Below are positions 1-64,000 of a stretch of DNA of 64,000 nt, piece by piece. Origin of the DNA: Nocardioides sp. T2.26MG-1 (GTDB lineage Bacteria > Actinomycetota > Actinomycetes > Propionibacteriales > Nocardioidaceae); NCBI RefSeq assembly GCF_950101795.1, contig NZ_CATNLZ010000035.1:186001-250000 (forward strand), written 5' to 3'. Each line of letters opens with the position of its first letter. Positions within the stretch are counted from its first letter, which is position 1. Below the pieces are notes generated by a model. That model did no database searches, was not told where the DNA came from, and saw only the letters and a list, made by a program, of their open reading frames with translations. The position numbers were made by a program, and so were the translations under genes.

Positions 1-1
1 G

Positions 2-1654
2 GCCGTCGGCGGCGCCGACACCTCCACGCGCCGCGGGATGATCCTCGGCAACCCGCACTTCCCGTGGCTGGGCCGCTACCGCTTCACCCAGCTGCACCTG
101 ACCGTGCCGGGCAAGATGAACGTCGCAGGCGGGGCACTGACCGGCTTCCCGGCCGTCAACATCGGGTTCAACAAGGACGTGGCGTGGAGCCACACGGTCT
201 CGACCGGCTACCGGTTCACGCCGTACCAGTACACGACCGCCGGCACGCCGACCAGCTATCGCACCGCCGGCGGGCAGACCGCCGAGCTCGAGCGCCGCGA
301 CGTGCAGGTCGACGTCGGCACCGACACCGGCGTCGAGACCGTGACCCGCACGCTCTGGCGCACGCCCGAGGGCTACGTGCTGAACGCACCCAGCCTGTTC
401 ATGGGCTGGACCAACGACAGCTTCTGGGCCTTCCGCGACGCCAACGTCGAGCACCTGCGCACGTTCGACACGTTCCTGTCGATGGACATGGCCAGCTCGG
501 TGGGCAACCTGCTGCGCCGCCAGGACCGGGGCGGCGGCATGCCGTGGGTGAACACCATCGCCGCCGACCGCACGGGCGACGTCCTGTACGCCGACCACGC
601 GGTCACCCCGAACGTCACCGACCAGCTCGCGGACCGGTGCATGACCGGCGCGGGCCGGCTGATCTTCGGCATCGCCGGCCTCCCGGGCCTCGACGGCACC
701 CGGGCGGGCACCACCTGCGCATGGGGCACCGACAAGGACGCCCAGCGGCCCGGGATCCTCGGCCCCTCGCACCTTCCCGAGGTGGTCCGCCGCGACTGGG
801 TGATGAACGCCAACGACTCCTACTGGATGCCGAACGACCGGGTGCGGCTCACCGGCTACCCGCGCATCATCGGCTGCGAGTCCTGCGAGCGCACGATGCG
901 CACGAAGGTCGTGATGGCCTACGTCCGCGACCGGCTGAAGGTGGGCAAGGAGAACCCGGCGACGCTGGCCTCGCACGAGCACGCCAACCGCGTGTATGCG
1001 GCCGAGGTCGCCCGTGCCGGTGGCCGGCTCGACCAGGTCTGCGCCGCGACCGGCCTCGCGGAGGCCTGCCGGGTCCTGCACGACTGGGACGGCCACTCCG
1101 ACGCGACCTCGTCGGCCGGGGCGGCGATCTTCCAGGAGTTCGTCGCGCTCGCGGACCAGCGCGACGTGCGCCTCTGGGAGGTGCCGTTCTCGGCCGCGCA
1201 GCCGCTGACCACGCCGCGCACGCTGTCCACCTCGCAGCCGGTCGTCGACGCGATGGCCGCCGCCATCGCACGCGTCACCGACCGCGACCCCGACCTGACC
1301 GCCACCTACGGCGAGCTGCACCGCTCGGGCGACCGCGGCTCCGCCGGCTGGCCACTCGGTGGCGGCCTCGGCGATCTCTCCGGAGACGCCAACGCGGTCA
1401 GCAGCACGCTCGGCGACCCCGTGCTCGACCCGGTCACCCGCGGGTCGTCGTACATCCAGGCGATCGCGTTCCGCGGGACCGAGGAGGTGGTGGCCCGCAC
1501 GATCCTCACCTACAGCCAGTACGAGGACCCGGCGTCACCCTGGTCGGACGACCAGACGCGGATGTTCTCGCAGGAGCGGTGGGTCCGCTTCCCGTGGACG
1601 GCCGCCCAGATCAAGGAGCAGCTGGTGACGACGCTTCACCTCACCGGGGACTGA
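2..1654 (+). CDS. Penicillin acylase-family Ntn hydrolase (acyl-homoserine lactone acylase-like), 5' truncated
   Basis: The reading frame is open from base 2, so the gene begins outside the window and about 550 C-terminal residues are present. The visible part is the beta-chain region of N-terminal-nucleophile amidases: a GNPHFPW block, then RYRFTQLHLTVPG and a GFPAVNIGFNKDVAWSHTV block. These resemble the PvdQ/QuiP type of long-chain acyl-homoserine lactone acylase more than classical penicillin G acylase. WVNTIAADRTGDVLYAD and MNANDSYWM follow in the expected order. The signal peptide, alpha chain, autocleavage site and catalytic N-terminal Ser lie upstream and cannot be checked. Family members are usually exported and cleave amide-linked acyl chains from lactones, lipopeptides or antibiotics. 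The substrate here is unknown. Confidence 0.85.
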   Translation, partial: AVGGADTSTRRGMILGNPHFPWLGRYRFTQLHLTVPGKMNVAGGALTGFPAVNIGFNKDVAWSHTVSTGYRFTPYQYTTAGTPTSYRTAGGQTAELERRDVQVDVGTDTGVETVTRTLWRTPEGYVLNAPSLFMGWTNDSFWAFRDANVEHLRTFDTFLSMDMASSVGNLLRRQDRGGGMPWVNTIAADRTGDVLYADHAVTPNVTDQLADRCMTGAGRLIFGIAGLPGLDGTRAGTTCAWGTDKDAQRPGILGPSHLPEVVRRDWVMNANDSYWMPNDRVRLTGYPRIIGCESCERTMRTKVVMAYVRDRLKVGKENPATLASHEHANRVYAAEVARAGGRLDQVCAATGLAEACRVLHDWDGHSDATSSAGAAIFQEFVALADQRDVRLWEVPFSAAQPLTTPRTLSTSQPVVDAMAAAIARVTDRDPDLTATYGELHRSGDRGSAGWPLGGGLGDLSGDANAVSSTLGDPVLDPVTRGSSYIQAIAFRGTEEVVARTILTYSQYEDPASPWSDDQTRMFSQERWVRFPWTAAQIKEQLVTTLHLTGD

Positions 1655-1680
1655 GCCGAGTCGCTGGGTAGGCTCGCCTG

Positions 1681-2490
1681 GTGCGCATCGCTAGGTTCAC
1701 CACGGGAGAGGACCCGCTGTACGGCGTGGTCACGGGCGAGGTCGACGAGTACGGACAGCCTGATCCCGACAGCGTGATCGTCGCGCTCGCCGGCGACCCG
1801 CTGTACGTCGGCGTCAAGCTGCTCGAGCAGGAGCACCGGCTCGAGGACGTGCGGCTGCTCGCACCCGTGCTGCCGCGCAGCAAGGTCGTCGGGATCGGCC
1901 GCAACTACGCCGCCCACGCCGCGGAGATGGGCAGCGACGTCCCGACCGAGCCGCTGATGTTCCTCAAGCCGAACACCAGCGTGGTCGGCCCGGGGGACCC
2001 GATCTTCTACCCGCCGCAGACCCAGAACCTCCACTACGAGGGCGAGCTCGCGGTCGTGATCGGCCGGATCTGCCGCGACGTACCCCCCGAGCAGGCGACG
2101 GACGTCATCCACGGCTACACGATCGCCAACGACGTCACCGCCCGTGACCTGCAGAAGAGCGACGTGCAGTTCACCCGCGCCAAGGGCTTCGACTCCTTCT
2201 GCCCGCTCGGGCCGTGGATCGAGACCGACCTCGACCCGCACGACTTCGCCGTGGGCCGGCAGCTGCAGACCCACCTCAACGGCGAGCTCATGCAGGACGG
2301 CTCGACGAGTGATCTGATCTTCGACATCCCCACGCTGGTCGCCTATGTCTCCAGCGTGATGACGCTGCTCCCCGGCGACGTCATCCTCACCGGCACCCCC
2401 GAGGGTGTCGGACCCATGAACGTCGGCGACGAGGTCGAGGTCTCGATCGCCGGCATCGGCACCCTCACGAACAAGGTGGCATCCAGGTGA
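1681..2490 (+). CDS. Fumarylacetoacetate hydrolase-family protein
   Basis: This 269-residue protein starts at a GTG 26 nt after the acylase stop. The C-terminal two thirds is a full FAH fold: [40 protein letters not shown] (metal-binding Glu residues), [14 protein letters not shown] (metal-binding Asp) and the closing block [11 protein letters not shown]. The family covers acylpyruvases, oxaloacetate decarboxylases and 2-hydroxyhepta-2,4-diene-1,7-dioate isomerases, and sequence alone does not pick one. Its stop overlaps the gltX start by 4 nt (GTGA), so the two are translationally coupled. The same FAH-gltX pairing is familiar in actinobacteria and suggests metabolite-repair housekeeping rather than a dedicated catabolic pathway. 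Confidence 0.9.
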
Positions 2491-3950
2491 CCAACGTCCG
2501 CGTCCGCTTCTGCCCGTCCCCGACGGGCTCGCCGCACGTCGGCTTCGCCCGCACGGCGCTCTACAACTGGGCGTTCGCGCGTCACCACAAGGGCACGTTC
2601 GTGTTCCGCGTCGAGGACACCGACCGTGAGCGCAGCACCCGGGAGTCCTACGACGCCATGATCGGCGCGATGCGCTGGCTGGGCCTCGACTGGGACGAGG
2701 GCCCCGAGGTCGGCGGCCCGCACGGGCCCTACCTCCAGTCCGAGCGCGGCGACATCTACCGCGACGTGCTCGCCCGGCTCGCGGAGTCGAAGTACACCTA
2801 CGAGTGCTACTGCACCACCGACGAGGTCGACGCGCGGCGCAAGGCCTCCGGCTCCAAGGTGATGGGGTACGACGGCTTCTGCCGCGACCTGACCGACGAG
2901 CAGGTCGCGGCGTTCCGCACGCTCGGCCGCGAGCCCGTCGTCCGGTTCCGGATGCCCGACGGCTCGATCACCTGGCACGACCTGGTCCGCGGCGACATCA
3001 CGTTCGAGACCCAGTTCGTGCCCGACTTCGCGCTCGCCCGTGCCAACGGCGACCCGCTCTACACGCTGGTCAACCCGGTCGACGACGCGCTGATGGAGAT
3101 CACCCACGTGCTCCGCGGCGAGGACCTGCTCTCCAGCACGCCCCGCCAGATCCCGCTGCACGCGGCACTGGTCGAGCTCGGCATCGGCAAGGTGATGCCG
3201 GAGTTCGGCCACCTGCCGTTCGTGATGGGGGAGGGCAACAAGAAGCTCTCCAAGCGCGACCCCGAGTCCCACCTGTTCCTCTACCGCGACCAGGGCTTCC
3301 TGCCCGAGGGCCTGCTCAACTACCTCGCGCTGCTCGGCTGGGCGATCGCGGCGGACCGCGACGTGTTCGACCTCGAGGAGATGGTCGAGGCCTTCGACAT
3401 CAAGGACGTCAACCCCAACCCGGCGCGCTTCGACCTCAAGAAGGCCGAGGCGATCAACGCCGCGCACATGCGGATGCTCTCGCTCGACGAGATCACCGAG
3501 CGGGTGCTGCCGTTCCTCAAGGACGCGGGCGTGCTGTCCGACCCGGTCAACGCCGCGGACACCCAGCTGCTCGAGCTCGCGATGCCGCTCGTGGCCGAGC
3601 GCATCAACAAGCTCACCGAGTCGGTGGACATGCTCGGCTTCCTGTTCGTCGACGAGGACGCGTTCACCCGCGACGAGGCCGACGTGGAGAAGCTGCTGAA
3701 CGACGACGGCCGCGCCGTCGTACGCCGCTCGCTCGACGCGCTGGAGCACCTCGGCGAGTGGTCGGCCGGCGCGATCCAGGCGGCCCTCCAGGCCGAGCTG
3801 GTCGAGGGGATGGGACTCAAGCCGCGCAACGCGTTCGGCCCGGTCCGGGTCGCCGTGACCGGTCGTCGGGTCTCCCCGCCGCTGTTCGAGTCGATGGAGC
3901 TGCTGGGCCGCGAGCGATCGCTGCAGCGGCTGCAGAGCGCCCTTGCCTGA
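2487..3950 (+). CDS. gltX: Glutamate--tRNA ligase
   Basis: Class I aminoacyl-tRNA synthetase of 487 residues that charges tRNA-Glu; in actinobacteria, which lack glutaminyl-tRNA synthetase, it usually also misacylates tRNA-Gln for amidation by GatCAB. The HIGH-type motif is SPTGSPHVG (residues about 11-19), and the KMSKS equivalent is KLSKR at about 253-257. [13 protein letters not shown] and [10 protein letters not shown] are also standard for GltX. The GTG start overlaps the preceding stop by 4 nt. The tRNA-Gln and tRNA-Glu genes lie about 1 kb downstream, so the enzyme is grouped with its two substrates. Confidence 0.98.
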
Positions 3951-4923
3951 GGTTGGGGGACCGACGGTGCCGGACGTGCCCGGCCGGCCCTACCACCTGA
4001 TCCACCGCGGGGGGTGGCGCGGCTCCTGGCGGCCGATCGTGGGCGTGCTGAGCCTGGGACTGGCGTTCCTGGTCGTGATCCCGGTGCTGGTCCAGCTGCC
4101 GTTCGCGCTGGGGCTGGCGCTCGCCGGCCGTGATGTCGTCGACGGCATCGACCGGCTGCTCGACCTCGACGACCCGACCCCGCTCGGGCTGGCGTACCTC
4201 AACGTGGTGCTGGCCTGCGCGATCCCGGCGGTGTGGCTGATCTCCCGGGTGCTGCACGGGTTGCGGCCCGGGTGGCTCGCGTCGGTACGGCCCCGGATGC
4301 GCTGGGGCTGGTTCCTCACCTGTTTCGGGTTGTCGATGATCGCGCTGGTGGCGACGCTCCTCGTGTCGGTGGTGGTGCCGTCCCAGGGCGAGGGGACCGA
4401 GGTCAGCGGTCAGCTCAACGACTTCACCTCGACGACCCGCGACTTCCTGCTCGTCGTGCTGCTGCTCACGCCGCTGCAGGCCGCGGGGGAGGAGTACATG
4501 TTCCGCGGCTACCTCACCCAGGCGTTCGGCGGGCTGTTCGGCCGCGCCTGGGCCGCCGTCCTCTTCCCGGCGCTGCTGTTCGCCCTCGCGCACGGCGCCC
4601 AGAGCGCGCCTGTGTTCTTCGACCGCTTCGCGTTCGGGCTCGTCGCGGGCCTGCTGGTGGTCCTGACCGGGGGCCTCGAGGCGGGCATCGCGATGCACGT
4701 GCTCAACAACTGGCTCGCCTTCGGCCTGGCGCTCGCGTACGGCGACATGGCGTCCACGCTGAACCCCACCGGCGACAGCTGGTGGTCGATCCCGGTGACG
4801 CTCACCCAGTCGCTCGTCTACCTCGCGCTGGTGCTGCTCGTGGCGCGGCGTATCGGCCTGCGCACGACCACCGAGACCCCTGCAGGGGCAGGCGAATTGG
4901 TCGCTCCGAGAGGTCGCGTGTAG
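3943..4923 (+). CDS. CPBP-family intramembrane glutamic endopeptidase
   Basis: Integral membrane protein of 326 residues from a TTG start that overlaps the gltX end by 8 nt; a GTG at 3967 is an alternative start. At least seven hydrophobic segments are visible. The CPBP/Abi signature is complete: [10 protein letters not shown] with the paired Glu at about 183-184 and the Arg four residues on, then FALAHG, then HVLNNWLAF near the C-terminus. These supply the catalytic Glu and His residues of the Rce1/CAAX-protease clan. Bacterial members process membrane or secreted peptides, but most, including this one, have no assigned substrate. Confidence 0.9.
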
Positions 4924-4978
4924 TCTTCTCCACCGTGCCCAACCGCCTCGGCGGGACGGCATAAGACTGGTAAGTCAG

Positions 4979-5050
4979 TGGGATATGGTGTAATTGGCAG
5001 CACGACTGATTCTGGTTCAGTTAGTCTAGGTTCGAGTCCTAGTATCCCAG
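4979..5050 (+). tRNA. tRNA-Gln (anticodon CTG)
   Basis: A 72-nt cloverleaf can be folded by hand. The acceptor TGGGATA (4979-4985) pairs fully with TATCCCA (5043-5049), with discriminator G5050. The anticodon stem ACTGA/TCAGT closes loop TTCTGGT, giving anticodon CTG (reads CAG, Gln). The T arm is CTAGG-TTCGAGT-CCTAG. The 3' CCA is not encoded. Confidence 0.96.
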
Positions 5051-5054
5051 CGAG

Positions 5055-5091
5055 ATCGCGGCCCGGAGTTCGCCACGGAGCCGCGATTTTG
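5055..5091 (+). terminator. Hairpin with T-run after tRNA-Gln
   Basis: ATCGCGGC (5055-5062) pairs with GCCGCGAT (5080-5087). An inner CCG/CGG extends the stem and TTTT follows. It sits directly after tRNA-Gln, so each tRNA may be its own transcription unit. Confidence 0.6.
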
Positions 5092-5154
5092 AGCGAGTAG
5101 CCCGGGTCCGATAAGGTCTCTCGGGTTGCTCGCAGAGCGACAACTGAAACACTT

Positions 5155-5230
5155 GCCCCGTTCGTCTAGCGGCCCAGGACGCTGGCCTCTCACGCCGGAA
5201 GCACGGGTTCGAATCCCGTACGGGGTACCA
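5155..5230 (+). tRNA. tRNA-Glu (anticodon CTC), CCA encoded
   Basis: The acceptor GCCCCGT pairs with ACGGGGT (5220-5226), with a G-U at the first position. The discriminator is A5227, followed by an encoded CCA. The anticodon stem CTGGC/GCCGG closes loop CTCTCAC, so the anticodon is CTC (reads GAG, Glu). The T arm is CGGG-TTCGAAT-CCCG. This is one of the substrates of the GltX encoded about 1.2 kb upstream. Confidence 0.96.
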
Positions 5231-5232
5231 CC

Positions 5233-5270
5233 GACGAAGGCCCGGTCGCCAGACCGGGCCTTCGTCGTCT
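5233..5270 (+). terminator. Terminator after tRNA-Glu
   Basis: A perfect 15-bp stem (5233-5247 with 5252-5266, arms GACGAAGGCCCGGTC) with a 4-nt loop lies 2 nt after the encoded CCA. A pyrimidine-rich stretch follows. Confidence 0.8.
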
Positions 5271-5391
5271 TCGCGGTGTGCTGGCACGCCACCCTGCGCG
5301 GCAAGGCGGTAGCACCGATTCGGCATCTCGGCCCGAACCACGTGCGGGCACATTGCGGCAGCCTGTCTGAAGCCTGCCGACGAGGGCGAGG

Positions 5392-5535
5392 TTGACACGG
5401 CTGTCGGCGCAGGAGGTCGACCTCTACGACGACCTGGTCACCGACCGCCTCGGCGACCGGGTGCGGCTCGAGCAGGAGCGCATCGACTGGGCATGGGCCG
5501 AGGCGCGGATCAAGACGGCGGCGGCGGACCTGTAG
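5392..5535 (+). CDS. Possible 47-residue small protein or gene remnant
   Basis: A short frame from TTG 5392, preceded by GAGGGCGAGG, encodes an acidic, helical-looking peptide (LSAQEVDLYDDLVTDR, then EQERIDWAWAEARIKTAA). The next in-frame stop upstream is TGA at 5368, so it cannot be the tail of a longer gene without a frameshift. I do not recognise a family. It fills part of an otherwise empty stretch of about 320 bp between tRNA-Glu and the convergent siderophore-interacting gene; nothing else is seen in that stretch beyond the terminator. It could be a decayed gene end or a chance frame. Confidence 0.25.
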   Translation: MTRLSAQEVDLYDDLVTDRLGDRVRLEQERIDWAWAEARIKTAAADL

Positions 5536-5550
5536 CCCCCAGCACTGCCG

Positions 5551-6351
5551 TCAGGCGACGTCGGCCTCCATGGCGGCGACGTACTCGCGCTTGACCTCAC
5601 GCCACACCTCGTCGGACATCGATCGCCGCCAGTACGGCGAACAGGACATGTCGGAGCGCGACAGTCCGCGGTCCGCGAGCAGGTGCCGCCGGAGGGCGCG
5701 GACCTCGTCCGCCTCGCCGTGGACGAACGCGTGCACCCGCCCGGCGGGGAACGCGAGGTCATGCACGCTGGCCGGCAGCAGGTCGGCGTCGCTGTCGGCG
5801 CCGGTGCGGTGCAGCCACACCCGGTCGACGGACGCTGGGGAGGGGAGCGACAGCTCGTGGGCGGGGCCGTCGCACACGAGACGCACGACGGCGACCGCGC
5901 CGCTCGGAAGCGCCTCGAGCGACGCGGCGATCGCCGGGACGGCCGACTCGTCGCCGAGCATCAGGTGCCAGTCCGCGGCGGGGTCGGGGCGGTACCCGCC
6001 GCTCGGTCCCTGGAGGACCAGCACGTCGCCGGGCCGCGCGGATGCGGCCCACGGGCCGGCGACGCCCGCGTCGCCGTGGACCACGAAGTCGAGCGTCAGC
6101 TCCCCGGCCGCCGGGTCCCAGCGGCGCACGGTGTACCGGCGCCGGACCGGCCAGAGCTCGCGGGGGTGCTCGTCGCGCACCCGGGCCGGGTCGAAGGCGC
6201 CGCCGTACGGCGCGTCCGGCGGCGCGAACGCCAGGTTGACGTAGGCGTCGGTGGCATCGGGTATCGAGAACCCCGCGAGACCGGGGCCGCCCAGCACCAC
6301 CCGCACCAGCCCGGGCGTCAGCCGCTCGGTCCTCATGACCTGCCCGTGCAT
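5551..6351 (-). CDS. Siderophore-interacting FAD-binding reductase (SIP family)
   Basis: This 266-residue cytoplasmic flavoprotein starts at ATG 6351, with GGAG upstream in the mRNA sense. The N-terminal FAD-binding barrel contains RRYTVRRWDP and LDFVVHGDAGVAGPWA, followed by PGDVLVLQGPSGGY. The C-terminal NAD(P)H-like half has LMLGDESAVPAI and ends with the SIP block CSPYWRRSMSDEVWREVKREY. The family reduces ferric siderophores (ViuB, YqjH) to release iron. A DtxR/IdeR-type box lies about 20 bp upstream of the start. No siderophore synthesis or uptake genes are adjacent, so the gene acts in iron use in isolation here. Confidence 0.92.
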   Translation of the reverse strand: MHGQVMRTERLTPGLVRVVLGGPGLAGFSIPDATDAYVNLAFAPPDAPYGGAFDPARVRDEHPRELWPVRRRYTVRRWDPAAGELTLDFVVHGDAGVAGPWAASARPGDVLVLQGPSGGYRPDPAADWHLMLGDESAVPAIAASLEALPSGAVAVVRLVCDGPAHELSLPSPASVDRVWLHRTGADSDADLLPASVHDLAFPAGRVHAFVHGEADEVRALRRHLLADRGLSRSDMSCSPYWRRSMSDEVWREVKREYVAAMEADVA

Positions 6352-6372
6352 CCCTGCTCCTCGCGTCGTTGG

Positions 6373-6388
6373 TTAGGTGAGCCTAACC
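6373..6388 (-). promoter_or_regulatory. Predicted DtxR/IdeR iron box
   Basis: TTAGGTGAGCCTAACC closely matches the TTAGGTTAGGCTAACC core that iron-loaded DtxR/IdeR binds. It lies 22 bp upstream of the siderophore-interacting gene's ATG, where repressor binding would block transcription when iron is plentiful. The assignment rests on the match and the downstream gene. Confidence 0.75.
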
Positions 6389-6407
6389 CAGAGCGGAAGG
6401 GCGGAGA

Positions 6408-6746
6408 TCAGCCGCCGACCTCGCTCCCGAGGACGCGGCCGCGCTCGGCCAGGTCCTCGGCCAGGAACTCGCGCAGCAGGTCGACCGCCTGCAGGACCTT
6501 CTGCCCCCGCAGGCTGTAGAGCACGCTCGTGCCCACCCGCCGGGTGGACACGACCCCGCGCTCGCGCAGGATCGCCAGGTGCTGGCTGACGTTCGACTGG
6601 CTCAGGTCGAGCGCCTCGCACAGGTCGCCCACGCTGAGCTCCTGCTCGCGCAGCTCGTTGATGATCAGCAGCCGCTTGGGGTCGGCGATCGCCTTGCAGA
6701 TCCGTGCGTGCAGCTCGTGCAGCTCGGCCGCTACCTGCCTGTCCAC
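6408..6746 (-). CDS. ArsR-family winged-helix repressor
   Basis: A 112-residue regulator if started at GTG 6746, which has GGAGG 4 nt upstream; a GTG at 6773 gives 121 residues but lacks a ribosome site. ArsR hallmarks are present: AIADPKRLLIINELRE, the recognition helix LSQSNVSQHLAILRERGVV, and the wing RRVGTSVLYSLRG. The metal-binding ELCVCDL motif is replaced by LSVGDLCEAL, so it is not a classical arsenic/cadmium sensor. Only two Cys are present (about 17 and 43), and they do not match the distant pair of SqrR/BigR persulfide sensors. It ends the minus-strand operon with the rhodanese/MBL gene and probably regulates that divergent sulfur block. Confidence 0.88.
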   Translation of the reverse strand: MDRQVAAELHELHARICKAIADPKRLLIINELREQELSVGDLCEALDLSQSNVSQHLAILRERGVVSTRRVGTSVLYSLRGQKVLQAVDLLREFLAEDLAERGRVLGSEVGG

Positions 6747-6799
6747 GCGTCCTCCGACCTCGGCGCCGTCCACACTGCGTCGTCGTCACGATTGTAGGT

Positions 6800-7108
6800 T
6801 CAACCCACCTGGCCCAGGACCACGGCGACCGACGCGAGCGAGAGCAGGACGGTGGCGGTGGAGAGGGCGCGCACCGCGCCGCGTCCCATCGGGCTGTTCT
6901 CCCGCTCGTCGCGGTGCCGTTCGTGGTGGACCTCCACGAGGACCAGGGTGACCAGCGCGACCAGCATGCCGACGACTCCCGGGATCGAGGCGCCGAGGCG
7001 CCCGTCCGCGTGGTGCAGGAGCATCGCAGAGACACCGCCGAGGCCGAGCACGGTGCGCTGCCAGGCCATCACCGTGCGCTCCGGCTGCAGGCCGCGGTCG
7101 TCGCTCAT
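6800..7108 (-). CDS. DUF202-family small membrane protein (second copy)
   Basis: A 102-residue protein whose ATG 7108 overlaps the stop of the preceding DUF202 gene by 1 nt (a GTG at 7111 is also possible). The DUF202 signature LQPERTVMAWQRT opens the protein. Hydrophobic stretches follow at GVVGMLVALVTLVLVEV and LSTATVLLSLASVAVVLGQVG, with a charged HHERHRDERE loop between them. The function of DUF202 proteins is unknown. Two dissimilar copies side by side suggest a heteromeric membrane component linked to the rhodanese/MBL operon. Confidence 0.82.
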   Translation of the reverse strand: MSDDRGLQPERTVMAWQRTVLGLGGVSAMLLHHADGRLGASIPGVVGMLVALVTLVLVEVHHERHRDERENSPMGRGAVRALSTATVLLSLASVAVVLGQVG

Positions 7109-7482
7109 CACTCCACCAGGTCGACGATCGTGACCACGACGGCGACCGCAGCGGTCATCGTCAGTGCTGCGGCGACGAGCCTGGGGATGGGCGAGTGCGG
7201 CAGCCGCTCCCCGAGGCGCATGGCCCGCTCGTTGCGCTCCCAGTGCGCGTAGGAGACCCCGGCCAGCAGGCCGCCGAGCAGGATGAGGAGCACGCCGAGC
7301 ACGTGCCGGACCAGGTCGAGGCCGGTGACGAACTGCACGACGGCCACGCCCGCGGCCATCATGGCCAGCGCGGTGCGCACCCAGGCGAGGAACGTGCGCT
7401 CGTTGGCCAGCGTGAACCGGTAGTCGGGCGCCTCGCCGACCTCGTGGAGGGGCGTGCGGCCCGGGCCTCGTGGAGCCAGCAT
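7108..7482 (-). CDS. YidH-type DUF202 membrane protein (first copy)
   Basis: This 124-residue protein begins 4 nt after the rhodanese/MBL stop, so it is clearly co-transcribed. FTLANERTFLAWVRTALA is the diagnostic YidH/DUF202 opening. Three transmembrane helices are visible: MMAAGVAVVQF, VLGVLLILLGGLLAGVSYAHW and VAAALTMTAAVAVVVTIV. The molecular role is not known for any family member. The coupling to sulfur-relay genes is the only functional hint. Confidence 0.87.
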   Translation of the reverse strand: MLAPRGPGRTPLHEVGEAPDYRFTLANERTFLAWVRTALAMMAAGVAVVQFVTGLDLVRHVLGVLLILLGGLLAGVSYAHWERNERAMRLGERLPHSPIPRLVAAALTMTAAVAVVVTIVDLVE

Positions 7483-7486
7483 CAGG

Positions 7487-8623
7487 TCACGCCAGCGAGG
7501 TCGACGCGGCGCACTGGTTGCGCCCGACGTCGAGGATGTCGATCTCGTCCTCGGGCGGCTCGAGCCGGCCGGAGTTGACGAGCCGGATGAGGTCGTAGCT
7601 CTCCGGCGCCGCCGGGAGCGAGGTGACGATCTCCTCCACGAACCTCTCCATCGCCCGCTCGTTGAGCAGGGTCGCGGTGAACACGTCGTCGAGCGTCGTG
7701 ACGACGAGGCCGTCCCCGTTGATCTCCTCCGAGGTGGACCAGTGGGCCGGGGCGATGATCGTCCGGGGGTCGAGCGGGCGCAGTCGTTCGTGGACGCTGC
7801 GGAACAGGTCGCGGGCCAGCTCCTCCGCCTGGCCGGTGAGGTCCGGCCGGCCGAGCCCGCGCACGAACACGGTGTCGCCGACCAGCAGCACCGCCTCGCT
7901 GACGAGCAGGGCGATCGTGCCCGGGGTGTGACCCGGCAGGTGCATGCTCATCACCCGCACCTGGGCGGAGCCGAGGTCGAGCACGTCGCCGTCCTTGAGC
8001 GGCCGGTTGGGGAAGGGGACGATGCCTCCGCAGTCCTCGGGCGGCAGGTGGTACTCCACCCCCAGGTCGGCGGCCAGCGCCGGCCCGCCGCTGATGTGGT
8101 CGGCATGCACGTGGGTGTCGACGACGTGGCTCACGACCATCCCGTGCTCGGCGGCCAGGTCGAGGTAGGGCTGCGGCTGCCGGGTGGGGTCGATGACGAT
8201 GCACTGCTCGCCGGGCACGCCGACGACGTACGACAGGCAGGCCTTGGCCGGGCGCTGGAACTGCCAGACCCGCACCGGCGCCGGCACGCCGCTGATCTCG
8301 AACGGCACCAGCAGCCGGTTCCAGGCGTCGGTCCCGCCCTCGAGGGACCGCACGGTGCGGCCCAGCTGCTCGAACTCCTCGGCGACCAGCTCCGAGCCGT
8401 TGCCCTGGCCGCAGATCACCACGGCGTCGTCGAGGGTGCGTGCGCACTCGTCCTCGAGATCCTCGAAGACCCGGTACACGGGCACGTTGCGGGTCGGTAC
8501 GGGACGTGAGCCCTCGACCTGGCCGGCCTCGAACTCGTCGATGTTGCGGACGTCGAGGATCTCGGTGATCCGTCCCTCGGCGATCTCCTGGAACAGCTGA
8601 AGCGGTGTCACGGTCTGGGCCAC
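7487..8623 (-). CDS. Rhodanese-metallo-beta-lactamase fusion (persulfide dioxygenase/sulfurtransferase-like)
   Basis: A 378-residue cytoplasmic protein from a GTG with GAGGAGG upstream. Residues about 1-112 are a rhodanese domain (EILDVRNIDEF; active loop ICGQGNGS with the catalytic Cys; SLEGGTDAW). Residues about 115-330 are a metallo-beta-lactamase domain with the metal motif HVHADH, then LPGHTPG and VGDTVF. Persulfide dioxygenases carry the same two folds, usually with the MBL domain first, so this order is reversed. The family oxidises glutathione-type persulfide to sulfite or moves sulfane sulfur. As first gene of its operon and divergent from TusA/DsrE genes, it is likely the entry point of the sulfur relay. 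Confidence 0.87.
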   Translation of the reverse strand: MAQTVTPLQLFQEIAEGRITEILDVRNIDEFEAGQVEGSRPVPTRNVPVYRVFEDLEDECARTLDDAVVICGQGNGSELVAEEFEQLGRTVRSLEGGTDAWNRLLVPFEISGVPAPVRVWQFQRPAKACLSYVVGVPGEQCIVIDPTRQPQPYLDLAAEHGMVVSHVVDTHVHADHISGGPALAADLGVEYHLPPEDCGGIVPFPNRPLKDGDVLDLGSAQVRVMSMHLPGHTPGTIALLVSEAVLLVGDTVFVRGLGRPDLTGQAEELARDLFRSVHERLRPLDPRTIIAPAHWSTSEEINGDGLVVTTLDDVFTATLLNERAMERFVEEIVTSLPAAPESYDLIRLVNSGRLEPPEDEIDILDVGRNQCAASTSLA

Positions 8624-8636
8624 GGCCCCTCCTCGA

Positions 8637-8666
8637 ATTGGACTTAGGCAAGGCTCTTGTTATATG
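8637..8666 (+). promoter_or_regulatory. Predicted promoter of the DsrE-TusA-molybdoenzyme operon
   Basis: TTGGAC (8638-8643) and TATATG (8661-8666) are separated by exactly 17 bp, a good housekeeping sigma-factor promoter reading right, about 70 bp upstream of the chosen DsrE start. On the other strand, TATAAC (complement of 8659-8664) could serve as the -10 of the rhodanese/MBL operon. Confidence 0.5.
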
Positions 8667-8679
8667 CGCAAATGCGAAT
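8664..8679. promoter_or_regulatory. Candidate ArsR operator overlapping the -10 region
   Basis: ATGCGCA-AA-TGCGAAT is an inverted repeat with six of seven positions paired. It overlaps the TATATG -10 element and would block both divergent promoters. ArsR repressors typically bind AT-rich imperfect palindromes of this size near their own operon, and an ArsR gene closes the leftward operon. The regulator-site link is inference. Confidence 0.4.
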
Positions 8680-8735
8680 GTAGTGTCCGAGATCACACAT
8701 GGCAACGCCTGTCTCGAGCGAAGGGAATCCGTCCT

Positions 8736-9236
8736 GTGTCGGATCACGAAAGCCCGGATGCACCGCAGAGCATGACGATCATCGCCTGGAGCGGCGACCT
8801 GGACCGGATGTGGCCGACCCTCATCCTCGGGTCGACCGGAGCCGCCTACGGCATGCAGACGACGATCTTCTTCACGTTCTGGGGGCTCTTCCCCCTGGTG
8901 CGTGACGACGTCCGGATCACCGGCACCAACGCCATGACCAAGGCCCTGGCGGCGATGAACCGGCCGGGGATGAGCCACATGAAGCTCTCGAAGCTGCAGA
9001 TGGCGGGCGCCGGCGCCTGGATGATGAAGAAGCTGGCTTCCGACCAGTCGGTCTCCAGCCCCACCGAGCTCATCGAGATGTGCCGTGACCTCGACGTGAA
9101 CCTCTGGCCCTGCGAGATGACCATGGAGCTCCTGGGCCTCCGCCGTGACCAGCTCATCGAGGGGGTGGGCGAGCCGGTCGGCGCCGCCACCGCGCTCTCC
9201 GAGATGGGCAGGTCGCAGATCAACCTCTTCATCTAG
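8736..9236 (+). CDS. DsrE/DsrF-like sulfur carrier family protein
   Basis: This 166-residue protein is taken from GTG 8736, which has AAGGGA 9 nt upstream; the frame is open further 5', but that part overlaps the promoter and operator. SMTIIAWSGDLDRMWPTLILGSTGAAYGM is a DsrE2/DsrE-like opening with a membrane-like stretch (TTIFFTFWGLFPLV). A conserved Cys sits in NLWPCEMTMELLGL, in the region where DsrE2 proteins carry a sulfur-binding Cys. DsrE2 accepts persulfide sulfur from rhodanese and TusA partners in sulfur oxidisers. It is followed immediately by the TusA gene, whose ribosome site overlaps this stop. Confidence 0.85.
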   Translation: MSDHESPDAPQSMTIIAWSGDLDRMWPTLILGSTGAAYGMQTTIFFTFWGLFPLVRDDVRITGTNAMTKALAAMNRPGMSHMKLSKLQMAGAGAWMMKKLASDQSVSSPTELIEMCRDLDVNLWPCEMTMELLGLRRDQLIEGVGEPVGAATALSEMGRSQINLFI

Positions 9237-9247
9237 GAGCGAGACCA

Positions 9248-9529
9248 GTGGACTCAGCAATGGAGCGAGCAATGGAGCGAGCAATGGAGCCGGCAGTGGA
9301 GTACGAGATCGACCTGACCATCGACGCCAAGGGCAAGAAGTGCCCGATGCCGGTGCTGATGACCTCCCAGGGGATCAAGAAGATCGAGTCGGGCCAGATC
9401 ATGCTGGTGGAGGCCACCGACGGCGGCTCCCGCAGCGACATCCCGTCGTGGGCCAAGGACACGGGCAACGAGCTGCTGGACGCCTCCAGCGGCGACGGGT
9501 TCTACCGCTACGTCATCCGGAAGAAGTGA
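9248..9529 (+). CDS. TusA-family sulfurtransferase
   Basis: A 93-residue protein with the TusA core IDAKGKKCPMPVLMTSQGIKKI; the Cys of the CPxP motif carries sulfur as a persulfide. LVEATDGGSRSDIPSWAKDTG is also standard. TusA passes sulfane sulfur between rhodaneses, DsrE proteins and end-point enzymes. GTG 9248 is favoured because AGGAG (9235-9239) lies 8 nt upstream. The first 15 residues come from a 12-bp direct repeat that supplies further in-frame ATGs at 9260, 9272 and 9284, so shorter forms are possible. It lies 11 nt after the DsrE-like gene and 6 nt before the ferredoxin/NrfD gene. Confidence 0.93.
   Translation: MDSAMERAMERAMEPAVEYEIDLTIDAKGKKCPMPVLMTSQGIKKIESGQIMLVEATDGGSRSDIPSWAKDTGNELLDASSGDGFYRYVIRKK
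9254..9300 (+). repeat. 12-bp tandem repeat carrying start codons
   Basis: The unit CAATGGAGCGAG occurs twice exactly and a third time as CAATGGAGCCGG, followed by the degenerate CAGTGGAGTACG. Each unit holds an in-frame ATG and a GGAGCGAG stretch that could serve as a ribosome site for the next ATG. It encodes the repeat MERAMERAMEP at the TusA N-terminus. Confidence 0.85.
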
Positions 9530-9535
9530 GGCCGG

Positions 9536-11053
9536 GTGCAGTACGGCTTCGCGATCGACCAGCGCACCTGCATCGGGTGCCACGCCTGCACCGTGGCGTG
9601 CAAGACCGAGCACGAGGTGCCCGTCGGCCAGTTCCGCACCTGGGTCAAGTACGTCGACTCCGGGTCGTTCCCGGACACCACCCGCTCGTTCGGGGTGATG
9701 CGGTGCAACCACTGCACCGACGCCCCGTGCGTCAAGATCTGTCCCACCCAGGCGCTCTACAAGCGTGAGGACGGCATCGTCGACTTCGACAACGAGCGCT
9801 GCATCGGCTGCAAGAGCTGCATGCAGGCCTGTCCGTACGACGCGATCTACATCGACGCGGACACCCACACGGCGGCGAAGTGCAACCTGTGCGCGCACCG
9901 GGTCGACGAGGGGCTCGAGCCCGCCTGCGTCGTGGTGTGCCCCACGCACTCCATCTGGGTGGGCGACCTCGAGGATCCCGAGAGCGGGATCGCCAAGCTG
10001 GTCGCCACCCAGCAGACCGCCGTACGCAGCCCGGAGCAGAACACCGGGCCCAACGTGTTCTACCTCGGGGCGGACCGCGCCGTCCTCGACCCGCTGGTCG
10101 CGCCGGTCGACGACACCTACATCTGGGCCAAGCCCGACGCGCAGCGGCTCCGCAACGCCGGCGACCTCACTCCGGACCCGGTGACCAACGCGCGCACCAC
10201 GTTGAACACCGCCCACCCCCGGCCCTGGGGCTGGAAGGTCGTCACCTACCTGTGGACCAAGGGCGTCGGCGCCGGTGCTCTCGGACTCGCGCTGCTGGCC
10301 CACCTCATGGGCATCGGCCTCGGCGGGGTCGGTGACTACGTCGCCCCGGCGCTGGGCCTGTTCGGCGCCGCCACGACGGGCGCGCTCCTGGTGTGGGACC
10401 TCAAGCGCCCGGAGCGGTTCCTCTACATCTTCCTGAAGTCGAACTGGACCTCCTGGCTGGTGCTCGGCGCCTACGTCCTCACCGTGTTCTCCGGGGGTGC
10501 GATCCTCTGGATGCTCGCGGTCGCACTCGACATCGGCTGGGCGATGACCGTCCTGGCCTGGGTCGGGATCCCGGTCAGTGCCCTGATGGCGGCGTACACC
10601 GCGTTCCTCTTCGGCCAGGCCGAGGGCCGGGACCTGTGGCAGTCGCCGCTGCTCTTCTGGCACCTGATCGTGCAGGCCGTGATGGTCGGCAGCGGCGCGC
10701 TCGCGGTCGCCGGGCTCTTCGCCGACCTCTCCGACGACGCGTGGCGGCTGCTGGCCGTGGCGTTCGTCGTCTCCACGGTGGGGCACCTGCTGATGCTCGG
10801 CATCGAGTACGCCGGCAGGCACTCCAGCCGTCAGGCGACCATGGCCGCACACATCATCACGTCCGGCCGCTACTCGCGGCTGTTCTGGGTGGGCGCGGTC
10901 GGGCCCGCCGCCGCGGCGGCGGTCCTCGGTGCGCTCACCTGGGGCGGGCTGCCGGTCGCGCTGCTCGCGATGGCGGGCCTCGTCGTCCAGCCGGCGCTGG
11001 TCGCCTACGAAAGCGTCTTCGTCCGCGCTGGGCAGGACCCGCCTCTCTCATGA
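9536..11053 (+). CDS. Fused four-cluster ferredoxin / NrfD-like membrane subunit
   Basis: A 505-residue protein from a GTG start. Residues 1-140 carry four four-Cys motifs: C12-C15-C18-C22, C57-C60-C65-C69, C89-C92-C95-C99 and C116-C119-C131-C135, the DmsB/PsrB/SoeB arrangement of four [4Fe-4S] clusters. From about residue 230 there are roughly eight membrane segments of the NrfD/PsrC/SoeC quinone-interacting type (DLKRPERFLYIFLKSNW and RDLWQSPLLFWHLIVQ are recognisable). Electron-wire and quinone-anchor subunits are normally separate genes; here they are one chain. The stop overlaps the molybdoenzyme start as ATGA. There is no export signal before the ferredoxin part, so the clusters should face the cytoplasm. 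Confidence 0.9.
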   Translation: MQYGFAIDQRTCIGCHACTVACKTEHEVPVGQFRTWVKYVDSGSFPDTTRSFGVMRCNHCTDAPCVKICPTQALYKREDGIVDFDNERCIGCKSCMQACPYDAIYIDADTHTAAKCNLCAHRVDEGLEPACVVVCPTHSIWVGDLEDPESGIAKLVATQQTAVRSPEQNTGPNVFYLGADRAVLDPLVAPVDDTYIWAKPDAQRLRNAGDLTPDPVTNARTTLNTAHPRPWGWKVVTYLWTKGVGAGALGLALLAHLMGIGLGGVGDYVAPALGLFGAATTGALLVWDLKRPERFLYIFLKSNWTSWLVLGAYVLTVFSGGAILWMLAVALDIGWAMTVLAWVGIPVSALMAAYTAFLFGQAEGRDLWQSPLLFWHLIVQAVMVGSGALAVAGLFADLSDDAWRLLAVAFVVSTVGHLLMLGIEYAGRHSSRQATMAAHIITSGRYSRLFWVGAVGPAAAAAVLGALTWGGLPVALLAMAGLVVQPALVAYESVFVRAGQDPPLS

Positions 11054-13929
11054 CCACGAACGGAGCACCCGTGAACCCCGTGAACCCGCCCGTGAACATG
11101 CCCGGCGCCCGCCGGCACGAGGGCCTGCGCAACTACCCGCCCGTCGAGGACTGGGACCACCACGTCGAGTACGACGCCAAGGCGCACCCGCGCAAGGTGC
11201 CGCACACCTACTCGCTGATCCCGACGATCTGCTTCAACTGCGAGTCGTCGTGCGGGCTGTTGGCCTACGTCGACCACGAGGACCTCTCGATCAAGAAGTT
11301 CGAGGGCAACCCGGCCCATCCGGGGTCGCGTGGACGCAACTGCGCCAAGGGCCCGGCCACGATCAACCAGGTCCACGACCCGGAGCGGATCCTCCACCCC
11401 CTCAAGCGGGTCGGGGAGCGCGGGTCGGGCCGGTTCGAGCGGGTCGACTGGGACGAGGTGCTCGAGGACATCGCGGCCCGGGTCCGCGCGGCCATCGTCG
11501 AGGACCGCCGGGACGAGGTGATGTACCACGTCGGGCGCCCCGGGGAGGACGGGTTCGCCGAGCGGGTGCTGCAGGCGTGGGGGATCGACGGGCACAACAG
11601 CCACACCAACGTCTGCTCGTCGGGCGGCCGGAGCGGCTACACCCACTGGATGGGCTACGACCGGCCGTCGCCGGACTACGCCAACGCGAGGACGATCCTG
11701 CTGCTGTCCTCCCACCTCGAGACCGGGCACTACTTCAACCCGCACGCCCAGCGGATCATGGAGGCCAAGCAGAACGGCGCCAAGGTCGTCGTCCTCGACC
11801 TGCGGCTGTCCAACACGGCCTCGCACGCCGACCTCTGGATCTCGCCGTGGCCCGGCAGCGAGGGCGCGATCTTCCTCTCGGTGGCGTCGTACCTGCTGCG
11901 CACCGGCGCGATCGACCGGGCGTTCATCCGGCGCTGGGTGAACTGGGAGACCTACCTCCAGCGGCTGCACCCCGACGCCGAGCCCGAGTTCGAGGTGTTC
12001 CTGGAGCGTCTCACCGAGGACTACGCGCACTACTCCTTCGAGTTCGCGGCCCAGGAGGCCCACGTGCCGGTCGCGCAGATCGAGGAGCTCGCACGCCTGG
12101 TCGCCCAGGCCGGCACCAGCCTCGCCACCCACACGTGGCGCTCGGCCGCCGCCGGCAACCTCGGCGGCTGGCAGATCGCGCGCAGCCTCTTCTTCCTCAA
12201 CGTCCTGACCGGCAGCGTCGGCACCGTCGGCGGCACCCACCCCAACGGCTGGGACAAGTTCATCGCGCACTTCCCGGACATGCCCGAGGCCAACGACAGC
12301 TGGAGCGAGAAGCTCTGGCCGATCGAATACCCGCTGACCACCAACGAGATGTCGATCCTCCTGCCGCACCTCCTCAAGGACGGCCGGGGCAAGCTGGACG
12401 TGTACTTCAGCCGGGTCTACAACCCGCTCTGGGTCAACCCCGACGGGTTCACCTGGATCGACGTGCTCAAGGACGCCAGCAAGATCGGCCTGCACGTCGC
12501 GCTCACCCCGACCTGGAGCGAGTCCGCCACGTTCGCCGACTACGTGCTGCCCATGGGGCACGCGTCGGAGCGCCACGACACCATGTCCTTCGAGACCCAC
12601 ACGTCGAAGTGGCTGGCGTTCCGCCAGCCGGTGACGCGGGTCGCGATGGAGCGCCGCGGCATCCCCTACCGGGACAGCCGGGACACCAACCCGGGCGAGG
12701 TCTGGGAGGAGAACGAGTTCTGGTTCGCGCTGTCCTGGAAGATCGATCCGGACGGCTCGCTCGGCATCCGTCGGTACTTCGAGTCGAAGGACCGACCCGG
12801 CGAGATGATGACGCAGGACGAGTACTACGAGACGCTCTTCGCCCACAGCGTCCCCGGCCTGCCCCAGGCGGCGGAGCAGCAGGGCCTGAGCCCACTGGCC
12901 TACATGCGGAAGTACGGCGTCTTCGAGATCGCCAAGGACGTCTACCGGCTCGACGAGCGCCCGCTCACCGAGGCGGAGCTGGACGGGGCGGTCGCCGACC
13001 AGAACGGCGTGCTTCGCAAGCCCGTCACCCTCGACTCCGCCCCGCCTCTCGTGGGCGAGGCCGGAGCGGTGGGGGTGGTGCACGCGGACGGCTCGAAGAC
13101 GGCGGGCTGGCTCTCGCCGTCACGTAAGCTGGAGCTCTACTCCACGACGCTCGCGGACTGGGGCTGGCCGGAGCAGGCCACACCGGGCTACATCGAGTCC
13201 CACGTCTCGGCCCGGAAGATCGACCGGGCGAACGACGAGTTCGTGCTGATGCCGAACTTCCGGCTTCCGACGCTGATCCACACCCGGTCGGGCAACGCGA
13301 AGTACCTCAACGAGATCGCCAACACCCACCCCCTGTGGTTCAACCACGGGGACGCCGACGCGCTCGGCGTGGCGACCGGCGACCTGGTGCGCGTGACCAC
13401 CGAGATCGGCCACTTCGTGGCCCGGGCGTGGGCGACCGAGGCGATCCGGCCCGGCGTGGTCGGGCTCTCCCACCACATGGGCCGGTGGATGCAGGAGGGC
13501 CACCCCGGCAGCCGCTGGGTGATGGGCAAGGTCGACCTGAACAGGTCGGACGACGGCATCTGGAGGCTCCGCTACCTCGAGGGGGTCAAGCCGTTCAAGA
13601 GCGACGACCCCGACTCCGAGCGCATCTACTGGGACGACCCGGGTGTGCACCAGAACCTCGCGTTCCCGGTCCAGCCGGACCCGATCTCGGGGATGCACTG
13701 CTGGCACCAGAAGGTGCGCATCGAGAAGGCGCACGAGGGTGACCAGTACGGCGACGTCGAGGTCGACGTGACCAGGTCGCGCGAGGTCTACCGGCGGTGG
13801 CTGGCGATGACCCGGCCGGGCCCGGGCCCCGACGGCCAGCGCCGCCCGGAGTTCATGATGCGGCACGTCACTCCGAAGCGGTCCGCCTACCGGATGGCTG
13901 CCGTCACCCCGAGCGGGGACGACCAGTGA
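11050..13929 (+). CDS. Molybdopterin-dependent oxidoreductase, catalytic subunit (PsrA/PhsA/SoeA-like)
   Basis: A 959-residue member of the DMSO-reductase superfamily. The N-terminal [4Fe-4S] site is C61-x2-C64-x3-C68-x29-C98 (CFNCESSC and CAKG). The likely Mo ligand is Cys189 in HTNVCSSGG. The MGD-binding part continues through DLRLSNTASHADLW and WRSAAAGNLGGWQIARSLFFLN, and the C-terminal MoCo-dinucleotide domain includes MPNFRLPTLIHTRSGN. No twin-arginine signal precedes the cluster, so the enzyme is predicted to be cytoplasmic, like the sulfite dehydrogenase SoeA and unlike exported PhsA/PsrA. ATG 11050 overlaps the previous stop by 4 nt. The substrate cannot be fixed; sulfite, thiosulfate or polysulfide fit the context best. 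Confidence 0.88.
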   Translation: MTTNGAPVNPVNPPVNMPGARRHEGLRNYPPVEDWDHHVEYDAKAHPRKVPHTYSLIPTICFNCESSCGLLAYVDHEDLSIKKFEGNPAHPGSRGRNCAKGPATINQVHDPERILHPLKRVGERGSGRFERVDWDEVLEDIAARVRAAIVEDRRDEVMYHVGRPGEDGFAERVLQAWGIDGHNSHTNVCSSGGRSGYTHWMGYDRPSPDYANARTILLLSSHLETGHYFNPHAQRIMEAKQNGAKVVVLDLRLSNTASHADLWISPWPGSEGAIFLSVASYLLRTGAIDRAFIRRWVNWETYLQRLHPDAEPEFEVFLERLTEDYAHYSFEFAAQEAHVPVAQIEELARLVAQAGTSLATHTWRSAAAGNLGGWQIARSLFFLNVLTGSVGTVGGTHPNGWDKFIAHFPDMPEANDSWSEKLWPIEYPLTTNEMSILLPHLLKDGRGKLDVYFSRVYNPLWVNPDGFTWIDVLKDASKIGLHVALTPTWSESATFADYVLPMGHASERHDTMSFETHTSKWLAFRQPVTRVAMERRGIPYRDSRDTNPGEVWEENEFWFALSWKIDPDGSLGIRRYFESKDRPGEMMTQDEYYETLFAHSVPGLPQAAEQQGLSPLAYMRKYGVFEIAKDVYRLDERPLTEAELDGAVADQNGVLRKPVTLDSAPPLVGEAGAVGVVHADGSKTAGWLSPSRKLELYSTTLADWGWPEQATPGYIESHVSARKIDRANDEFVLMPNFRLPTLIHTRSGNAKYLNEIANTHPLWFNHGDADALGVATGDLVRVTTEIGHFVARAWATEAIRPGVVGLSHHMGRWMQEGHPGSRWVMGKVDLNRSDDGIWRLRYLEGVKPFKSDDPDSERIYWDDPGVHQNLAFPVQPDPISGMHCWHQKVRIEKAHEGDQYGDVEVDVTRSREVYRRWLAMTRPGPGPDGQRRPEFMMRHVTPKRSAYRMAAVTPSGDDQ

Positions 13930-15059
13930 GGGTCCTGCCGCGCCACCAGGTGTTCGCGACGGTCGACCTCGAGGCCGCGCGCAGCGCCGTCGGTGCCGTC
14001 CGAGACCCGGAGCTCGGCCTCACGCTGGCCGAGGCCGGCATGCTCGCCGACCTGCGGGTCGGCCGCGGCGGCGTCCTCCACGCCACGGTGCGGCTCACGA
14101 CGCCGACCTGCCCGATGCGCGAGCAGATCGGCGGAGACGTCGCCACGGCCGCGGGCGCCGTGGCCGGCGTGACCCGGGTCGAGGTGCGGTTCGAGGCGAT
14201 GACCGATCCCGAGCGGATGAGCCTGTCCGCGCGGCTGCGCGGAGGGCGCGAGTCAGGCCACCCGTTCGGGCCCGACTCCGGCACCCGCGTCTACGCGGTC
14301 GCCAGCGGGAAGGGCGGGGTCGGCAAGTCGACGGTGACGGCCAACCTCGCCGTGGCGCTCGCCCAGCAGGGCAAGCGGGTCGGTGTGCTCGACGCCGACG
14401 TGTGGGGCTGGTCGGTCCCGCAGCTCTTCGGCGTACGCCGGCCGCCGGTCGCGCTGAAGGGGTTGATGCTGCCGCTGCAGGCCCACGGCGTCGCGTTGAT
14501 GTCGGTCGGCTTCCTCGTCGACGGCGACGAGCCGGTGGTCTGGCGCGGGCCGATGCTGCACAAGGCGATCGAGCAGTTCCTCGGTGACGTGCACTGGGGA
14601 GAGCTCGACGTGCTGCTGATCGACCTGCCTCCGGGCACCGGTGACGTCACGTTGACGCTGCTCGAGCTGCTCCCCGACGCGCAGCTGCTGGCCGTCACCA
14701 CGCCGCAGGTGGCGGCGCAGACCGTGGCCGCGCGGGTGGGCCGGATGGCCCTGGACGCGCGGATGCCGGTGGCCGGGGTGATCGAGAACATGTCGGCGCT
14801 CGTCTGCTCCTCGTGCGACGCGCACACCCCGCTGTTCGGCGAGGGCGGTGGGGAGCGCCTCGCCGCCGGGCTGGGGACGGCGCTGCTCGGCCAGGTGCCC
14901 CTCGACCTCCCGCTCCGGACCGCCGGGGATCTCGGCACGCCGGCCATGGTGGCTGCCCCGGACGCCGCGTCCGTCGTGGAGCTGCGCAGGATCGCCGCAA
15001 GCCTGCCGGTGGTCCGCCGCAGCCTGGTCGGGCGTTCGCTGTCGCTGACCGTCGTGTGA
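13926..15059 (+). CDS. Mrp/NBP35-family P-loop Fe-S carrier with N-terminal DUF59 domain
   Basis: A 377-residue protein whose GTG 13926 overlaps the molybdoenzyme stop by 4 nt. Residues about 10-85 are a MIP18/DUF59 domain (AVRDPELGLTLAEAGML, then TTPTCPMREQ). The rest is the ATPase with P-loop SGKGGVGKSTVTANLA, LDADVWGWSVPQ, LLIDLPPGTGDVTLT and a conserved Cys pair in LVCSSCDAHTPLFG that binds the transferred cluster. Mrp proteins load [4Fe-4S] clusters into apo-enzymes. As last gene of the operon it probably matures the five clusters of the upstream enzyme. A second housekeeping Mrp elsewhere in the genome would fit a dedicated role here. Confidence 0.92.
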   Translation: MRVLPRHQVFATVDLEAARSAVGAVRDPELGLTLAEAGMLADLRVGRGGVLHATVRLTTPTCPMREQIGGDVATAAGAVAGVTRVEVRFEAMTDPERMSLSARLRGGRESGHPFGPDSGTRVYAVASGKGGVGKSTVTANLAVALAQQGKRVGVLDADVWGWSVPQLFGVRRPPVALKGLMLPLQAHGVALMSVGFLVDGDEPVVWRGPMLHKAIEQFLGDVHWGELDVLLIDLPPGTGDVTLTLLELLPDAQLLAVTTPQVAAQTVAARVGRMALDARMPVAGVIENMSALVCSSCDAHTPLFGEGGGERLAAGLGTALLGQVPLDLPLRTAGDLGTPAMVAAPDAASVVELRRIAASLPVVRRSLVGRSLSLTVV

Positions 15060-15081
15060 GGACGGAGGTCGGGCGCAGCGG

Positions 15082-16158
15082 TCAGGCGCATAGCCCGTTG
15101 GCGGCGGCGGCGTCCTTGGAGCCGTTGGGGTTGCTGCCGCTGACGGCACCCTTGCCGAGCTTGCCCAGCGGCTCGTCGTCGGTCACCTTCTGCCACAGCT
15201 GCTCGGCGTCCGGGGTGAACCGCAGCCGGCCCCAGTTGGGGTCGCCGACCGGGAAGTCGGTCGTCGGCGCGGTGACGAACTTGATGTGCTGGAGGTCGGC
15301 GCCGTTGACCGACATCGCGAGCTTGACGAGCTTGCCGGCGCTGGCCAGGTCGGGGCTGGTCTCGATCGAGCCGGTGAGGGCCCGGGCGAAGCTGTAGAGG
15401 CGGTCCGGCCTGGTCAGTGTGTCGGCGGACTTCACCTTCCCGATCATCGAGGCGATGAACGCCTGCTGGCGCTTCATCCGGCCCAGGTCGGAGTTCGCCG
15501 TCGAGTGCCGCTCCCGCACGTACTGCAGGGCCCGGTCGCCGTCGAGGGTCTGGGTGCCCGCGTCGAAGTGGATGTGCGCCAACTCGTCGTCGATCGGCTC
15601 CGGGATGCAGACCTCGACGCCGTGGACGGCGTCCACCATGCCCTTGAAGCCGCCGAAGTTCAGCGTGATGTAGGAGTCGACGTAGATGCCGGTCACGGCC
15701 TCGAGCTGCTTGACCGTGCACTCCGGCCCGCCCAGGGCGAACGCCTCGTTCCACGGCACGTCCTGCGCGCCCGGCACGGTCTCGCTGCCGTTGGTGCAGT
15801 CCGGTCGGTCGACGAGGATGTCGCGCGCGATCGAGATGCCGTACGCCGACTTCCGGCCGTCCTCGACATGGATCAGCATCGTGGTGTCCGAGCCGCCCTC
15901 GCCCGCTTCCTTGTCGATGTCGCAGCCCTCGCAGTCGCGGGCGTCGCTGCCCATGACGAGGATGTTGAGCTCCGAGGTGTCCAGCACCGGCTTGGGGCGG
16001 CTCACCTCGTGGTCGATGGGCTCGCCGGCGGTGATCCCGCTGTCGATGCGGTTGTAGGCGAACACCACGGTCGCGGCGGTGACCATCGCGATCACGAGCT
16101 CGGCCACGACGATCACCCGCAGGGCGGTGCGGCGGTGGTGGCGAGCGACTTCGGGCAC
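15082..16158 (-). CDS. LytR-CpsA-Psr (LCP) family cell-wall polymer ligase
   Basis: A 358-residue protein taken from GTG 16158, which has AAGGA 7 nt upstream; the open frame continues 5' into the divergent DNA-repair gene's start region and is rejected there. One N-terminal membrane anchor (RVIVVAELVIAMVTAATVVFA) precedes an extracellular LCP domain. Diagnostic blocks are LNILVMGSDAR, SDTTMLIHVEDG, SIARDILVDRP, INFG-type YITLNFGGFKGMVDAVHGVEVCIP, and DGDRALQYVRERHS with the phosphate-binding Arg residues. LCP enzymes attach teichoic acid, arabinogalactan or capsule chains from lipid carriers to peptidoglycan. It is convergent with the Mrp gene, with only 22 bp between the stops. Confidence 0.92.
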   Translation of the reverse strand: MPEVARHHRRTALRVIVVAELVIAMVTAATVVFAYNRIDSGITAGEPIDHEVSRPKPVLDTSELNILVMGSDARDCEGCDIDKEAGEGGSDTTMLIHVEDGRKSAYGISIARDILVDRPDCTNGSETVPGAQDVPWNEAFALGGPECTVKQLEAVTGIYVDSYITLNFGGFKGMVDAVHGVEVCIPEPIDDELAHIHFDAGTQTLDGDRALQYVRERHSTANSDLGRMKRQQAFIASMIGKVKSADTLTRPDRLYSFARALTGSIETSPDLASAGKLVKLAMSVNGADLQHIKFVTAPTTDFPVGDPNWGRLRFTPDAEQLWQKVTDDEPLGKLGKGAVSGSNPNGSKDAAAANGLCA

Positions 16159-16296
16159 GTCGGGATCCTTCCAGAGGACTCCCGAGATCCGTGGGCTTCC
16201 AGCGTACGTGCCCACCGGAAGTCGACCCCGGGATAGGCTCGTGGTCGTGTCCGATTCCCGCCAGAGGATGTCGGCGGCGCCAGTCAGGATGGTGCC

Positions 16297-17793
16297 ATGA
16301 CCAGCACCGAGAGGCACGACGCGCGACTCGACCGCGAGTCCTGCTACCGCGCCGTCAAGTCGCGCGACCGGCGGTTCGACGGCGTCTTCTACACCGCGGT
16401 GAGCACCACCGGCATCTACTGCCGGCCCTCCTGCCCGGCGCGGACCCCGGCGTTCCACAACGTCACGTTCCACCCGAGCGCCGCCTCCGCGCAGGGCGCC
16501 GGCTACCGCGCCTGCAAGCGCTGCCTGCCCGACGCGACCCCGGGCAGCCCCGACTGGGACGTCGCCGCCACGGCAGCCGGCCGCGCGATGCGCCTAATCG
16601 CGGACGGCGTGGTGGACCGCGAGGGCGTCGAAGGCCTCGCCCGGCGGGTCGGCTACACCCCGCGCCACCTGACCCGCATCCTCACGTCCGAGCTCGGCGC
16701 GGGACCGCTCGCGCTCGCCCGGGCCAAGCGGGCGCAGACCGCGCGAGTGCTCATCGAGACCACCGAGCTCACCTACGCCGACGTCGCGTTCGCGTCCGGC
16801 TTCTCCAGCGTCCGGCAGTTCAACGACACCATCCGCGAGGTCTACGCCGCGTCACCCACCGACCTGCGCGGCCGCCGCGGCGGCCACGCCGCCACCACCG
16901 GCACGGTGACGATGCGGCTCGCGGTGCGCACGCCGTACCTTGGCTCCGCACTGCTGTCGTTCCTCGCCACCCGCGCGGTGCCGGGGGTCGAGGCCGCGGG
17001 GCCGGGCTGGTACGCCCGGACGCTCGCGCTCCCGCACGGGTCGGGCACGGTCCGGCTCGAGGTGCCCGACAGCAAGGAGCCCGGGCAGACCGCCTTCGCG
17101 GTCGCGACGTTCGCGCTCGACGACCTGCGCGACACCGCCGCGGCCACCGAACGGGTGCGCCGGATGCTCGACGCCGACTGCGACCCGCTGGCGGTCGCCG
17201 ACGCGTTCGCCGGCGACCCGGTGGTCGGGCCGCTCGCGCGGACGTGGCCGGGGCTGCGCGTGCCGGGCCACGTCGACGGCCACGAGATCGCGGTCCGCGC
17301 CGTGCTCGGCCAGCAGGTCAGCGTCGCCGGGGCGCGCACGGTCGCGGCCCGGCTCGTCGAGACCCATGGCCGGCCGGTCGCCCACCCGACCGAGGGACTC
17401 ACCCACCTGTTCCCCGACGCCGGGACGCTCGCCGGCCTGTCGCCCGAGGACCTGCCGATGCCGCGCGCCCGCGGGCGGGCGCTGATCGCCCTGTGCGAGG
17501 CACTGGCGAGTGGAGACCTCGCGCTCGACCGTGGGCCCGACCGCGACGACGTACGCCGGGCGCTGCTGGCGATCCCCGGCATCGGGCCGTGGACTGCCGA
17601 CTACATCGCGCTGCGCGCGCTCGGCCATCCCGACGTGTTCCTGCCGACCGACGTCGGCATCCGCGACGCCCTGGCCGGCCTCGGCCACGACCCGTCGACC
17701 GCGGACGAGCTGGCCCGGGGCTGGTCGCCCTGGCGCTCGTACGCCCAGCTGTACCTCTGGCAGACCCTCGTGGCCCTCGGGAAGGAGAACTGA
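16297..17793 (+). CDS. Ada-type regulator fused to AlkA DNA-3-methyladenine glycosylase
   Basis: A 498-residue three-part protein. Residues about 10-80 are the Ada N-terminal zinc domain that takes methyl groups from phosphotriesters (FDGVFYTAVSTTGIYCRPSCPAR and ACKRCLP hold the zinc Cys). About 85-185 is an AraC-type HTH (RVGYTPRHLTRIL, then FASGFSSVRQFN). About 200-498 is the AlkA glycosylase with VLGQQVSVAGAR and the helix-hairpin-helix IPGIGPWTADYIALRALG; the catalytic Asp is in LPTDVG. It joins methylation sensing to excision of 3-methyladenine. The Ogt gene follows 1 nt after this stop, so the pair together covers Ada's usual activities. Confidence 0.95.
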   Translation: MTSTERHDARLDRESCYRAVKSRDRRFDGVFYTAVSTTGIYCRPSCPARTPAFHNVTFHPSAASAQGAGYRACKRCLPDATPGSPDWDVAATAAGRAMRLIADGVVDREGVEGLARRVGYTPRHLTRILTSELGAGPLALARAKRAQTARVLIETTELTYADVAFASGFSSVRQFNDTIREVYAASPTDLRGRRGGHAATTGTVTMRLAVRTPYLGSALLSFLATRAVPGVEAAGPGWYARTLALPHGSGTVRLEVPDSKEPGQTAFAVATFALDDLRDTAAATERVRRMLDADCDPLAVADAFAGDPVVGPLARTWPGLRVPGHVDGHEIAVRAVLGQQVSVAGARTVAARLVETHGRPVAHPTEGLTHLFPDAGTLAGLSPEDLPMPRARGRALIALCEALASGDLALDRGPDRDDVRRALLAIPGIGPWTADYIALRALGHPDVFLPTDVGIRDALAGLGHDPSTADELARGWSPWRSYAQLYLWQTLVALGKEN

Positions 17794-17794
17794 G

Positions 17795-18274
17795 ATGTGG
17801 ACCGTGATCGACTCGCCGATCGGCGAGCTGCGACTGGTCGAGCACAACGGCGCGATCACCGCGATCGAGTTCTCGCCGTTCCGTGACTCAGACGGGCGTC
17901 CCCGGGGCGACCGCGACGATGCCCACCCGCTGCTCGTCGAGGCGGCCCGCCAGCTGCGGGCCTACTTCGACCGCGACCTCAAGGAGTTCGACCTGCCGCT
18001 GGCCCCTGCCGGCAGCGCGTTCCAGCAGCGGGTGTGGGCCGAGCTGCTCGGCGTCGCGTGGGGCGAGACCGCGTCGTACGGCGAGGTCGCGCACCGCCTC
18101 GGCATGACCAACGCCGCCTCGCGGGCCGTCGGCCTGGCCAACGGCCGCAACCCGATCCCGATCGTGATCCCGTGCCACCGCATCATCGGCGCCAACGGCA
18201 CCCTCACCGGCTACGCCGGCGGCCTCCCCCGCAAGCAGCTGCTCCTCGAGCTCGAGCAGGATGCTTTGTTCTGA
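17795..18274 (+). CDS. ogt: Methylated-DNA--protein-cysteine S-methyltransferase
   Basis: A 159-residue suicide enzyme that removes O6-methyl from guanine. ATG 17795 follows the Ada-AlkA stop by one base, with GAAGGAG just upstream. The core is GSAFQQRVWAEL, the DNA-binding helix GETASYGEVAHRLGM with NAASRAVGLANGRNPIPI, and the acceptor site IPCHRIIG with the active Cys. GLPRKQLLLELE ends the protein. It supplies the AdaB/Ogt activity that the upstream fusion lacks, and the tight spacing means the two are induced together. Confidence 0.96.
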   Translation: MWTVIDSPIGELRLVEHNGAITAIEFSPFRDSDGRPRGDRDDAHPLLVEAARQLRAYFDRDLKEFDLPLAPAGSAFQQRVWAELLGVAWGETASYGEVAHRLGMTNAASRAVGLANGRNPIPIVIPCHRIIGANGTLTGYAGGLPRKQLLLELEQDALF

Positions 18275-18276
18275 AA

Positions 18277-18350
18277 GACGTTGACCCGCCCGAAACTTTC
18301 GGGCGGGTCAACGTCACGAGCTCGAGCCGCCCGAAAGTTTCGGGCGGGTC
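18277..18350. terminator. Tandem hairpins between convergent ogt and the IclR gene
   Basis: Arm 18277-18295 pairs perfectly with 18297-18315 (GACGTTGACCCGCCCGAAA and its complement). A second hairpin, CCGCCCGAAA-G-TTTCGGGCGG, lies 12 nt further on and repeats the same arm sequence. It lies between converging stops and should stop transcription from both sides. Confidence 0.75.
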
Positions 18351-18353
18351 AAC

Positions 18354-19076
18354 CTATTCGGCGGCAGCCCGCCGCAGTGACTCGCTGAGCCGCTCGGCGG
18401 CGGCGAGTACGGCGGGGGCGTGCATCCGGCCGGGCTGGCGCGAGAGCCGCTCGAGCGGGCCGGAGACCGACACGGCGGCGATCACCTTGCCGCCGGGGGA
18501 GCGGACCGGGGCGGACACCGAGGCGACGCCCTGCTCACGCTCACCGACGGACTGCGCCCAGCCACGGCGGCGGATGCCGGAGAGCGCGGCCGCGGAGAAC
18601 GCGGCGTTCTGGAGGCCGCGGTGCATCCGCTCTGGGTCCTCCCAGGCCAGCAGGATCTGCGCGGCCGACCCGGCGCGCATGGTGAGCTGCGAGCCGACCG
18701 GGATCGTGTCGCGCAGGCCGCTGGGCCGCTCGGCGGCGGCGACGCAGACTCGGTGCTCGCCCTGGCGCCGCCACAGCTGGGCGGACTCGCCGGTGATGTC
18801 GCGCAGGCGGGCGAGCACGGGGCCCGCGGTCGCCAGCAGACGGTCCTCGCCGGCCGCGGCCGAGAGCTCCGCGAGCCGCGGCCCGAGCACGAAGCGGCCC
18901 TGCATGTCGCGGGCCACGAGACGGTGGTGCTCGAGGGCGACGGCCAGCCGGTGGGCGGTCGGCCGGGCCAGTCCGGTGCCGGCGACCAGGCCCGCGAGCG
19001 TCGCCGGACCCGCCTCGAGGGCGGTGAGCACGAGGGCGGCCTTGTCGAGGACGCCCACTCCGCTGGAATTGTCCAT
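18354..19076 (-). CDS. ndgR: IclR-family regulator, NdgR/LtbR-like
   Basis: A 240-residue repressor from ATG 19076. The winged-helix region is SGVGVLDKAALVLTALE with TGLARPTAHRLAVALE, and the effector domain follows (GSQLTMRAGSAAQILLAW, then SVGEREQGVASVSAPV and VSVSGPLERL). It is divergent from leuC with about 110 bp between. This is the position of NdgR in Streptomyces and LtbR in Corynebacterium, which control leucine synthesis and wider amino-acid metabolism. The symbol rests mainly on that synteny. It probably binds the shared intergenic region and controls both itself and leuCD. Confidence 0.88.
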   Translation of the reverse strand: MDNSSGVGVLDKAALVLTALEAGPATLAGLVAGTGLARPTAHRLAVALEHHRLVARDMQGRFVLGPRLAELSAAAGEDRLLATAGPVLARLRDITGESAQLWRRQGEHRVCVAAAERPSGLRDTIPVGSQLTMRAGSAAQILLAWEDPERMHRGLQNAAFSAAALSGIRRRGWAQSVGEREQGVASVSAPVRSPGGKVIAAVSVSGPLERLSRQPGRMHAPAVLAAAERLSESLRRAAAE

Positions 19077-19109
19077 ATGGCAATACTGGCGTCTCAGATC
19101 ATGGGACGC
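19073..19109. promoter_or_regulatory. Palindromes in the ndgR-leuC divergent region (candidate operator)
   Basis: CCATATGG (19073-19080) spans the regulator's start codon. GCGTC (19089-19093) and GACGC (19105-19109) form an inverted repeat around a GATC centre. IclR regulators bind such sites between themselves and their target, but no consensus was matched. Confidence 0.3.
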
Positions 19110-19187
19110 AAGCGTTAGCATCTGTGATGTTGTCGAAGGAGGCGGCCCGATGAGTCGGGCCATCGCGAGCGCACGAGGGAGAGAGTC

Positions 19188-20588
19188 ATGGGCAAGACCT
19201 TGGCCGAGAAGGTCTGGGACGAGCACGTCGTCCGGTCGACACCAGGGGAGCCGGACCTCCTCTACATCGACCTCCACCTGATCCACGAGGTCACCTCCCC
19301 GCAGGCGTTCGACGGGCTCCGTCTCGCCGGCCGCACGGTGCGCCGGCCCGACCTCACCATCGCGACCGAGGACCACAACGTCCCCACCCTCGACTGGGAC
19401 AAGCCGATCGCCGACCCGGTGTCCAAGACCCAGGTCGACACGCTGCGCCGCAACTGCGAGGAGTTCGGGGTCCGGCTGCATCCGCTCGGCGACGTCGAGC
19501 AGGGCATCGTCCACGTCGTCGGTCCCCAGCTCGGGCTCACCCAGCCCGGCATGACGATCGTCTGCGGCGACAGCCACACCAGCACCCACGGTGCGTTCGG
19601 CGCGATCGCGTTCGGCATCGGCACGTCCGAGGTCGAGCACGTGCTCGCGACCCAGACGCTGATGCAGGCCAAGCCCAAGACCATGGCCGTGACCATCGAG
19701 GGCAGCCTGCCGCCGGGCGTCACCGCCAAGGACATGGTGCTGACGCTGATCGCGCACACCGGCACCGGCGGCGGCCAGGGCTACATCGTCGAGTACCGCG
19801 GCCAGGCCGTCGAGGAGCTCTCGATGGAGGCCCGGATGACGGTCTGCAACATGTCGATCGAGTGGGGCGCCAAGGCCGGCCTCATCGCGCCCGACCAGAC
19901 GACCTTCGACTACATCGAGGGCCGGCCCGAGGCGCCGAAGGGCGCCGACTGGGACGCCGCCGTCGCCCACTGGAAGACGCTGGTCACCGACCCCGACGCT
20001 CACTTCGACAAGGAGATCGTGCTCGACGCGAGCACGATGACCCCGTTCGTCACCTGGGGCACCAACCCGGGACAGGGCGTGCCGCTGGGCGGTGCCGTCC
20101 CCGACCCTTCGCAGTACGACGACGACTCCGACCGCATCGCCGCCGAGAAGGCGTGCGAGTACATGGGCCTCGAGCCCGGCACGCCCATGCGCGACATCAA
20201 GGTCGACACGGTCTTCATCGGCTCGTGCACGAACGGCCGCATCGAGGACCTCCGCGCCGCCGCCGCGATCATCAAGGGCCGCCAGGTCGACAAGGACACC
20301 CGCCTGCTGGTGGTGCCCGGCTCGGTGCGGGTGCGCCTGCAGGCCGAGGAGGAGGGCCTCGACGTCATCTTCAAGGAGGCCGGCGCCGAGTGGCGTGGTG
20401 CCGGCTGCTCGATGTGCCTGGGCATGAACCCCGACACCCTGTCGCCGGGGGAGCGCAGCGCGTCGACCTCCAACCGCAACTTCGAGGGACGGCAGGGCAA
20501 GGGCGGCCGCACCCACCTGGTCTCGGTGCCGGTGGCCGCGGCGACCGCGATCCGCGGCACGCTCTCCTCGCCCGCCGACCTCGACTGA
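19188..20588 (+). CDS. leuC: 3-isopropylmalate dehydratase large subunit
   Basis: A 466-residue aconitase-family enzyme for the second committed step of leucine synthesis, interconverting 2- and 3-isopropylmalate with LeuD. The [4Fe-4S] ligands sit in FIGSCTNGR and in [42 protein letters not shown] is the classic substrate and cluster region. The start ATG 19188 has GAGAG upstream. It forms an operon with leuD 26 nt downstream and is probably repressed by the divergent IclR regulator. Confidence 0.98.
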
Positions 20589-20614
20589 CTCCTGCACCGA
20601 ACGGAACAGCTGAC

Positions 20615-21223
20615 ATGGACAAGTTCACCACCCACACCGGCGTCGGCGTCCCGCTGCGCCGCAGCAACGTCGACACCGACCAGATCATCCCGGCGGTCTA
20701 CCTCAAGCGCGTGACGCGCACCGGCTTCGAGGACGGGCTGTTCGCCGCCTGGCGCAACGACCCGGGTTTCGTGCTCAACAACGAGGCGTACGCCGGCGGT
20801 TCGGTCCTGGTGGCCGGTCCCGACTTCGGCACCGGCTCCTCGCGGGAGCACGCCGTCTGGGCCCTGCAGAACTACGGCTTCAAGGCCGTGATCTCGCCCC
20901 GGTTCGCCGACATCTTCCGCGGCAACTCCGGCAAGGCCGGCCTGCTCGCAGCGCAGGTCGACGAGAAGGTCGTCCAGAGGCTGTGGGACCTCCTCGAGGA
21001 GCACCCCGGCACCACGGTGACGGTCGACCTGGAGTCGCGCACGGTCCGCGCTGGTGAGGGAGCCGACGCGATCGAGGACTCCTTCGACATCGACGACTAC
21101 ACGCGCTGGCGGCTGCTCGAGGGCCTCGACGACATCGGCATCACCCTCGGGCACGCCGACGAGATCGCGTCCTACGAGTCGACGCGGCCCAGTTGGAAGC
21201 CCGCGACGATCCACGCGATCTAA
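20615..21223 (+). CDS. leuD: 3-isopropylmalate dehydratase small subunit
   Basis: A 202-residue swivel-domain subunit that pairs with LeuC. It opens with [30 protein letters not shown] and has the conserved [17 protein letters not shown], then NSGKAGLLA. The frame is open well upstream inside leuC, but ATG 20615 after the leuC stop gives the normal family length. A strong hairpin terminator follows 20 nt after the stop, closing the leuCD operon. Confidence 0.98.
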
Positions 21224-21243
21224 CGGTCGGCCAAGACGCTCCA

Positions 21244-21290
21244 AGAGGGCGGAATCCCAAGCAGGCTTGGGATTCCGCCCTCTCTGTTTG
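21244..21290 (+). terminator. Terminator of leuCD
   Basis: A perfect 18-bp stem (21244-21261 with 21266-21283, arms AGAGGGCGGAATCCCAAG) with a 4-nt loop is followed by CTGTTTG. It separates leuD from the HU promoter region. Confidence 0.9.
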
Positions 21291-21452
21291 CCCAATCCCG
21301 CTCTGCTGACCGGATTCCGCGAAGAGAAGATTCAGAAAAACACGGGCGAAAACACCCTGTGGTGATTGTGAGTGAGGCCACGAATACCTAGCGTGCGTTG
21401 AAGAAAGTCGGGCACGAGCTCGACCACTTGTCGTTCATTGGAAGGGAAGACA

Positions 21453-22079
21453 GTGAACAAGTCAGAGTTCATCGACGCGCTGGCTGCGCGTTACGAGGGG
21501 AACCGCAAGGCTGCGGCGCACGCTCTCGAGTCCGTGCTGGACACGATCACGCGCGAGGTCGCGAAGGGCGAGAAGGTCGCCATCACGGGCTTCGGGTCCT
21601 TCGAGAAGCGGGTGCGTGAGGCTCGTTGGGTGCGTAATCCGCAGACCGGTGCGCGCATCAAGGCGAAGAAGACCGCCGTTCCGAAGTTCACCGCCGGCGC
21701 AGACCTCAAGAACGTCGTCTCGGGTGCCAAGAAGCTCCCGAAGCTGACGTTGGCTGCCGGTCCGGCCGCGGCGAAGAAGGCCTCGGCCGCCGCGAAGAAG
21801 GCGTCGCCGGTCAAGGCCTCCGCGTCGGCCAAGAAGGCCGCGCCGGCCAAGAAGGCCGCTCCGGCCAAGAAGGCTGCTCCGGCGAAGAAGGCGCCTGCTG
21901 CCAAGAAGGCTCCGGCCAAGAAGACGGCGGCGAAGTCGACGCCTGCCAAGAAGACGACGACCGCCAAGGCCGTCGCCAAGAAGACGCCCGCCAAGAAGGC
22001 GCCGGCCAAGAAGGCGCCTGCTGCGAAGAAGGCTCCGGCCAAGAAGGCCCCTGCCAAGAAGACGGCCAAGAAGGCCTGA
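21453..22079 (+). CDS. HU-family nucleoid protein with long lysine/alanine-rich tail
   Basis: A 208-residue protein from GTG 21453 with AAGGGA upstream; TTG 21438 is less likely. Residues 1-92 are the HU fold: [36 protein letters not shown] and the tail-arm AVPKFTAG. From about 95 to 208 the chain is almost only Lys, Ala, Pro, Ser and Thr, in repeats of the type KKAPAKKA, like mycobacterial HupB/MDP1 and Streptomyces HupS. Such tails bind DNA, compact the nucleoid and resemble histone H1 tails. The DNA of the tail is strongly repetitive, so length variation among relatives is expected. The 230 bp upstream is unusually AT-rich for this window and must hold the promoter. Confidence 0.95.
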
Positions 22080-22091
22080 CGCTCAGCGCTC

Positions 22092-22130
22092 GACGGGCCG
22101 CCACCCTCGCGGGTGGCGGCCCGTCGTCAT
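22092..22130 (+). terminator. Terminator of the HU gene
   Basis: A perfect 15-bp stem (22092-22106 with 22111-22125, arms GACGGGCCGCCACCC) has a TCGC loop. It lies between HU and the convergent cofC gene. Confidence 0.85.
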
Positions 22131-22150
22131 GTCCGGGTCGTGGAGCGGGG

Positions 22151-22774
22151 TCAGGTCGGGGGGACGACGGCCGCGGTGTAGCGGCCGACTCCGAGGGCGA
22201 CGGCATCCCGCAGGTCGTCGAGGTCGTCCACGTCTCGTCGCAGCGAGGGCGCCACGTCGACCAGCTCCTGGGCCCCGGCGCGCCGGTGCTCCCGCCGCGA
22301 GGCCGGCCCGAAGCGTGGGTCGAACTCGTCGACGGCCGCGGCGTACATCGTGGTGCCGACTCCCGCGGCGTCCGGCACGAACCACGGGTGCGCGGTGAGG
22401 ACCCGCGCCAGGGTGTCGTCGAGGTCGGCGACCCGCAACGCGGGCAGGTCGGCGCAGAGCGCCACCGGCCGCAGGTGCGGCCAGCGTCGTCCGGCCTCGG
22501 CCGCGGCCTGTCGCAGGGTGCCGTTGAGGTCGCCGCTCACCCCGTCGGGCAGCGACGCCGCGCCGAGCTCGCCGACCAGGGAGGCGACGTGCACGTCGTC
22601 GGTGACCACCAGCACCCGGGCGACCGCGACCGACGCCACGCAGGCCGCGACCGTGTCCAGGGCGAAGGCCTCCGCCAAGGCGCGTCGCGACCCCGGGCCC
22701 AGACCCACGAGCCGGGACTTGCCGACGGCGGGAGGCTTCACCGGGATGAGCGCGGCGTACTGCTGGTCGGACAT
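22151..22774 (-). CDS. cofC: 2-phospho-L-lactate (phosphoenolpyruvate) guanylyltransferase, F420 synthesis
   Basis: A 207-residue nucleotidyltransferase of the CofC/FbiD type, started at ATG 22774 with AGGA 8 nt upstream (GTG 22780 is possible). It has the opening [19 protein letters not shown], the nucleotide-binding [16 protein letters not shown], and the product region [18 protein letters not shown]. It activates phosphoenolpyruvate or 2-phospholactate with GTP, giving the side chain later joined to the deazaflavin by CofD/FbiA. It indicates that the organism makes coenzyme F420, as many actinobacteria do. The other F420 genes are not in the window. It is divergent from plsC. Confidence 0.9.
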
Positions 22775-22866
22775 CCCCACGATCCTGTCAGGTGCGTCCG
22801 GCCGGCCCGGCGCGGCGTCCCCGCGATGGGACGGGTGGCAGCGGGGCGACCGAGTAGCCTGCGTCC

Positions 22867-23625
22867 GTGACGGTACGCAAGCTCCAGCAGAGGCGCGGAT
22901 GGGCGTGGAACCTCGCGGTTCCCATCATCAAGCCGCTGCTGCTGGCCACGACCACGCGTGAGTGGATCGGTGGCGAGAACATCCCCGAGTCGGGCGGGTT
23001 CATCCTCGCGCTCAACCACGTCTCGCACGTCGACCCGTTGACTGCTGCGCACATCGTCTACGACCACGGACGGCTGCCGCGCTACCTGGCCAAGTCCGGC
23101 CTGTTCAAGAGCCGCGCGGGCGCGTGGTTCTTCACCGCCGCCGGCCAGATCCCCGTCGAGCGGCTCACCAAGAACGCCGTGGGCGCCTACGACGCCGCGG
23201 TCGAGGCGGTCCGTCGCGGCGAGTGCGTGGTGGTCTACCCCGAGGGCACCATCACCCGCGACCCGGGCGGCTGGCCGATGACCGGCAAGTCTGGGGCTGC
23301 GCGGATCGCGCTCGCGACCGGCTGCCCGGTCATCCCGGTCGGGCAGTGGGGCGCGCAGCAGCTGCTGGCGCCGTACACGAAGAAGCCCGACCTGTTCCCG
23401 CGCAAGAAGATCACCATGAAGGTCGGCACGCCCGTCGACCTCTCCGACCTGGTCGACCAGCCGCGCACAGGCGCGGTGGTCCAGCAGGCGACCGACCGGA
23501 TCATGGCCGCGATCACCGCGCTCGTCGAGGACGTGCGCGGCGAGACCGCGCCGGCCGAGCGCTTCGACATGAAGAAGGCCGGGGTGCGCCAGATCGGCAA
23601 CCCGAACAAGAAGGACCGCGCATGA
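22867..23625 (+). CDS. plsC: 1-acyl-sn-glycerol-3-phosphate acyltransferase
   Basis: A 252-residue PlsC/LPLAT-family enzyme that adds the second acyl chain to make phosphatidic acid. The catalytic HX4D motif is NHVSHVDP, the glycerol-phosphate site is VYPEGTITRDP, and VIPVGQWGAQQ follows. A hydrophobic N-terminal segment (NLAVPIIKPLLLATT) would hold it at the inner membrane face. GTG 22867 is the first suitable start. Its stop overlaps the gpsA start as ATGA, so two enzymes of glycerolipid synthesis are coupled. Confidence 0.93.
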   Translation: MTVRKLQQRRGWAWNLAVPIIKPLLLATTTREWIGGENIPESGGFILALNHVSHVDPLTAAHIVYDHGRLPRYLAKSGLFKSRAGAWFFTAAGQIPVERLTKNAVGAYDAAVEAVRRGECVVVYPEGTITRDPGGWPMTGKSGAARIALATGCPVIPVGQWGAQQLLAPYTKKPDLFPRKKITMKVGTPVDLSDLVDQPRTGAVVQQATDRIMAAITALVEDVRGETAPAERFDMKKAGVRQIGNPNKKDRA

Positions 23626-24629
23626 GCACGGGCAAGGTCGCGGTGTTCAGCGCCGGGTCGTGGGGCACCGCGTTCTCGCTAGTGCTCGCCGATGCCGGCA
23701 ACGACGTGACGATGTGGGCCCGCCGCGAGGAGGTCGCCTCGGCGATCAACGAGCAGCGGGAGAACCCCGAGTACCTCCCCGGCGTCGAGCTCCCGCCGCA
23801 CGTCTCCGCGACGCACGACGTCGAGAAGGCGCTGCACGGCGCAGACGTCGTCGTGCTCGCCACCCCGTCGCAGACGCTGCGGGGCAACCTCACCGAGTGG
23901 GCGCCGTACGTCGAGCAGGACGCGGTGTTCGTCTCGCTGATGAAGGGAGTCGAGCTCGGCACCCTGGAGCGGATGAGCCAGGTGATCGCCGAGGTGACCG
24001 GCGCCGGCCCGGAGCGGATCGCGGTCGTCAGCGGCCCCAACCTCGCCAAGGAGATCGCCCGTCGCGAGCCCGCGGCGTCGGTCGTCGCCTGCGAGGACGA
24101 GGCGGTCGCGAAGCTGCTCCAGGCGCGGATCCACTCACCGGCGTTCCGTCCCTACACCAGCGTCGACGTGCTCGGCTGCGAGCTCGGCGGTGCCTACAAG
24201 AACGTCGTCGCCCTCGCGGTCGGCATGGCCGTGGGGCTCGGGTTCGGCGACAACACGACCGCGTCGGTGATCACCCGGGGCCTCGCCGAGACCGCGCGGC
24301 TGGCGATGGCGCTCGGCGCCAACCCCCTCACGCTGATGGGCCTGGCGGGCCTGGGCGACCTGGTCGCCACCTGCTCCTCACCGCTCTCGCGCAACCGCAC
24401 GTTCGGGGAGAAGCTCGGCCAGGGCTTGACGGCCGCGGAGATCTACGCGACGACCCGCCAGGTCGCCGAGGGAGCCAAGTCGTGCACGTCGCTGCTGGCC
24501 CTCGCCGACCGCACCGGCATCGACGCCCCGATCGCCCACCACGTCACCGCGGTCGTCGACGGCCGGATGACCGCGCAGGAGATGATGGACGCCTTCATCG
24601 CCCGCGACACCAAGGCTGAGACGGACTGA
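23622..24629 (+). CDS. gpsA: NAD(P)-dependent glycerol-3-phosphate dehydrogenase
   Basis: A 335-residue cytoplasmic enzyme that reduces dihydroxyacetone phosphate to sn-glycerol-3-phosphate. The dinucleotide-binding start is VAVFSAGSWGTAFSLVLADAG, with Ser replacing the usual second Gly of GxGxxG, a common GpsA variant. GPNLAKEI, the catalytic Lys in ELGGAYKNVVALAVG, and the substrate-binding GLGDLVATCSSPLSRNR are all present. ATG 23622 overlaps plsC by 4 nt. The gene is followed by a gap of about 190 bp holding palindromic repeats. Confidence 0.96.
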   Translation: MSTGKVAVFSAGSWGTAFSLVLADAGNDVTMWARREEVASAINEQRENPEYLPGVELPPHVSATHDVEKALHGADVVVLATPSQTLRGNLTEWAPYVEQDAVFVSLMKGVELGTLERMSQVIAEVTGAGPERIAVVSGPNLAKEIARREPAASVVACEDEAVAKLLQARIHSPAFRPYTSVDVLGCELGGAYKNVVALAVGMAVGLGFGDNTTASVITRGLAETARLAMALGANPLTLMGLAGLGDLVATCSSPLSRNRTFGEKLGQGLTAAEIYATTRQVAEGAKSCTSLLALADRTGIDAPIAHHVTAVVDGRMTAQEMMDAFIARDTKAETD

Positions 24630-24637
24630 GACGAGCA

Positions 24638-24714
24638 GCGTCGCGCGAGGAACGAGCGCGGCGCGTGGGCTCGGCCAGATCGAGCAAGCGACGCGACTGA
24701 GGAACGAAGTCGCG
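24638..24714. repeat. Two stem-loops with the constant loop GAGGAACGA
   Basis: 24638-24664 folds as GCGTCGCGC-loop-GCGCGGCGC (one G-U). 24692-24714 folds as CGCGACT-loop-AGTCGCG. Both loops are GAGGAACGA, but the stems differ completely. They lie directly after gpsA and belong to the same family as the copies at 24755 and 28923. Confidence 0.7.
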
Positions 24715-24754
24715 CGAGCGCGTCGAGATCCAGTGAGGTGCGTAGGGCATCGTG

Positions 24755-24801
24755 GGTCTCGATACGCCGTGGCTCGTCCCTCGCCACGGCTACTCGACCA
24801 C
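24755..24801. repeat. Palindromic repeat element, copy with TCGTCCCTC loop
   Basis: Flank GGTCTCGATAC, stem GCCGTGGC (24766-24773), loop TCGTCCCTC, stem GCCACGGC (24783-24790), flank TACTCGACCAC. The loop is the reverse complement of the GAGGRACGA loops elsewhere. Both flanks recur at 28923-28975 and 28988-29024. Confidence 0.75.
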
Positions 24802-24821
24802 CGAACCGCGGTTGGCCGGTG

Positions 24822-25895
24822 TCAGCCCAGGTCGTCGAGCGCGGCCCGCAGGTCGTCCCACAGGTCGTCGACGTCCTCGATGCCGACCGACAGCCGCACG
24901 AGCCCGTCGGGGATCGTGGCCGGCTCGGCCTTCCAGCGGCGGCGTCGCTCGAACGTCGACTCCACCCCGCCGAGCGAGGTGGCGTGCACCCACAGGCTGG
25001 TCGAGCGGGTGAGCAGGTCCGCGGTGTCGGCGCCGCCGGCGACCACGATCGCGACGATGCCGCCGAAGCCCGGGTAGCGCACCTCGGCGACCGCAGGGTG
25101 CCCCTCGAGGCGGCGGACGAGCTCGGCGGCGTTGGCCTGCGCGCGCTCGACGCGCAGGTGCAGGGTACGCAGGCCGCGCAGCGCGAGCCACGCCTCGAGC
25201 GTGCCGGGCGTCGAGCCCATCAGGTCGCGCCGGCCCTTGAGGACGGTGTAGAGCTCCTCGTCGCCGGCGACGATCGCGCCCATCAGGACGTCGCTGTGCC
25301 CGGCGAGGTACTTGGTGACGGAGTGGACGACGAGGTCGGCGCCCATCGTGAGCGGGCGCTGCAGGATCGGGGTCGCGAACGTGTTGTCGACCACGACGTA
25401 CGCCCCCGCCTCGCGCGCGGCGGCGGCGATCGTCGCGATGTCGGCGAGCTCGAGCGCCGGGTTGGTGGGGGACTCCAGCCACACCAGCGCCGCGTCCGCC
25501 GCGGCGGCGACGACCGCGTCGGTGTCGGTGATGTCGACGAGCAAGGTGTGCACCCGGCCGCGGCTCTCGAGATCGGCGAGCTGGAGCAGCGTGCCGGTAT
25601 AGGCGTGCACGGGTGCGACGACCAGCCCGTCGTGCCCGACCAGGTCGAGCACGGTGGTCACCGCGGCCATGCCCGACGAGAACGCCAGCGCGCGGCCGCC
25701 CTCCAGCGACCCGAGCACGTCCTCGAACGCCGACCAGGTCGGGTTGCCGTAGCGGCCGTACTCCACGCCGCCGGTGGCGACGTACGTCGAGGCCATCGTG
25801 ATCGGCTCGTTCAGCGGCCGGTCCGGCTCGCGCGCGGGCCGTCCGGCGGTGACGGCGATCGTGGCCGGCTGGTGGTTCCGCGAGGCGCTGCTCAT
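24822..25895 (-). CDS. Cystathionine gamma-synthase/lyase-family PLP enzyme
   Basis: A 357-residue Cys/Met-metabolism PLP enzyme. It has [22 protein letters not shown], the phosphate-binding [37 protein letters not shown] and the PLP lysine in [11 protein letters not shown], then [11 protein letters not shown]. It belongs to the transsulfuration group (MetB, CGL, O-acetylhomoserine sulfhydrylase), whose members cannot be told apart safely by eye. It is somewhat short for the family (about 380-400), mainly near the C-terminus. It is monocistronic, convergent with gpsA across a repeat-filled gap, and divergent from ddl with only 32 bp between starts. Confidence 0.9.
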
Positions 25896-25927
25896 GCCAC
25901 CACGCTAGACGGATAGGGTCGGGCGCG

Positions 25928-27049
25928 ATGAACGAGTCTCGCCGCAGGCCCCGGGTCGCCGTCGTGTTCGGCGGCAAGTCCAGCGAACACGCGATCTCCT
26001 GCGTGACGGCCGGCAGCGTGCTGGCCGCGATCGACCGTGAGGCGTACGACGTCGTGCCGATCGGCATCGCGACCGACGGCCGCTGGGTGCTGGAGTCCGG
26101 CGACCCCGAGCGGCTGCGCATCGAGGGACCCGACAAGCTGCCCCAGGTCGACGGCGACCGCGCGGCCATCGCGCTCGCGCCCGAGAGTGCGTCGACCTCG
26201 CTGGTCGTCACCGAGCCGACGCAGCCGCCCCGCGCGCTCGGAGAGGTCGACGTGGTCTTCCCGTTGCTGCACGGGCCGTGGGGCGAGGACGGCACCATCC
26301 AGGGCCTGCTGGAGATGGCCGGGGTCCGCTACGTCGGCGCGGGCGTGCTCGCCTCCGCCGTGAGCATGGACAAGGCGTACATGAAGGTCGTGCTGGCCGC
26401 CGCCGGGCTTCCCGTGCTGCCGTCGACCACGGTGAACAGGCGCGAGTGGACGCGCGACCCGGAGCGTTGCCGCACCCGCGCCGACGTGCTCGGCTACCCG
26501 CTGTTCGTCAAGCCCGCCCGCGGCGGCTCGAGCATGGGCATCTCCAAGGTGCACGACCGCTCCGAGCTCGACGACGCGGTCGCGGAGGCGCTGCGCCACG
26601 ACCCGAAGGTGCTGGTCGAGGCCGCCGCCGTCGACGCCCGCGAGATCGAGTGCGGTGTGCTCGAGTCGCTCGACGGCAGGCCGCAGACCAGCGTCCCCGC
26701 GGAGATCCGGTTCTCGGAGGAGCACGAGTTCTACGACTTCGCGGCCAAGTACCTTCCCGAGGAGCACACCGAGCTCGACGTGCCCGCCGACCTGCCCGAC
26801 GCGCTGACCCGTCAGATCCAGGAGCTGTCCGTGCGCGCGTTCGAGGCGGTCGGCTGCGAGGGCCTCGCCCGGGTCGACTTCTTCGTGCTGCCGGGGGAGC
26901 GGGTGGTGGTCAACGAGATCAACACGATGCCCGGCTTCACCCCGACCTCGATGTTCCCGCGGATGTGGGCGGCCTCGGGCGTCGACTACCCGGCGCTCGT
27001 GGACCGGCTGATCCAGCTGGCCTTGCAGCGCGACACCGGCCTGCGCTGA
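25928..27049 (+). CDS. ddl: D-alanine--D-alanine ligase
   Basis: A 373-residue ATP-grasp enzyme that makes the D-Ala-D-Ala dipeptide for peptidoglycan precursors. Marks are VVFGGKSSEHAISCVTAGSVL, FPLLHGPWGEDGTIQGLLEMAGVRYVGAGVLASA, the lysine region PLFVKPARGGSSMGISKV, and EINTMPGFTPTSMFP with the Mg2+ ligands. The start ATG 25928 sits 32 bp from the divergent PLP-enzyme start. The ddl-DUF3515-RAM-thiL-rpmB order downstream is typical of actinobacteria, although the next two genes run the other way. Confidence 0.97.
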   Translation: MNESRRRPRVAVVFGGKSSEHAISCVTAGSVLAAIDREAYDVVPIGIATDGRWVLESGDPERLRIEGPDKLPQVDGDRAAIALAPESASTSLVVTEPTQPPRALGEVDVVFPLLHGPWGEDGTIQGLLEMAGVRYVGAGVLASAVSMDKAYMKVVLAAAGLPVLPSTTVNRREWTRDPERCRTRADVLGYPLFVKPARGGSSMGISKVHDRSELDDAVAEALRHDPKVLVEAAAVDAREIECGVLESLDGRPQTSVPAEIRFSEEHEFYDFAAKYLPEEHTELDVPADLPDALTRQIQELSVRAFEAVGCEGLARVDFFVLPGERVVVNEINTMPGFTPTSMFPRMWAASGVDYPALVDRLIQLALQRDTGLR

Positions 27050-27056
27050 CGCGGTT

Positions 27057-27575
27057 CTAGACGCACTCGTCCTGGAGCGTGAGGTGCCGCTTCACCAGGG
27101 CGGCGAGCGTCGCGAGCGCGTCCGCCGACGGGGCGCCGCGCTGCTCGGCCGGCACCCGGAGCGAGACCCGGGGCGCGTAGCCGACCGCGGTCAGCACCGC
27201 GTCGGAGTCCTGGTCCTGCTCCTGCTCCGGTGGCACGAACCAGCCGACGCCGGAGACGTCGGTGCAGGCGGAGAACTGGTCGAACTCCTCCGGTACGCCG
27301 ACCCCGCAGGTCAGCACGATCGCCGGGTCGCCCCAGGCGGCGCCGTACGCCGTGTCGCCGGTGATCTCGCGTGCGTCCAGGCCGGCGAGCGTGTCGGGCA
27401 GGTCGTCGACGAACCCCTCGCACGCCGTCCGGTCGGCGGCCGAGAGCGCGGGCGCGTCGATCTCGACCGGGCCCGCGGAGCAGCCGGTCGCGAGGAGCGC
27501 CAGAACCACCGCAGACACGACAGCGCCCCGGGTCCGCGGGGACCCGGGGCGCCGACGACGTGCGGCGGGGGTCAC
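27057..27575 (-). CDS. DUF3515-family lipoprotein
   Basis: A 172-residue exported protein from a GTG placed 2 nt after the stop of the RAM-domain gene. Residues about 20-35 form a lipoprotein signal ending in LLATGCSAG, the Cys being the lipidation site. The mature part has DUF3515 features: LSAADRTACEGFVDDLPDTLAG, AYGAAWGDPAIVLTCGV and the C-terminal Cys in LQDECV. The function of DUF3515 is not known. It is regularly found beside ddl and thiL in actinobacteria, which hints at an envelope role. The stop is 8 bp from the convergent ddl stop. Confidence 0.82.
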   Translation of the reverse strand: MTPAARRRRPGSPRTRGAVVSAVVLALLATGCSAGPVEIDAPALSAADRTACEGFVDDLPDTLAGLDAREITGDTAYGAAWGDPAIVLTCGVGVPEEFDQFSACTDVSGVGWFVPPEQEQDQDSDAVLTAVGYAPRVSLRVPAEQRGAPSADALATLAALVKRHLTLQDECV

Positions 27576-27577
27576 CC

Positions 27578-27814
27578 TCAGATGTGGACGACCGGGCAGG
27601 TCAGCGTGCGGGTGATGCCCTCGAGGTTCTGCACCTTGGAGACGACCAGCTTGCCGAGCTCGTCGACGTTGCGGGCCTCGGCGCGCACGATCACGTCGTA
27701 GGGGCCGGTGACGTCCTCGGCGAGGGTCACGCCCTTCACCTGGGCGATGGCGGAGGCGACCTCGGCGGCCTTGCCGACATCGGTCTGGATCAGGATGTAC
27801 GCCTGGACGACCAT
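27578..27814 (-). CDS. Stand-alone Lrp/AsnC ligand-binding (RAM) domain protein
   Basis: A 78-residue protein consisting only of the RAM domain: VQAYILIQTDVGKAAEVASAIAQVKGV, DVTGPYDVIVRAEARNVDELGKLVV, then LEGITRTLTCPVV. The DNA-binding half of Lrp/AsnC regulators is absent, and no HTH is seen in the 100 bp upstream, so this is the natural stand-alone form rather than a truncated gene. Such proteins bind amino acids and oligomerise; they may modulate full-length Lrp proteins. It is co-transcribed with the DUF3515 lipoprotein and divergent from thiL. Confidence 0.92.
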   Translation of the reverse strand: MVVQAYILIQTDVGKAAEVASAIAQVKGVTLAEDVTGPYDVIVRAEARNVDELGKLVVSKVQNLEGITRTLTCPVVHI

Positions 27815-27921
27815 CGAGCTCTCCCTGAGGTTTGGGGCGGTCTGGGGATCTTCGTGCTGCGGGGCTGTGCCACGCCAACCTACCGTGCGGTACCCGCCGC
27901 CGCATCTGGTGGGATGGGTGC

Positions 27922-28872
27922 ATGCCGTTCCCCCCTGACGCGACGCTGTCCGACGCCGGCGAGTTCGGCCTGATCCGTGCGCTGGTCGACCTGTTCCCGC
28001 AGGGCGAGGAGGTGCTGGTCGGCCCCGGCGACGACGCCGCGGTGCTCCGGGTGCGCACGGGACACGTGGTGGTCTCCACAGACCTGATGGTCGAGGGGCG
28101 GCACTTCCGCCGCGAGTGGGCCGACGCCGCAGACGTCGGTCACCGGGCCGCCGCGCAGAACATCTCCGACGTCAACGCGATGGGTGGCCGGGCCACCTCG
28201 CTGACGATCGGGCTGGCCGCGCCGGCCGAGCTGCCCGTGCAATGGGCGCTGGACTTCGCGCGCGGCTTCGCCGAGGAGTGCTCGCTCGTCGGCGCCAGCG
28301 TCGTGGGCGGCGACCTGAGCCGCGCCGACGAGATCGTGATCGCCGTGACCGTGCTCGGCGCCTGCACCCAGGCGCCGGTGCTGCGCTCCGGGGCGCGGCC
28401 CGGTGACGTGCTGGCGCTGCGCGGGCGGCAGGGCTGGGCCGCCGGCGGGCTGACCGTGCTCGGCCGGGGCTTCCGCTCCCCGCGGGTGCTCGTGGAGGCC
28501 TACCGGCGCCCGGAGCCGCCGTACGACGCCGGCCGGGAGGCCGCCGAGGCGGGCGCCACCGCGATGATCGACGTCTCCGACGGCCTGCTCGCCGACGCCG
28601 GCCACGTCGCCGCCGACTCCGGGGTCGCCATCGACGTGCACACCGCGGCGTTCGAGATCCCCGAGCCGCTGCGGGCCGTCGGCGCGGCCCTGGGCGCGGA
28701 CCCGATGCAGTTCATCCTCGGCGGAGGCGACGACCACGCGCTGCTCGCGACGTTCCCCGACGTCGCGTCGGTGCCGGCCGGCTGGTCGGTCGTCGGCGCG
28801 GTCACCGAGGGTGAGGGCGTCACCGTCGACGGGGCGGAGTACGTCGGCCCCACGGGCTGGACGCACTATTAG
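27922..28872 (+). CDS. thiL: Thiamine-monophosphate kinase
   Basis: A 316-residue enzyme that phosphorylates thiamine monophosphate to the active diphosphate. The ATP and Mg2+ sites are visible in LVGPGDDAAVLRV, VVSTDLMVEGRHFRREW, GHRAAAQNISDVNAMGG and VVGGDLSRADEIVIAVTVLG, then AMIDVSDGLLADAGHVAADSG and FILGGGDDHALLATFP. ATG 27922 is about 110 bp from the divergent RAM gene. The stop is followed by about 200 bp of palindromic repeats and the rpmB terminator. Confidence 0.96.
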   Translation: MPFPPDATLSDAGEFGLIRALVDLFPQGEEVLVGPGDDAAVLRVRTGHVVVSTDLMVEGRHFRREWADAADVGHRAAAQNISDVNAMGGRATSLTIGLAAPAELPVQWALDFARGFAEECSLVGASVVGGDLSRADEIVIAVTVLGACTQAPVLRSGARPGDVLALRGRQGWAAGGLTVLGRGFRSPRVLVEAYRRPEPPYDAGREAAEAGATAMIDVSDGLLADAGHVAADSGVAIDVHTAAFEIPEPLRAVGAALGADPMQFILGGGDDHALLATFPDVASVPAGWSVVGAVTEGEGVTVDGAEYVGPTGWTHY

Positions 28873-28922
28873 GTGCCTGCGTCGCCCAGAGCTTGCTCGG
28901 GGCGACGCAGACGCAGCACCAA

Positions 28923-28975
28923 GGTCGAGTAGCCGCGCGGCTGAGGGACGAAGCCGCGACCGGCGTATCGAGACC
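28923..28975. repeat. Palindromic repeat element, inverted copy with GAGGGACGA loop
   Basis: Flank GGTCGAGTA, stem CGCGGCT (28936-28942), loop GAGGGACGA, stem AGCCGCG (28952-28958), flank GTATCGAGACC. It is the reverse-complement arrangement of the copy at 24755-24801, with a different stem sequence. Confidence 0.75.
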
Positions 28976-28987
28976 CTGTACCTCTGC

Positions 28988-29024
28988 GGTCTCGATACGC
29001 TCGCTGGCGCTCGCTACTCGACCA
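28988..29024. repeat. Short palindromic repeat element
   Basis: GGTCTCGATAC and TACTCGACCA flank a short GCTCGC-rich core instead of the stem-loop seen in the longer copies. It lies 12 bp downstream of the inverted copy, so the two are arranged head to head. Confidence 0.7.
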
Positions 29025-29031
29025 ACGAAAG

Positions 29032-29062
29032 GAAGGCCCCGACCGTGACGGTCGGGGCCTTC
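29032..29062 (-). terminator. Terminator of rpmB
   Basis: GAAGGCCCCGACC (29032-29044) pairs with GGTCGGGGCCTTC (29050-29062). It lies 17 bp beyond the rpmB stop on the minus strand and is followed in that direction by CCTTTCG. Confidence 0.85.
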
Positions 29063-29078
29063 TCGAGAAGAGCTGGGC

Positions 29079-29264
29079 TCAGCGGGTGACCTTCCCGGCC
29101 TTGAGGCAGCCGGTGCACACGTTGAGGCGCTTGGGGGTGCCGTTGACGGTGGCACGCACGCGCTGGATGTTGGGGTCGAAGCGGCGCTTGGTGATCTTGC
29201 GCGACCACGGACGGTTGTTGCCGAAGCCCGGCTTCTTGGCGCAGATGTCGCAGACGGCAGCCAC
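29079..29264 (-). CDS. rpmB: 50S ribosomal protein L28, zinc-ribbon form
   Basis: A 61-residue protein from GTG 29264 with GGAG 6 nt upstream. The body PGFGNNRPWSRKITKRRF and RVRATVNGTPKRLNVCTGCLKAG is L28. Two Cys pairs (CDIC and CTGC) make it the zinc-binding (C+) type. Actinobacteria often carry a second, Cys-free L28 used under zinc starvation and controlled by Zur; no such copy is present here. It is divergent from the DAK2 kinase gene, the same neighbours as in Bacillus (rpmB-yloV-recG). Confidence 0.96.
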   Translation of the reverse strand: MAAVCDICAKKPGFGNNRPWSRKITKRRFDPNIQRVRATVNGTPKRLNVCTGCLKAGKVTR

Positions 29265-29448
29265 CGTGTGCTCCTTAAACGATCGAGGGTGTGGAACTTG
29301 ATTCGCATGTGGGGCCCGCTGAGCGGGCAACCGCACAAGAGTATCCGATGGGCCCGGGCACGCGGAAATCGAGCGGACGCACTAACCTGTGGCACTCATC
29401 TTCCCGAGCAACGACTTCAGCGAGCAGTCTCCACGATCGAGGACGGCG

Positions 29449-31119
29449 ATGGAAACTCCCCGCAGCGGCGCCATCACGCTGGAGGTGGTGCTGCGGTTCG
29501 TCGACATCGCCACGGACGCGCTGGCCGACGCCCGCGAGGAGATCGACGCGCTCAACGTCTATCCCGTGCCCGACGGCGACACCGGCACCAACATGTACCT
29601 CACGGTCTCGGCCGCCCGTGACGCGGTGCGCGAGGCCACCGGCGGTGACGGCGCCGTCGGCCCGGCAGCCGACCTCGGTACGGCGCTCGCCGCGTTCAGC
29701 CGGGGCGCGCTGCTCGGCGCTCGCGGCAACTCCGGGGTGATCCTCAGCGAGATGCTCGGGGCGATCGTGCGCCGGATCGCGCACGCCGACCCGGGGGAGC
29801 GCAACGCCCAGGTGATGGCCGACGCGCTGCGCCGGGCCACCGACGCGAGCTACGCCGCGGTCGGCACGCCGGTCGAGGGCACCATGCTCACCGTGACCCG
29901 TGCCGCCAGCGAGGCGGCCGCCGAGGTCGCCAAGGACTCGACCGCCCGCGCCCGGGACGTGTTCACCGCGGCCGCGGCCGCCGCCCGGGAGGCGCTGGCG
30001 CACACCCCCGAGCAGCTCCCCGCACTGCGCGCCGCCGGTGTCGTGGACGCCGGTGGCCGAGGGGTCAGCGTGATCCTCGACGCGGCGGAGACCGTGCTGA
30101 CGGGCCGCCGGCCCACGCCGGTGACCGCGCCGTTCGGCAGCCACCACATCCCGGTCCCGGTGACCGCGACCGAGGGCGACCTGACGCCGGGCGGTCCCTC
30201 CTACGAGGTGATGTACCTCCTGGACGCCGACGACGCCGCGATGCCCGCTCTGCGCACGACGCTCAGCGCCCTCGGCGACTCGCTCGTCGTCGTCGGCGGC
30301 GAGGGTCTGTGGAACGTCCACGTGCACGTCGACGACGTCGGTGCCGCGATCGAGGCCGGCATCGCGGCCGGCCGTCCCCACCGGGTGCGGGTCACCCACT
30401 TCGCCGAGCAGATCGCCGCGGCCCGCAGCCGCACCGCCGCCCGCGACGGCCGCGCGGTCGTCGCGGTCGCGGCCGGTCCCGGCCTCGCGTCCCTGTTCGA
30501 GGAGGCCGGCGCGGTCGTCGTCCACGGCGGGCCCGGCCGCCGGCCCTCCACCGGGCAGCTCCTCGAGGCGATCACGTCGTGCGGGGCGTCCGAGGTCATC
30601 GTGCTGCCCAACGACCACGACTCGGTGCGGGTGGCGCAGATCGCGGCGAGCACCGCCGAGGCCGACTCCGACGGCGCGGTCCGGGTCGCGGTGATCCCCA
30701 CGCAGGCGCAGGTCACCGGCCTCGCCGCGGTCGCCGTCCACGAGCCCGGCCGCTCCTTCGACCAGGACGTGCTCGAGATGACCGCCACCGCACGCCACGC
30801 CCGCCAGGGCGCGGTCACGGTCGCGGCCAAGCAGGCGATGACGATGGCGGGACCCTGCGAGCCCGGCGACGCGCTCGGCGTGATCGCCGGCGACTTCGCC
30901 GTCGTCGGCGACGACCTGTACGCCGTCGCCGTCGAGGTGCTGGACCGCCTGCTGGGCGGCGGCGGCGAGCTCGTCACGATCGTGGCCGGGGCGGAGGACG
31001 CCGAGGGGTCGCTCGCGACCCGGTGCGCGGGGTACGTCGAGGAGCACCACCCCGCTGTCGACGTCGTGGTGTACGACGGTGGGCAGGAGCGCTACCCGCT
31101 CCTCATGGCCGTCGAGTAG
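29449..31119 (+). CDS. DAK2-domain protein, FakA/YloV-like fatty acid kinase
   Basis: A 556-residue protein started at ATG 29449. Residues about 10-210 are a DhaL/DAK2 ATP-binding domain with NVYPVPDGDTGTNMYLTV, SRGALLGARGNSGVILSEML and GTPVEGTMLTVTRAA. The rest is the FakA/YloV middle and C-terminal region (GDSLVVVGGEGLWNVHVHVDD, EVIVLPNDHDSV, AVHEPGRSFDQDV). In Firmicutes, FakA with a DegV-like FakB phosphorylates exogenous fatty acids. The FakB partner is not in the window, so the substrate is inferred from the family. It precedes recG by 18 nt. Confidence 0.9.
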   Translation: METPRSGAITLEVVLRFVDIATDALADAREEIDALNVYPVPDGDTGTNMYLTVSAARDAVREATGGDGAVGPAADLGTALAAFSRGALLGARGNSGVILSEMLGAIVRRIAHADPGERNAQVMADALRRATDASYAAVGTPVEGTMLTVTRAASEAAAEVAKDSTARARDVFTAAAAAAREALAHTPEQLPALRAAGVVDAGGRGVSVILDAAETVLTGRRPTPVTAPFGSHHIPVPVTATEGDLTPGGPSYEVMYLLDADDAAMPALRTTLSALGDSLVVVGGEGLWNVHVHVDDVGAAIEAGIAAGRPHRVRVTHFAEQIAAARSRTAARDGRAVVAVAAGPGLASLFEEAGAVVVHGGPGRRPSTGQLLEAITSCGASEVIVLPNDHDSVRVAQIAASTAEADSDGAVRVAVIPTQAQVTGLAAVAVHEPGRSFDQDVLEMTATARHARQGAVTVAAKQAMTMAGPCEPGDALGVIAGDFAVVGDDLYAVAVEVLDRLLGGGGELVTIVAGAEDAEGSLATRCAGYVEEHHPAVDVVVYDGGQERYPLLMAVE

Positions 31120-31137
31120 GAGTGAGTGGGAGATCCG

Positions 31138-33378
31138 GTGATCAGCCTCGACTCGCCCGTCGTCGCCGTCCTCGGCGACCACAAGAAGAAGCGTGCGGCG
31201 ATCGAGGAGCGGCTCGGGCTGCGCTCGGTCGACGACCTGCTGCGCCACTTCCCCCGCCGCTACGTGAAGACCGGCGAGCTGACCCAGGTCGACGAGCTCC
31301 ACGACGGCGACATGCTCACCGTGGTCGGCCAGATCGCCCGCAGCGAGCTCGCGACCTACAAGGACAGGCGGACCGGGCGCCCGGCGTACCGAGTGGACGT
31401 GACCGTCCGCACCGACGGACCGTCGTTCCGCATCTCGATGTTCGCCAAGAACCAGCACATGGGGGAGTGGCAGCAGCAGAAGCGGCTGCCGGTGGGACGC
31501 CGCGGCATCTTCGTCGGCAAGGTCAGCAGCTTCCGCGGCCAGTGGCAGCTCACCCACCCGCAGGTGGTGCTCTTCGGCTCACCCGACGAGGACGCGGCGC
31601 AGCTCTCGCTGGACGCGATCGGCGAGCTCTACCCGATCTACCCGCTCACGAAGGGCGTCGACTCCTGGGACCTCCAGCGGGCGGTCGCGTTCGCGCTGAC
31701 GGTGGTCGAGGACGTCCCCGACGTGGTGCCGCCCGAGGTGCGCGAGGAACACGGTCTCCTCGACGTGCGGACCGCGCTGCGGCGGATCCACAACCCCGAC
31801 GACTGGGGCCAGGTCACCAGCGCCCAGCGCCGGTTCCGGTTCGAGGAGGCGCTGGTCACCCAGCTGGTGCTCGCGCGCCGCCGGCGGGCGCTGCGCGGGC
31901 TGGGGGCGCAGGCGAGGACCGGTGCCGAGGGCGGCCTGCTGGCGGTGTTCGACGACCGGCTGCCGTTCGAGCTGACCGCCGGGCAGCGCGAGGTCGGCGC
32001 CCAGATCGAGCACGACCTCGCCCAGCCGCACCCGATGAACCGTCTCCTGCAGGGCGAGGTCGGCGCGGGCAAGACGCTGGTGGCGCTCCGCGCGATGCTG
32101 CGCGTCGTGGACTCCGGGGGGCAGGCGGCACTGCTGGCGCCCACCGAGGTGCTCGCCCAGCAGCACCACCGCTCGATCACCGCGATGCTGGGCGACCTGG
32201 CCGCCGGCGGCATGCTGGGCGGCGCCGCCGAGGCCACCAACGTGGAGCTGCTCACCGGGTCGATGACCAAGGCGCAGCGCACCGCGCCGATGTCGCGGAT
32301 CGCCACCGGCGAGGCGGGCATCGTGATCGGCACGCACGCGCTGCTGGAGGAGAAGGTCGTCTTCGCCGACCTCGGCCTGGTGGTCGTCGACGAGCAGCAC
32401 CGCTTCGGCGTGGAGCAGCGCGCCGCGCTCACCGACAAGGCCGGCACCCCGCCGCACGTGCTGGTGATGACGGCGACGCCGATCCCACGCACCGTCGCGA
32501 TGACGGTGTTCGGCGACCTCGAGGTCTCCACGCTCACCGAGCTGCCGGCCGGCCGTGCGCCGATCCAGACCAACGTCGTGCCCCTCGCCGAGCACCCCGG
32601 CTGGCTCGAGCGGGTGTGGGAGCGGGTGCGCGAGGAGGTCGCGAAGGGCCACCAGGCCTTCGTGGTGTGCCCGCGGATCACCGGCGACGAGCAGGAGCAG
32701 GGTGAGTCCGACCAGCTCGACCTGGACGAGGACGGCAACCCCGTCGACCGTGCGGCGCCCGGCGACGGGCTCGCCGCCGTCGAGGAGGTGGCGCCCCTGC
32801 TCGCCGACGGACCGCTCGCCGGGCTCCGCGTCGAGCCCCTGCACGGCAGGATGGCGCCCGACGACAAGGACCGCGTCATGCGTGCCTACGCCGCCGGCGA
32901 CGTCGACGTCCTCGTCGCCACCACCGTCATCGAGGTCGGCGTCGACGTGGCCAACGCGACCGCGATGGTGCTGCTGGACGCCGACCGGTTCGGCGTCTCC
33001 CAGCTGCACCAGCTGCGCGGCCGGGTCGGCCGCGGCAGCCACCCCGCGATCTGCCTGCTGGTCTCGCGGGCCGAGCCGGATACGCCCGCGCGGGAGCGGC
33101 TCGACGCGGTGGCCCGCACCACCGACGGCTTCGAGCTCAGCCGCGTCGACCTGGAGCAGCGCCGCGAGGGCGACGTGCTCGGCAAGTCGCAGTCGGGGTT
33201 CAGCTCGGGCCTGCACAATCTCCGCGTGCTCCGTGACGAGAAGACGATCATCGAGGCCCGCGAGGCCGCCGTCCGGCTGCTCGACGCCGACGAGGACCTG
33301 CGCCACGCCCCCGACCTCGCCCAGGCCGTCCACCGGCTCGAGGCCTCCGTCCAGGCGGACTTCCTGGAGAAGGGATGA
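31138..33378 (+). CDS. recG: ATP-dependent DNA helicase RecG
   Basis: A superfamily 2 helicase of about 746 residues that regresses stalled forks and branch-migrates Holliday junctions. The N-terminal wedge (LRHFPRRYVKTGELTQV, VVGQIARSE) is followed by helicase motifs: LLQGEVGAGKT (Walker A), LLAPTEVLAQQH, VVVDEQHRFGVEQR (motif II, DEQH), MTATPIPRT, then VEPLHGRMAPDDKDRVM, ATTVIEVGVDVANAT and QLRGRVGRG. GTG 31138 with GGGAG 5 nt upstream is preferred; GTG 31126 is an alternative adding four residues. The insert EQEQGESDQLDLDEDGNP at about 520-537 is acidic and variable in the family. Confidence 0.97.
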   Translation: MISLDSPVVAVLGDHKKKRAAIEERLGLRSVDDLLRHFPRRYVKTGELTQVDELHDGDMLTVVGQIARSELATYKDRRTGRPAYRVDVTVRTDGPSFRISMFAKNQHMGEWQQQKRLPVGRRGIFVGKVSSFRGQWQLTHPQVVLFGSPDEDAAQLSLDAIGELYPIYPLTKGVDSWDLQRAVAFALTVVEDVPDVVPPEVREEHGLLDVRTALRRIHNPDDWGQVTSAQRRFRFEEALVTQLVLARRRRALRGLGAQARTGAEGGLLAVFDDRLPFELTAGQREVGAQIEHDLAQPHPMNRLLQGEVGAGKTLVALRAMLRVVDSGGQAALLAPTEVLAQQHHRSITAMLGDLAAGGMLGGAAEATNVELLTGSMTKAQRTAPMSRIATGEAGIVIGTHALLEEKVVFADLGLVVVDEQHRFGVEQRAALTDKAGTPPHVLVMTATPIPRTVAMTVFGDLEVSTLTELPAGRAPIQTNVVPLAEHPGWLERVWERVREEVAKGHQAFVVCPRITGDEQEQGESDQLDLDEDGNPVDRAAPGDGLAAVEEVAPLLADGPLAGLRVEPLHGRMAPDDKDRVMRAYAAGDVDVLVATTVIEVGVDVANATAMVLLDADRFGVSQLHQLRGRVGRGSHPAICLLVSRAEPDTPARERLDAVARTTDGFELSRVDLEQRREGDVLGKSQSGFSSGLHNLRVLRDEKTIIEAREAAVRLLDADEDLRHAPDLAQAVHRLEASVQADFLEKG

Positions 33379-33388
33379 GGCCGCGCCC

Positions 33389-33961
33389 ATGACCCGGATC
33401 ATCGGGGGCGCGGCGGGCGGACGCCGCATCCACACCCCGCGCGGCGCCGCCACCCGGCCCACCAGCGACCGGGTGCGGGAGGCGCTGTTCTCGGCGGTCG
33501 AGTCCTGGTGCGGCTCCCTGCACGGGCTCCGCTTCCTGGACCTCTACGCCGGCTCGGGCGCCGTCGGGCTCGAGGCGTGGTCGCGCGGCGCGGGCGTGGT
33601 CACGCTCGTCGAGCACGAGCGCCGGACCGCGGCCCTGATCGGCGACAACGCCCACGCGATCGGCTTCGCCAAGCCCCACGTGCTCGCCGGGTCGGTCGCC
33701 GCCGTGCTGCGACGGCCGCCCACCGCGCCGTACGACGTCGCGTTCCTCGACCCGCCCTACCCCCTCACCGAGGAGGCGCTCGCCGACGACCTCGCGGCGC
33801 TCGCGACCGAGGGCTGGCTGGTCCCCGGCGCGCTGGTGGTCGTCGAGCGCTCGTCCCGCAGCCCCGAGCCCACCTGGCCCGCCGGGTTCACCGAGACCCG
33901 CAGCAAGCGCTACGGCGAGACCACGCTCTGGTACGCCGAGTCCGCGGACCACGGTCGCTAG
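33389..33961 (+). CDS. rsmD: 16S rRNA (guanine(966)-N2)-methyltransferase
   Basis: A 190-residue SAM-dependent enzyme. RIIGGAAGGRRIHTP and ATRPTSDRVREALFS open the protein, LRFLDLYAGSGAVGLEAWSRGA is the SAM-binding motif, and the catalytic motif IV is FLDPPYPL. It methylates G966 of 16S rRNA during 30S assembly. It begins 10 nt after recG and precedes coaD, the usual recG-rsmD-coaD order. Confidence 0.95.
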   Translation: MTRIIGGAAGGRRIHTPRGAATRPTSDRVREALFSAVESWCGSLHGLRFLDLYAGSGAVGLEAWSRGAGVVTLVEHERRTAALIGDNAHAIGFAKPHVLAGSVAAVLRRPPTAPYDVAFLDPPYPLTEEALADDLAALATEGWLVPGALVVVERSSRSPEPTWPAGFTETRSKRYGETTLWYAESADHGR

Positions 33962-34003
33962 CACGTCGCTGGCGCCGCACGGGCGAGGCGATAGCCTCCC
34001 GGC

Positions 34004-34501
34004 ATGACCCGCGCGGTGTGCCCCGGCTCGTTCGACCCGGTGACCAACGGCCATCTCGACATCGTGCGGAGGGCCGCCGCGATCTTCGACGAGCTCGTCG
34101 TCGCGACCGGGACCAACCCGTCGAAGTCCCGGCTGTTCGAGCCCGAGGAGCGCCTGGAGATGCTGCGCGAGGTGTGCGCGGACCTGCCGAACGTGACGGT
34201 GATGGGCTTCAGCGGGCTGATCGTGGACTTCTGCCGCGACCTCGGTGCGCCGGCGATCGTGAAGGGCCTGCGCGGCGGGAACGACTACGAGTACGAGCTG
34301 CCGATGGCCCAGATGAACGTCCACCTCACCGGTGTCGAGACGGTGTTCCTGCCGACCAACGCGTCCTGGGGCTACGTCTCCTCGAGCCTGGTCAAGGAGG
34401 TCGCCACGCTCGGCGGGGACGTCTCGTCGCTGGTGCCGCCCGTGGTGCACGCGCGGCTGGTCGCCCGGCTCGCCGAGCGGGCGGCGCAGGACGGTGCCTG
34501 A
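34004..34501 (+). CDS. coaD: Phosphopantetheine adenylyltransferase
   Basis: A 165-residue enzyme for the fourth step of coenzyme A synthesis. The nucleotidyl-transferase motif is CPGSFDPVTNGHLDIVRRAA, with VVATGTNPSKS, FSGLIVDFCRDLGAPAIVKGLRGGNDYEYELPMAQMN and the ATP-binding SSSLVKEVA. The length is standard. It lies 42 nt after rsmD. Confidence 0.97.
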   Translation: MTRAVCPGSFDPVTNGHLDIVRRAAAIFDELVVATGTNPSKSRLFEPEERLEMLREVCADLPNVTVMGFSGLIVDFCRDLGAPAIVKGLRGGNDYEYELPMAQMNVHLTGVETVFLPTNASWGYVSSSLVKEVATLGGDVSSLVPPVVHARLVARLAERAAQDGA

Positions 34502-34555
34502 CCAGCCGTTTTGTCCCTACCCCGGGGCGCCGGTACGCTTGCCGACGATCTGTTT

Positions 34556-35134
34556 GTGCCCGGACCCGGAAGTAGACCCCTGAGCAGCCTGGACCCGAGA
34601 GCGCCGCTCGTGCTCGATACCCGCGAGCTCGGCCGCCGCCCGGGGTCCCAGCGCGAGGAGAAGCGGACGGTTCCGGCACCCGCAGATCTGGGCATCGAAG
34701 TCCTCCGTGTCCCGGAAGGCTCGCCGGTCGACCTCGACCTGCGGCTGGAAGCGGTCATGGAGGGTGTGCTGGTCACCGGTTCGGCCTCGGCCGAGCTCGC
34801 CGGTGAGTGCGCGCGGTGCCTGGAACCGATCGCCGACGAGATCGACGTCCGGTTCCAGGAGCTGTTCGTGTACGACGACCAGGACTACTCCTCCGAGGAG
34901 GACGACGGTGTCAGCATGCTCGAGGGCGACCTGCTCGACCTCGAGCCCCTGCTGCGGGATGCGGTGGTGCTCGCACTGCCGTTCCAGCCGTTGTGTGAGG
35001 ACGACTGTCCTGGCCTGTGCCCCGAGTGTGGGGCACGCCTGGCCGAGGACCCCGGCCACACGCACGACGCGGCGATCGACCCGCGGTGGGGAAAGCTGCA
35101 GCAGCTCCAGCAGGACACCGACCCTCAGCAGTAG
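34556..35134 (+). CDS. DUF177/YceD-family protein (23S rRNA accumulation protein-like)
   Basis: A protein of about 192 residues. It has LDPRAPLVLDTRELGRRPGS, the core GVLVTGSASAELAGECARCLEPI, VRFQELFVYDDQDY, and the C-terminal zinc-type cluster CEDDCPGLCPECGARL. The start is uncertain: GTG 34556 is the first conventional start, CTG 34580 has the better ribosome site (GGAAG 8 nt upstream), and TTG 34511 lies nearer coaD. YceD homologues sit directly before rpmF across bacteria and plants and affect 23S rRNA processing, so coupling with rpmF and rnc is consistent. It lies 48 nt before rpmF. Confidence 0.92.
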   Translation: MPGPGSRPLSSLDPRAPLVLDTRELGRRPGSQREEKRTVPAPADLGIEVLRVPEGSPVDLDLRLEAVMEGVLVTGSASAELAGECARCLEPIADEIDVRFQELFVYDDQDYSSEEDDGVSMLEGDLLDLEPLLRDAVVLALPFQPLCEDDCPGLCPECGARLAEDPGHTHDAAIDPRWGKLQQLQQDTDPQQ

Positions 35135-35182
35135 ACCGAGCACGAGACCCGAGCACGTAGAACCGAGCAGTAGGAGAGAACA

Positions 35183-35368
35183 GTGGCTGTCCCGAAGCGG
35201 AAGATGTCGCGCAGCAACACGCGTCACCGTCGTTCGGCCTGGAAGGCCGTCGCCCCGACGCTGGTGACCTGCGCGAACCCCGCCTGCGCCGCCAAGCACC
35301 TGCCGCACCGTGCGTGCGGCGAGTGCGGCCAGTACGGCGCCCGCGCCGACCGTCGTCAGGTCCTCTGA
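35183..35368 (+). CDS. rpmF: 50S ribosomal protein L32
   Basis: A 61-residue ribosomal protein, GTG start with GGAGAG upstream. [20 protein letters not shown] is the L32 opening, and two Cys pairs (CANPAC and CGEC) form the zinc ribbon. It sits between the DUF177 gene and rnc. Confidence 0.97.
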
Positions 35369-36141
35369 CCACGCCCGGTCCACTGACCAACTACGCAGAG
35401 CTGCGAGCAGCGCTCGGGGATCCCACGCTGGACCCCGAGCTGCTCGAGCGCGCCCTCACCCACCGCTCGTTCGCGTACGAGAACGGCGGCCTGCCCACCA
35501 ACGAGCGGCTGGAGTTCCTCGGGGACTCCGTGCTGGGCGTGGTGGTCACCGAGACGCTCTACCGCACCCACCCGGACCTCTCCGAGGGCCGGCTGGCCAA
35601 GTTGCGGGCCGCGGTGGTCAACGCCCGCGCGCTCGCCGAGGTCGGCCGCCGGATCGGCGTCGGTGAGCACGTCAAGCTCGGTCGCGGCGAGGAGTCGACC
35701 GGGGGCCGCCACAAGGCCTCGATCCTCTCCGACACCGTCGAGGCGGTGATCGGCGCGGTGCACCTCAGCGGCGGCTTCGCCACCTCCGCGGTCGTCGTGC
35801 ACCGCCTGTTCGACCCACTGATCGAGGCCGCCTCCGCGCTGGGCGCCGGCCTCGACTGGAAGACCTCGCTCCAGGAGCTGTCCGCCGAGCACGGTCTCGG
35901 TGTCCCCGAGTACGTCATCGAGGACGACGGCCCCGACCACATGAAGACGTTCACCGCCCAGGTCCGCGTGGGCGACGGCCTCTACGGCAACGGCGTGGGC
36001 CGCTCCAAGAAGGAGGCCGAGCAGGCCGCCGCGGAGACGGCGTACGGCGAGATCGCCACCGACCTCGGCATCGAGGACCCGGCGATCGGCACCGCGATCG
36101 AGGCCGCCGCGCACACCTCGCTGCGCTCCGCCGAGAACTAG
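35314..36141 (+). CDS. rnc: Ribonuclease III
   Basis: An enzyme of about 240-275 residues that cleaves double-stranded RNA in rRNA maturation. The catalytic domain shows [16 protein letters not shown], the signature [13 protein letters not shown], and [16 protein letters not shown] with the metal ligands. The C-terminal double-stranded RNA-binding domain has [20 protein letters not shown] and [18 protein letters not shown]. No ATG, GTG or TTG lies between the rpmF stop and the conserved YAELRAALG. Either GTG 35314/35323 inside rpmF is used (giving an Arg-rich leader), or CTG 35365, which overlaps the rpmF stop. The coordinates give the longest form. Confidence 0.93.
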
Positions 36142-36154
36142 CCGAAGACACGCC

Positions 36155-37039
36155 TTGCCCGAGCTGCCCGAGGTCGAGGTGGTCCGGGCCGGCCTGGAGC
36201 GGCACGTGCTCGGCGCCACGATCACCCGCGTCGAGGTCCTGCACCCGCGGCCGGTCCGCCGCGACCTGCGCGGCCAGGCCGGCTTCGCCGCAGCACTGAC
36301 CGGCCGCCGGATCGAGGCCGCCCGCCGGCGCGGCAAGTACCTCTGGCTGCCGCTCGACAACGGCGACGCGCTGCTCGGCCACCTCGGCATGAGCGGCCAG
36401 CTGCTGGTGCAGCCGCCCGATGCCCCGCCCGAGCGGCACCTGCGGGTGCGGATCGCGCTCGCGGGTGCCGCCGAGGGCCGCGAGCTCCGCTTCGTCGACC
36501 AGCGCATGTTCGGCGGCCTGTCGGTCTCGGCCGGCGGTGCCGAGCTGCCGCCCGAGATCGCGCACATCGCCCGTGACCCGCTCGACCCCGAGTTCGACGA
36601 CGACGCGTTCGTGCGCAAGGTGCGCCGCCGTACGTCGGGGATCAAGCGGCAGCTGCTCGACCAGAACCTGGTCTCCGGGGTCGGCAACATCTACGCCGAC
36701 GAGGCGCTCTGGCGGGCCCGGATCCACGGCGACCGCCCGGGTGACCGGCTGACCGCGACCCAGGCCCGCGAGCTGCTGCGGCACGCCCGCGAGGTGATGG
36801 TGGCGGCGCTGGGGGAGGGCGGTACGTCGTTCGACGCGCTCTACGTCAACGTCAACGGCGAGTCCGGCTACTTCGACCGCTCCCTGCACGCCTACGGCCG
36901 CGAGGGCGAGGCGTGCGAGCGGTGCGGCACGCCGATCCGGCGGATCGCGTTCATGAACCGGTCGAGCTACTTCTGCCCGGTCTGCCAGCCGGCCCCGCGC
37001 AAGCGTCGTGCCGTGGTGCCGCGGGTCGCCGCAGATTGA
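36155..37039 (+). CDS. mutM: Formamidopyrimidine-DNA glycosylase
   Basis: A 294-residue base-excision enzyme for 8-oxoguanine. The TTG start gives Met then [14 protein letters not shown], whose Pro2 and Glu3 are catalytic after Met removal. The Lys in [47 protein letters not shown] and the zinc finger [10 protein letters not shown] with CPVCQ are intact. It starts 13 nt after rnc. Confidence 0.97.
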
Positions 37040-37115
37040 CCTGACGCCTCGCTGGTGGGACTCTTGAAGACGGCCCGCTGCCGCGGGTTTCCCACCCACC
37101 CGGAAGGCTTTGTCC

Positions 37116-37325
37116 ATGGCCAAGGCGCTGATCGGATACATGAACAGCGACCTGCGGACGCCCGCCGCCCTCGTAGCCGAGAACCACCGGCTTCGCGCGC
37201 GCGTGCGTGAGCTGGAGGCACTCGCTCTCCGGCTCAGCGAGCAGAACGACAAGCTGGCCGCCGCGCAGGCGGTCGCGATGCTCGATCTCGAGCACGAGTC
37301 CCTGCAGGAGATGCAGCCCGCCTGA
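37116..37325 (+). CDS. Small coiled-coil protein, conserved actinobacterial type
   Basis: A 69-residue protein from ATG 37116 with GGAAGG 8 nt upstream. It opens MAKALIGYMNSD, then forms one long heptad-rich helix (AENHRLRARVRELEALALRLSEQNDKLAAAQ) with an acidic end. Short proteins with the same MAKALLG-type start and coiled coil are familiar in actinobacteria, but I know of no function. It is well spaced from mutM and followed by a new gene with its own start, so it is probably monocistronic. Confidence 0.75.
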   Translation: MAKALIGYMNSDLRTPAALVAENHRLRARVRELEALALRLSEQNDKLAAAQAVAMLDLEHESLQEMQPA

Positions 37326-37382
37326 CCGCGGGCTCGAAAACCGGGTGTCCGTGAGGACGTCCGGGACTAGTCTCACCCCCTT

Positions 37383-38630
37383 GTGAGCACCCTGGTCGAG
37401 ATCGTCGCACCCCGTCGGCTCGGCACCGGGTTCCGATGGCTGCTGGCCTCCTCGTGGATCAGCAACCTCGGCGACGGCATCGCGATCGCGGCGGGTCCGC
37501 TGCTGGTCGCGTCGCTGACCCATGACCCGTTCCTCGTCGCACTCGCCGCGCTGCTGCAGTGGCTGCCGCCGCTGGTCTTCGGGCTGTACGCCGGCGCGCT
37601 CGCCGACCGGCTCGACCGCCGCCTGATCGTGGTGACCGTCGACCTGCTGCGGGCCGCCGTGCTGGCGCTGTTGACGTTCGCGATCGCCACCGACGTGGTG
37701 TCGATCGCACTGGTGCTGGTCGCGATGTTCCTGCTCGGCACTGCCGAGGTGTTCGCGGACAACACCTCCTCGACCCTGCTGCCGATGCTCGTGCACCGCG
37801 ACGATCTCGGCATCGCGAACGCCCGGCTCACCTCGGGCTTCATCACCGTCAACCAGCTGGCCGGGCCGCCGATCGGCGCGGCGCTTTTCGCGGCCGGGCA
37901 CGCGGTGCCGTTCGTCGCGCAGGCGGTGATGGTCGCGCTGGGGGCGATGCTGGCGGCCCGGATCGTGCTGCCGCCGCACGGCCAGGCCCACGAGGAGCGC
38001 ACTCGCCTGCGCCAGGACGTGGCCGAGGCGTTCCGCTGGGTGCTGCGCCACCCCGCCGTACGCACGCTGGTGCTGACGATCTTCGTCTTCAACATCACCT
38101 TCGGCGCGGCTTGGTCGATCCTCGTCCTCTACGCCACCCAGCGGCTCGGGATGGGGGAGGTCGGCTTCGGGCTGCTGACCACGGTCTCGGCCGTCGGCGG
38201 GCTGATCGCGACCCTCTGCTACGGCTGGATCACCCGTCGGGTGAGCCTCGCGAACCTGATGCGCGTCGGGCTGGTCTTCGAGACGTTCACCCACCTCGCG
38301 CTGGCGCTGACGACCCGGCCCGTGGTCGCGATGGTGATCTTCTTCTTCTTCGGCGCCCACGCGTTCATCTGGGGCACCACCTCGACCACCGTCCGGCAGC
38401 GGGCCGTGCCCTCCGAGCTGCAGGGCCGGGTCGGCAGCGTCAACCTCGTCGGCGTGTTCGGCGGGCTGGTGATCGGCTCCGGCATCGGCGGCGGGCTCGC
38501 CCAGCACTGGGGGGTCACCGCGCCGTTCTGGTTCGCGTTCGCCGGGTCGGCGGTGTTCGTGGTGCTGATCTGGGGGCAGCTCTCGCACATCGCCCACGCC
38601 GACGGGCGGGAGCAGCCAGCGGCCGCCTGA
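37383..38630 (+). CDS. Major facilitator superfamily transporter
   Basis: A 415-residue protein from a GTG start with about twelve membrane segments. The MFS loop-2 motif is FGLYAGALADRLDRRLIVV. WLLASSWISNLGDGIAIAAGPLLVASLT, NQLAGPPIGAALFAAGHAVPF and AVPSELQGRVGSVNLVGVFGGLVIGS resemble the EntS/MFS_3 multidrug or siderophore exporter group. The substrate is unknown. Together with the next two genes it forms a block set between mutM and smc, which are close neighbours in many actinobacteria. Confidence 0.9.
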   Translation: MSTLVEIVAPRRLGTGFRWLLASSWISNLGDGIAIAAGPLLVASLTHDPFLVALAALLQWLPPLVFGLYAGALADRLDRRLIVVTVDLLRAAVLALLTFAIATDVVSIALVLVAMFLLGTAEVFADNTSSTLLPMLVHRDDLGIANARLTSGFITVNQLAGPPIGAALFAAGHAVPFVAQAVMVALGAMLAARIVLPPHGQAHEERTRLRQDVAEAFRWVLRHPAVRTLVLTIFVFNITFGAAWSILVLYATQRLGMGEVGFGLLTTVSAVGGLIATLCYGWITRRVSLANLMRVGLVFETFTHLALALTTRPVVAMVIFFFFGAHAFIWGTTSTTVRQRAVPSELQGRVGSVNLVGVFGGLVIGSGIGGGLAQHWGVTAPFWFAFAGSAVFVVLIWGQLSHIAHADGREQPAAA

Positions 38631-38648
38631 GGGTGGTTGCATGGCCCC

Positions 38649-40028
38649 ATGCACCCGCTGACCGACCTGTCCGACCTGGCCGAGCTGGTCGACGCCCTGC
38701 CCAGCGGCGCGGTCGTCACCGAGCCGGACGCGATGGAGAAGTACCGCTTCGACTGGTCCCGCGACCAGACCGCGGGACACCCGCTCGCGGTCGTCCGCGT
38801 CGAGGACGCCGCACAGGTGCAGACCGCGGTGCGGTGGGCTGCGGAGCACCGGGTGCCGGTGGTCCCGCGGGGCGCCGGCAGCGGCCTGTCGGGCGGCTCG
38901 ACCGCGGTCGAGGGCGGCCTGGTGCTCAGCCTCGAGCGGATGCGCGCGATCGAGATCGACGTCGACTGCCGGGTCGCGGTCGTCGAGCCCGGCGCGCTCA
39001 ACGCCGAGGTCAAGGCCGCCGCCGCGGAGCACGGGCTCTGGTACCCGCCCGACCCGTCGTCGTACGAGATCTGCTCGGTCGGCGGCAACGTCGCGACCAA
39101 CGCCGGCGGCCTGTGCTGCGTGAAGTACGGCGTCACCACCGACTACGTGCTCGGCCTCGACGTCGTCCTCGCCGACGGCACGCTGGTCACGCTCGGCGGC
39201 AAGCGGATCAAGGACGTGGCCGGGCTGAGCCTGCTCAAGCTCTTCGTCGGCAGCGAGGGCACGCTCGGCATCGTCACCCGCGCGCTGCTGCGGCTGGTGC
39301 CGGCCCAGGAGGCACGCTCGACGCTGGTGGCGGCCTTCGGGGACGTCGGCGCCGCGGCGCGGGCCGTCGTCGCGACCGGGCGGCGGATCCGGCCCTCGAT
39401 GATGGAGCTGATGGACCAGGCGGCGGTGAACGCCGTCGAGGACCACCGGCCGATGGGGCTGGACCGCACCGCCGGCGCACTGCTGGTCGCGCAGTCGGAT
39501 GCCCCTGCGGCCGCGCGCGCCGTGGAGGTCGAGACGATGCGGGCGGCGTGCGAGGCGGCCGGTGCCACGGAGGTCTTCGTCACCGACGACCCGGACGAGG
39601 GCGAGCTGTTCGTCGCCGCCCGTCGCGCGGCCTTCCCCGCGATCGAGGCCCGCGGTGCGCTGCTGCTCGAGGACGTCGGCGTACCGGTGCCGCAGCTGCC
39701 CGCGCTGCTGGCGGCGATCGAGACGATCGCGGCCGAGCACGGGGTCGAGATCCCGGTCGTCGCCCACGCGGGCGACGGCAACACCCACCCGATCATCGTC
39801 TACGACGCAGGAGACGCCGACTCCGAGCGCCGCGCCCGCGCGGCCTTCGACGACGTCATGCGGGCCGCGATCGCCCTGGGTGGGACGATCACCGGCGAGC
39901 ACGGCGTGGGCCGGGCCAAGAAGGCGGCGCTGCCCGACCAGCTCGGCCCCGAGGTGATGGCGCTGACCCGCCGGGTCAAGGACGCCCTCGACCCGCTGGG
40001 GATCCTCAACCCGGGCGCGATCCTCTAG
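38649..40028 (+). CDS. GlcD-type FAD-linked oxidase (glycolate/lactate oxidase-like)
   Basis: A protein of about 459 residues from ATG 38649 (an in-frame TTG at 38637 is possible). The FAD-binding PCMH domain has VPVVPRGAGSGLSGGSTAVEGG and SVGGNVATNAGGLCCVKYGVTTDYVLGLDVVLADG, then LKLFVGSEGTLGIVTRALLRL. The FAD-oxidase C-terminal domain has VVAHAGDGNTHPIIVYD and GTITGEHGVGRAKK. GlcD oxidises glycolate to glyoxylate; D-lactate and 2-hydroxyglutarate oxidases share the fold. GlcE and GlcF partners are absent. The next gene is a glyoxylate-type aminotransferase 10 nt away, which favours glycolate. Confidence 0.87.
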   Translation: MHPLTDLSDLAELVDALPSGAVVTEPDAMEKYRFDWSRDQTAGHPLAVVRVEDAAQVQTAVRWAAEHRVPVVPRGAGSGLSGGSTAVEGGLVLSLERMRAIEIDVDCRVAVVEPGALNAEVKAAAAEHGLWYPPDPSSYEICSVGGNVATNAGGLCCVKYGVTTDYVLGLDVVLADGTLVTLGGKRIKDVAGLSLLKLFVGSEGTLGIVTRALLRLVPAQEARSTLVAAFGDVGAAARAVVATGRRIRPSMMELMDQAAVNAVEDHRPMGLDRTAGALLVAQSDAPAAARAVEVETMRAACEAAGATEVFVTDDPDEGELFVAARRAAFPAIEARGALLLEDVGVPVPQLPALLAAIETIAAEHGVEIPVVAHAGDGNTHPIIVYDAGDADSERRARAAFDDVMRAAIALGGTITGEHGVGRAKKAALPDQLGPEVMALTRRVKDALDPLGILNPGAIL

Positions 40029-40038
40029 CGTCGGGGCC

Positions 40039-41130
40039 ATGATCCACGACCGCCACCTGTTCGGCCCCGGACCCACGAACCCCTACCCGGAGGCGACGCT
40101 CGCCCTCGGCGCCCCGATCCTCGGCCACCTGGACCCGGCGTTCCTCGAGCTCATGGACGACACCTGCGCGATGCTCCGCCAGGTGTGGGGCACCAGCAAC
40201 GCCCGCACCCTGCCGATCTCGGCGACCGGCTCGGCCGGCATGGAAGCGGCGTTCGTCAACACCGTCCACCCCGGCGACGTCGTGGTCGTGGCCGTCAACG
40301 GCCTGTTCGGCCAGCGGATGTGCGACGTCGCGGCCCGCTGCGGCGCCGAGGTCGTGCCGGTCGAGCACGACTGGGGCCAGCCGGTCGACGTCGAGCGGGT
40401 GCTCGCCGCGCACCCGGCCCCGGCGATCATCGCCGCCGTGCACGCCGAGACCTCGACCGGTGTGCGCTCCGACATCGCCGCGCTCGGCGCCGGGAAGGGC
40501 GACGCGCTGCTGCTGGTCGACGCCGTCACCAGCATCGGCGGCATCGAGCTGCGCGCCGACGACTGGGGCGTCGACGTCGGCTACGCCGGCACCCAGAAGT
40601 GCCTCGGCGTCGCACCCGGCCTCGCGCCGTTCACGATCAACGACCGCGCCTTCGCCCGCCGGGTGGAGAGGCCGCAGTCGTGGTACCTCGACCTCGGCCT
40701 GCTCGGCGGGTACGTCGGCGAGGCCAGTGGGTCCGGCGGCCGGACCTACCACCACACCGCGCCGGTGGCGATGGTCGCGAGCCTCCATGCCGGGCTGACC
40801 CGGATCCTCGACGAGGGCCTCGAGGCCGTGTGGGCACGGCACGAGGCCGCCGGGCGACAGCTCCAGGACGGCCTGGAGGAGATGGGGCTGGAGCTGTTCG
40901 CGGCCGAGGGGCACCGGCTGCCCGAGCTCACCACCGTCAAGGTGCCCGAGGGCGTCGACTCCGCCGCGGTGCGCCGCTACCTGCTCACGAACCACGACCT
41001 CGAGATCGGCGCCGGGGCCGGGTCGTTCGCCGCGAGCGTCTGGCGGATCGGCCTGATGGGTCCCAACGCGCGCCCCGACCGGGTGCTGCTCGTGCTCGCG
41101 GCCCTCCGGGACGCGCTCGGCCGCGTCTGA
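40039..41130 (+). CDS. Class V aminotransferase, alanine/serine-glyoxylate type
   Basis: A 363-residue PLP enzyme. FGPGPTNPYPEATLAL opens the protein. ATGSAGMEAAFVNTV binds the cofactor phosphate, AAVHAETSTGVRSDI and LLLVDAVTSIGGIELRADDWGVD contain the PLP-binding Asp, and the Schiff-base Lys is in YAGTQKCLGVAPGLAPF. The family converts glyoxylate to glycine with serine or alanine as donor. It lies 10 nt after the GlcD-type oxidase, so the pair can be read as glycolate to glyoxylate to glycine. A long hairpin follows the stop. Confidence 0.9.
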   Translation: MIHDRHLFGPGPTNPYPEATLALGAPILGHLDPAFLELMDDTCAMLRQVWGTSNARTLPISATGSAGMEAAFVNTVHPGDVVVVAVNGLFGQRMCDVAARCGAEVVPVEHDWGQPVDVERVLAAHPAPAIIAAVHAETSTGVRSDIAALGAGKGDALLLVDAVTSIGGIELRADDWGVDVGYAGTQKCLGVAPGLAPFTINDRAFARRVERPQSWYLDLGLLGGYVGEASGSGGRTYHHTAPVAMVASLHAGLTRILDEGLEAVWARHEAAGRQLQDGLEEMGLELFAAEGHRLPELTTVKVPEGVDSAAVRRYLLTNHDLEIGAGAGSFAASVWRIGLMGPNARPDRVLLVLAALRDALGRV

Positions 41131-41170
41131 GGCCCCCTGGGACCGACCCCGGAGCCGTCCGGCGGCGTAC

Positions 41171-41224
41171 TCCCTGACGATCGGGCCCCCTGGGAACGCT
41201 CCCAAAGGGCCCGATCGTCAGGGA
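41171..41224. terminator. Long hairpin terminator before smc
   Basis: TCCCTGACGATCGGGCCC (41171-41188) pairs perfectly with 41207-41224. An inner TGGGA/TCCCA continues the helix to an ACGC loop. It closes the MFS-oxidase-aminotransferase block and is symmetric enough to work in both directions. Confidence 0.8.
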
Positions 41225-41398
41225 CTACCGCGCCGAGACGCGCTCAGCCACGCGTGACGGTGATGCCACGGATCGGCGGGTGGGCCCGGTATCGTGAGCC
41301 GCGCTGAGCTTCCCCCAAGCCGCGGCTGCCATGATGGGCGGCCTTCGTCCTCAGTCGCACCGACGAGTCGCCGTGCCCGAACGAGCTGGGAGCCCGCG

Positions 41399-44300
41399 TT
41401 GTACCTGAAGAGCCTGACCCTCAAGGGGTTCAAGTCCTTCGCCTCCTCGACGACGCTGCAGCTCGAGCCCGGCATCACCTGCATCGTGGGCCCCAACGGC
41501 TCCGGCAAGTCCAACGTCGTCGACGCGCTGGCCTGGGTGATGGGCGAGCAGGGCGCCAAGTCGCTGCGCGGCGGCAAGATGGAGGACGTCATCTTCGCCG
41601 GCACCTCCGGCCGCCCTCCGCTGGGCCGGGCCGAGGTGCTGCTCACCATCGACAACTCCGACGGCGCGCTGCCGATCGAGTACGCCGAGGTGACGATCAG
41701 CCGCACGATGTTCCGCAGCGGCGGGTCGGAGTACGCCATCAACGGCAGCTCCTGCCGGCTGCTCGACGTGCAGGAGCTGCTCTCCGACAGCGGCATCGGC
41801 CGCGAGATGCACGTGATCGTCGGGCAGGGCCAGCTCGACACGATCCTGCACGCGACTCCGGAGGACCGCCGCGGCTTCATCGAGGAGGCCGCCGGCGTCC
41901 TCAAGCACCGCAAGCGCAAGGAGAAGGCGCTCCGCAAGCTCGACTCCACCGAGGGCAACCTCACCCGTCTCAGCGACCTGCTCACCGAGATCCGCCGCCA
42001 GCTCAAGCCGCTCGGCCGGCAGGCCGAGGTGGCCCGCAAGGCCGCCGGCGTGCAGGCCGACGTCCGCGACGCCCGGGCCCGCCTGATCGCCGACGACCTC
42101 GTCACCGCCCGCACCGCGCTCCAGCAGGAGCTCGCCGACGAGTCGATCCTCGTCGAGCGCCGCGAGCAGGTGGAGGCCGAGATCGCCAAGGCCCGCGAGG
42201 TCGAGGCGGGACTCGAGGAGGCGCTGCGCGAGGACCTGCCGGCGCTGTCGCGGGCGCAGGAGACCTGGTTCGCGCTCTCCGGGCTGCGCGAGCGGCTCCG
42301 CGGCACCCAGTCGCTCGCCGCCGAGCGGGTCCGCAACGCCGCCGGCACCGCCGACGTCGAGGAGGCCCGCTCGGGACGCGACCCCGACCAGCTCGAGGCC
42401 GAGGCCGAGCAGGTGCGCGAGCAGGAGCGGCGGATCGCCGCGGAGGTCGACGAGCACCGGGTCGCGCTCGAGCAGGCGGTCACCGCCCGCCGGGCCGCCG
42501 AGGACGCCGCGGCCGAGGAGGAGCGCCGCATCGCCGGACTCCAGCGCGCCGCCGCCGACCGCCGTGAGGGCCTCGCCCGCCTGCACGGCCAGGTCAACGC
42601 GCTCAAGTCCCGCGCCGCCGCCGCCGACGAGGAGGTCGGCCGGCTCCGGCTGGCCCGCGAGGAGGCCGTCGCCCGCGCGGACCGTGCCCAGCGCGACTTC
42701 ACCTCCCTGGAGACCAAGGTCGCCGGCCTCGACGCCGGCGAGGAGGGCCTCGACGCCGAGCACGAGGCCGCCGTCGCCGAGCTCGACGACATCGAGGAGC
42801 GGCTCGCCAAGGCCCGCGACGAGGCGCTGCAGGCCGATCGCGACCGTACGGCGCTCGCCGCCCGCAAGGACGCCCTCGAGATGGGCCTCAACCGCAAGGA
42901 CGGCGCCGGCGCGCTGCTGGCCGCCACCGAGTCGGTCTCGGGCCTCCTCGGCTCGGTCGCCGCACTGCTCTCGGTGCGCAGCGGCTTCGAGACCGCGGTC
43001 GCCCAGGCGCTCGGGTCGGCCGCGGACGCGGTCGCCGTCACCGATGCGGACGCCGCGGTCCGCGCGATCGCCCACCTCAAGGGCGACGACCTCGGCCGCG
43101 CCGGCATGCTGCTCGGCGGGGGACCGGTCGCCGACCGCGACTGGCCGGGACTGCCCGCGAGCGCGACGTACGCCATCGACGTCGTCGAATGCCCCGACAC
43201 GCTGCGCTCGGCACTGGACCGCCTGCTGTTCAAGGTCGCGGTCGTCGACGACCTCGACGCCGCTCGCGCACTGGTCGCCGACGCACCCGACATCACCGCG
43301 GTCACCCGCGAGGGCGACGTGCTCGGCGCCCACTTCGCCTCCGGCGGCTCCTCGAGCCAGCCGACGCTGATCGAGGTCCAGGCCGCGGTCGACGAGGCGA
43401 CCGAGCAGCTCGCCGAGGCGGTCGCGTCCTCGGAGCGGCTCGGCTTCGACATGTCCCGCCTGGAGAGTGAGCGGCTGGAGGCCCGGAAGCGCGTCGACGT
43501 CGCGCTCGCCAAGCTGCACGAGTCGGACGCGACGCTGGCCGCGGTCGCCGAGGAGCTCGGCCAGTACGGCTCACAGGCGCGCGCCGCCCGCGGCGAGGCC
43601 GACCGGCTCGCCCAGGCCATCGAGAAGGCCGAGGAGGCGCGCGCCCAGGCGATGACCGGGCTGGCCGACCTCGAGTCGCGGCTCGCCTCCGCCGAGGACG
43701 CCCCCGACGAGGAGCCCGACACTTCTGTCCGGGAGCGGCTGGTCGAGGAGGCCCGCACCGCCCGGCAGGCCGAGATGGACAGCCGGCTGGCGCTGCGCAC
43801 CTCCGAGGAGCGCTCCCGCGCCCTGCATGGCCGCGCCGACGCGATGGTCCGTGCGGCCACGGCCGAGCGCGAGGCCCGCGCCCGGGCCGCCGAGCGGCGC
43901 GAGCGCCTGATCCGCGAGGGCCGGGCCGCCGAGGCCGTCGGCGTCGCGGTCGGCTATGTCCTCACTCGCCTCGAGGTCTCCATCCACCGCGCGACCGAGG
44001 CCCGTACCGCGGTCGAGCAGGCCCGCAGCGGGCGTGAGCAGCAGCTGCTCACCGTCCGTTCCGAGCTGCGCCGCCTCGACAAGGAGCACGACGACCTCGT
44101 CAACTCCGTGCACCGCGACGAGATGGCCCGCACCCAGCAGCGGATGCGCATCGAGCAGCTCGAGGAGCGTGCGCTCGAGGAGCTCGGCCTCGACGCCGAC
44201 GCCCTGGTCGCCGACTACGGCCCCGACCAGCTGGTCCCCTTCGTCGGCGAGGTCGAGGAGGGCCAAGAGCCCCCGGAGCCGGTGCCGTTCGTGCGCGAGG

Positions 44301-44953
44301 AGCAGCAGAAGCGGCTGCGCGCCGCCGAGCGCTCGCTGTCGATGCTGGGCAAGGTCAACCCGCTGGCGCTCGAGGAGTACTCCGCGATGGAGGAGCGTCA
44401 CAAGTTCCTCACCGAGCAGCTCGAGGACCTCAAGAAGACCCGCAAGGACCTCCTCGACATCGTCCACGAGGTCGACCAGCGCGTCGAGCAGGTCTTCACC
44501 GAGGCGTACGCCGACGTGAGCACGGCCTTCGACTCGACGTTCACCCGGCTGTTCCCCGGCGGCGAGGGCCGGCTGGTGCTGACCCAGCCCGACGACATGC
44601 TCAACACCGGCATCGAGGTCGAGGCCCGCCCCGCCGGCAAGAAGGTCAAGCGGCTCTCGCTGCTGTCCGGTGGTGAGCGCTCGCTGGTGGCGGTCGCGTT
44701 CCTGGTCGCGCTGTTCAAGGCCCGCCCGTCGCCGTTCTACATCCTCGACGAGGTCGAGGCCGCGCTCGACGACACCAACCTGGGCCGGCTGCTGGAGATC
44801 TACGAGGAGCTGCGCGAGAACTCCCAGCTGCTCGTGATCACCCACCAGAAGCGCACGATGGAGGTCGGTGACGCGCTGTACGGCGTCACCATGCGCGGCG
44901 ACGGCGTGTCGGCGGTGATCAGCCAGCGGCTGCGCGACGCCGAGTCGGCCTGA
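41399..44953 (+). CDS. smc: Chromosome segregation protein SMC
   Basis: A 1184-residue condensin ATPase, the normal length, from TTG 41399 with GGGAG 6 nt upstream; the frame is open 105 nt further, but only this start gives the family N-terminus MYLKSLTLKGFKSFAS. Walker A is VGPNGSGKSN (30-39). Two coiled-coil arms (about 170-500 and 680-1020) flank the hinge (SGLLGSVAALLSVRSGFETAVAQALG). The C-terminal head has the ABC signature LLSGGERSLVAVAF and Walker B FYILDEVEAALDD. It works with ScpA/ScpB and ParB to align chromosome arms. Confidence 0.98.
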   Translation: MYLKSLTLKGFKSFASSTTLQLEPGITCIVGPNGSGKSNVVDALAWVMGEQGAKSLRGGKMEDVIFAGTSGRPPLGRAEVLLTIDNSDGALPIEYAEVTISRTMFRSGGSEYAINGSSCRLLDVQELLSDSGIGREMHVIVGQGQLDTILHATPEDRRGFIEEAAGVLKHRKRKEKALRKLDSTEGNLTRLSDLLTEIRRQLKPLGRQAEVARKAAGVQADVRDARARLIADDLVTARTALQQELADESILVERREQVEAEIAKAREVEAGLEEALREDLPALSRAQETWFALSGLRERLRGTQSLAAERVRNAAGTADVEEARSGRDPDQLEAEAEQVREQERRIAAEVDEHRVALEQAVTARRAAEDAAAEEERRIAGLQRAAADRREGLARLHGQVNALKSRAAAADEEVGRLRLAREEAVARADRAQRDFTSLETKVAGLDAGEEGLDAEHEAAVAELDDIEERLAKARDEALQADRDRTALAARKDALEMGLNRKDGAGALLAATESVSGLLGSVAALLSVRSGFETAVAQALGSAADAVAVTDADAAVRAIAHLKGDDLGRAGMLLGGGPVADRDWPGLPASATYAIDVVECPDTLRSALDRLLFKVAVVDDLDAARALVADAPDITAVTREGDVLGAHFASGGSSSQPTLIEVQAAVDEATEQLAEAVASSERLGFDMSRLESERLEARKRVDVALAKLHESDATLAAVAEELGQYGSQARAARGEADRLAQAIEKAEEARAQAMTGLADLESRLASAEDAPDEEPDTSVRERLVEEARTARQAEMDSRLALRTSEERSRALHGRADAMVRAATAEREARARAAERRERLIREGRAAEAVGVAVGYVLTRLEVSIHRATEARTAVEQARSGREQQLLTVRSELRRLDKEHDDLVNSVHRDEMARTQQRMRIEQLEERALEELGLDADALVADYGPDQLVPFVGEVEEGQEPPEPVPFVREEQQKRLRAAERSLSMLGKVNPLALEEYSAMEERHKFLTEQLEDLKKTRKDLLDIVHEVDQRVEQVFTEAYADVSTAFDSTFTRLFPGGEGRLVLTQPDDMLNTGIEVEARPAGKKVKRLSLLSGGERSLVAVAFLVALFKARPSPFYILDEVEAALDDTNLGRLLEIYEELRENSQLLVITHQKRTMEVGDALYGVTMRGDGVSAVISQRLRDAESA

Positions 44954-45405
44954 TGGCCGACGGGGCGCGGCCGGCCCGGCCGACGCGGTCGGCGTACGTC
45001 CACTGGGAGCGGGCGACCACCCGCTGGGCCGACATCGACGTCTACGGGCACATGAACAACGCCCGCTACTTCGAGCTGATCGACACCGTCGTCAACAACC
45101 ACCTGGCCGCCGCGACCGGCACCGACATCCGCCGGCTGCCGGCGATCGGCGTGGTCGCCGAGGTGTCGTGCCGCTACTTCGCCGAGGTCGGCTACCCCGC
45201 GCCGGTCGACCTCGGGCTGGTCGTCGAGCGGGTCGGCACCTCCTCGATCGTCTACCGCGTCGGCCTGTTCCAGGGCGACGGGGACCTGGCGGCGGCCGAG
45301 GGCCGGTTCGTGCACGTGTACGTCGACGACACCGACCCGGCGCGGCCGGTGACGCCGATCCCCGGTGTGATCCGGGCCGCGGTCGAGCCGCTCCTGCGCG
45401 CCTGA
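44953..45405 (+). CDS. Acyl-CoA thioesterase, 4-hydroxybenzoyl-CoA thioesterase type
   Basis: A 150-residue hotdog-fold protein; the ATG shares one base with the smc stop. TTRWADIDVYGHMNNARYFELIDTVVNNHL is the catalytic region, with the Asp in WADIDVYGH. ISVVAEV-like GVVAEVSCRYFAEVGYPAPVDLGLVVERVG completes the fold. Substrates of the family range from aryl-CoA to fatty acyl-CoA and ACP esters; none is indicated here. Coupling to smc is probably positional. Confidence 0.92.
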   Translation: MADGARPARPTRSAYVHWERATTRWADIDVYGHMNNARYFELIDTVVNNHLAAATGTDIRRLPAIGVVAEVSCRYFAEVGYPAPVDLGLVVERVGTSSIVYRVGLFQGDGDLAAAEGRFVHVYVDDTDPARPVTPIPGVIRAAVEPLLRA

Positions 45406-45483
45406 CCGTCGCCCTACCAGGCGTGTGGCACGGTGATGGGAGGGGTACGGCGGTCGTGTCCCCAGTCTCGGAGGTGTGCCCCG

Positions 45484-45741
45484 TTGTTGCCGATCGTCGT
45501 CGTGATGATGCTGATCCTCGTGCTCGCCGGCCTGGTGGTGCTCTACGTCGCCTACCCGCATCGTGGCGAGCAGATCCCCGCCGCGCCGTGGCTGGGTGAG
45601 GCGATGACGAAGGCGGTCGAGGCCGCGCCCACGATCGCGCCGGAGGAGCACGACCCCGATGAGCGCCCCGACCTCCACAGCGCGCTGCGGGGGCGCCCGC
45701 AGGCCCAGCAGGCCCCGGACGACCGGACGCATCGCGCCTAG
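45484..45741 (+). CDS. Small single-pass membrane protein of unknown function
   Basis: An 85-residue protein from TTG 45484, which has GGAGGTG 7 nt upstream. One membrane helix (IVVVMMLILVLAGLVVLYVAY) opens it. A short conserved-looking patch (PWLGEAMTKAVEAAPTI) follows, then an acidic, Pro/Gln-rich tail (EEHDPDERPDL). I do not recognise a named domain. It stands between the smc-linked thioesterase and ftsY and might be translated with them. Confidence 0.65.
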   Translation: MLPIVVVMMLILVLAGLVVLYVAYPHRGEQIPAAPWLGEAMTKAVEAAPTIAPEEHDPDERPDLHSALRGRPQAQQAPDDRTHRA

Positions 45742-45785
45742 CCTCGATCGAGGCATCGTCGACGCGCTCTGGTTGGATTGACCGC

Positions 45786-46946
45786 ATGGACGCCGTGCTG
45801 CTGCTGATCATCGCCATCGCCGTCGTGGCGCTGGGCCTCATCGCGACGGTGGTCGGCCTGGTCGTCACCCGGCGGCGGACGCCGGCGCCGCTGCCGAACA
45901 CCCACACCGGGGTGATCGTCCAGACGCCCGAGGAGGCCGAGGCCGGCGCGCCGCCGGTCGAGGTGAGCGCACCGCCGGCGACGCTCGAGCCCGAGGCACC
46001 CGCCCCGGCCGCCCCGGGCCTCGAGAGGCCCGAAGGCACCGCCTCCCGCCTGGTGCGGCTGCGCCAGCGCCTGGCCGGGTCGCAGGGCGGCCTGGGCCGC
46101 GGCCTGCTCGCGCTGCTCTCGCGCGACCGCCTCGACGAGGACACCTGGGAGTCCATCGAGGACACCCTGCTCACCGCGGACGTCGGCGTGGCGCCGACCC
46201 AGGAGCTCGTCGAGCGGCTGCGCACCCGGCTCCGGGTCGAGGGCGCCCACGACGACCTCCGCGCGGTGCTGCGCGAGGAGCTGCTGACCCTGGTCGACCC
46301 GACGATGGACCGCCGGCTGCACGTGAGCGGTCTCGACGGCATGCCCGGCGTGGTGCTGGTGGTCGGCGTCAACGGCTCGGGCAAGACCACGACCGTCGGC
46401 AAGATCTCGCGGATCCTGGTCGCCGAGTACCGCAAGGTCGTGCTCGGCGCCGCCGACACGTTCCGCGCCGCCGCCGTGGAGCAGCTGGCCACCTGGGGGG
46501 AGCGGGTCGGCGTCGACGTCGTGCGCGGCCCCGAGGGCACCGACCCCGCCAGCGTCGCGTTCGAGGCGGTCAAGGAGGGCGTGGACACCCAGGCCGACAC
46601 GGTGATCGTCGACACCGCGGGCCGGCTGCAGAACAAGGCCGGGCTGATGGACGAGCTCGGCAAGGTCAAGCGGGTGATCGAGAAGCAGGCGCCGGTCACC
46701 GAGGTGCTGCTGGTGCTCGACGCCACCACCGGGCAGAACGGGCTGATCCAGGCCCGGGTGTTCAGCGAGGTCGTCAACGTCACCGGCATCGTGCTCACCA
46801 AGCTCGACGGCTCCGCCAAGGGCGGCATCGTCGTCCAGGTCCAGCGCGAGCTCGGCGTCCCGGTCAAGCTCGTGGGCCTGGGGGAGGGCGCCGACGACCT
46901 GGCGCCGTTCGACGCCGGCGCGTTCGTCGACGCGCTGCTCGGCTGA
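45786..46946 (+). CDS. ftsY: Signal recognition particle receptor FtsY
   Basis: A 386-residue SRP GTPase. An N-terminal membrane helix (AVLLLIIAIAVVALGLIATVVGLVV) and a Pro/Ala/Glu-rich A region (to about 80) precede the NG domain. G1 is VVGVNGSGKTTTVGKIS, the DTFRAAA insertion-box motif follows, then DTAGRLQNKAGLMDELGKV, TKLDGSAKGG and VGLGEGADDLAPFDA. It receives ribosome-SRP complexes at the membrane together with Ffh, encoded about 5 kb downstream. The presence of a true TM anchor is typical for actinobacteria. Confidence 0.97.
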   Translation: MDAVLLLIIAIAVVALGLIATVVGLVVTRRRTPAPLPNTHTGVIVQTPEEAEAGAPPVEVSAPPATLEPEAPAPAAPGLERPEGTASRLVRLRQRLAGSQGGLGRGLLALLSRDRLDEDTWESIEDTLLTADVGVAPTQELVERLRTRLRVEGAHDDLRAVLREELLTLVDPTMDRRLHVSGLDGMPGVVLVVGVNGSGKTTTVGKISRILVAEYRKVVLGAADTFRAAAVEQLATWGERVGVDVVRGPEGTDPASVAFEAVKEGVDTQADTVIVDTAGRLQNKAGLMDELGKVKRVIEKQAPVTEVLLVLDATTGQNGLIQARVFSEVVNVTGIVLTKLDGSAKGGIVVQVQRELGVPVKLVGLGEGADDLAPFDAGAFVDALLG

Positions 46947-46965
46947 GCCGGCCGCCGCCCGGCCG

Positions 46966-46981
46966 TAACACGGAAGTAACA
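46966..46981 (+). promoter_or_regulatory. Predicted GlnR half-sites upstream of amt
   Basis: GTAAC-6 bp-GTAAC fits the spacing of GlnR boxes (GTnAC-n6-GaAAC) that activate nitrogen-starvation genes in actinobacteria. It lies 150 bp upstream of the amt start. A second inverted repeat, GTTGCA-TCGC-TGCAAC, follows at 46997-47012. Confidence 0.5.
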
Positions 46982-47131
46982 CCGACCAGGGACTCGTTGC
47001 ATCGCTGCAACATGCGGTGGCGGACGTCGAAACCTCCGGCCAACAAGGTGTCTGCCAATGGGGCGGACCCCGGAGCGACAGTGCGGTCGTGGCCGTGACC
47101 GCCCTCCCGAGATGTGATCCCTGGAGGTTCC

Positions 47132-48780
<1,649 letters not shown>

Positions 48781-48811
48781 GGCGGCCCTGGGATCGCTAC
48801 CGGGACACCGT

Positions 48812-48844
48812 GCGGCCCGGCTCCCCGCTGGGGGGCCGGGCCGC
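48812..48844 (+). terminator. Hairpin between the two PII genes
   Basis: GCGGCCCGGC (48812-48821) pairs with GCCGGGCCGC (48835-48844). A further TCCCC/GGGGG helix closes a 3-nt loop. No T-run follows, so it may attenuate rather than fully stop transcription into the second PII gene and glnD. Confidence 0.6.
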
Positions 48845-48863
48845 GCTGCGCGATCCGGCATGA

Positions 48864-49286
<423 letters not shown>

Positions 49287-49302
49287 GCGCCCGGGGGCCC
49301 GC

Positions 49303-51525
49303 ATGAGCGCCGCGGACCGGGCCCAGCGGGCCGCTGCGGCCGACGCCCTGTGCTCCGGCGCCTACGCGGACTGCGGCGGGCCCGACGTCGGTGCCGCGCT
49401 CGTCGCGGTCGGCGGCTACGGGCGCGCCGAGCTGGCGCCGTACTCCGACCTCGACGTCGTCCTCGTCTCGGACGAGGGCGTCGACATCCGGTCGGTCGCC
49501 GAGCAGGTCTGGTACCCGCTCTGGGACTCGGGCGCCAAGCTCGACCACTCGGTGCGGACGCTGCCCGAGATGCTGGCGGCCGCCGAGGGCGATCTCAAGG
49601 TCGCGCTCGGGCTGCTCGACGTGCGCCACCTGGCCGGCGACCCCGCGATCACCATGCGGCTGCGGACCACGATGCTGGCCCACTGGCGGCGCTCGGCGCG
49701 CGAGCGGCTCCCGGCGCTACGGGACCTGGTGCGCTCGCGGCACGAGCTCGTCGGCGAGCTCGCCCACCTCTCGGTGCCCGACCTCAAGGAGGCGGAGGGC
49801 GGGCTGCGCGACGCCACCGTGCTCAAGGCGCTGGTCGCGACCTGGCTGGTCGACGTGCCGCACGTCGAGGTGGAGCGCACCCGCCTCGCGCTCCTCGACG
49901 TGCGCGACATGGTGCACGAGACCGCCGGCCGGGCCAGCGACCGGATCGCGCCGGAGATGTGGAGCGACGTCGCGCACCGGCTGGGTCTCGACGACGCCCG
50001 AGCTGCCCAGGTGCACGTGCGGGAGCTCGGGCGCCGGATCACCCACCTCTCGCACCTGACGTGGCGGCGGGTCGAGGCCGTGCTGGCCCGCCCGGCGTCG
50101 TACCGCGGGGCCCGGCGGCCCGCCCTCGCCCCGCTCGCGCCCGGGGTGGCGCTCTCGGCCGGCGAGGTGGTCCTGGACGCGCGGGCGCGGCCCGCGGTCG
50201 ACCCGGCCCTGCTGCTGCGCGCGGCCGCGCTGGCCGCCGAGCACGACGCCGTGCTCGCGCCGGCCACCGCGGCGCGGCTGGTGCGCGAGTGTGCGCCGCT
50301 CCCGACGCCCTGGCCGACGGAGGTGCGTCAGCTGCTCGTGCGCCTGCTCGCCTCCGGCCGCGGGCTGCTCGGCGTGTGGGAGACGCTGGAGGAGACCGGC
50401 GCCCTGGACGGGTTCCTGCCGGAGTGGGAGCGGATCCGGCTGCTGCCGCACGCTTCCGCGATCCATCGGTTCACCGTGGACCGGCACGTGGTGGAGACCT
50501 GTGTGGAGGCGTCGACGCTGATCCGCTCGGTCGCCCGGCCCGACGTGCTGATGGTGGCTGCGCTGCTGCACGACATCGGCAAGGGCAGCCTGACCGAGCA
50601 CAGCGTGGCGGGGGAGCCGATCGCGCGGGCCGCCGCCGAGCGGATGGGCTTCGCACCCGACGCGGTCGACCTCATCGCCCGGCTGGTGCGCCACCATCTG
50701 CTGCTCGCGGAGACCGCCACCACCCGCGACCCCGACGACCCCGCCACCGTCGAGCTCGTCGCCTCCCGCATCGGCTCCGCCGAGGCGCTCGGACTGCTCG
50801 TGGCGCTGACCGAGGCCGACGCCCGCGCGACCGCACCTAAGGCGTGGTCGTCGTGGCGCGCGGGACTGATCCAGGACCTCGCCCGCCGGGCGAGCGCCGC
50901 GCTGGACTCGGGCGAGCCGCTGCCCGCGATCGTCGTGGACGACGTCGACGTACCGCGCGAGGTGCGCCGCGGCTCCGCGTCGATCAGCGTCGAGGCTGCC
51001 GGAGACGGCTCGCGGGTCACCGTCATCGCCCCCGACCGGGTCGGCCTGCTCGCCGACCTGGCCGCGACGCTGGCCCTCCAGCGGATCCCGGTGCGGGCGG
51101 CGCGGGCGTGGGCGCAGGACCAGTACGGCGTGTCCGTGTGGGAGGTCGGGGAGCCCGACCTCGACCCGGCCGTGCTCCGGCAGCGCTACGAGGCCGTGGT
51201 CGAGGGCCGGGTCGACGCCGCCCGTCGGCTGCGGCCCACCGGCCCCGCCGCCGCGCTCGACCCGTCGGTGGTGATCCGGCCGGAGGCCTCGGACCAGTCG
51301 ACGGTGCTCGAGGTGCGCGCCGCCGACCGTCTCGGCGTCATCCACCTGGTCTGCGCGGCGCTGGCCGCCCTGGACATCGCGGTGCGCTCGGCCCACGTCG
51401 ACACGCTCGGGCCTCAGGCCGTGGATGTGTTCTACCTCCAGGAGGCCTCGGCCGGCGCGCTCAGCGACCAGCGGGCGGCCGAGGCCGCGCACGCCGTACG
51501 CGCCGCGCTGACGGTGGTGGGGTGA
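49303..51525 (+). CDS. glnD: PII nucleotidyltransferase / deadenylylase GlnD
   Basis: A 740-residue sensor enzyme. The nucleotidyltransferase domain has VGGYGRAELAPYSDLDVVLVSDEG with the catalytic Gly-Asp pair. The HD hydrolase domain has VAALLHDIGKGSLTEHSVAGEPIA and the later HHLLLAETATTRD. Two C-terminal ACT domains (VTVIAPDRVGLLADLAATLAL and VLEVRAADRLGVIHLVCAALAAL) sense glutamine. The N-terminus is short compared with enterobacterial GlnD (about 890 residues), as usual for actinobacteria. It modifies and restores the PII proteins encoded just upstream. Confidence 0.95.
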   Translation: MSAADRAQRAAAADALCSGAYADCGGPDVGAALVAVGGYGRAELAPYSDLDVVLVSDEGVDIRSVAEQVWYPLWDSGAKLDHSVRTLPEMLAAAEGDLKVALGLLDVRHLAGDPAITMRLRTTMLAHWRRSARERLPALRDLVRSRHELVGELAHLSVPDLKEAEGGLRDATVLKALVATWLVDVPHVEVERTRLALLDVRDMVHETAGRASDRIAPEMWSDVAHRLGLDDARAAQVHVRELGRRITHLSHLTWRRVEAVLARPASYRGARRPALAPLAPGVALSAGEVVLDARARPAVDPALLLRAAALAAEHDAVLAPATAARLVRECAPLPTPWPTEVRQLLVRLLASGRGLLGVWETLEETGALDGFLPEWERIRLLPHASAIHRFTVDRHVVETCVEASTLIRSVARPDVLMVAALLHDIGKGSLTEHSVAGEPIARAAAERMGFAPDAVDLIARLVRHHLLLAETATTRDPDDPATVELVASRIGSAEALGLLVALTEADARATAPKAWSSWRAGLIQDLARRASAALDSGEPLPAIVVDDVDVPREVRRGSASISVEAAGDGSRVTVIAPDRVGLLADLAATLALQRIPVRAARAWAQDQYGVSVWEVGEPDLDPAVLRQRYEAVVEGRVDAARRLRPTGPAAALDPSVVIRPEASDQSTVLEVRAADRLGVIHLVCAALAALDIAVRSAHVDTLGPQAVDVFYLQEASAGALSDQRAAEAAHAVRAALTVVG

Positions 51526-51530
51526 GGCTC

Positions 51531-51593
51531 GCGGGGTTCGGCTGCTGACAGCCGAACCCCGCACGACACGCCGAGCGGCACCGGCGTGTCGTG
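51531..51593 (+). terminator. Double hairpin after glnD
   Basis: The first hairpin is GCGGGGTTCGGCT (51531-51543) with 51550-51562. The second is CACGACACGCCG (51562-51573) with 51582-51593. Both are perfect. They close the nitrogen operon ahead of the ffh promoter region. Confidence 0.8.
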
Positions 51594-51725
51594 AGGGTTC
51601 CGGCTGCCAGGTGAAACCTGTGGGACTCCTGAGGCGGGCCTCCCCGGGCAGGATGCGCCCGCTCGACGACCCGCCGACTAGGCTGGGGCGCGCCAGACTT
51701 GCCGCCAAGCCCGTAGGACGCATCC

Positions 51726-53300
51726 TTGTTCGCCACACTCTCCGACCGGCTCGCCGACACCTTCAAGAACCTCCGGGGGAAGGGCCGGCTCTCCGAGGCC
51801 GACATCGACGCCACCGCGCGTGAGATCCGGATCGCCCTCCTCGAGGCCGACGTCGCGCTGCCCGTGGTCAAGGAGTTCGTCGGCGCCGTCAAGGAGCGGG
51901 CCCGCGGCGAGGAGGTCAGCGGCGCGCTGAACCCCGCCCAGCAGGTCGTCAAGATCGTCAACGAGGAGCTCGTCGCGATCCTCGGCGGCGAGACCCGCCG
52001 GCTGCGCTACGCCAAGACCGGCCCGACCGTGATCATGCTCGCCGGCCTCCAGGGTGCCGGCAAGACGACGCTGGCCGCCAAGCTCGCGCTCTGGCTCAAG
52101 GAGCAGGGCAAGAGCCCGCTGCTCGTGGCCGCCGACCTCCAGCGACCCAACGCGGTCAACCAGCTGCAGGTCAACGGCGAGCGCGCCGGCGTCCCCGTCT
52201 TCGCCCCCGAGCCGGGCAACGGCGTCGGAGACCCGGTCGGCGTCGCGCGCGCCTCCCTCGAGGAGGCCAAGCGCAAGCTGCACGACGTCGTGATCGTCGA
52301 CACCGCGGGCCGTCTCGGCGTCGACGCCGAGATGATGCAGCAGGCCGCGGACATCCGCGACGCCGTGCAGCCCGACGAGGTGCTCTTCGTCGTCGACGCG
52401 ATGATCGGCCAGGACGCCGTCGTCACCGCCCAGGCCTTCCTCGACGGCGTCGGGTACGACGGCGTCGTGCTCACCAAGCTCGACGGTGACGCCCGCGGTG
52501 GAGCCGCGCTCTCGATCGCCTCGATCACCGGCAAGCCGGTGATGTTCGCGTCCAACGGCGAGAAGCTCACCGACTTCGACCTCTTCCACCCCGACCGCAT
52601 GGCCTCGCGCATCCTCGACATGGGTGACGTGATGACCCTGATCGAGCAGGCCGAGAAGGCCTTCGACCAGGAGCAGGCCGCCAAGGCCGCCGCCAAGCTC
52701 ACCGGGCAGGGCGGCGAGTTCACCCTCGACGACTTCCTCGAGCAGATGCAGCAGGTCCGCAAGCTCGGCTCGATGTCCAAGATCATGGGGATGCTCCCCG
52801 GGATGGGCCAGTTCCGCGAGCAGCTCGAGAACTTCGACGAGCGCGAGATCGACCGCATCCAGGCGATCATCCAGTCGATGACGCCCGCCGAGCGCGCCAA
52901 CCCCAAGATCATCGACGGCTCCCGCCGGGCCCGCATCGCCCGCGGCTCCGGTCGCCAGGTCTCCGACGTCAACCAGCTCGTCGACCGTTTCTTCGAGGCC
53001 CGCAAGATGATGATGTCGCTCGCCAAGGGCGGCTCCATCCCGGGGATGCCGGGCATGCCCGGGATGCCGGGCATGGGCGGCAAGCGGACCAAGGCCAAGC
53101 AGGCCCCCAAGAAGGGCAAGGGCAAGCGGGTCTCCGGCAACCCGGCCAAGGCCGCCCAGCAGGCGGCCGCCGAGAAGGAGAAGGCCAAGGCCGCCCAGGC
53201 CAACCCGTTCGGCACCCCCGCCGGCGAGGAGGAGCTGGACTACGAGAAGGCCGCCGCCGCCCTCAACCTGCCCCAGGACTTCTCCAGGTTCCTCAAGTAG
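51726..53300 (+). CDS. ffh: Signal recognition particle protein Ffh
   Basis: A 524-residue SRP54 GTPase from TTG 51726. The N domain (FATLSDRLADTFKNLRGKGRLSEADI) and G domain (LAGLQGAGKTTLAAKLA, DTAGRLGVDAEMM, TKLDGDARGGAALS) are followed by the Met-rich M domain (GSMSKIMGMLPGMGQ and MTPAERANPKIIDGSRRARIARGSG) that binds 4.5S RNA and signal peptides. The tail contains a GMP repeat (IPGMPGMPGMPGMGG) and a Lys/Ala-rich end. It targets nascent membrane proteins to FtsY. Confidence 0.98.
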   Translation: MFATLSDRLADTFKNLRGKGRLSEADIDATAREIRIALLEADVALPVVKEFVGAVKERARGEEVSGALNPAQQVVKIVNEELVAILGGETRRLRYAKTGPTVIMLAGLQGAGKTTLAAKLALWLKEQGKSPLLVAADLQRPNAVNQLQVNGERAGVPVFAPEPGNGVGDPVGVARASLEEAKRKLHDVVIVDTAGRLGVDAEMMQQAADIRDAVQPDEVLFVVDAMIGQDAVVTAQAFLDGVGYDGVVLTKLDGDARGGAALSIASITGKPVMFASNGEKLTDFDLFHPDRMASRILDMGDVMTLIEQAEKAFDQEQAAKAAAKLTGQGGEFTLDDFLEQMQQVRKLGSMSKIMGMLPGMGQFREQLENFDEREIDRIQAIIQSMTPAERANPKIIDGSRRARIARGSGRQVSDVNQLVDRFFEARKMMMSLAKGGSIPGMPGMPGMPGMGGKRTKAKQAPKKGKGKRVSGNPAKAAQQAAAEKEKAKAAQANPFGTPAGEEELDYEKAAAALNLPQDFSRFLK

Positions 53301-53398
53301 TCGACTTCGTCGACTTCGGAAGGCGTCGTGGTCGCTGTGCTCCCCGTCCTCCTGTTCCGCCGAACCAGGCTCGCTTCGCTCGCGGTTCGGTGCGGCTG
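53301..53398. repeat. Intergenic inverted repeat between ffh and the NYN gene
   Basis: CCGAACC and GGTTCGG flank a GCTCGCTTCGCTCGC core at about 53360-53390. GTCGACTTC is directly repeated at the ffh stop. The core resembles the GCTCGC-rich middle of the repeat at 28988-29024, so it may be a related dispersed element. Confidence 0.45.
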
Positions 53399-53767
53399 AT
53401 GGCAACCACGCTCGTCGTCGACGCGGCCAACGTCGTCGGCAGCCGGCCGGACGGCTGGTGGAAGGACCGGGCCGGGGCGGCCCGCCGGCTGCACGAGCGG
53501 CTGCTGGTCGCTGACACGGCGTACGACGAGGTCGTGCTGGTCCTCGAGGGCGCGGCCAAGGCCGGGGCCAGAGCCGGCCGTGACGGCCACGTGCGCACCG
53601 TGCACGCCAAGGGTCACGGGGACGACACGATCGTCGAGCAGGCCCGGGCCGCGGTCGAGCGGGGCGGCCGGGTTGCGGTCGTGACCGCCGACCGGATGCT
53701 GCAGGCCCGCGTGCAGGGCGTCGGCGCGGTCGCGCTGGGTCCGTCCTGGCTGCTCGACCAGCTCTGA
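53399..53767 (+). CDS. NYN/PIN-like nuclease-fold protein
   Basis: A 122-residue protein from ATG 53399 (a GTG at 53390 is also in frame). LVVDAANVVGSRPDGWWKDRAGAA is the NYN/PIN acidic start, DEVVLVLEGAAK and GHGDDTIVEQARAAV give further acidic positions, and VAVVTADRMLQARVQGVGA is the third. These Asp residues would form the metal centre of a PIN-clan RNase. Short proteins of this type are common in actinobacteria and often labelled NTP pyrophosphohydrolase; no activity has been established that I know of. The antitoxin gene expected of a VapBC toxin is absent. Confidence 0.75.
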   Translation: MATTLVVDAANVVGSRPDGWWKDRAGAARRLHERLLVADTAYDEVVLVLEGAAKAGARAGRDGHVRTVHAKGHGDDTIVEQARAAVERGGRVAVVTADRMLQARVQGVGAVALGPSWLLDQL

Positions 53768-53776
53768 CCCCCCCAC

Positions 53777-53837
53777 CGTCGAGACACCCGGAACGGCTGC
53801 GACACGCCGGGCGGGGACAGCCAGTTGTGGTGTCTCG
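53777..53837. terminator. Inverted repeat between convergent NYN and ROK genes
   Basis: CGAGACACC near 53780 is complementary to GGTGTCTCG near 53830, enclosing a GC-rich middle with CGACACGCCG. It probably acts as a bidirectional terminator. The same CGACACGCCG string is part of the second hairpin after glnD. Confidence 0.5.
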
Positions 53838-53876
53838 ATGGTCCCGGCACCGCCCGGGGGGGCCGGGCTCAGCCCC

Positions 53877-55040
53877 TCAGACCGACACCCGCGCGATCGC
53901 CAGCGACACCGCGCCGACCACCTCGGCACGGTCGCCGAGGTCGCCCGAGACCACGGTGAGGGCGGCGGCGGTGTCCGGCTGGGCGAACCGGTCGACGGCC
54001 GCGCGGATGCCCTCGCCGAGCGAGGTCGACGCCCCGAGGGACCCGCCGACGACCACCAGCTCCGGGTTGAGGTTGTTGCACAGGTCGGCGAGGGCCCGGC
54101 CCACGGCCCGTCCCGCGTCGCTGAGCACGCGCCGCACCCCGGCGTCGCCGTCGTCGTCGAGGGCGAGGATGCGCTCGATCGAGAGGGGGACGTCGTACGC
54201 CGGCTGCAGGAGCGCCAGCAGCCGCGGCGCCGACACCAGCGTCTCCAGGCAGCCGCGGTTGCCGCAGCGGCACACCTGGCCGTCCTCGTCGACCTGGACG
54301 TGGCCGAGCTCGCCCGCGATGCCGCTGGCGCCCCGGTGCAGGCGCCCGCCGAGCACGATGCCGGCCCCCAGGCCGCTGGCGACCTTGACGTAGACGAGGT
54401 CGCTCGAGCCCCGCGCGGCCCCCTGGCCGAGCTCGGCGAGCGCGCCGAGGTTGGCGTCGTTGTCCGCGAAGACCGGCACGCCCAGCCGGCGGTGCAGCTC
54501 GTCGCCGGGGGTCAGCTCGCGCCAGCCCGGCAGGATGCCGGTCCGGATGCTCGCCGAGCGCCGGTCCAGGGGAGCGGGCACGCACATGCCGACCGCGTGC
54601 AGGTCGGACAGCTCGAGCCCGGCGGCCTGCAGCGCCTGCCGCACCATCCGGGCCGCCCGGTCGAGGGCGACCGCGCCGTCCTCGTCGACGTCGACCTCGG
54701 CGGTCTCCTCGGCCAGCACGGTGCCGACCCGGTCGGCGACGGCGACGCGGACGTGACCGTGGCCGATGTCGACCCCGGCGACGCCACCGGCCGGCGTGCT
54801 GAGCGCGACGAGCAGCGGCGGGCGGCCGCTGCCGCCCTTGTGCGGTCGGCCCCGGTCGGTCGTCTCCACCACGTGCCCGGTCGAGATCAGGTCACCGACC
54901 AGGCTCGACACGGTCGTGCGGGACAGCCCGGTGCCGCGGACGAGGTCGGCCCGGCTCATCGGCCCCTCGGCCGCGAGCAGGGAGGTGATCGAGCGCCGGT
55001 TCGTGTCCCGCAGACGCTCGAGGGAGCTGGTCATCGCCAT
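53877..55040 (-). CDS. ROK-family transcriptional repressor
   Basis: A 387-residue regulator from ATG 55040 (ATG 55034 is equally possible). The N-terminal winged helix is TNRRSITSLLAAEGPMSRADLVRGTGLSRTTVSSLVGDL. The ROK sugar-kinase-like domain has AGVDIGHGHVRVAVAD, FADNDANLGALAELG, ASGLGAGIVLGGRLHRGASGIAGELGH and the zinc motif CRCGNRGCLE. It is divergent from a secreted GH3 glycosidase with about 140 bp between. ROK repressors commonly sense the sugar released by such enzymes, so it likely represses the GH3 gene. Confidence 0.92.
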   Translation of the reverse strand: MAMTSSLERLRDTNRRSITSLLAAEGPMSRADLVRGTGLSRTTVSSLVGDLISTGHVVETTDRGRPHKGGSGRPPLLVALSTPAGGVAGVDIGHGHVRVAVADRVGTVLAEETAEVDVDEDGAVALDRAARMVRQALQAAGLELSDLHAVGMCVPAPLDRRSASIRTGILPGWRELTPGDELHRRLGVPVFADNDANLGALAELGQGAARGSSDLVYVKVASGLGAGIVLGGRLHRGASGIAGELGHVQVDEDGQVCRCGNRGCLETLVSAPRLLALLQPAYDVPLSIERILALDDDGDAGVRRVLSDAGRAVGRALADLCNNLNPELVVVGGSLGASTSLGEGIRAAVDRFAQPDTAAALTVVSGDLGDRAEVVGAVSLAIARVSV

Positions 55041-55110
55041 GACCACCGAGCGTAGGCACGATTCGTCCGGAAGAAGAACAAACAAGCCCCTGTTACGCGA
55101 TCTTTACGCA

Positions 55111-55139
55111 TTGACTCGGAGTATTCGCCTTCCTACGTT
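55111..55139 (+). promoter_or_regulatory. Predicted promoter of the GH3 gene
   Basis: TTGACT (55111-55116) and TACGTT (55134-55139) lie 17 bp apart, 40 bp upstream of the GH3 start. Just upstream, TTACGC-gatc-TTTACGC forms a direct repeat that could be part of the ROK operator. Confidence 0.5.
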
Positions 55140-55179
55140 GGGGATCGCTTACCACTACTTGCTCGGGCAAGGAGACCCC

Positions 55180-57225
55180 ATGTCAAGCGACCCCACCCCC
55201 CGTCCCTCCTCTCGTCCAGCCCCTCGTCCGGCCCCTCGTCGGGCCCCTCGTCGGGCCTGGCGCCGCCGTCGTCCGGCGCTGCTCGCGGCGCTCGCCGCGG
55301 GGGCCCTCGCGGCCGTGCTCCTCCAGCCCCAGACCGCGGCCGACGCCGACGAGGCCCTGCCCTACCAGGACCCCGGCCTCCCCGTGCCGCAGCGGGTCGC
55401 CGACCTGCTCGGCCGGATGTCGCTCGCGGAGAAGATCGGGCAGATGACCCAGGCCGAGCGCGTCGACGTCGACGCCGACCCGTCCCTGATCACCGACAAC
55501 CGGCTCGGCAGCGTGCTGTCCGGCGGCGGCTCGGTCCCCGCCGAGAACACCCCCACGGCCTGGGCCGACATGGTCGATCGCTACCAGCAGGCGGCGCTCG
55601 ACACGCCCCTCGGCATCCCCCTGCTGTACGGCGTCGACTCGGTCCACGGCCACGGCAACCTGCTGGGCGCGACCGTGTTCCCGCACAACATCGGGCTCGG
55701 CGCCACCCGTGACCCGGCGCTGGTCGAGCGGATCGGCCACATCACCGCCGAGGAGACCCGGGCTAGCGGACCGCAGTGGGTGTTCGCGCCGTGCATCTGC
55801 GTGGCCCGCGACGACCGGTGGGGCCGCACCTACGAGAGCTTCGGCGAGACCCCGTCCCTGGTGACGTCGATGGAGACCGCGATCGACGGGCTGCAGGGCG
55901 CTCCCGGCCAGCTCGACGAGCCCGACCGCGTGCTCGCCACCGCCAAGCACTTCGCGGGCGACGGCCTGACGGCGTACGACGACTCGCTCGCCGACACCGG
56001 CTCCTACCCGATCGACCAGGGCATCGACCGGGTCACCCGCGCGGAGTTCGACCGGCTCGCGCTCGCGCCGTACGTCCCGGCGATCAAGGAGCACCACGTC
56101 GGCTCGGTGATGCCGTCCTTCTCCAGCACCGACTTCAACGGCGGCGACACCGACGACGCCGTCAAGATGCACGCCAACGCCGACCTGCTCACCACGTGGC
56201 TCAAGCAGCAGCAGGGCTTCGACGGCTTCGTGATCTCCGACTGGCGCGCGATCCGGCAGCTGCCCGGCACGTACGCCGACCAGGTGAAGACGTCGGTCAA
56301 CGCGGGCGTCGACATGTTCATGGAGCCGATCCAGGCACCCAACAACCCCACCGGCTGGGACGAGTTCATCCCGACGCTGACCCAGCTGGTCGACACCGAC
56401 CAGGTCTCGATGGCGCGCATCGACGACGCGGTGTCGCGGATCCTCACCGCGAAGTTCGAGCTCGGTCTCTTCGAGCACCCCTTCACCGACCGCACCCACC
56501 TCGCCCAGATCGGCAGCAAGGCCCATCACGCCGTCGCCCGCCAGGCGGCCGCCGAGAGCCAGGTGCTGCTGCGCAACCAGCGGCACACGCTCCCGCTCCG
56601 CGGCAACCACGACGTGTACGTCGCGGGCAGCAACGCCGACAACATCGGCAACCAGACCGGCGGCTGGACGCTCACCTGGCAGGGCGGCTCGACCAACGTC
56701 GTGCCCGGCACCACCATCCTCGACGGCATCGAGAGGTCCGCGCGGGGCGCAGTCACCTACAGCGAGACCGCCGAGAAGCGGATCCCGCGCAAGGCCGACG
56801 GCATCGTGGTCGTCGGCGAGACGCCGTACGCCGAGGGCTTCGGCGACGTCGGCGGCCCGCAGTGGGCCTGGGACCCCGCCGACGGCGGCGTCCCGCGGCA
56901 GAAGCAGACGATGCGGCTCTCCGACGCGGACACCCGCGCGGTGCAGAAGGTCTGCGCACAGGCCAAGTCGTGCACGGTGGTCGTGGTCTCCGGACGCCCG
57001 ATGGTGATCCCGCCGGCGTTGCTGCGCCAGATCGACGCACTGGTCGCCTCCTGGCTGCCCGGCAGCGAGGGCGCGGGCGTCAGCGACGTGCTGTTCGGCC
57101 GACGCCCGTTCACCGGCAAGCTGCCGGTGAGCTGGCCGCGGACCGTCGCCCAGGAGCCGATCAACGTCGGCGACCCCGGCTACGACCCGCTCTACCGCTA
57201 CGGCTTCGGCCTGCGCACCCGCTGA
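55180..57225 (+). CDS. Secreted glycoside hydrolase family 3 beta-glycosidase
   Basis: A 681-residue exoglycosidase from ATG 55180 with AAGGAG upstream. The N-terminus is an unusual Pro/Arg repeat (RPAPRPAPRRAPRRAWRRRRP) followed by an export helix (ALLAALAAGALAAVLL) and an Ala-rich cleavage region near residue 50-56; the RRRRP may act as a Tat signal. The (beta/alpha)8 domain has MSLAEKIGQMTQAE, YGVDSVHGHGN, ATAKHFAGDG and the nucleophile Asp354 in VISDWRAI. The C-terminal domain includes VLLRNQRHTLPL and VVVGETPYAEGFGD. Closest in style to plant and streptomycete beta-D-glucan exohydrolases. Confidence 0.93.
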   Translation: MSSDPTPRPSSRPAPRPAPRRAPRRAWRRRRPALLAALAAGALAAVLLQPQTAADADEALPYQDPGLPVPQRVADLLGRMSLAEKIGQMTQAERVDVDADPSLITDNRLGSVLSGGGSVPAENTPTAWADMVDRYQQAALDTPLGIPLLYGVDSVHGHGNLLGATVFPHNIGLGATRDPALVERIGHITAEETRASGPQWVFAPCICVARDDRWGRTYESFGETPSLVTSMETAIDGLQGAPGQLDEPDRVLATAKHFAGDGLTAYDDSLADTGSYPIDQGIDRVTRAEFDRLALAPYVPAIKEHHVGSVMPSFSSTDFNGGDTDDAVKMHANADLLTTWLKQQQGFDGFVISDWRAIRQLPGTYADQVKTSVNAGVDMFMEPIQAPNNPTGWDEFIPTLTQLVDTDQVSMARIDDAVSRILTAKFELGLFEHPFTDRTHLAQIGSKAHHAVARQAAAESQVLLRNQRHTLPLRGNHDVYVAGSNADNIGNQTGGWTLTWQGGSTNVVPGTTILDGIERSARGAVTYSETAEKRIPRKADGIVVVGETPYAEGFGDVGGPQWAWDPADGGVPRQKQTMRLSDADTRAVQKVCAQAKSCTVVVVSGRPMVIPPALLRQIDALVASWLPGSEGAGVSDVLFGRRPFTGKLPVSWPRTVAQEPINVGDPGYDPLYRYGFGLRTR

Positions 57226-57285
57226 CCACGGATCGGCGGGGGGCCTGCCCCGGACGTACCGTCCCCGACGGGTACCGTCCGGGGC

Positions 57286-58365
57286 ATGGTCGCGCCTGCG
57301 CTCCGGTTCTCCGGCCCCGTCCTGCCCGACGGTGAGCCGCGCACCCTGTCCGTGGTCGACGGCCGGGTCACCTACGACCCGGTGGCGGGCTCCGAGCGGG
57401 CCGTCGACGGCTGGATCGTGCCGGGGCTGGTCGACGCGCACTGCCACCTCGGCCTCGACGACGACGGCGCGATCTCGCGGGAGGCCACCGAGGAGCAGGC
57501 GGTCGCCGACCGGGACGCGGGCGCGCTGCTGATCCGCGACTGCGGCTCGGCGGCCGACACCAGCTGGGTCCACGAGCGCGAGGACCTGCCCCGGCTGATC
57601 CGCGCGGGACGGCACATCGCGCGTACCCGGCGCTACATCCGCAACTATGCCCACGAGGTCGAGCCCGAGGAGCTGGCGTCGGTGGTGGCCCGCGAGGCGG
57701 AGCGCGGTGACGGGTGGGTGAAGCTCGTGGGGGACTGGATCTCCCGCGACGCCGGCGACCTGGCGCCGTCCTTCCCGGAGGAGGCGTTCGCCGAGGCGAT
57801 CCGGGTCGCCCACGAGCACGGTGCCCGGGTGACGGCGCACTGCTTCGGGCACGAGGTGCTCGCCGGGCTGCTGGAGGCCGGGATCGACTGCATCGAGCAC
57901 GGCACCGGCCTGCACCCCGACCAGGTCGAGACGATGGCGGCCCGCGGTGTCGCCCTGGTGCCGACCGTGATGCAGCTGGACAAGTTCCCGCAGTACGCCG
58001 CGGCCGGCCGCGCCAAGTTCCCCGCCTACACCTCGACGATCACCGACCTCTACATCCGCCGCCGCGACACCGTGATGGCGGCCTACGAGGCCGGGGTCGC
58101 GCTCTACGCCGGCTCCGACGGCGGCGGCATCAGCCGGCACGGCAACATCGCCGGCGAGGTGATCGCGATGACCGCCCTCGGCCTGCCGGCCGACTACGCG
58201 CTGGGCGCGGCATCCTGGCGGGCCCGGGAGTGGCTCGGCTGGAACGCCGGTCTCGAGGAGGGCGCACCCGCGGACTTCGTCGTCTACGACACCGACCCGC
58301 TCGAGGACCTCTCGGTGCTGCTCAGGCCCGCGGCGGTCGTGCTGCGCGGCCGGGTCGTGGCCTGA
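57286..58365 (+). CDS. Metal-dependent amidohydrolase (imidazolonepropionase/prolidase-like)
   Basis: A 359-residue amidohydrolase-superfamily protein. The first metal pair is in GLVDAHCHLGLDD, a carboxylated-Lys candidate in GWVKLVGDWI, then VTAHCFGHEVLAGLLEAGIDCIEHGTGL with the next His residues, and YAGSDGGGISRHG with the final Asp. GEVIAMTALGLPADYALGAASWRAREWLG and ADFVVYDTDPLEDL complete the usual C-terminal cap. Members hydrolyse cyclic amides and Xaa-Pro peptides; the substrate is not evident. It starts about 60 nt after the GH3 stop. Confidence 0.9.
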   Translation: MVAPALRFSGPVLPDGEPRTLSVVDGRVTYDPVAGSERAVDGWIVPGLVDAHCHLGLDDDGAISREATEEQAVADRDAGALLIRDCGSAADTSWVHEREDLPRLIRAGRHIARTRRYIRNYAHEVEPEELASVVAREAERGDGWVKLVGDWISRDAGDLAPSFPEEAFAEAIRVAHEHGARVTAHCFGHEVLAGLLEAGIDCIEHGTGLHPDQVETMAARGVALVPTVMQLDKFPQYAAAGRAKFPAYTSTITDLYIRRRDTVMAAYEAGVALYAGSDGGGISRHGNIAGEVIAMTALGLPADYALGAASWRAREWLGWNAGLEEGAPADFVVYDTDPLEDLSVLLRPAAVVLRGRVVA

Positions 58366-58390
58366 GTGAGCCTCGTCAGGCCCCGCCGGG

Positions 58391-59263
58391 TCAGCCGGTG
58401 GGGTCGACCAGCTTGAGTCGGCCGTTGCGGACCCGGAACCAGCGCGGCTGGGCGTCGTCGTCGCCGATCAGGGCCAGCAGCCCCTCCATCTCCGAGTCGA
58501 ACCAGGCGCGGTCCTCCAGGGGCGACCGGGTCGAGGTCTCCTCGGTCTGCCCGCGGTAGCGCAGCGCGAGCTGACGCCAACCCAGCGTCGAGGTGCCGGC
58601 GTACAGCATCGTCTCGATGAGCTTGACCTGCTCGGGGAGTGCGTTGGCCAGCCGGTCGTCGACGACGAGGAGGTCGCGGGACGGGTTGATCCGCAGCCCG
58701 TTGAACTCGATCCAGCTGCCGACGAACCGCACGCCGCGCTCGTGCATTCCCTCCGGGCCGTCGTGGCCGCCCTCGGCCTGGGTCGACCGGTCCGGGGCGA
58801 CCAGGTGCAGGTCCGACGGCGGGGACGGGTGGGCGGCAGCCGGTTCCCAGGCCTCCGCCGAGCCGTCGGTGATCGAGGAGATCGGGCGGCGTGCGGCCGC
58901 GGCCAGGCGGGCCTGCAGCTCGCGGGGGCGGATCGGCTTGGGGACGTAGTCGTCGGCCCCCGCGTCGAAGCCGGCCAGCACGTCGTGCTCCTGCGAGCGG
59001 CTGCTGATGATCACGATGTAGGTGCTGGTCGCCTCCCGGACCCGGCGCGTGACCTCCAGACCGTCCATCCCGGGCATCGTGACGTCGATCGTCGCCAGGG
59101 TCGGGTGGTGCTCCAGCGCGAGGGCGATCCCGTCGGCGCCGTTGGTCGCGGTGACGACCTCGAACCCGGCCTGGGTCAGCACGATCTCCAGCAGGTCCAC
59201 CGTGTCCTGGTCGTCGTCGATGACGAGGGCTACGGGGCGGGCTTCGACCGAGACGTGGGACAC
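58391..59263 (-). CDS. Orphan response regulator with a divergent output domain
   Basis: A 290-residue protein. Residues 10-128 are a complete receiver: acidic pocket at VIDDDQD, phosphorylation Asp60 in [12 protein letters not shown], the switch residue in VIISSRS and the Lys in [10 protein letters not shown] Pro/Ser-rich linker (about 130-170) leads to a C-terminal region whose order ([18 protein letters not shown], then [12 protein letters not shown], and a final [15 protein letters not shown]) recalls an OmpR winged helix, but the LTxxE and transactivation-loop consensus is degraded. No histidine kinase is adjacent. Whether it still binds DNA is unknown. Confidence 0.82.
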
Positions 59264-59296
59264 AGCAGCGAGTATCTCAGGCGCGGGCGCCCCCGG

Positions 59297-60100
59297 TCAG
59301 CGAACGAGGTACGGCGCGGCGTACTTCACCACGGCACGGTTGCGGCGGACCAGCTCGTCGGCGACAGGTACGCCGGTGCGCCGGTCGATCACGGTCCGCC
59401 AGATCTCGTTGCTGCGGCGTACCAACCCGTCCTCGCCCACCTCGAACCGCTCGTCGCGCGCGGCGACCGAGTAGGACACCGGCAGCTCCCGGTCGGCGCG
59501 CAGCTCGCCGTACAGGTGCCGCTCACCGACCCAGGTACGCAGCTGGAACGTCGCCGCGGTGTCGTTGCGCACCACCAGGTCGACGTAGTTGTAGACGATC
59601 GTGCAGCCCACGCCCCATGGCAGCACCCGGCCGTTGTCCGGGAACGGGTCGAAGCTGTGCTCGCTGCGCTCGAGCACGGTGAGCGGGGAGTGCAGGAACA
59701 TCCAGTGCAGCAGGTTCGCCAGCTGGCAGATGCCGCCGCCGACACCCGGCACGGGCGCCCCGTCCGAGAGCCGCATGCCCTCGATGTAGCCCTTGCGGCG
59801 CGAGCAGCTGCCGACGACCTTGTTGAACGAGAACGTCTCGCCCGGCCGGATCACCAGCCGGTCGGTGCGTGCGCTCGCGAGCCTGAGGTTGACCACCTTG
59901 TTGTGCTGCAGCACCATCTCGGCACCCTCAAGCTGCCGCAGCAGCAGCGAGCCGTGGCGGTGGACCCGGACGGGCAGGTCGGCGGGGGAGCGGTACGACG
60001 CCCAGTCCGCGCCGCTCGTCAGCCACCGCGCCCGGCGTCGGGCGCGGTGCGCGAGCACCGCCGCCGGCCTCAGCCAGGGGAAGCGCTGCGAGGGAGTCAT
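59297..60100 (-). CDS. VanW-family protein
   Basis: A 267-residue protein with the VanW domain: [32 protein letters not shown] and [22 protein letters not shown] are diagnostic. VanW was named from vancomycin-resistance clusters, but the family is widespread in genomes without them and its biochemical role is not established. A basic N-terminus ([16 protein letters not shown]) precedes it without a clear membrane helix. No vanRS, vanH, vanA or vanX is in the window, so resistance should not be inferred. It lies 33 nt upstream of the response regulator on the same strand and may be co-transcribed. Confidence 0.88.
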
Positions 60101-60133
60101 GCTGCTGGGACGCCCCCGCCCGCCGGTTGGTTG

Positions 60134-60730
60134 TCAGGGCGCGGCGGGGGTCCTGGCGGGCCGCACCGACCAGAGGATCCCGGTGACGAGCAGCACCGCC
60201 ACGCCGGCCAGGAACAGCAGGAGCGGCACGACGATCGTGGCCAGGATGCCGACCACGAAGCTGCCGATCCGTGGGGCCGGACCGATCTCGACCGTCGACA
60301 GCGGACTCGAGTCGGTGGCGGTGCAGCTGACCTCGAGGTCGCCGGAGCCCGGATCGAAGCGCCAGGTGCCGACCCAGTCGCCGGCGGTGCCGCTGTCACG
60401 GCGGAACTCGCCTCCGGGACGCCGCAGCTCGATCTCGTCGCCGGTGGCCCGGTCGACGACGCTGCAGGAGGGCCGGGACTCGAAGTCGTAGCTCCACAGC
60501 ATCAGGTCGCCGTCGGTGGAGACCTCGACCGCGTGCGCCTCGCCGTCGCGTACCACCTCGACGTCGGTCTGCAGGAACGCGGACAGCGTCCAGACGAACA
60601 GCCCGACGCCCGCCGCCACGGCCGAGAGGATCAGCGCGATCCCGAGCCCGAACCACCACGCGCTGGGCCGGGGCTTGGCTGGTCGCGGCGGGACCGGGGA
60701 CGGGCCGTAGGGTGGCGGCAGCTGGGTCAT
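60134..60730 (-). CDS. Two-pass membrane protein with extracytoplasmic domain
   Basis: A 198-residue protein. A Pro-rich cytoplasmic start ([20 protein letters not shown]) leads to a membrane helix ([23 protein letters not shown]), an exported domain of about 110 residues with two Cys ([10 protein letters not shown] and [10 protein letters not shown]) that could form a disulfide, and a second helix ([31 protein letters not shown]). I do not recognise a named domain; the layout is common among uncharacterised actinobacterial envelope proteins. It is upstream of VanW on the same strand, 33 nt apart. Confidence 0.8.
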
Positions 60731-60928
60731 GGGACGACTCTGCCCGATCTCCGGGCCGCCCGATTTTCGCCGCGACGAGCCCTCTGGCAGGATAGGCCGC
60801 TGAGTCCTGCGCGCCCGGACCCTCTCACCCGGACGCCGCAGAGCCCATCGAAGGTCCCGGCCGGTGCTTTCCCCACCTGGTCACGGTGCCCTTCACCCAC
60901 ACACAACTTCCGAGGAGACACCACAAAC

Positions 60929-61501
60929 GTGGCCGTCAAGATCCGTTTGAAGCGCCTGGGCAAGGTCCGGGTGCCGCAGTACCGCATCGTCGTCGTCGAC
61001 TCGCGCAAGAAGCGCGACGGACGGGTGATCGAGGAGATCGGCAAGTACCACCCGAAGGAGAACCCGTCGTACATCGACGTCGTCTCCGATCGGGCGCAGT
61101 ACTGGCTCGGTGTCGGCGCGCAGCCGACCGAGGCCGTCGCCAAGATCCTCAAGATCACCGGCGACCTCCAGAAGTTCAAGGGCACGTCGGGCCAGGAGGG
61201 CACCCTCAAGGTCGCCGAGCCCAAGCGCGACAAGCTCGAGGTCTTCAACGAGGCGCTGAAGGAGGCCGCGAGCGAGCCCAAGGGCGACGCGGTGACCAAG
61301 AAGGCGGCCTCGTCGAAGAAGAAGGCCGAGGCCAAGCCCGCGGAGGCCGAGACCGAGACTGCTGCCGAGGCTCCCGCCGAGGCGCCGGCCGAGGCCGAGG
61401 CGCCCACCGAGGCCCCGGCTCCGGTCCCCGCCGACGAGACCCCCGAGGTCGCGGCCGAGGCGGCCGAGGCTGCGGAGGGCACTGAGAAGGCGGAGTCCTG
61501 A
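60929..61501 (+). CDS. rpsP: 30S ribosomal protein S16 with long acidic C-terminal tail
   Basis: A 190-residue S16 from GTG 60929 with GAGGAG upstream. Residues 1-85 are the conserved protein: [41 protein letters not shown] and [15 protein letters not shown]. From about 120 a Lys/Ala stretch ([19 protein letters not shown]) turns into an Ala/Glu/Pro tail of roughly 60 residues. Most bacterial S16 proteins are 80-100 residues; actinobacterial ones are longer, and this is at the long end. It starts the rpsP-KH-rimM-trmD group. Confidence 0.96.
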
Positions 61502-61506
61502 GCGGC

Positions 61507-61749
61507 ATGCTCGCCGAGGCGCTCGAGCACCTGGTGCGCGGTGTCGTCGAACACCCCGACGACGTCAGTGTCCGCGACAAGCAGCTGCGCCGCGGCTCGA
61601 TCCTCGAGGTCCGGGTGCACCCCGACGACCTCGGCAAGGTGATCGGTCGCAGCGGGCGCACGGCCACCGCGTTCCGCACCGTGATCTCCGCGCTGGCGGG
61701 TCGCGGCGGCGCGCGGATCGACTTCGTCGACGTCGACCGGCGCCCCTAG
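61507..61749 (+). CDS. khpA: KH-domain RNA-binding protein KhpA
   Basis: An 80-residue single KH domain. RRGSILEVRVHPDDLGKVIGRSGRTATAFRTVI holds the GxxG loop (GRSG). ALEHLVRGVVEHPDDV opens it. KhpA with KhpB binds many RNAs and affects cell division and elongation in Gram-positives. It lies 5 nt after rpsP, the standard rpsP-khpA-rimM context. Confidence 0.95.
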   Translation: MLAEALEHLVRGVVEHPDDVSVRDKQLRRGSILEVRVHPDDLGKVIGRSGRTATAFRTVISALAGRGGARIDFVDVDRRP

Positions 61750-61778
61750 CACGAGGCGTCACCAGCACGCACGCGCAC

Positions 61779-61809
61779 ACGGGCGCCGTCCCCCTGGGAC
61801 GGCGCCCGT
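61779..61809 (+). terminator. Hairpin after khpA
   Basis: ACGGGCGCCGTCCC (61779-61792) pairs with GGGACGGCGCCCGT (61796-61809) around a short loop. No T-run follows. It separates rpsP-khpA from the GNAT-rimM-trmD genes. Confidence 0.65.
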
Positions 61810-61870
61810 GGCGCGTCCAGGGCCCGACAACGCGGTTGCGCGAGCGGGCCCTGCTCGGTTGGGTCGGGGG

Positions 61871-62539
61871 ATGACGCTCACCCTCGCCGACCTGCACCCG
61901 GTGCTCGGGCTCCGCATCGCCGCGGGACCCCTCGAGCTCCGCGGGATCACCGACGACGACCTGCTCGGCCTGTGCGCCCTCGCGCGCGACGGCATCCACC
62001 CGCCGGACCAGATGCCGTTCTACGTGCCGTGGACCGACGCCGAGCCCGGCGCCCTGGTCCGCGGCACCGCGGCGTACCACTGGAGCAACCGGGCCGAGTA
62101 CTCGTCCTCCGCGTGGGCCCTGGAGCTCGGGGTCTGGTACGACGGCGTGCTGGTCGGCAGCCAGGGACTCCGCACCCGACGCTTCCTCACGACGCGCACC
62201 GGGGAGACCGGGTCCTGGCTGGGACGCGCACACCAGGGCCGGGGGATCGGCACCCGGATGCGCCAGGCGATCTGCGCCTTCGCGTTCGACCACCTCGACG
62301 CTGCCGAGGTGACCTCGGGTGCGTTCGTTGACAACCCGGCCTCGCTGGCGGTCTCGCGCAAGGTCGGCTATCGGGACAACGGCCGGCAACGGCTCGAGCG
62401 CCGGCCGGGCGAGCTCGCCGTCAACCAGCAGCTGGTGCTGACCCCGGGCGCCCTGGTCCGCGGTGACCCGTTGGAGGTCGAGGGGCTGCCCGCGTTCCGA
62501 CGCCTCGTCGGGCTCGACGGTGCCGACCCCCTACCCTGA
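61871..62539 (+). CDS. GNAT-family N-acetyltransferase
   Basis: A 222-residue RimJ/RimL-like acetyltransferase from ATG 61871 with GGGGG upstream. LELRGITDDDLLGLCALARDGIHPP opens the fold. WALELGVWYDGVLVGSQGLRTRRF, the acetyl-CoA-binding LGRAHQGRGIGTRMRQAICAFAF, and DNPASLAVSRKVGYRDNG define the GNAT core. Members acetylate ribosomal protein N-termini, amino acids or antibiotics. It is placed between khpA and rimM, usually adjacent genes, so it looks like an insertion into the operon. Its stop lies 4 nt before rimM. Confidence 0.9.
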   Translation: MTLTLADLHPVLGLRIAAGPLELRGITDDDLLGLCALARDGIHPPDQMPFYVPWTDAEPGALVRGTAAYHWSNRAEYSSSAWALELGVWYDGVLVGSQGLRTRRFLTTRTGETGSWLGRAHQGRGIGTRMRQAICAFAFDHLDAAEVTSGAFVDNPASLAVSRKVGYRDNGRQRLERRPGELAVNQQLVLTPGALVRGDPLEVEGLPAFRRLVGLDGADPLP

Positions 62540-62543
62540 CCGC

Positions 62544-63092
62544 GTGGAGAGCATCGAGGTCCTGGTGGGCCGGATCGGCAAGCCGCACGGCCTGCGCGGC
62601 GAGGTGACCCTCGACGTGCGCACCGACGAGCCCGACCGCCGGTTCGCGCCCGGCACCGTCCTGCGGGCCGAGCCGCCCCGTGGGTCCGCGTTCGCGCAGC
62701 GCGAGCTGACCGTCGCCACGATGCGCTGGCACCAGTCGACGCTGCTCGTGCACTTCGAGGGGATCCCCGACCGCAGTGCCGCCGAGGCCGCACGCGGGAT
62801 CCTGCTGCACGCCACGATCCCCGCGGACGCCTCGCCCGACGACCCCGACGAGTTCTACGACCACCAGCTGATCGGGCTGGCGGCGTACGACGTCTCGGGC
62901 GCCGCGCTCGGCGAGGTCACGGGCCTGGTGCACGGTGGTGCCCAGGACCTGCTGACGATCCGCACCCCCGACGGCCGGGACGCGCTGGTGCCGTTCGTGA
63001 AGGCGCTCGTGCCCGAGGTCGACCTCGCCGCCCACCGCCTGGTGGTCGCGGACCGGCCCGGCCTCGTCACGCCGCTGCCCGAGGACGACTGA
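62544..63092 (+). CDS. rimM: Ribosome maturation factor RimM
   Basis: A 182-residue 16S processing protein from GTG 62544, a start that gives the family opening [21 protein letters not shown]. The RimM N domain ends near [19 protein letters not shown], and the PRC-barrel follows ([36 protein letters not shown], then [13 protein letters not shown]). It binds S19 during 30S head assembly. It precedes trmD by 4 nt. Confidence 0.96.
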
Positions 63093-63096
63093 CGAC

Positions 63097-64000
63097 GTGC
63101 GCATCGACGTCCTGACGATCTTCCCGGAGTACCTCGCCCCCCTGGGGCTCTCGCTGGCCGGCAAGGCACGCGAGAAGGGCCTCATCGACGTGCAGGTGCA
63201 CGACCTGCGCCAGTGGACCCACGACCGGCACCGCACGGTCGACGACACCCCGTACGGCGGCGGCGCGGGCATGGTGATGAAGCCGGAGCCGTGGGGCGAG
63301 GCGTTCGACGACCTGCTCGGCGCGGGGCCCGCGGAGGGCGTGACGGTCGTGGTCCCCACCCCGTCGGGGCAGCCGTTCACCCAGGCGGTCGCACGCGAGC
63401 TCGCGACCCGCGAGCGGCTGGTGTTCGCGTGCGGGCGCTACGAGGGCATCGACCAGCGGGTGCTCGACGAGGTCGCGGAGCGGGCCGAGCTGCGCGAGAT
63501 CTCGCTCGGCGACTACGTGCTCAACGGGGGAGAGGTGGCCGCGCTCGCGGTCACCGAGGCCGTGGTCCGGCTGGTGCCCGGCTTCATGGGCAACGCCGAG
63601 TCGCTGCTCGAGGAGTCCCACGCTCTGTCCTATTCGGGGGCGAGCCTCCTGGAGTACCCCGTCTACACCAAGCCTCCGTCCTGGCGGGGCCGCGACGTGC
63701 CCCCCGTGCTGCTGTCGGGCGACCACGCCGCGATCGCCGCGTGGCGCCGCGAGCAGGCCGAACGGCGCACAGGGCGGCGGCGCCCCGACCTGCTGCACCC
63801 CTCGACGACGCTCGAGGGCGTCGAGCTGCGCGCGGCCGTGCCGGCCGACGCCGGAGAGCTGTACGTCCTCCAGCTGGCCTGCTGGGTGCAGGAGATGCAC
63901 GACAACCCCGGGGTGCGCATCCCGGCGCTCCACGAGTCGCTCGACGACGCCCGGGCGTGGCTGGCGCGCGACACCGTGGTGGTCGCCCGCGCGGCCGGGC
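63097..64000 (+). CDS. trmD: tRNA (guanosine(37)-N1)-methyltransferase fused to a GNAT-like domain, 3' truncated
   Basis: The frame is open from GTG 63097 to the window end (301 codons). Residues 1-240 are Trm[49 protein letters not shown], the SAM-knot [51 protein letters not shown] and [21 protein letters not shown] normal TrmD stops soon after this. Here the same frame continues with a segment ([22 protein letters not shown], then [25 protein letters not shown]) that matches the first part of a GNAT acetyltransferase. The rest, including the acetyl-CoA loop, is beyond the window. Confidence 0.93.

Follow-up and report, generated by a model that had tools for sequence, protein, structure and literature searches.

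A widespread in-frame fusion of the tRNA methyltransferase TrmD to a GNAT acetyltransferase domain in Actinomycetes

The trmD gene of Nocardioides sp. T2.26MG-1 encodes a single protein of 390 amino acids, in which a complete TrmD domain is followed by a complete GNAT domain; this fusion is real, widespread and kept by selection. The gene lies at the end of the window, the whole stretch of 64,000 nucleotides that was analysed (G000:C35:186001-250000, in a genome of 37 contigs and 5.1 Mb). Its frame starts with a GTG at 63097 on the plus strand and is free of stops as far as base 64000, the window end. The contig continues in L002, which is identical to the window in every letter over 63097-64000 and carries the remainder: the frame ends at a TGA at L002:7268-7270 (window coordinate 64269), 269 bases beyond the window, which gives 390 codons in one continuous frame. 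A preliminary description of the window had noted that there is no stop after the TrmD end; this holds in L002, where a stop or frameshift directly beyond the window was looked for and is absent. The features of the gene and its operon are collected in Table 1.

Table 1. Features of the trmD-GNAT gene and of the genes upstream of it (window coordinates).
Feature	Position	Strand	Evidence
TrmD (tRNA m1G37 methyltransferase) domain, residues 1-234 of 390	63097..63798	+	NF000648, TIGR00088, PF01746, phmmer to 6nvr
Junction, residues ~235-239, low-confidence linker	63799..63813	+	full-chain AlphaFold model
Start of GNAT domain, residues ~240-301 in the window	63814..64000, continues to 64269 (L002:7270)	+	Pfam, models
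rimM, immediately 5' of trmD	62544..63092	+	PF01782 73.0 bits (cut-off 23.5); PF24986 67.7 (27)
Separate GNAT gene, best model Acetyltransf_3	61871..62539	+	PF13302 60.8 bits (cut-off 25.4)
KH-domain RNA-binding protein gene	61507..61749	+	PF13083 KH_KhpA-B 68.7 bits (cut-off 32.1)
rpsP (bS16)	60929..61501	+	PF00886 79.4 bits (cut-off 27), residues 9-67

TrmD methylates tRNA beside the anticodon; it is generally regarded as essential and serves as a drug target. The N-terminal part of the fused protein resembles the known enzyme (COG0336, with solved structures from M. abscessus and M. tuberculosis) over residues 2-234 and passes both NCBIfam cut-offs: residues 1-234 score 301 bits with NF000648 (cut-off 220), and the TrmD part reaches 246.2 bits with TIGR00088 (195) and 216.7 bits with PF01746 (27.3). 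By phmmer, residues 2-234 match the solved TrmD 6nvr with 321.3 bits. There is no second TrmD in the genome, which yields one match in all at E ≤ 0.001. From family membership, the N-terminal SPOUT domain is predicted to make m1G37 in tRNA. Gene order and Pfam names place the gene in the rpsP-rimM-trmD-rplS operon, which reads rpsP, KH gene, separate GNAT gene, rimM, trmD-GNAT, rplS, signal peptidase gene and RNase HII. The separate GNAT gene upstream of rimM, also reported in the preliminary description, is real and scores best with a different GNAT model than the GNAT linked to trmD. A relative of it was found by tblastn at 16 of 80 named loci, some flanks being perhaps too short to reach it. 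The bS16 protein has a long Ala/Glu-rich C-terminus past its Pfam domain. Searching L002:3500-8000 against Rfam yielded a single match, under its gathering score.

Residues ~240-387 constitute a complete GNAT domain. The part of the protein encoded in the window, searched by itself, matched TrmD alone and no GNAT family at E ≤ 1; the GNAT assignment of the preliminary description was therefore a guess based on about 60 residues. The completed tail bears it out. The 390-residue protein passes the cut-offs of four GNAT models, PF00583 (40.3 bits, cut-off 20.7), PF13508 (37.2, 27), PF13673 (28.1, 23.6) and PF08445 (22.9, 22.1), and matches no Pfam models besides tRNA_m1G_MT and GNAT at E ≤ 1. In the AlphaFold model of the whole chain, built from 18 fused sequences (pLDDT 77.9, pTM 0.46), the GNAT part is well formed, residues 232-238 form a linker of low confidence (pLDDT < 50) and, at this pTM, the domain arrangement is not fixed. 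Modelled alone from 20 sequences, the GNAT part reaches a pLDDT of 93.7 and a pTM of 0.87, with seven strands and the helices in order. This model was compared with solved GNATs using Foldseek and VIA-align. Among the 50 matches listed, Z is about 18-20, differences below 1 being ties, and the best-resembling proteins include PA4794, ArsN, PaiA, Ta0374, Ard1 and RimI; the match to 3f0a has a Z of 20.4 over 148 residues at 2.2 Å. As the matched GNATs have many functions, the fold does not name a substrate.

The acetyl-CoA loop that the preliminary description had proposed to look for in the bases beyond the window is there, as PDLAGRGLGR at residues 325-334. At the first position of the Q/RxxGxG/A motif the window genome has Ala, and the consensus of the 18 fused proteins has Gln. 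Among 151 distinct fused proteins, D251, R302, R320, D326 and G333 are invariant, G331 is present in 150 and Y366 in 149; S359, N362 and Y366 are each kept in 96-99%. We take Tyr366 to be the general acid, a role known from other GNATs. It is replaced by Ala in L067 and L068, two loci of family f31 (families and genera are designated here by f and g numbers), and the loop glycines are still there in both. The tails of L105 and L106 are decayed further, in frame; the counts on selection, conservation and tail charge exclude these two. The substitution of Tyr366 and the decayed tails argue that acetylating activity is not universal. Judged on residue conservation, the GNAT domain looks catalytically competent, and the weight of evidence predicts a working acetyltransferase.

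Fusions were counted from match tables. In the genus sample, matches run across both domains in 52 of 59 genomes; four (G029, G037, G044 and G054) have a TrmD without the tail, one (G031) is cut by a contig end and two incomplete genomes give no match. TrmD therefore does not need the tail. The fusions sought in Propionibacteriales are common, with 81 of the 147 genomes of the order fused and G108 additionally bearing a decayed tail. Within this sample the fusion was found in 32 of 33 genomes of the window genus (g1), 3/3 of g3 and 1/1 of g5, and in none of g2 (0/13) or g4 (0/2); by family, it was found in 38/38 of f3, in 7/49 of f2 (four of six in g6, both of g17 and the one of g19) and in 0/8 of f4. 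At the level of the class, at least 20 of 246 genomes are fused among the matches listed, each from this order or from f31. The latter is a family of another order, with 48 genera sampled, in which 82 of 99 genomes are fused, with matches extending to residue 353 or further (G424 and G434 among them, in two pieces), 15 have TrmD only and two are partial (G431 and G471). Our guess is that f3 is perhaps Kribbella and f31 perhaps Dermatophilaceae in the GTDB sense.

Scanning named genomes with an alignment of the GNAT domain gave 370 loci. Of the best 80, 78 belong to Nocardioidaceae and two are unplaced, and all 80 have TrmD in a single frame of at least 380 residues; these best 80 are uninformative on the frequency of the fusion. 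Since few best candidates were scored per genome (at most 13 in the order, 7 in the class and 12 in another genome search), the absence of stand-alone copies is weak evidence. No stand-alone gene of the GNAT subfamily was found 3' of trmD in the 13 unfused among 15 trmD loci (L092-L106), a check that got as far as rplS in ten of the 13 (not in L092, L096 and L100). The match to residues 1-332 in G200, with a TGA inside, proved to be an ordinary TrmD, 263 residues long. An ammonium transporter gene (PF00909) lies 3' of trmD in three unfused members of the window family (L092:1768-2982, L095:3914-5164 and L097:4193-5416), and other membrane protein genes are found there in L103 (Na_Ala_symp) and L104 (UPF0014).

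Selection on the tail was analysed by the Nei-Gojobori method on 237 pairs from the 151 distinct fused proteins, with TrmD parts 90-99.5% identical. The median dN/dS is 0.178 for the GNAT part and 0.119 for the TrmD part, and the largest value for any single GNAT pair is 0.86. The dN of the GNAT part is about 1.9 times that of the TrmD part, yet it is clearly constrained. These ratios indicate that the tail is under purifying selection. A frameshift or assembly artefact was considered and ruled out because the identical join recurs in very many genomes. Separate translation of the GNAT from a start of its own is unlikely. In-frame start codons are present in the junction region, but none has a well-spaced ribosome site as judged by eye: an AGGAG directly abuts the ATG at L002:6896, and a protein started there would lack the first strand and some of the first helix.

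In a tree of the TrmD domain, the rows of f1, f3 and f31 mostly group by family, few branches being starred. Unfused Nocardioides fall inside f1, and one of them, L094, stands among fused rows, which suggests loss of the tail. The rows of f2 are found in two places; the fused f2 loci L230-L232 group with f31 (87-89, not starred), so that the fused gene was possibly passed between families or orders. In the GNAT tree, from which L068 was left out as decayed, a branch with support of 92/84.6 (not starred) has on one side 37 TrmD-linked copies and eight others. Seven of these eight are linked to an FMN reductase (L090, L091, L207, L266, L269, L272 and L273, all from Actinomycetes; PF03358 in 7/7); the eighth, L089, has no further Pfam domain and neither carrier. 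All eight nest with the TrmD-linked copies, and the GNAT domain thus works away from TrmD. It is because of this nesting that TrmD-linked GNATs as one clade were rejected (AU p 0.0245 with 55 rows and 0.006 with 64 rows). The history of the fusion is therefore not simple, and at least one move of the domain from carrier to carrier is probable. When f3 is taken out, a clade of the remaining TrmD-linked rows is not rejected (AU p 0.2). The f3 GNATs are separate from the remaining copies with weak support (83/61) and may represent a second fusion event.

The FMN-reductase fusions (e.g. L091:5679-6749, L207:4317-5390, L090:5555-6565 and L273:1957-3162) share the GNAT subfamily with the Nocardioides protein and differ in the carrier, an NADPH-dependent FMN reductase (PF03358) instead of TrmD. 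A MarR-family gene adjoins three of the seven, L090, L091 and L207, these being the three examined, and the two domains possibly form a reduce-then-acetylate module. More distant relatives of the GNAT are joined to an ABM monooxygenase (L209:4863-5597) or to a transglutaminase-like domain (L222:4326-5381), or stand alone, e.g. in f20 g36 genomes. The neighbourhoods of the non-TrmD family members (22 loci) hold no partner common to all; six f20 g36 loci have a common neighbourhood, and a few broad families recur in twos.

Combinations of a GNAT domain with a tRNA-acting domain in one chain are known from TmcA and Elp3, TmcA joining an ATPase/helicase domain to its GNAT. The fused protein differs from the TmcA type in lacking the ATPase/helicase domain, as its Pfam matches at E ≤ 1 are limited to the two families named above. 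TrmD fusions as such are already known. A 2007 paper noted TrmD with a second SPOUT domain (PMC1829167). According to PMC11187310, TrmD-Tm1570 from Calditerrivibrio nitroreducens (PDB 8b1n) is likewise a natural C-terminal fusion of TrmD to a second enzyme domain of obscure function, in which the TrmD half is active on tRNA. Its partner is a second SPOUT methyltransferase (PF09936), a family without a match in the 390-residue protein at E ≤ 1, whereas the partner in Nocardioides is a GNAT. Words starting with 'acetyltransf' are absent from the main texts of both papers. In the open-access literature searched, outside which most subscription journals lie, no title or start of an abstract was on the subject of TrmD-GNAT; the architecture may well be listed in domain databases.

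Our tentative best bet is that the GNAT acetylates an amine of some small molecule or peptide that has nothing to do with m1G37, with TrmD as its carrier. One gene would give a two-headed enzyme, with the SPOUT TrmD in front and the GNAT at the C-terminus; the GNAT would take the acetyl group from acetyl-CoA, held by the motif A loop, and transfer it to the amine with Tyr366 as general acid. TrmD would provide a steadily made dimeric carrier, and expression of the GNAT would be kept in step with ribosome synthesis. We prefer independent acetylation of an amine because the same GNAT subfamily is found on unrelated carriers, one of them a reductase that is MarR-adjacent in three loci. It counts against a mere carrier role that in two large groups most of the members sampled have the domain on TrmD, since a hitch-hiker need not keep one partner. 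The losses of Tyr366, the decayed tails, the rejected clade and the basic tail described below, commoner in TrmD-linked copies, also speak against it.

Acetylation linked to translation is a possible alternative, though we favour it less. The GNAT would act on a target delivered by TrmD, such as tRNA, an aminoacyl or peptidyl group on tRNA, a ribosomal protein or TrmD itself; methylation and acetylation would then be coupled within a single visit to the tRNA. Such a linked modification was the interpretation of the preliminary description, of which the acetyltransferase domain joined to TrmD has proved real while the linked modification stays a candidate reading, with evidence that points both ways. 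The setting of the gene in an operon with those of bS16, RimM and bL19 is consistent with it, as is the statement in PMC1829167 that extra domains of SPOUT enzymes mostly bind or process nucleic acids. RimI, the N-terminal alanine acetyltransferase of bS18, shares the GNAT fold. Structures of RimI match at Z 18-19, and N-terminal acetyltransferases of the RimI and Ard1 types stand near the top of the fold comparison (Z 19-20), together with many tied proteins. Against the RimI model TIGR01575 (cut-off 86.4), however, the full protein scores 18.0 bits and the GNAT domain 20.1-20.3, and the genome has a separate RimI of its own with 94.4 bits. The occurrence of the same subfamily on FMN reductases and of the wider family as stand-alone genes in other genomes, and the four genomes of the genus whose TrmD has no tail, also argue against a link to translation.

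The basic C-terminus bears on the same question. Over the last 12 residues, the net charge averages +3.5 in the 151 fused proteins vs +0.4 in 18 other family members, and a charge of at least +3 is found in 26/37 TrmD-linked vs 2/27 other copies. As this comparison amounts to one or two independent contrasts on the tree, the tail gives a hint that points to RNA, and the f2 fusions mostly lack it (1/6 at +3 or more). Part of the tail in Nocardioides is moreover encoded by an overlapping, conserved DNA element, which reads GATTTC and, about 16 bases further, TGTGGCAGACT. It lies at L002:7269-7301, just beyond the window, at or after the trmD-GNAT stop and 5' of rplS. A pattern search recovered variants of its second half at 95 of the 179 trmD genes whose flank was long enough (85 fused, 10 unfused), and 66 of these 95 also had a recognisable first half. 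The spacing between the element and the stop codon is variable; where the element overlaps the gene end in Nocardioides it encodes RIS(G)R C-termini (29/153 proteins). The element looks like a promoter of rplS. A narrower version of the link to translation, that the basic tail and the grip of TrmD on the anticodon stem would guide the GNAT head to an amine on a translation protein or on the bound tRNA, either at a base or at the aminoacyl group, appears doubtful to us. If true, reading-frame maintenance by m1G37 would be coupled to acetyl-CoA via a modification not yet recorded.

Less probable is a regulatory domain, i.e. a GNAT that binds acetyl-CoA without a substrate of its own, steadies or regulates the TrmD dimer and ties m1G37 to the metabolic state. 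The loop glycines, kept in 150-151 of 151 proteins and also in the two without Tyr366, fit such a role. So does the position of the tail: seven unfused TrmDs of other families (L070, L101, L102, L241, L242, L244 and L245) have a C-terminal extension of about 25-40 residues at the GNAT position, and unfused f1 TrmDs and L243 have little extension. Unfused chains thus end, or extend by tens of residues, where the fusion has a complete GNAT domain. A pure binder would not need the conserved S359, N362 and Y366, though, and the same genus contains TrmDs that cleanly lack the tail. That the tail is a neutral remnant of read-through into an adjoining gene, a reading suggested by tail-less genomes and decayed tails, is highly improbable, being contradicted by the low dN/dS, the catalytic residues kept across 151 proteins and the presence of the fusion in two orders.

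In two groups of Actinomycetes, TrmD bears an extra enzyme domain, maintained by selection, in most of the members sampled. The fusion offers a direct way into an orphan GNAT subfamily, the substrate of which can be sought among tRNA, ribosomal proteins and amines, and one genus provides related strains for comparison, some with the tail and some lacking it. Should the substrate prove to be tRNA-linked, the modification would be a new one.
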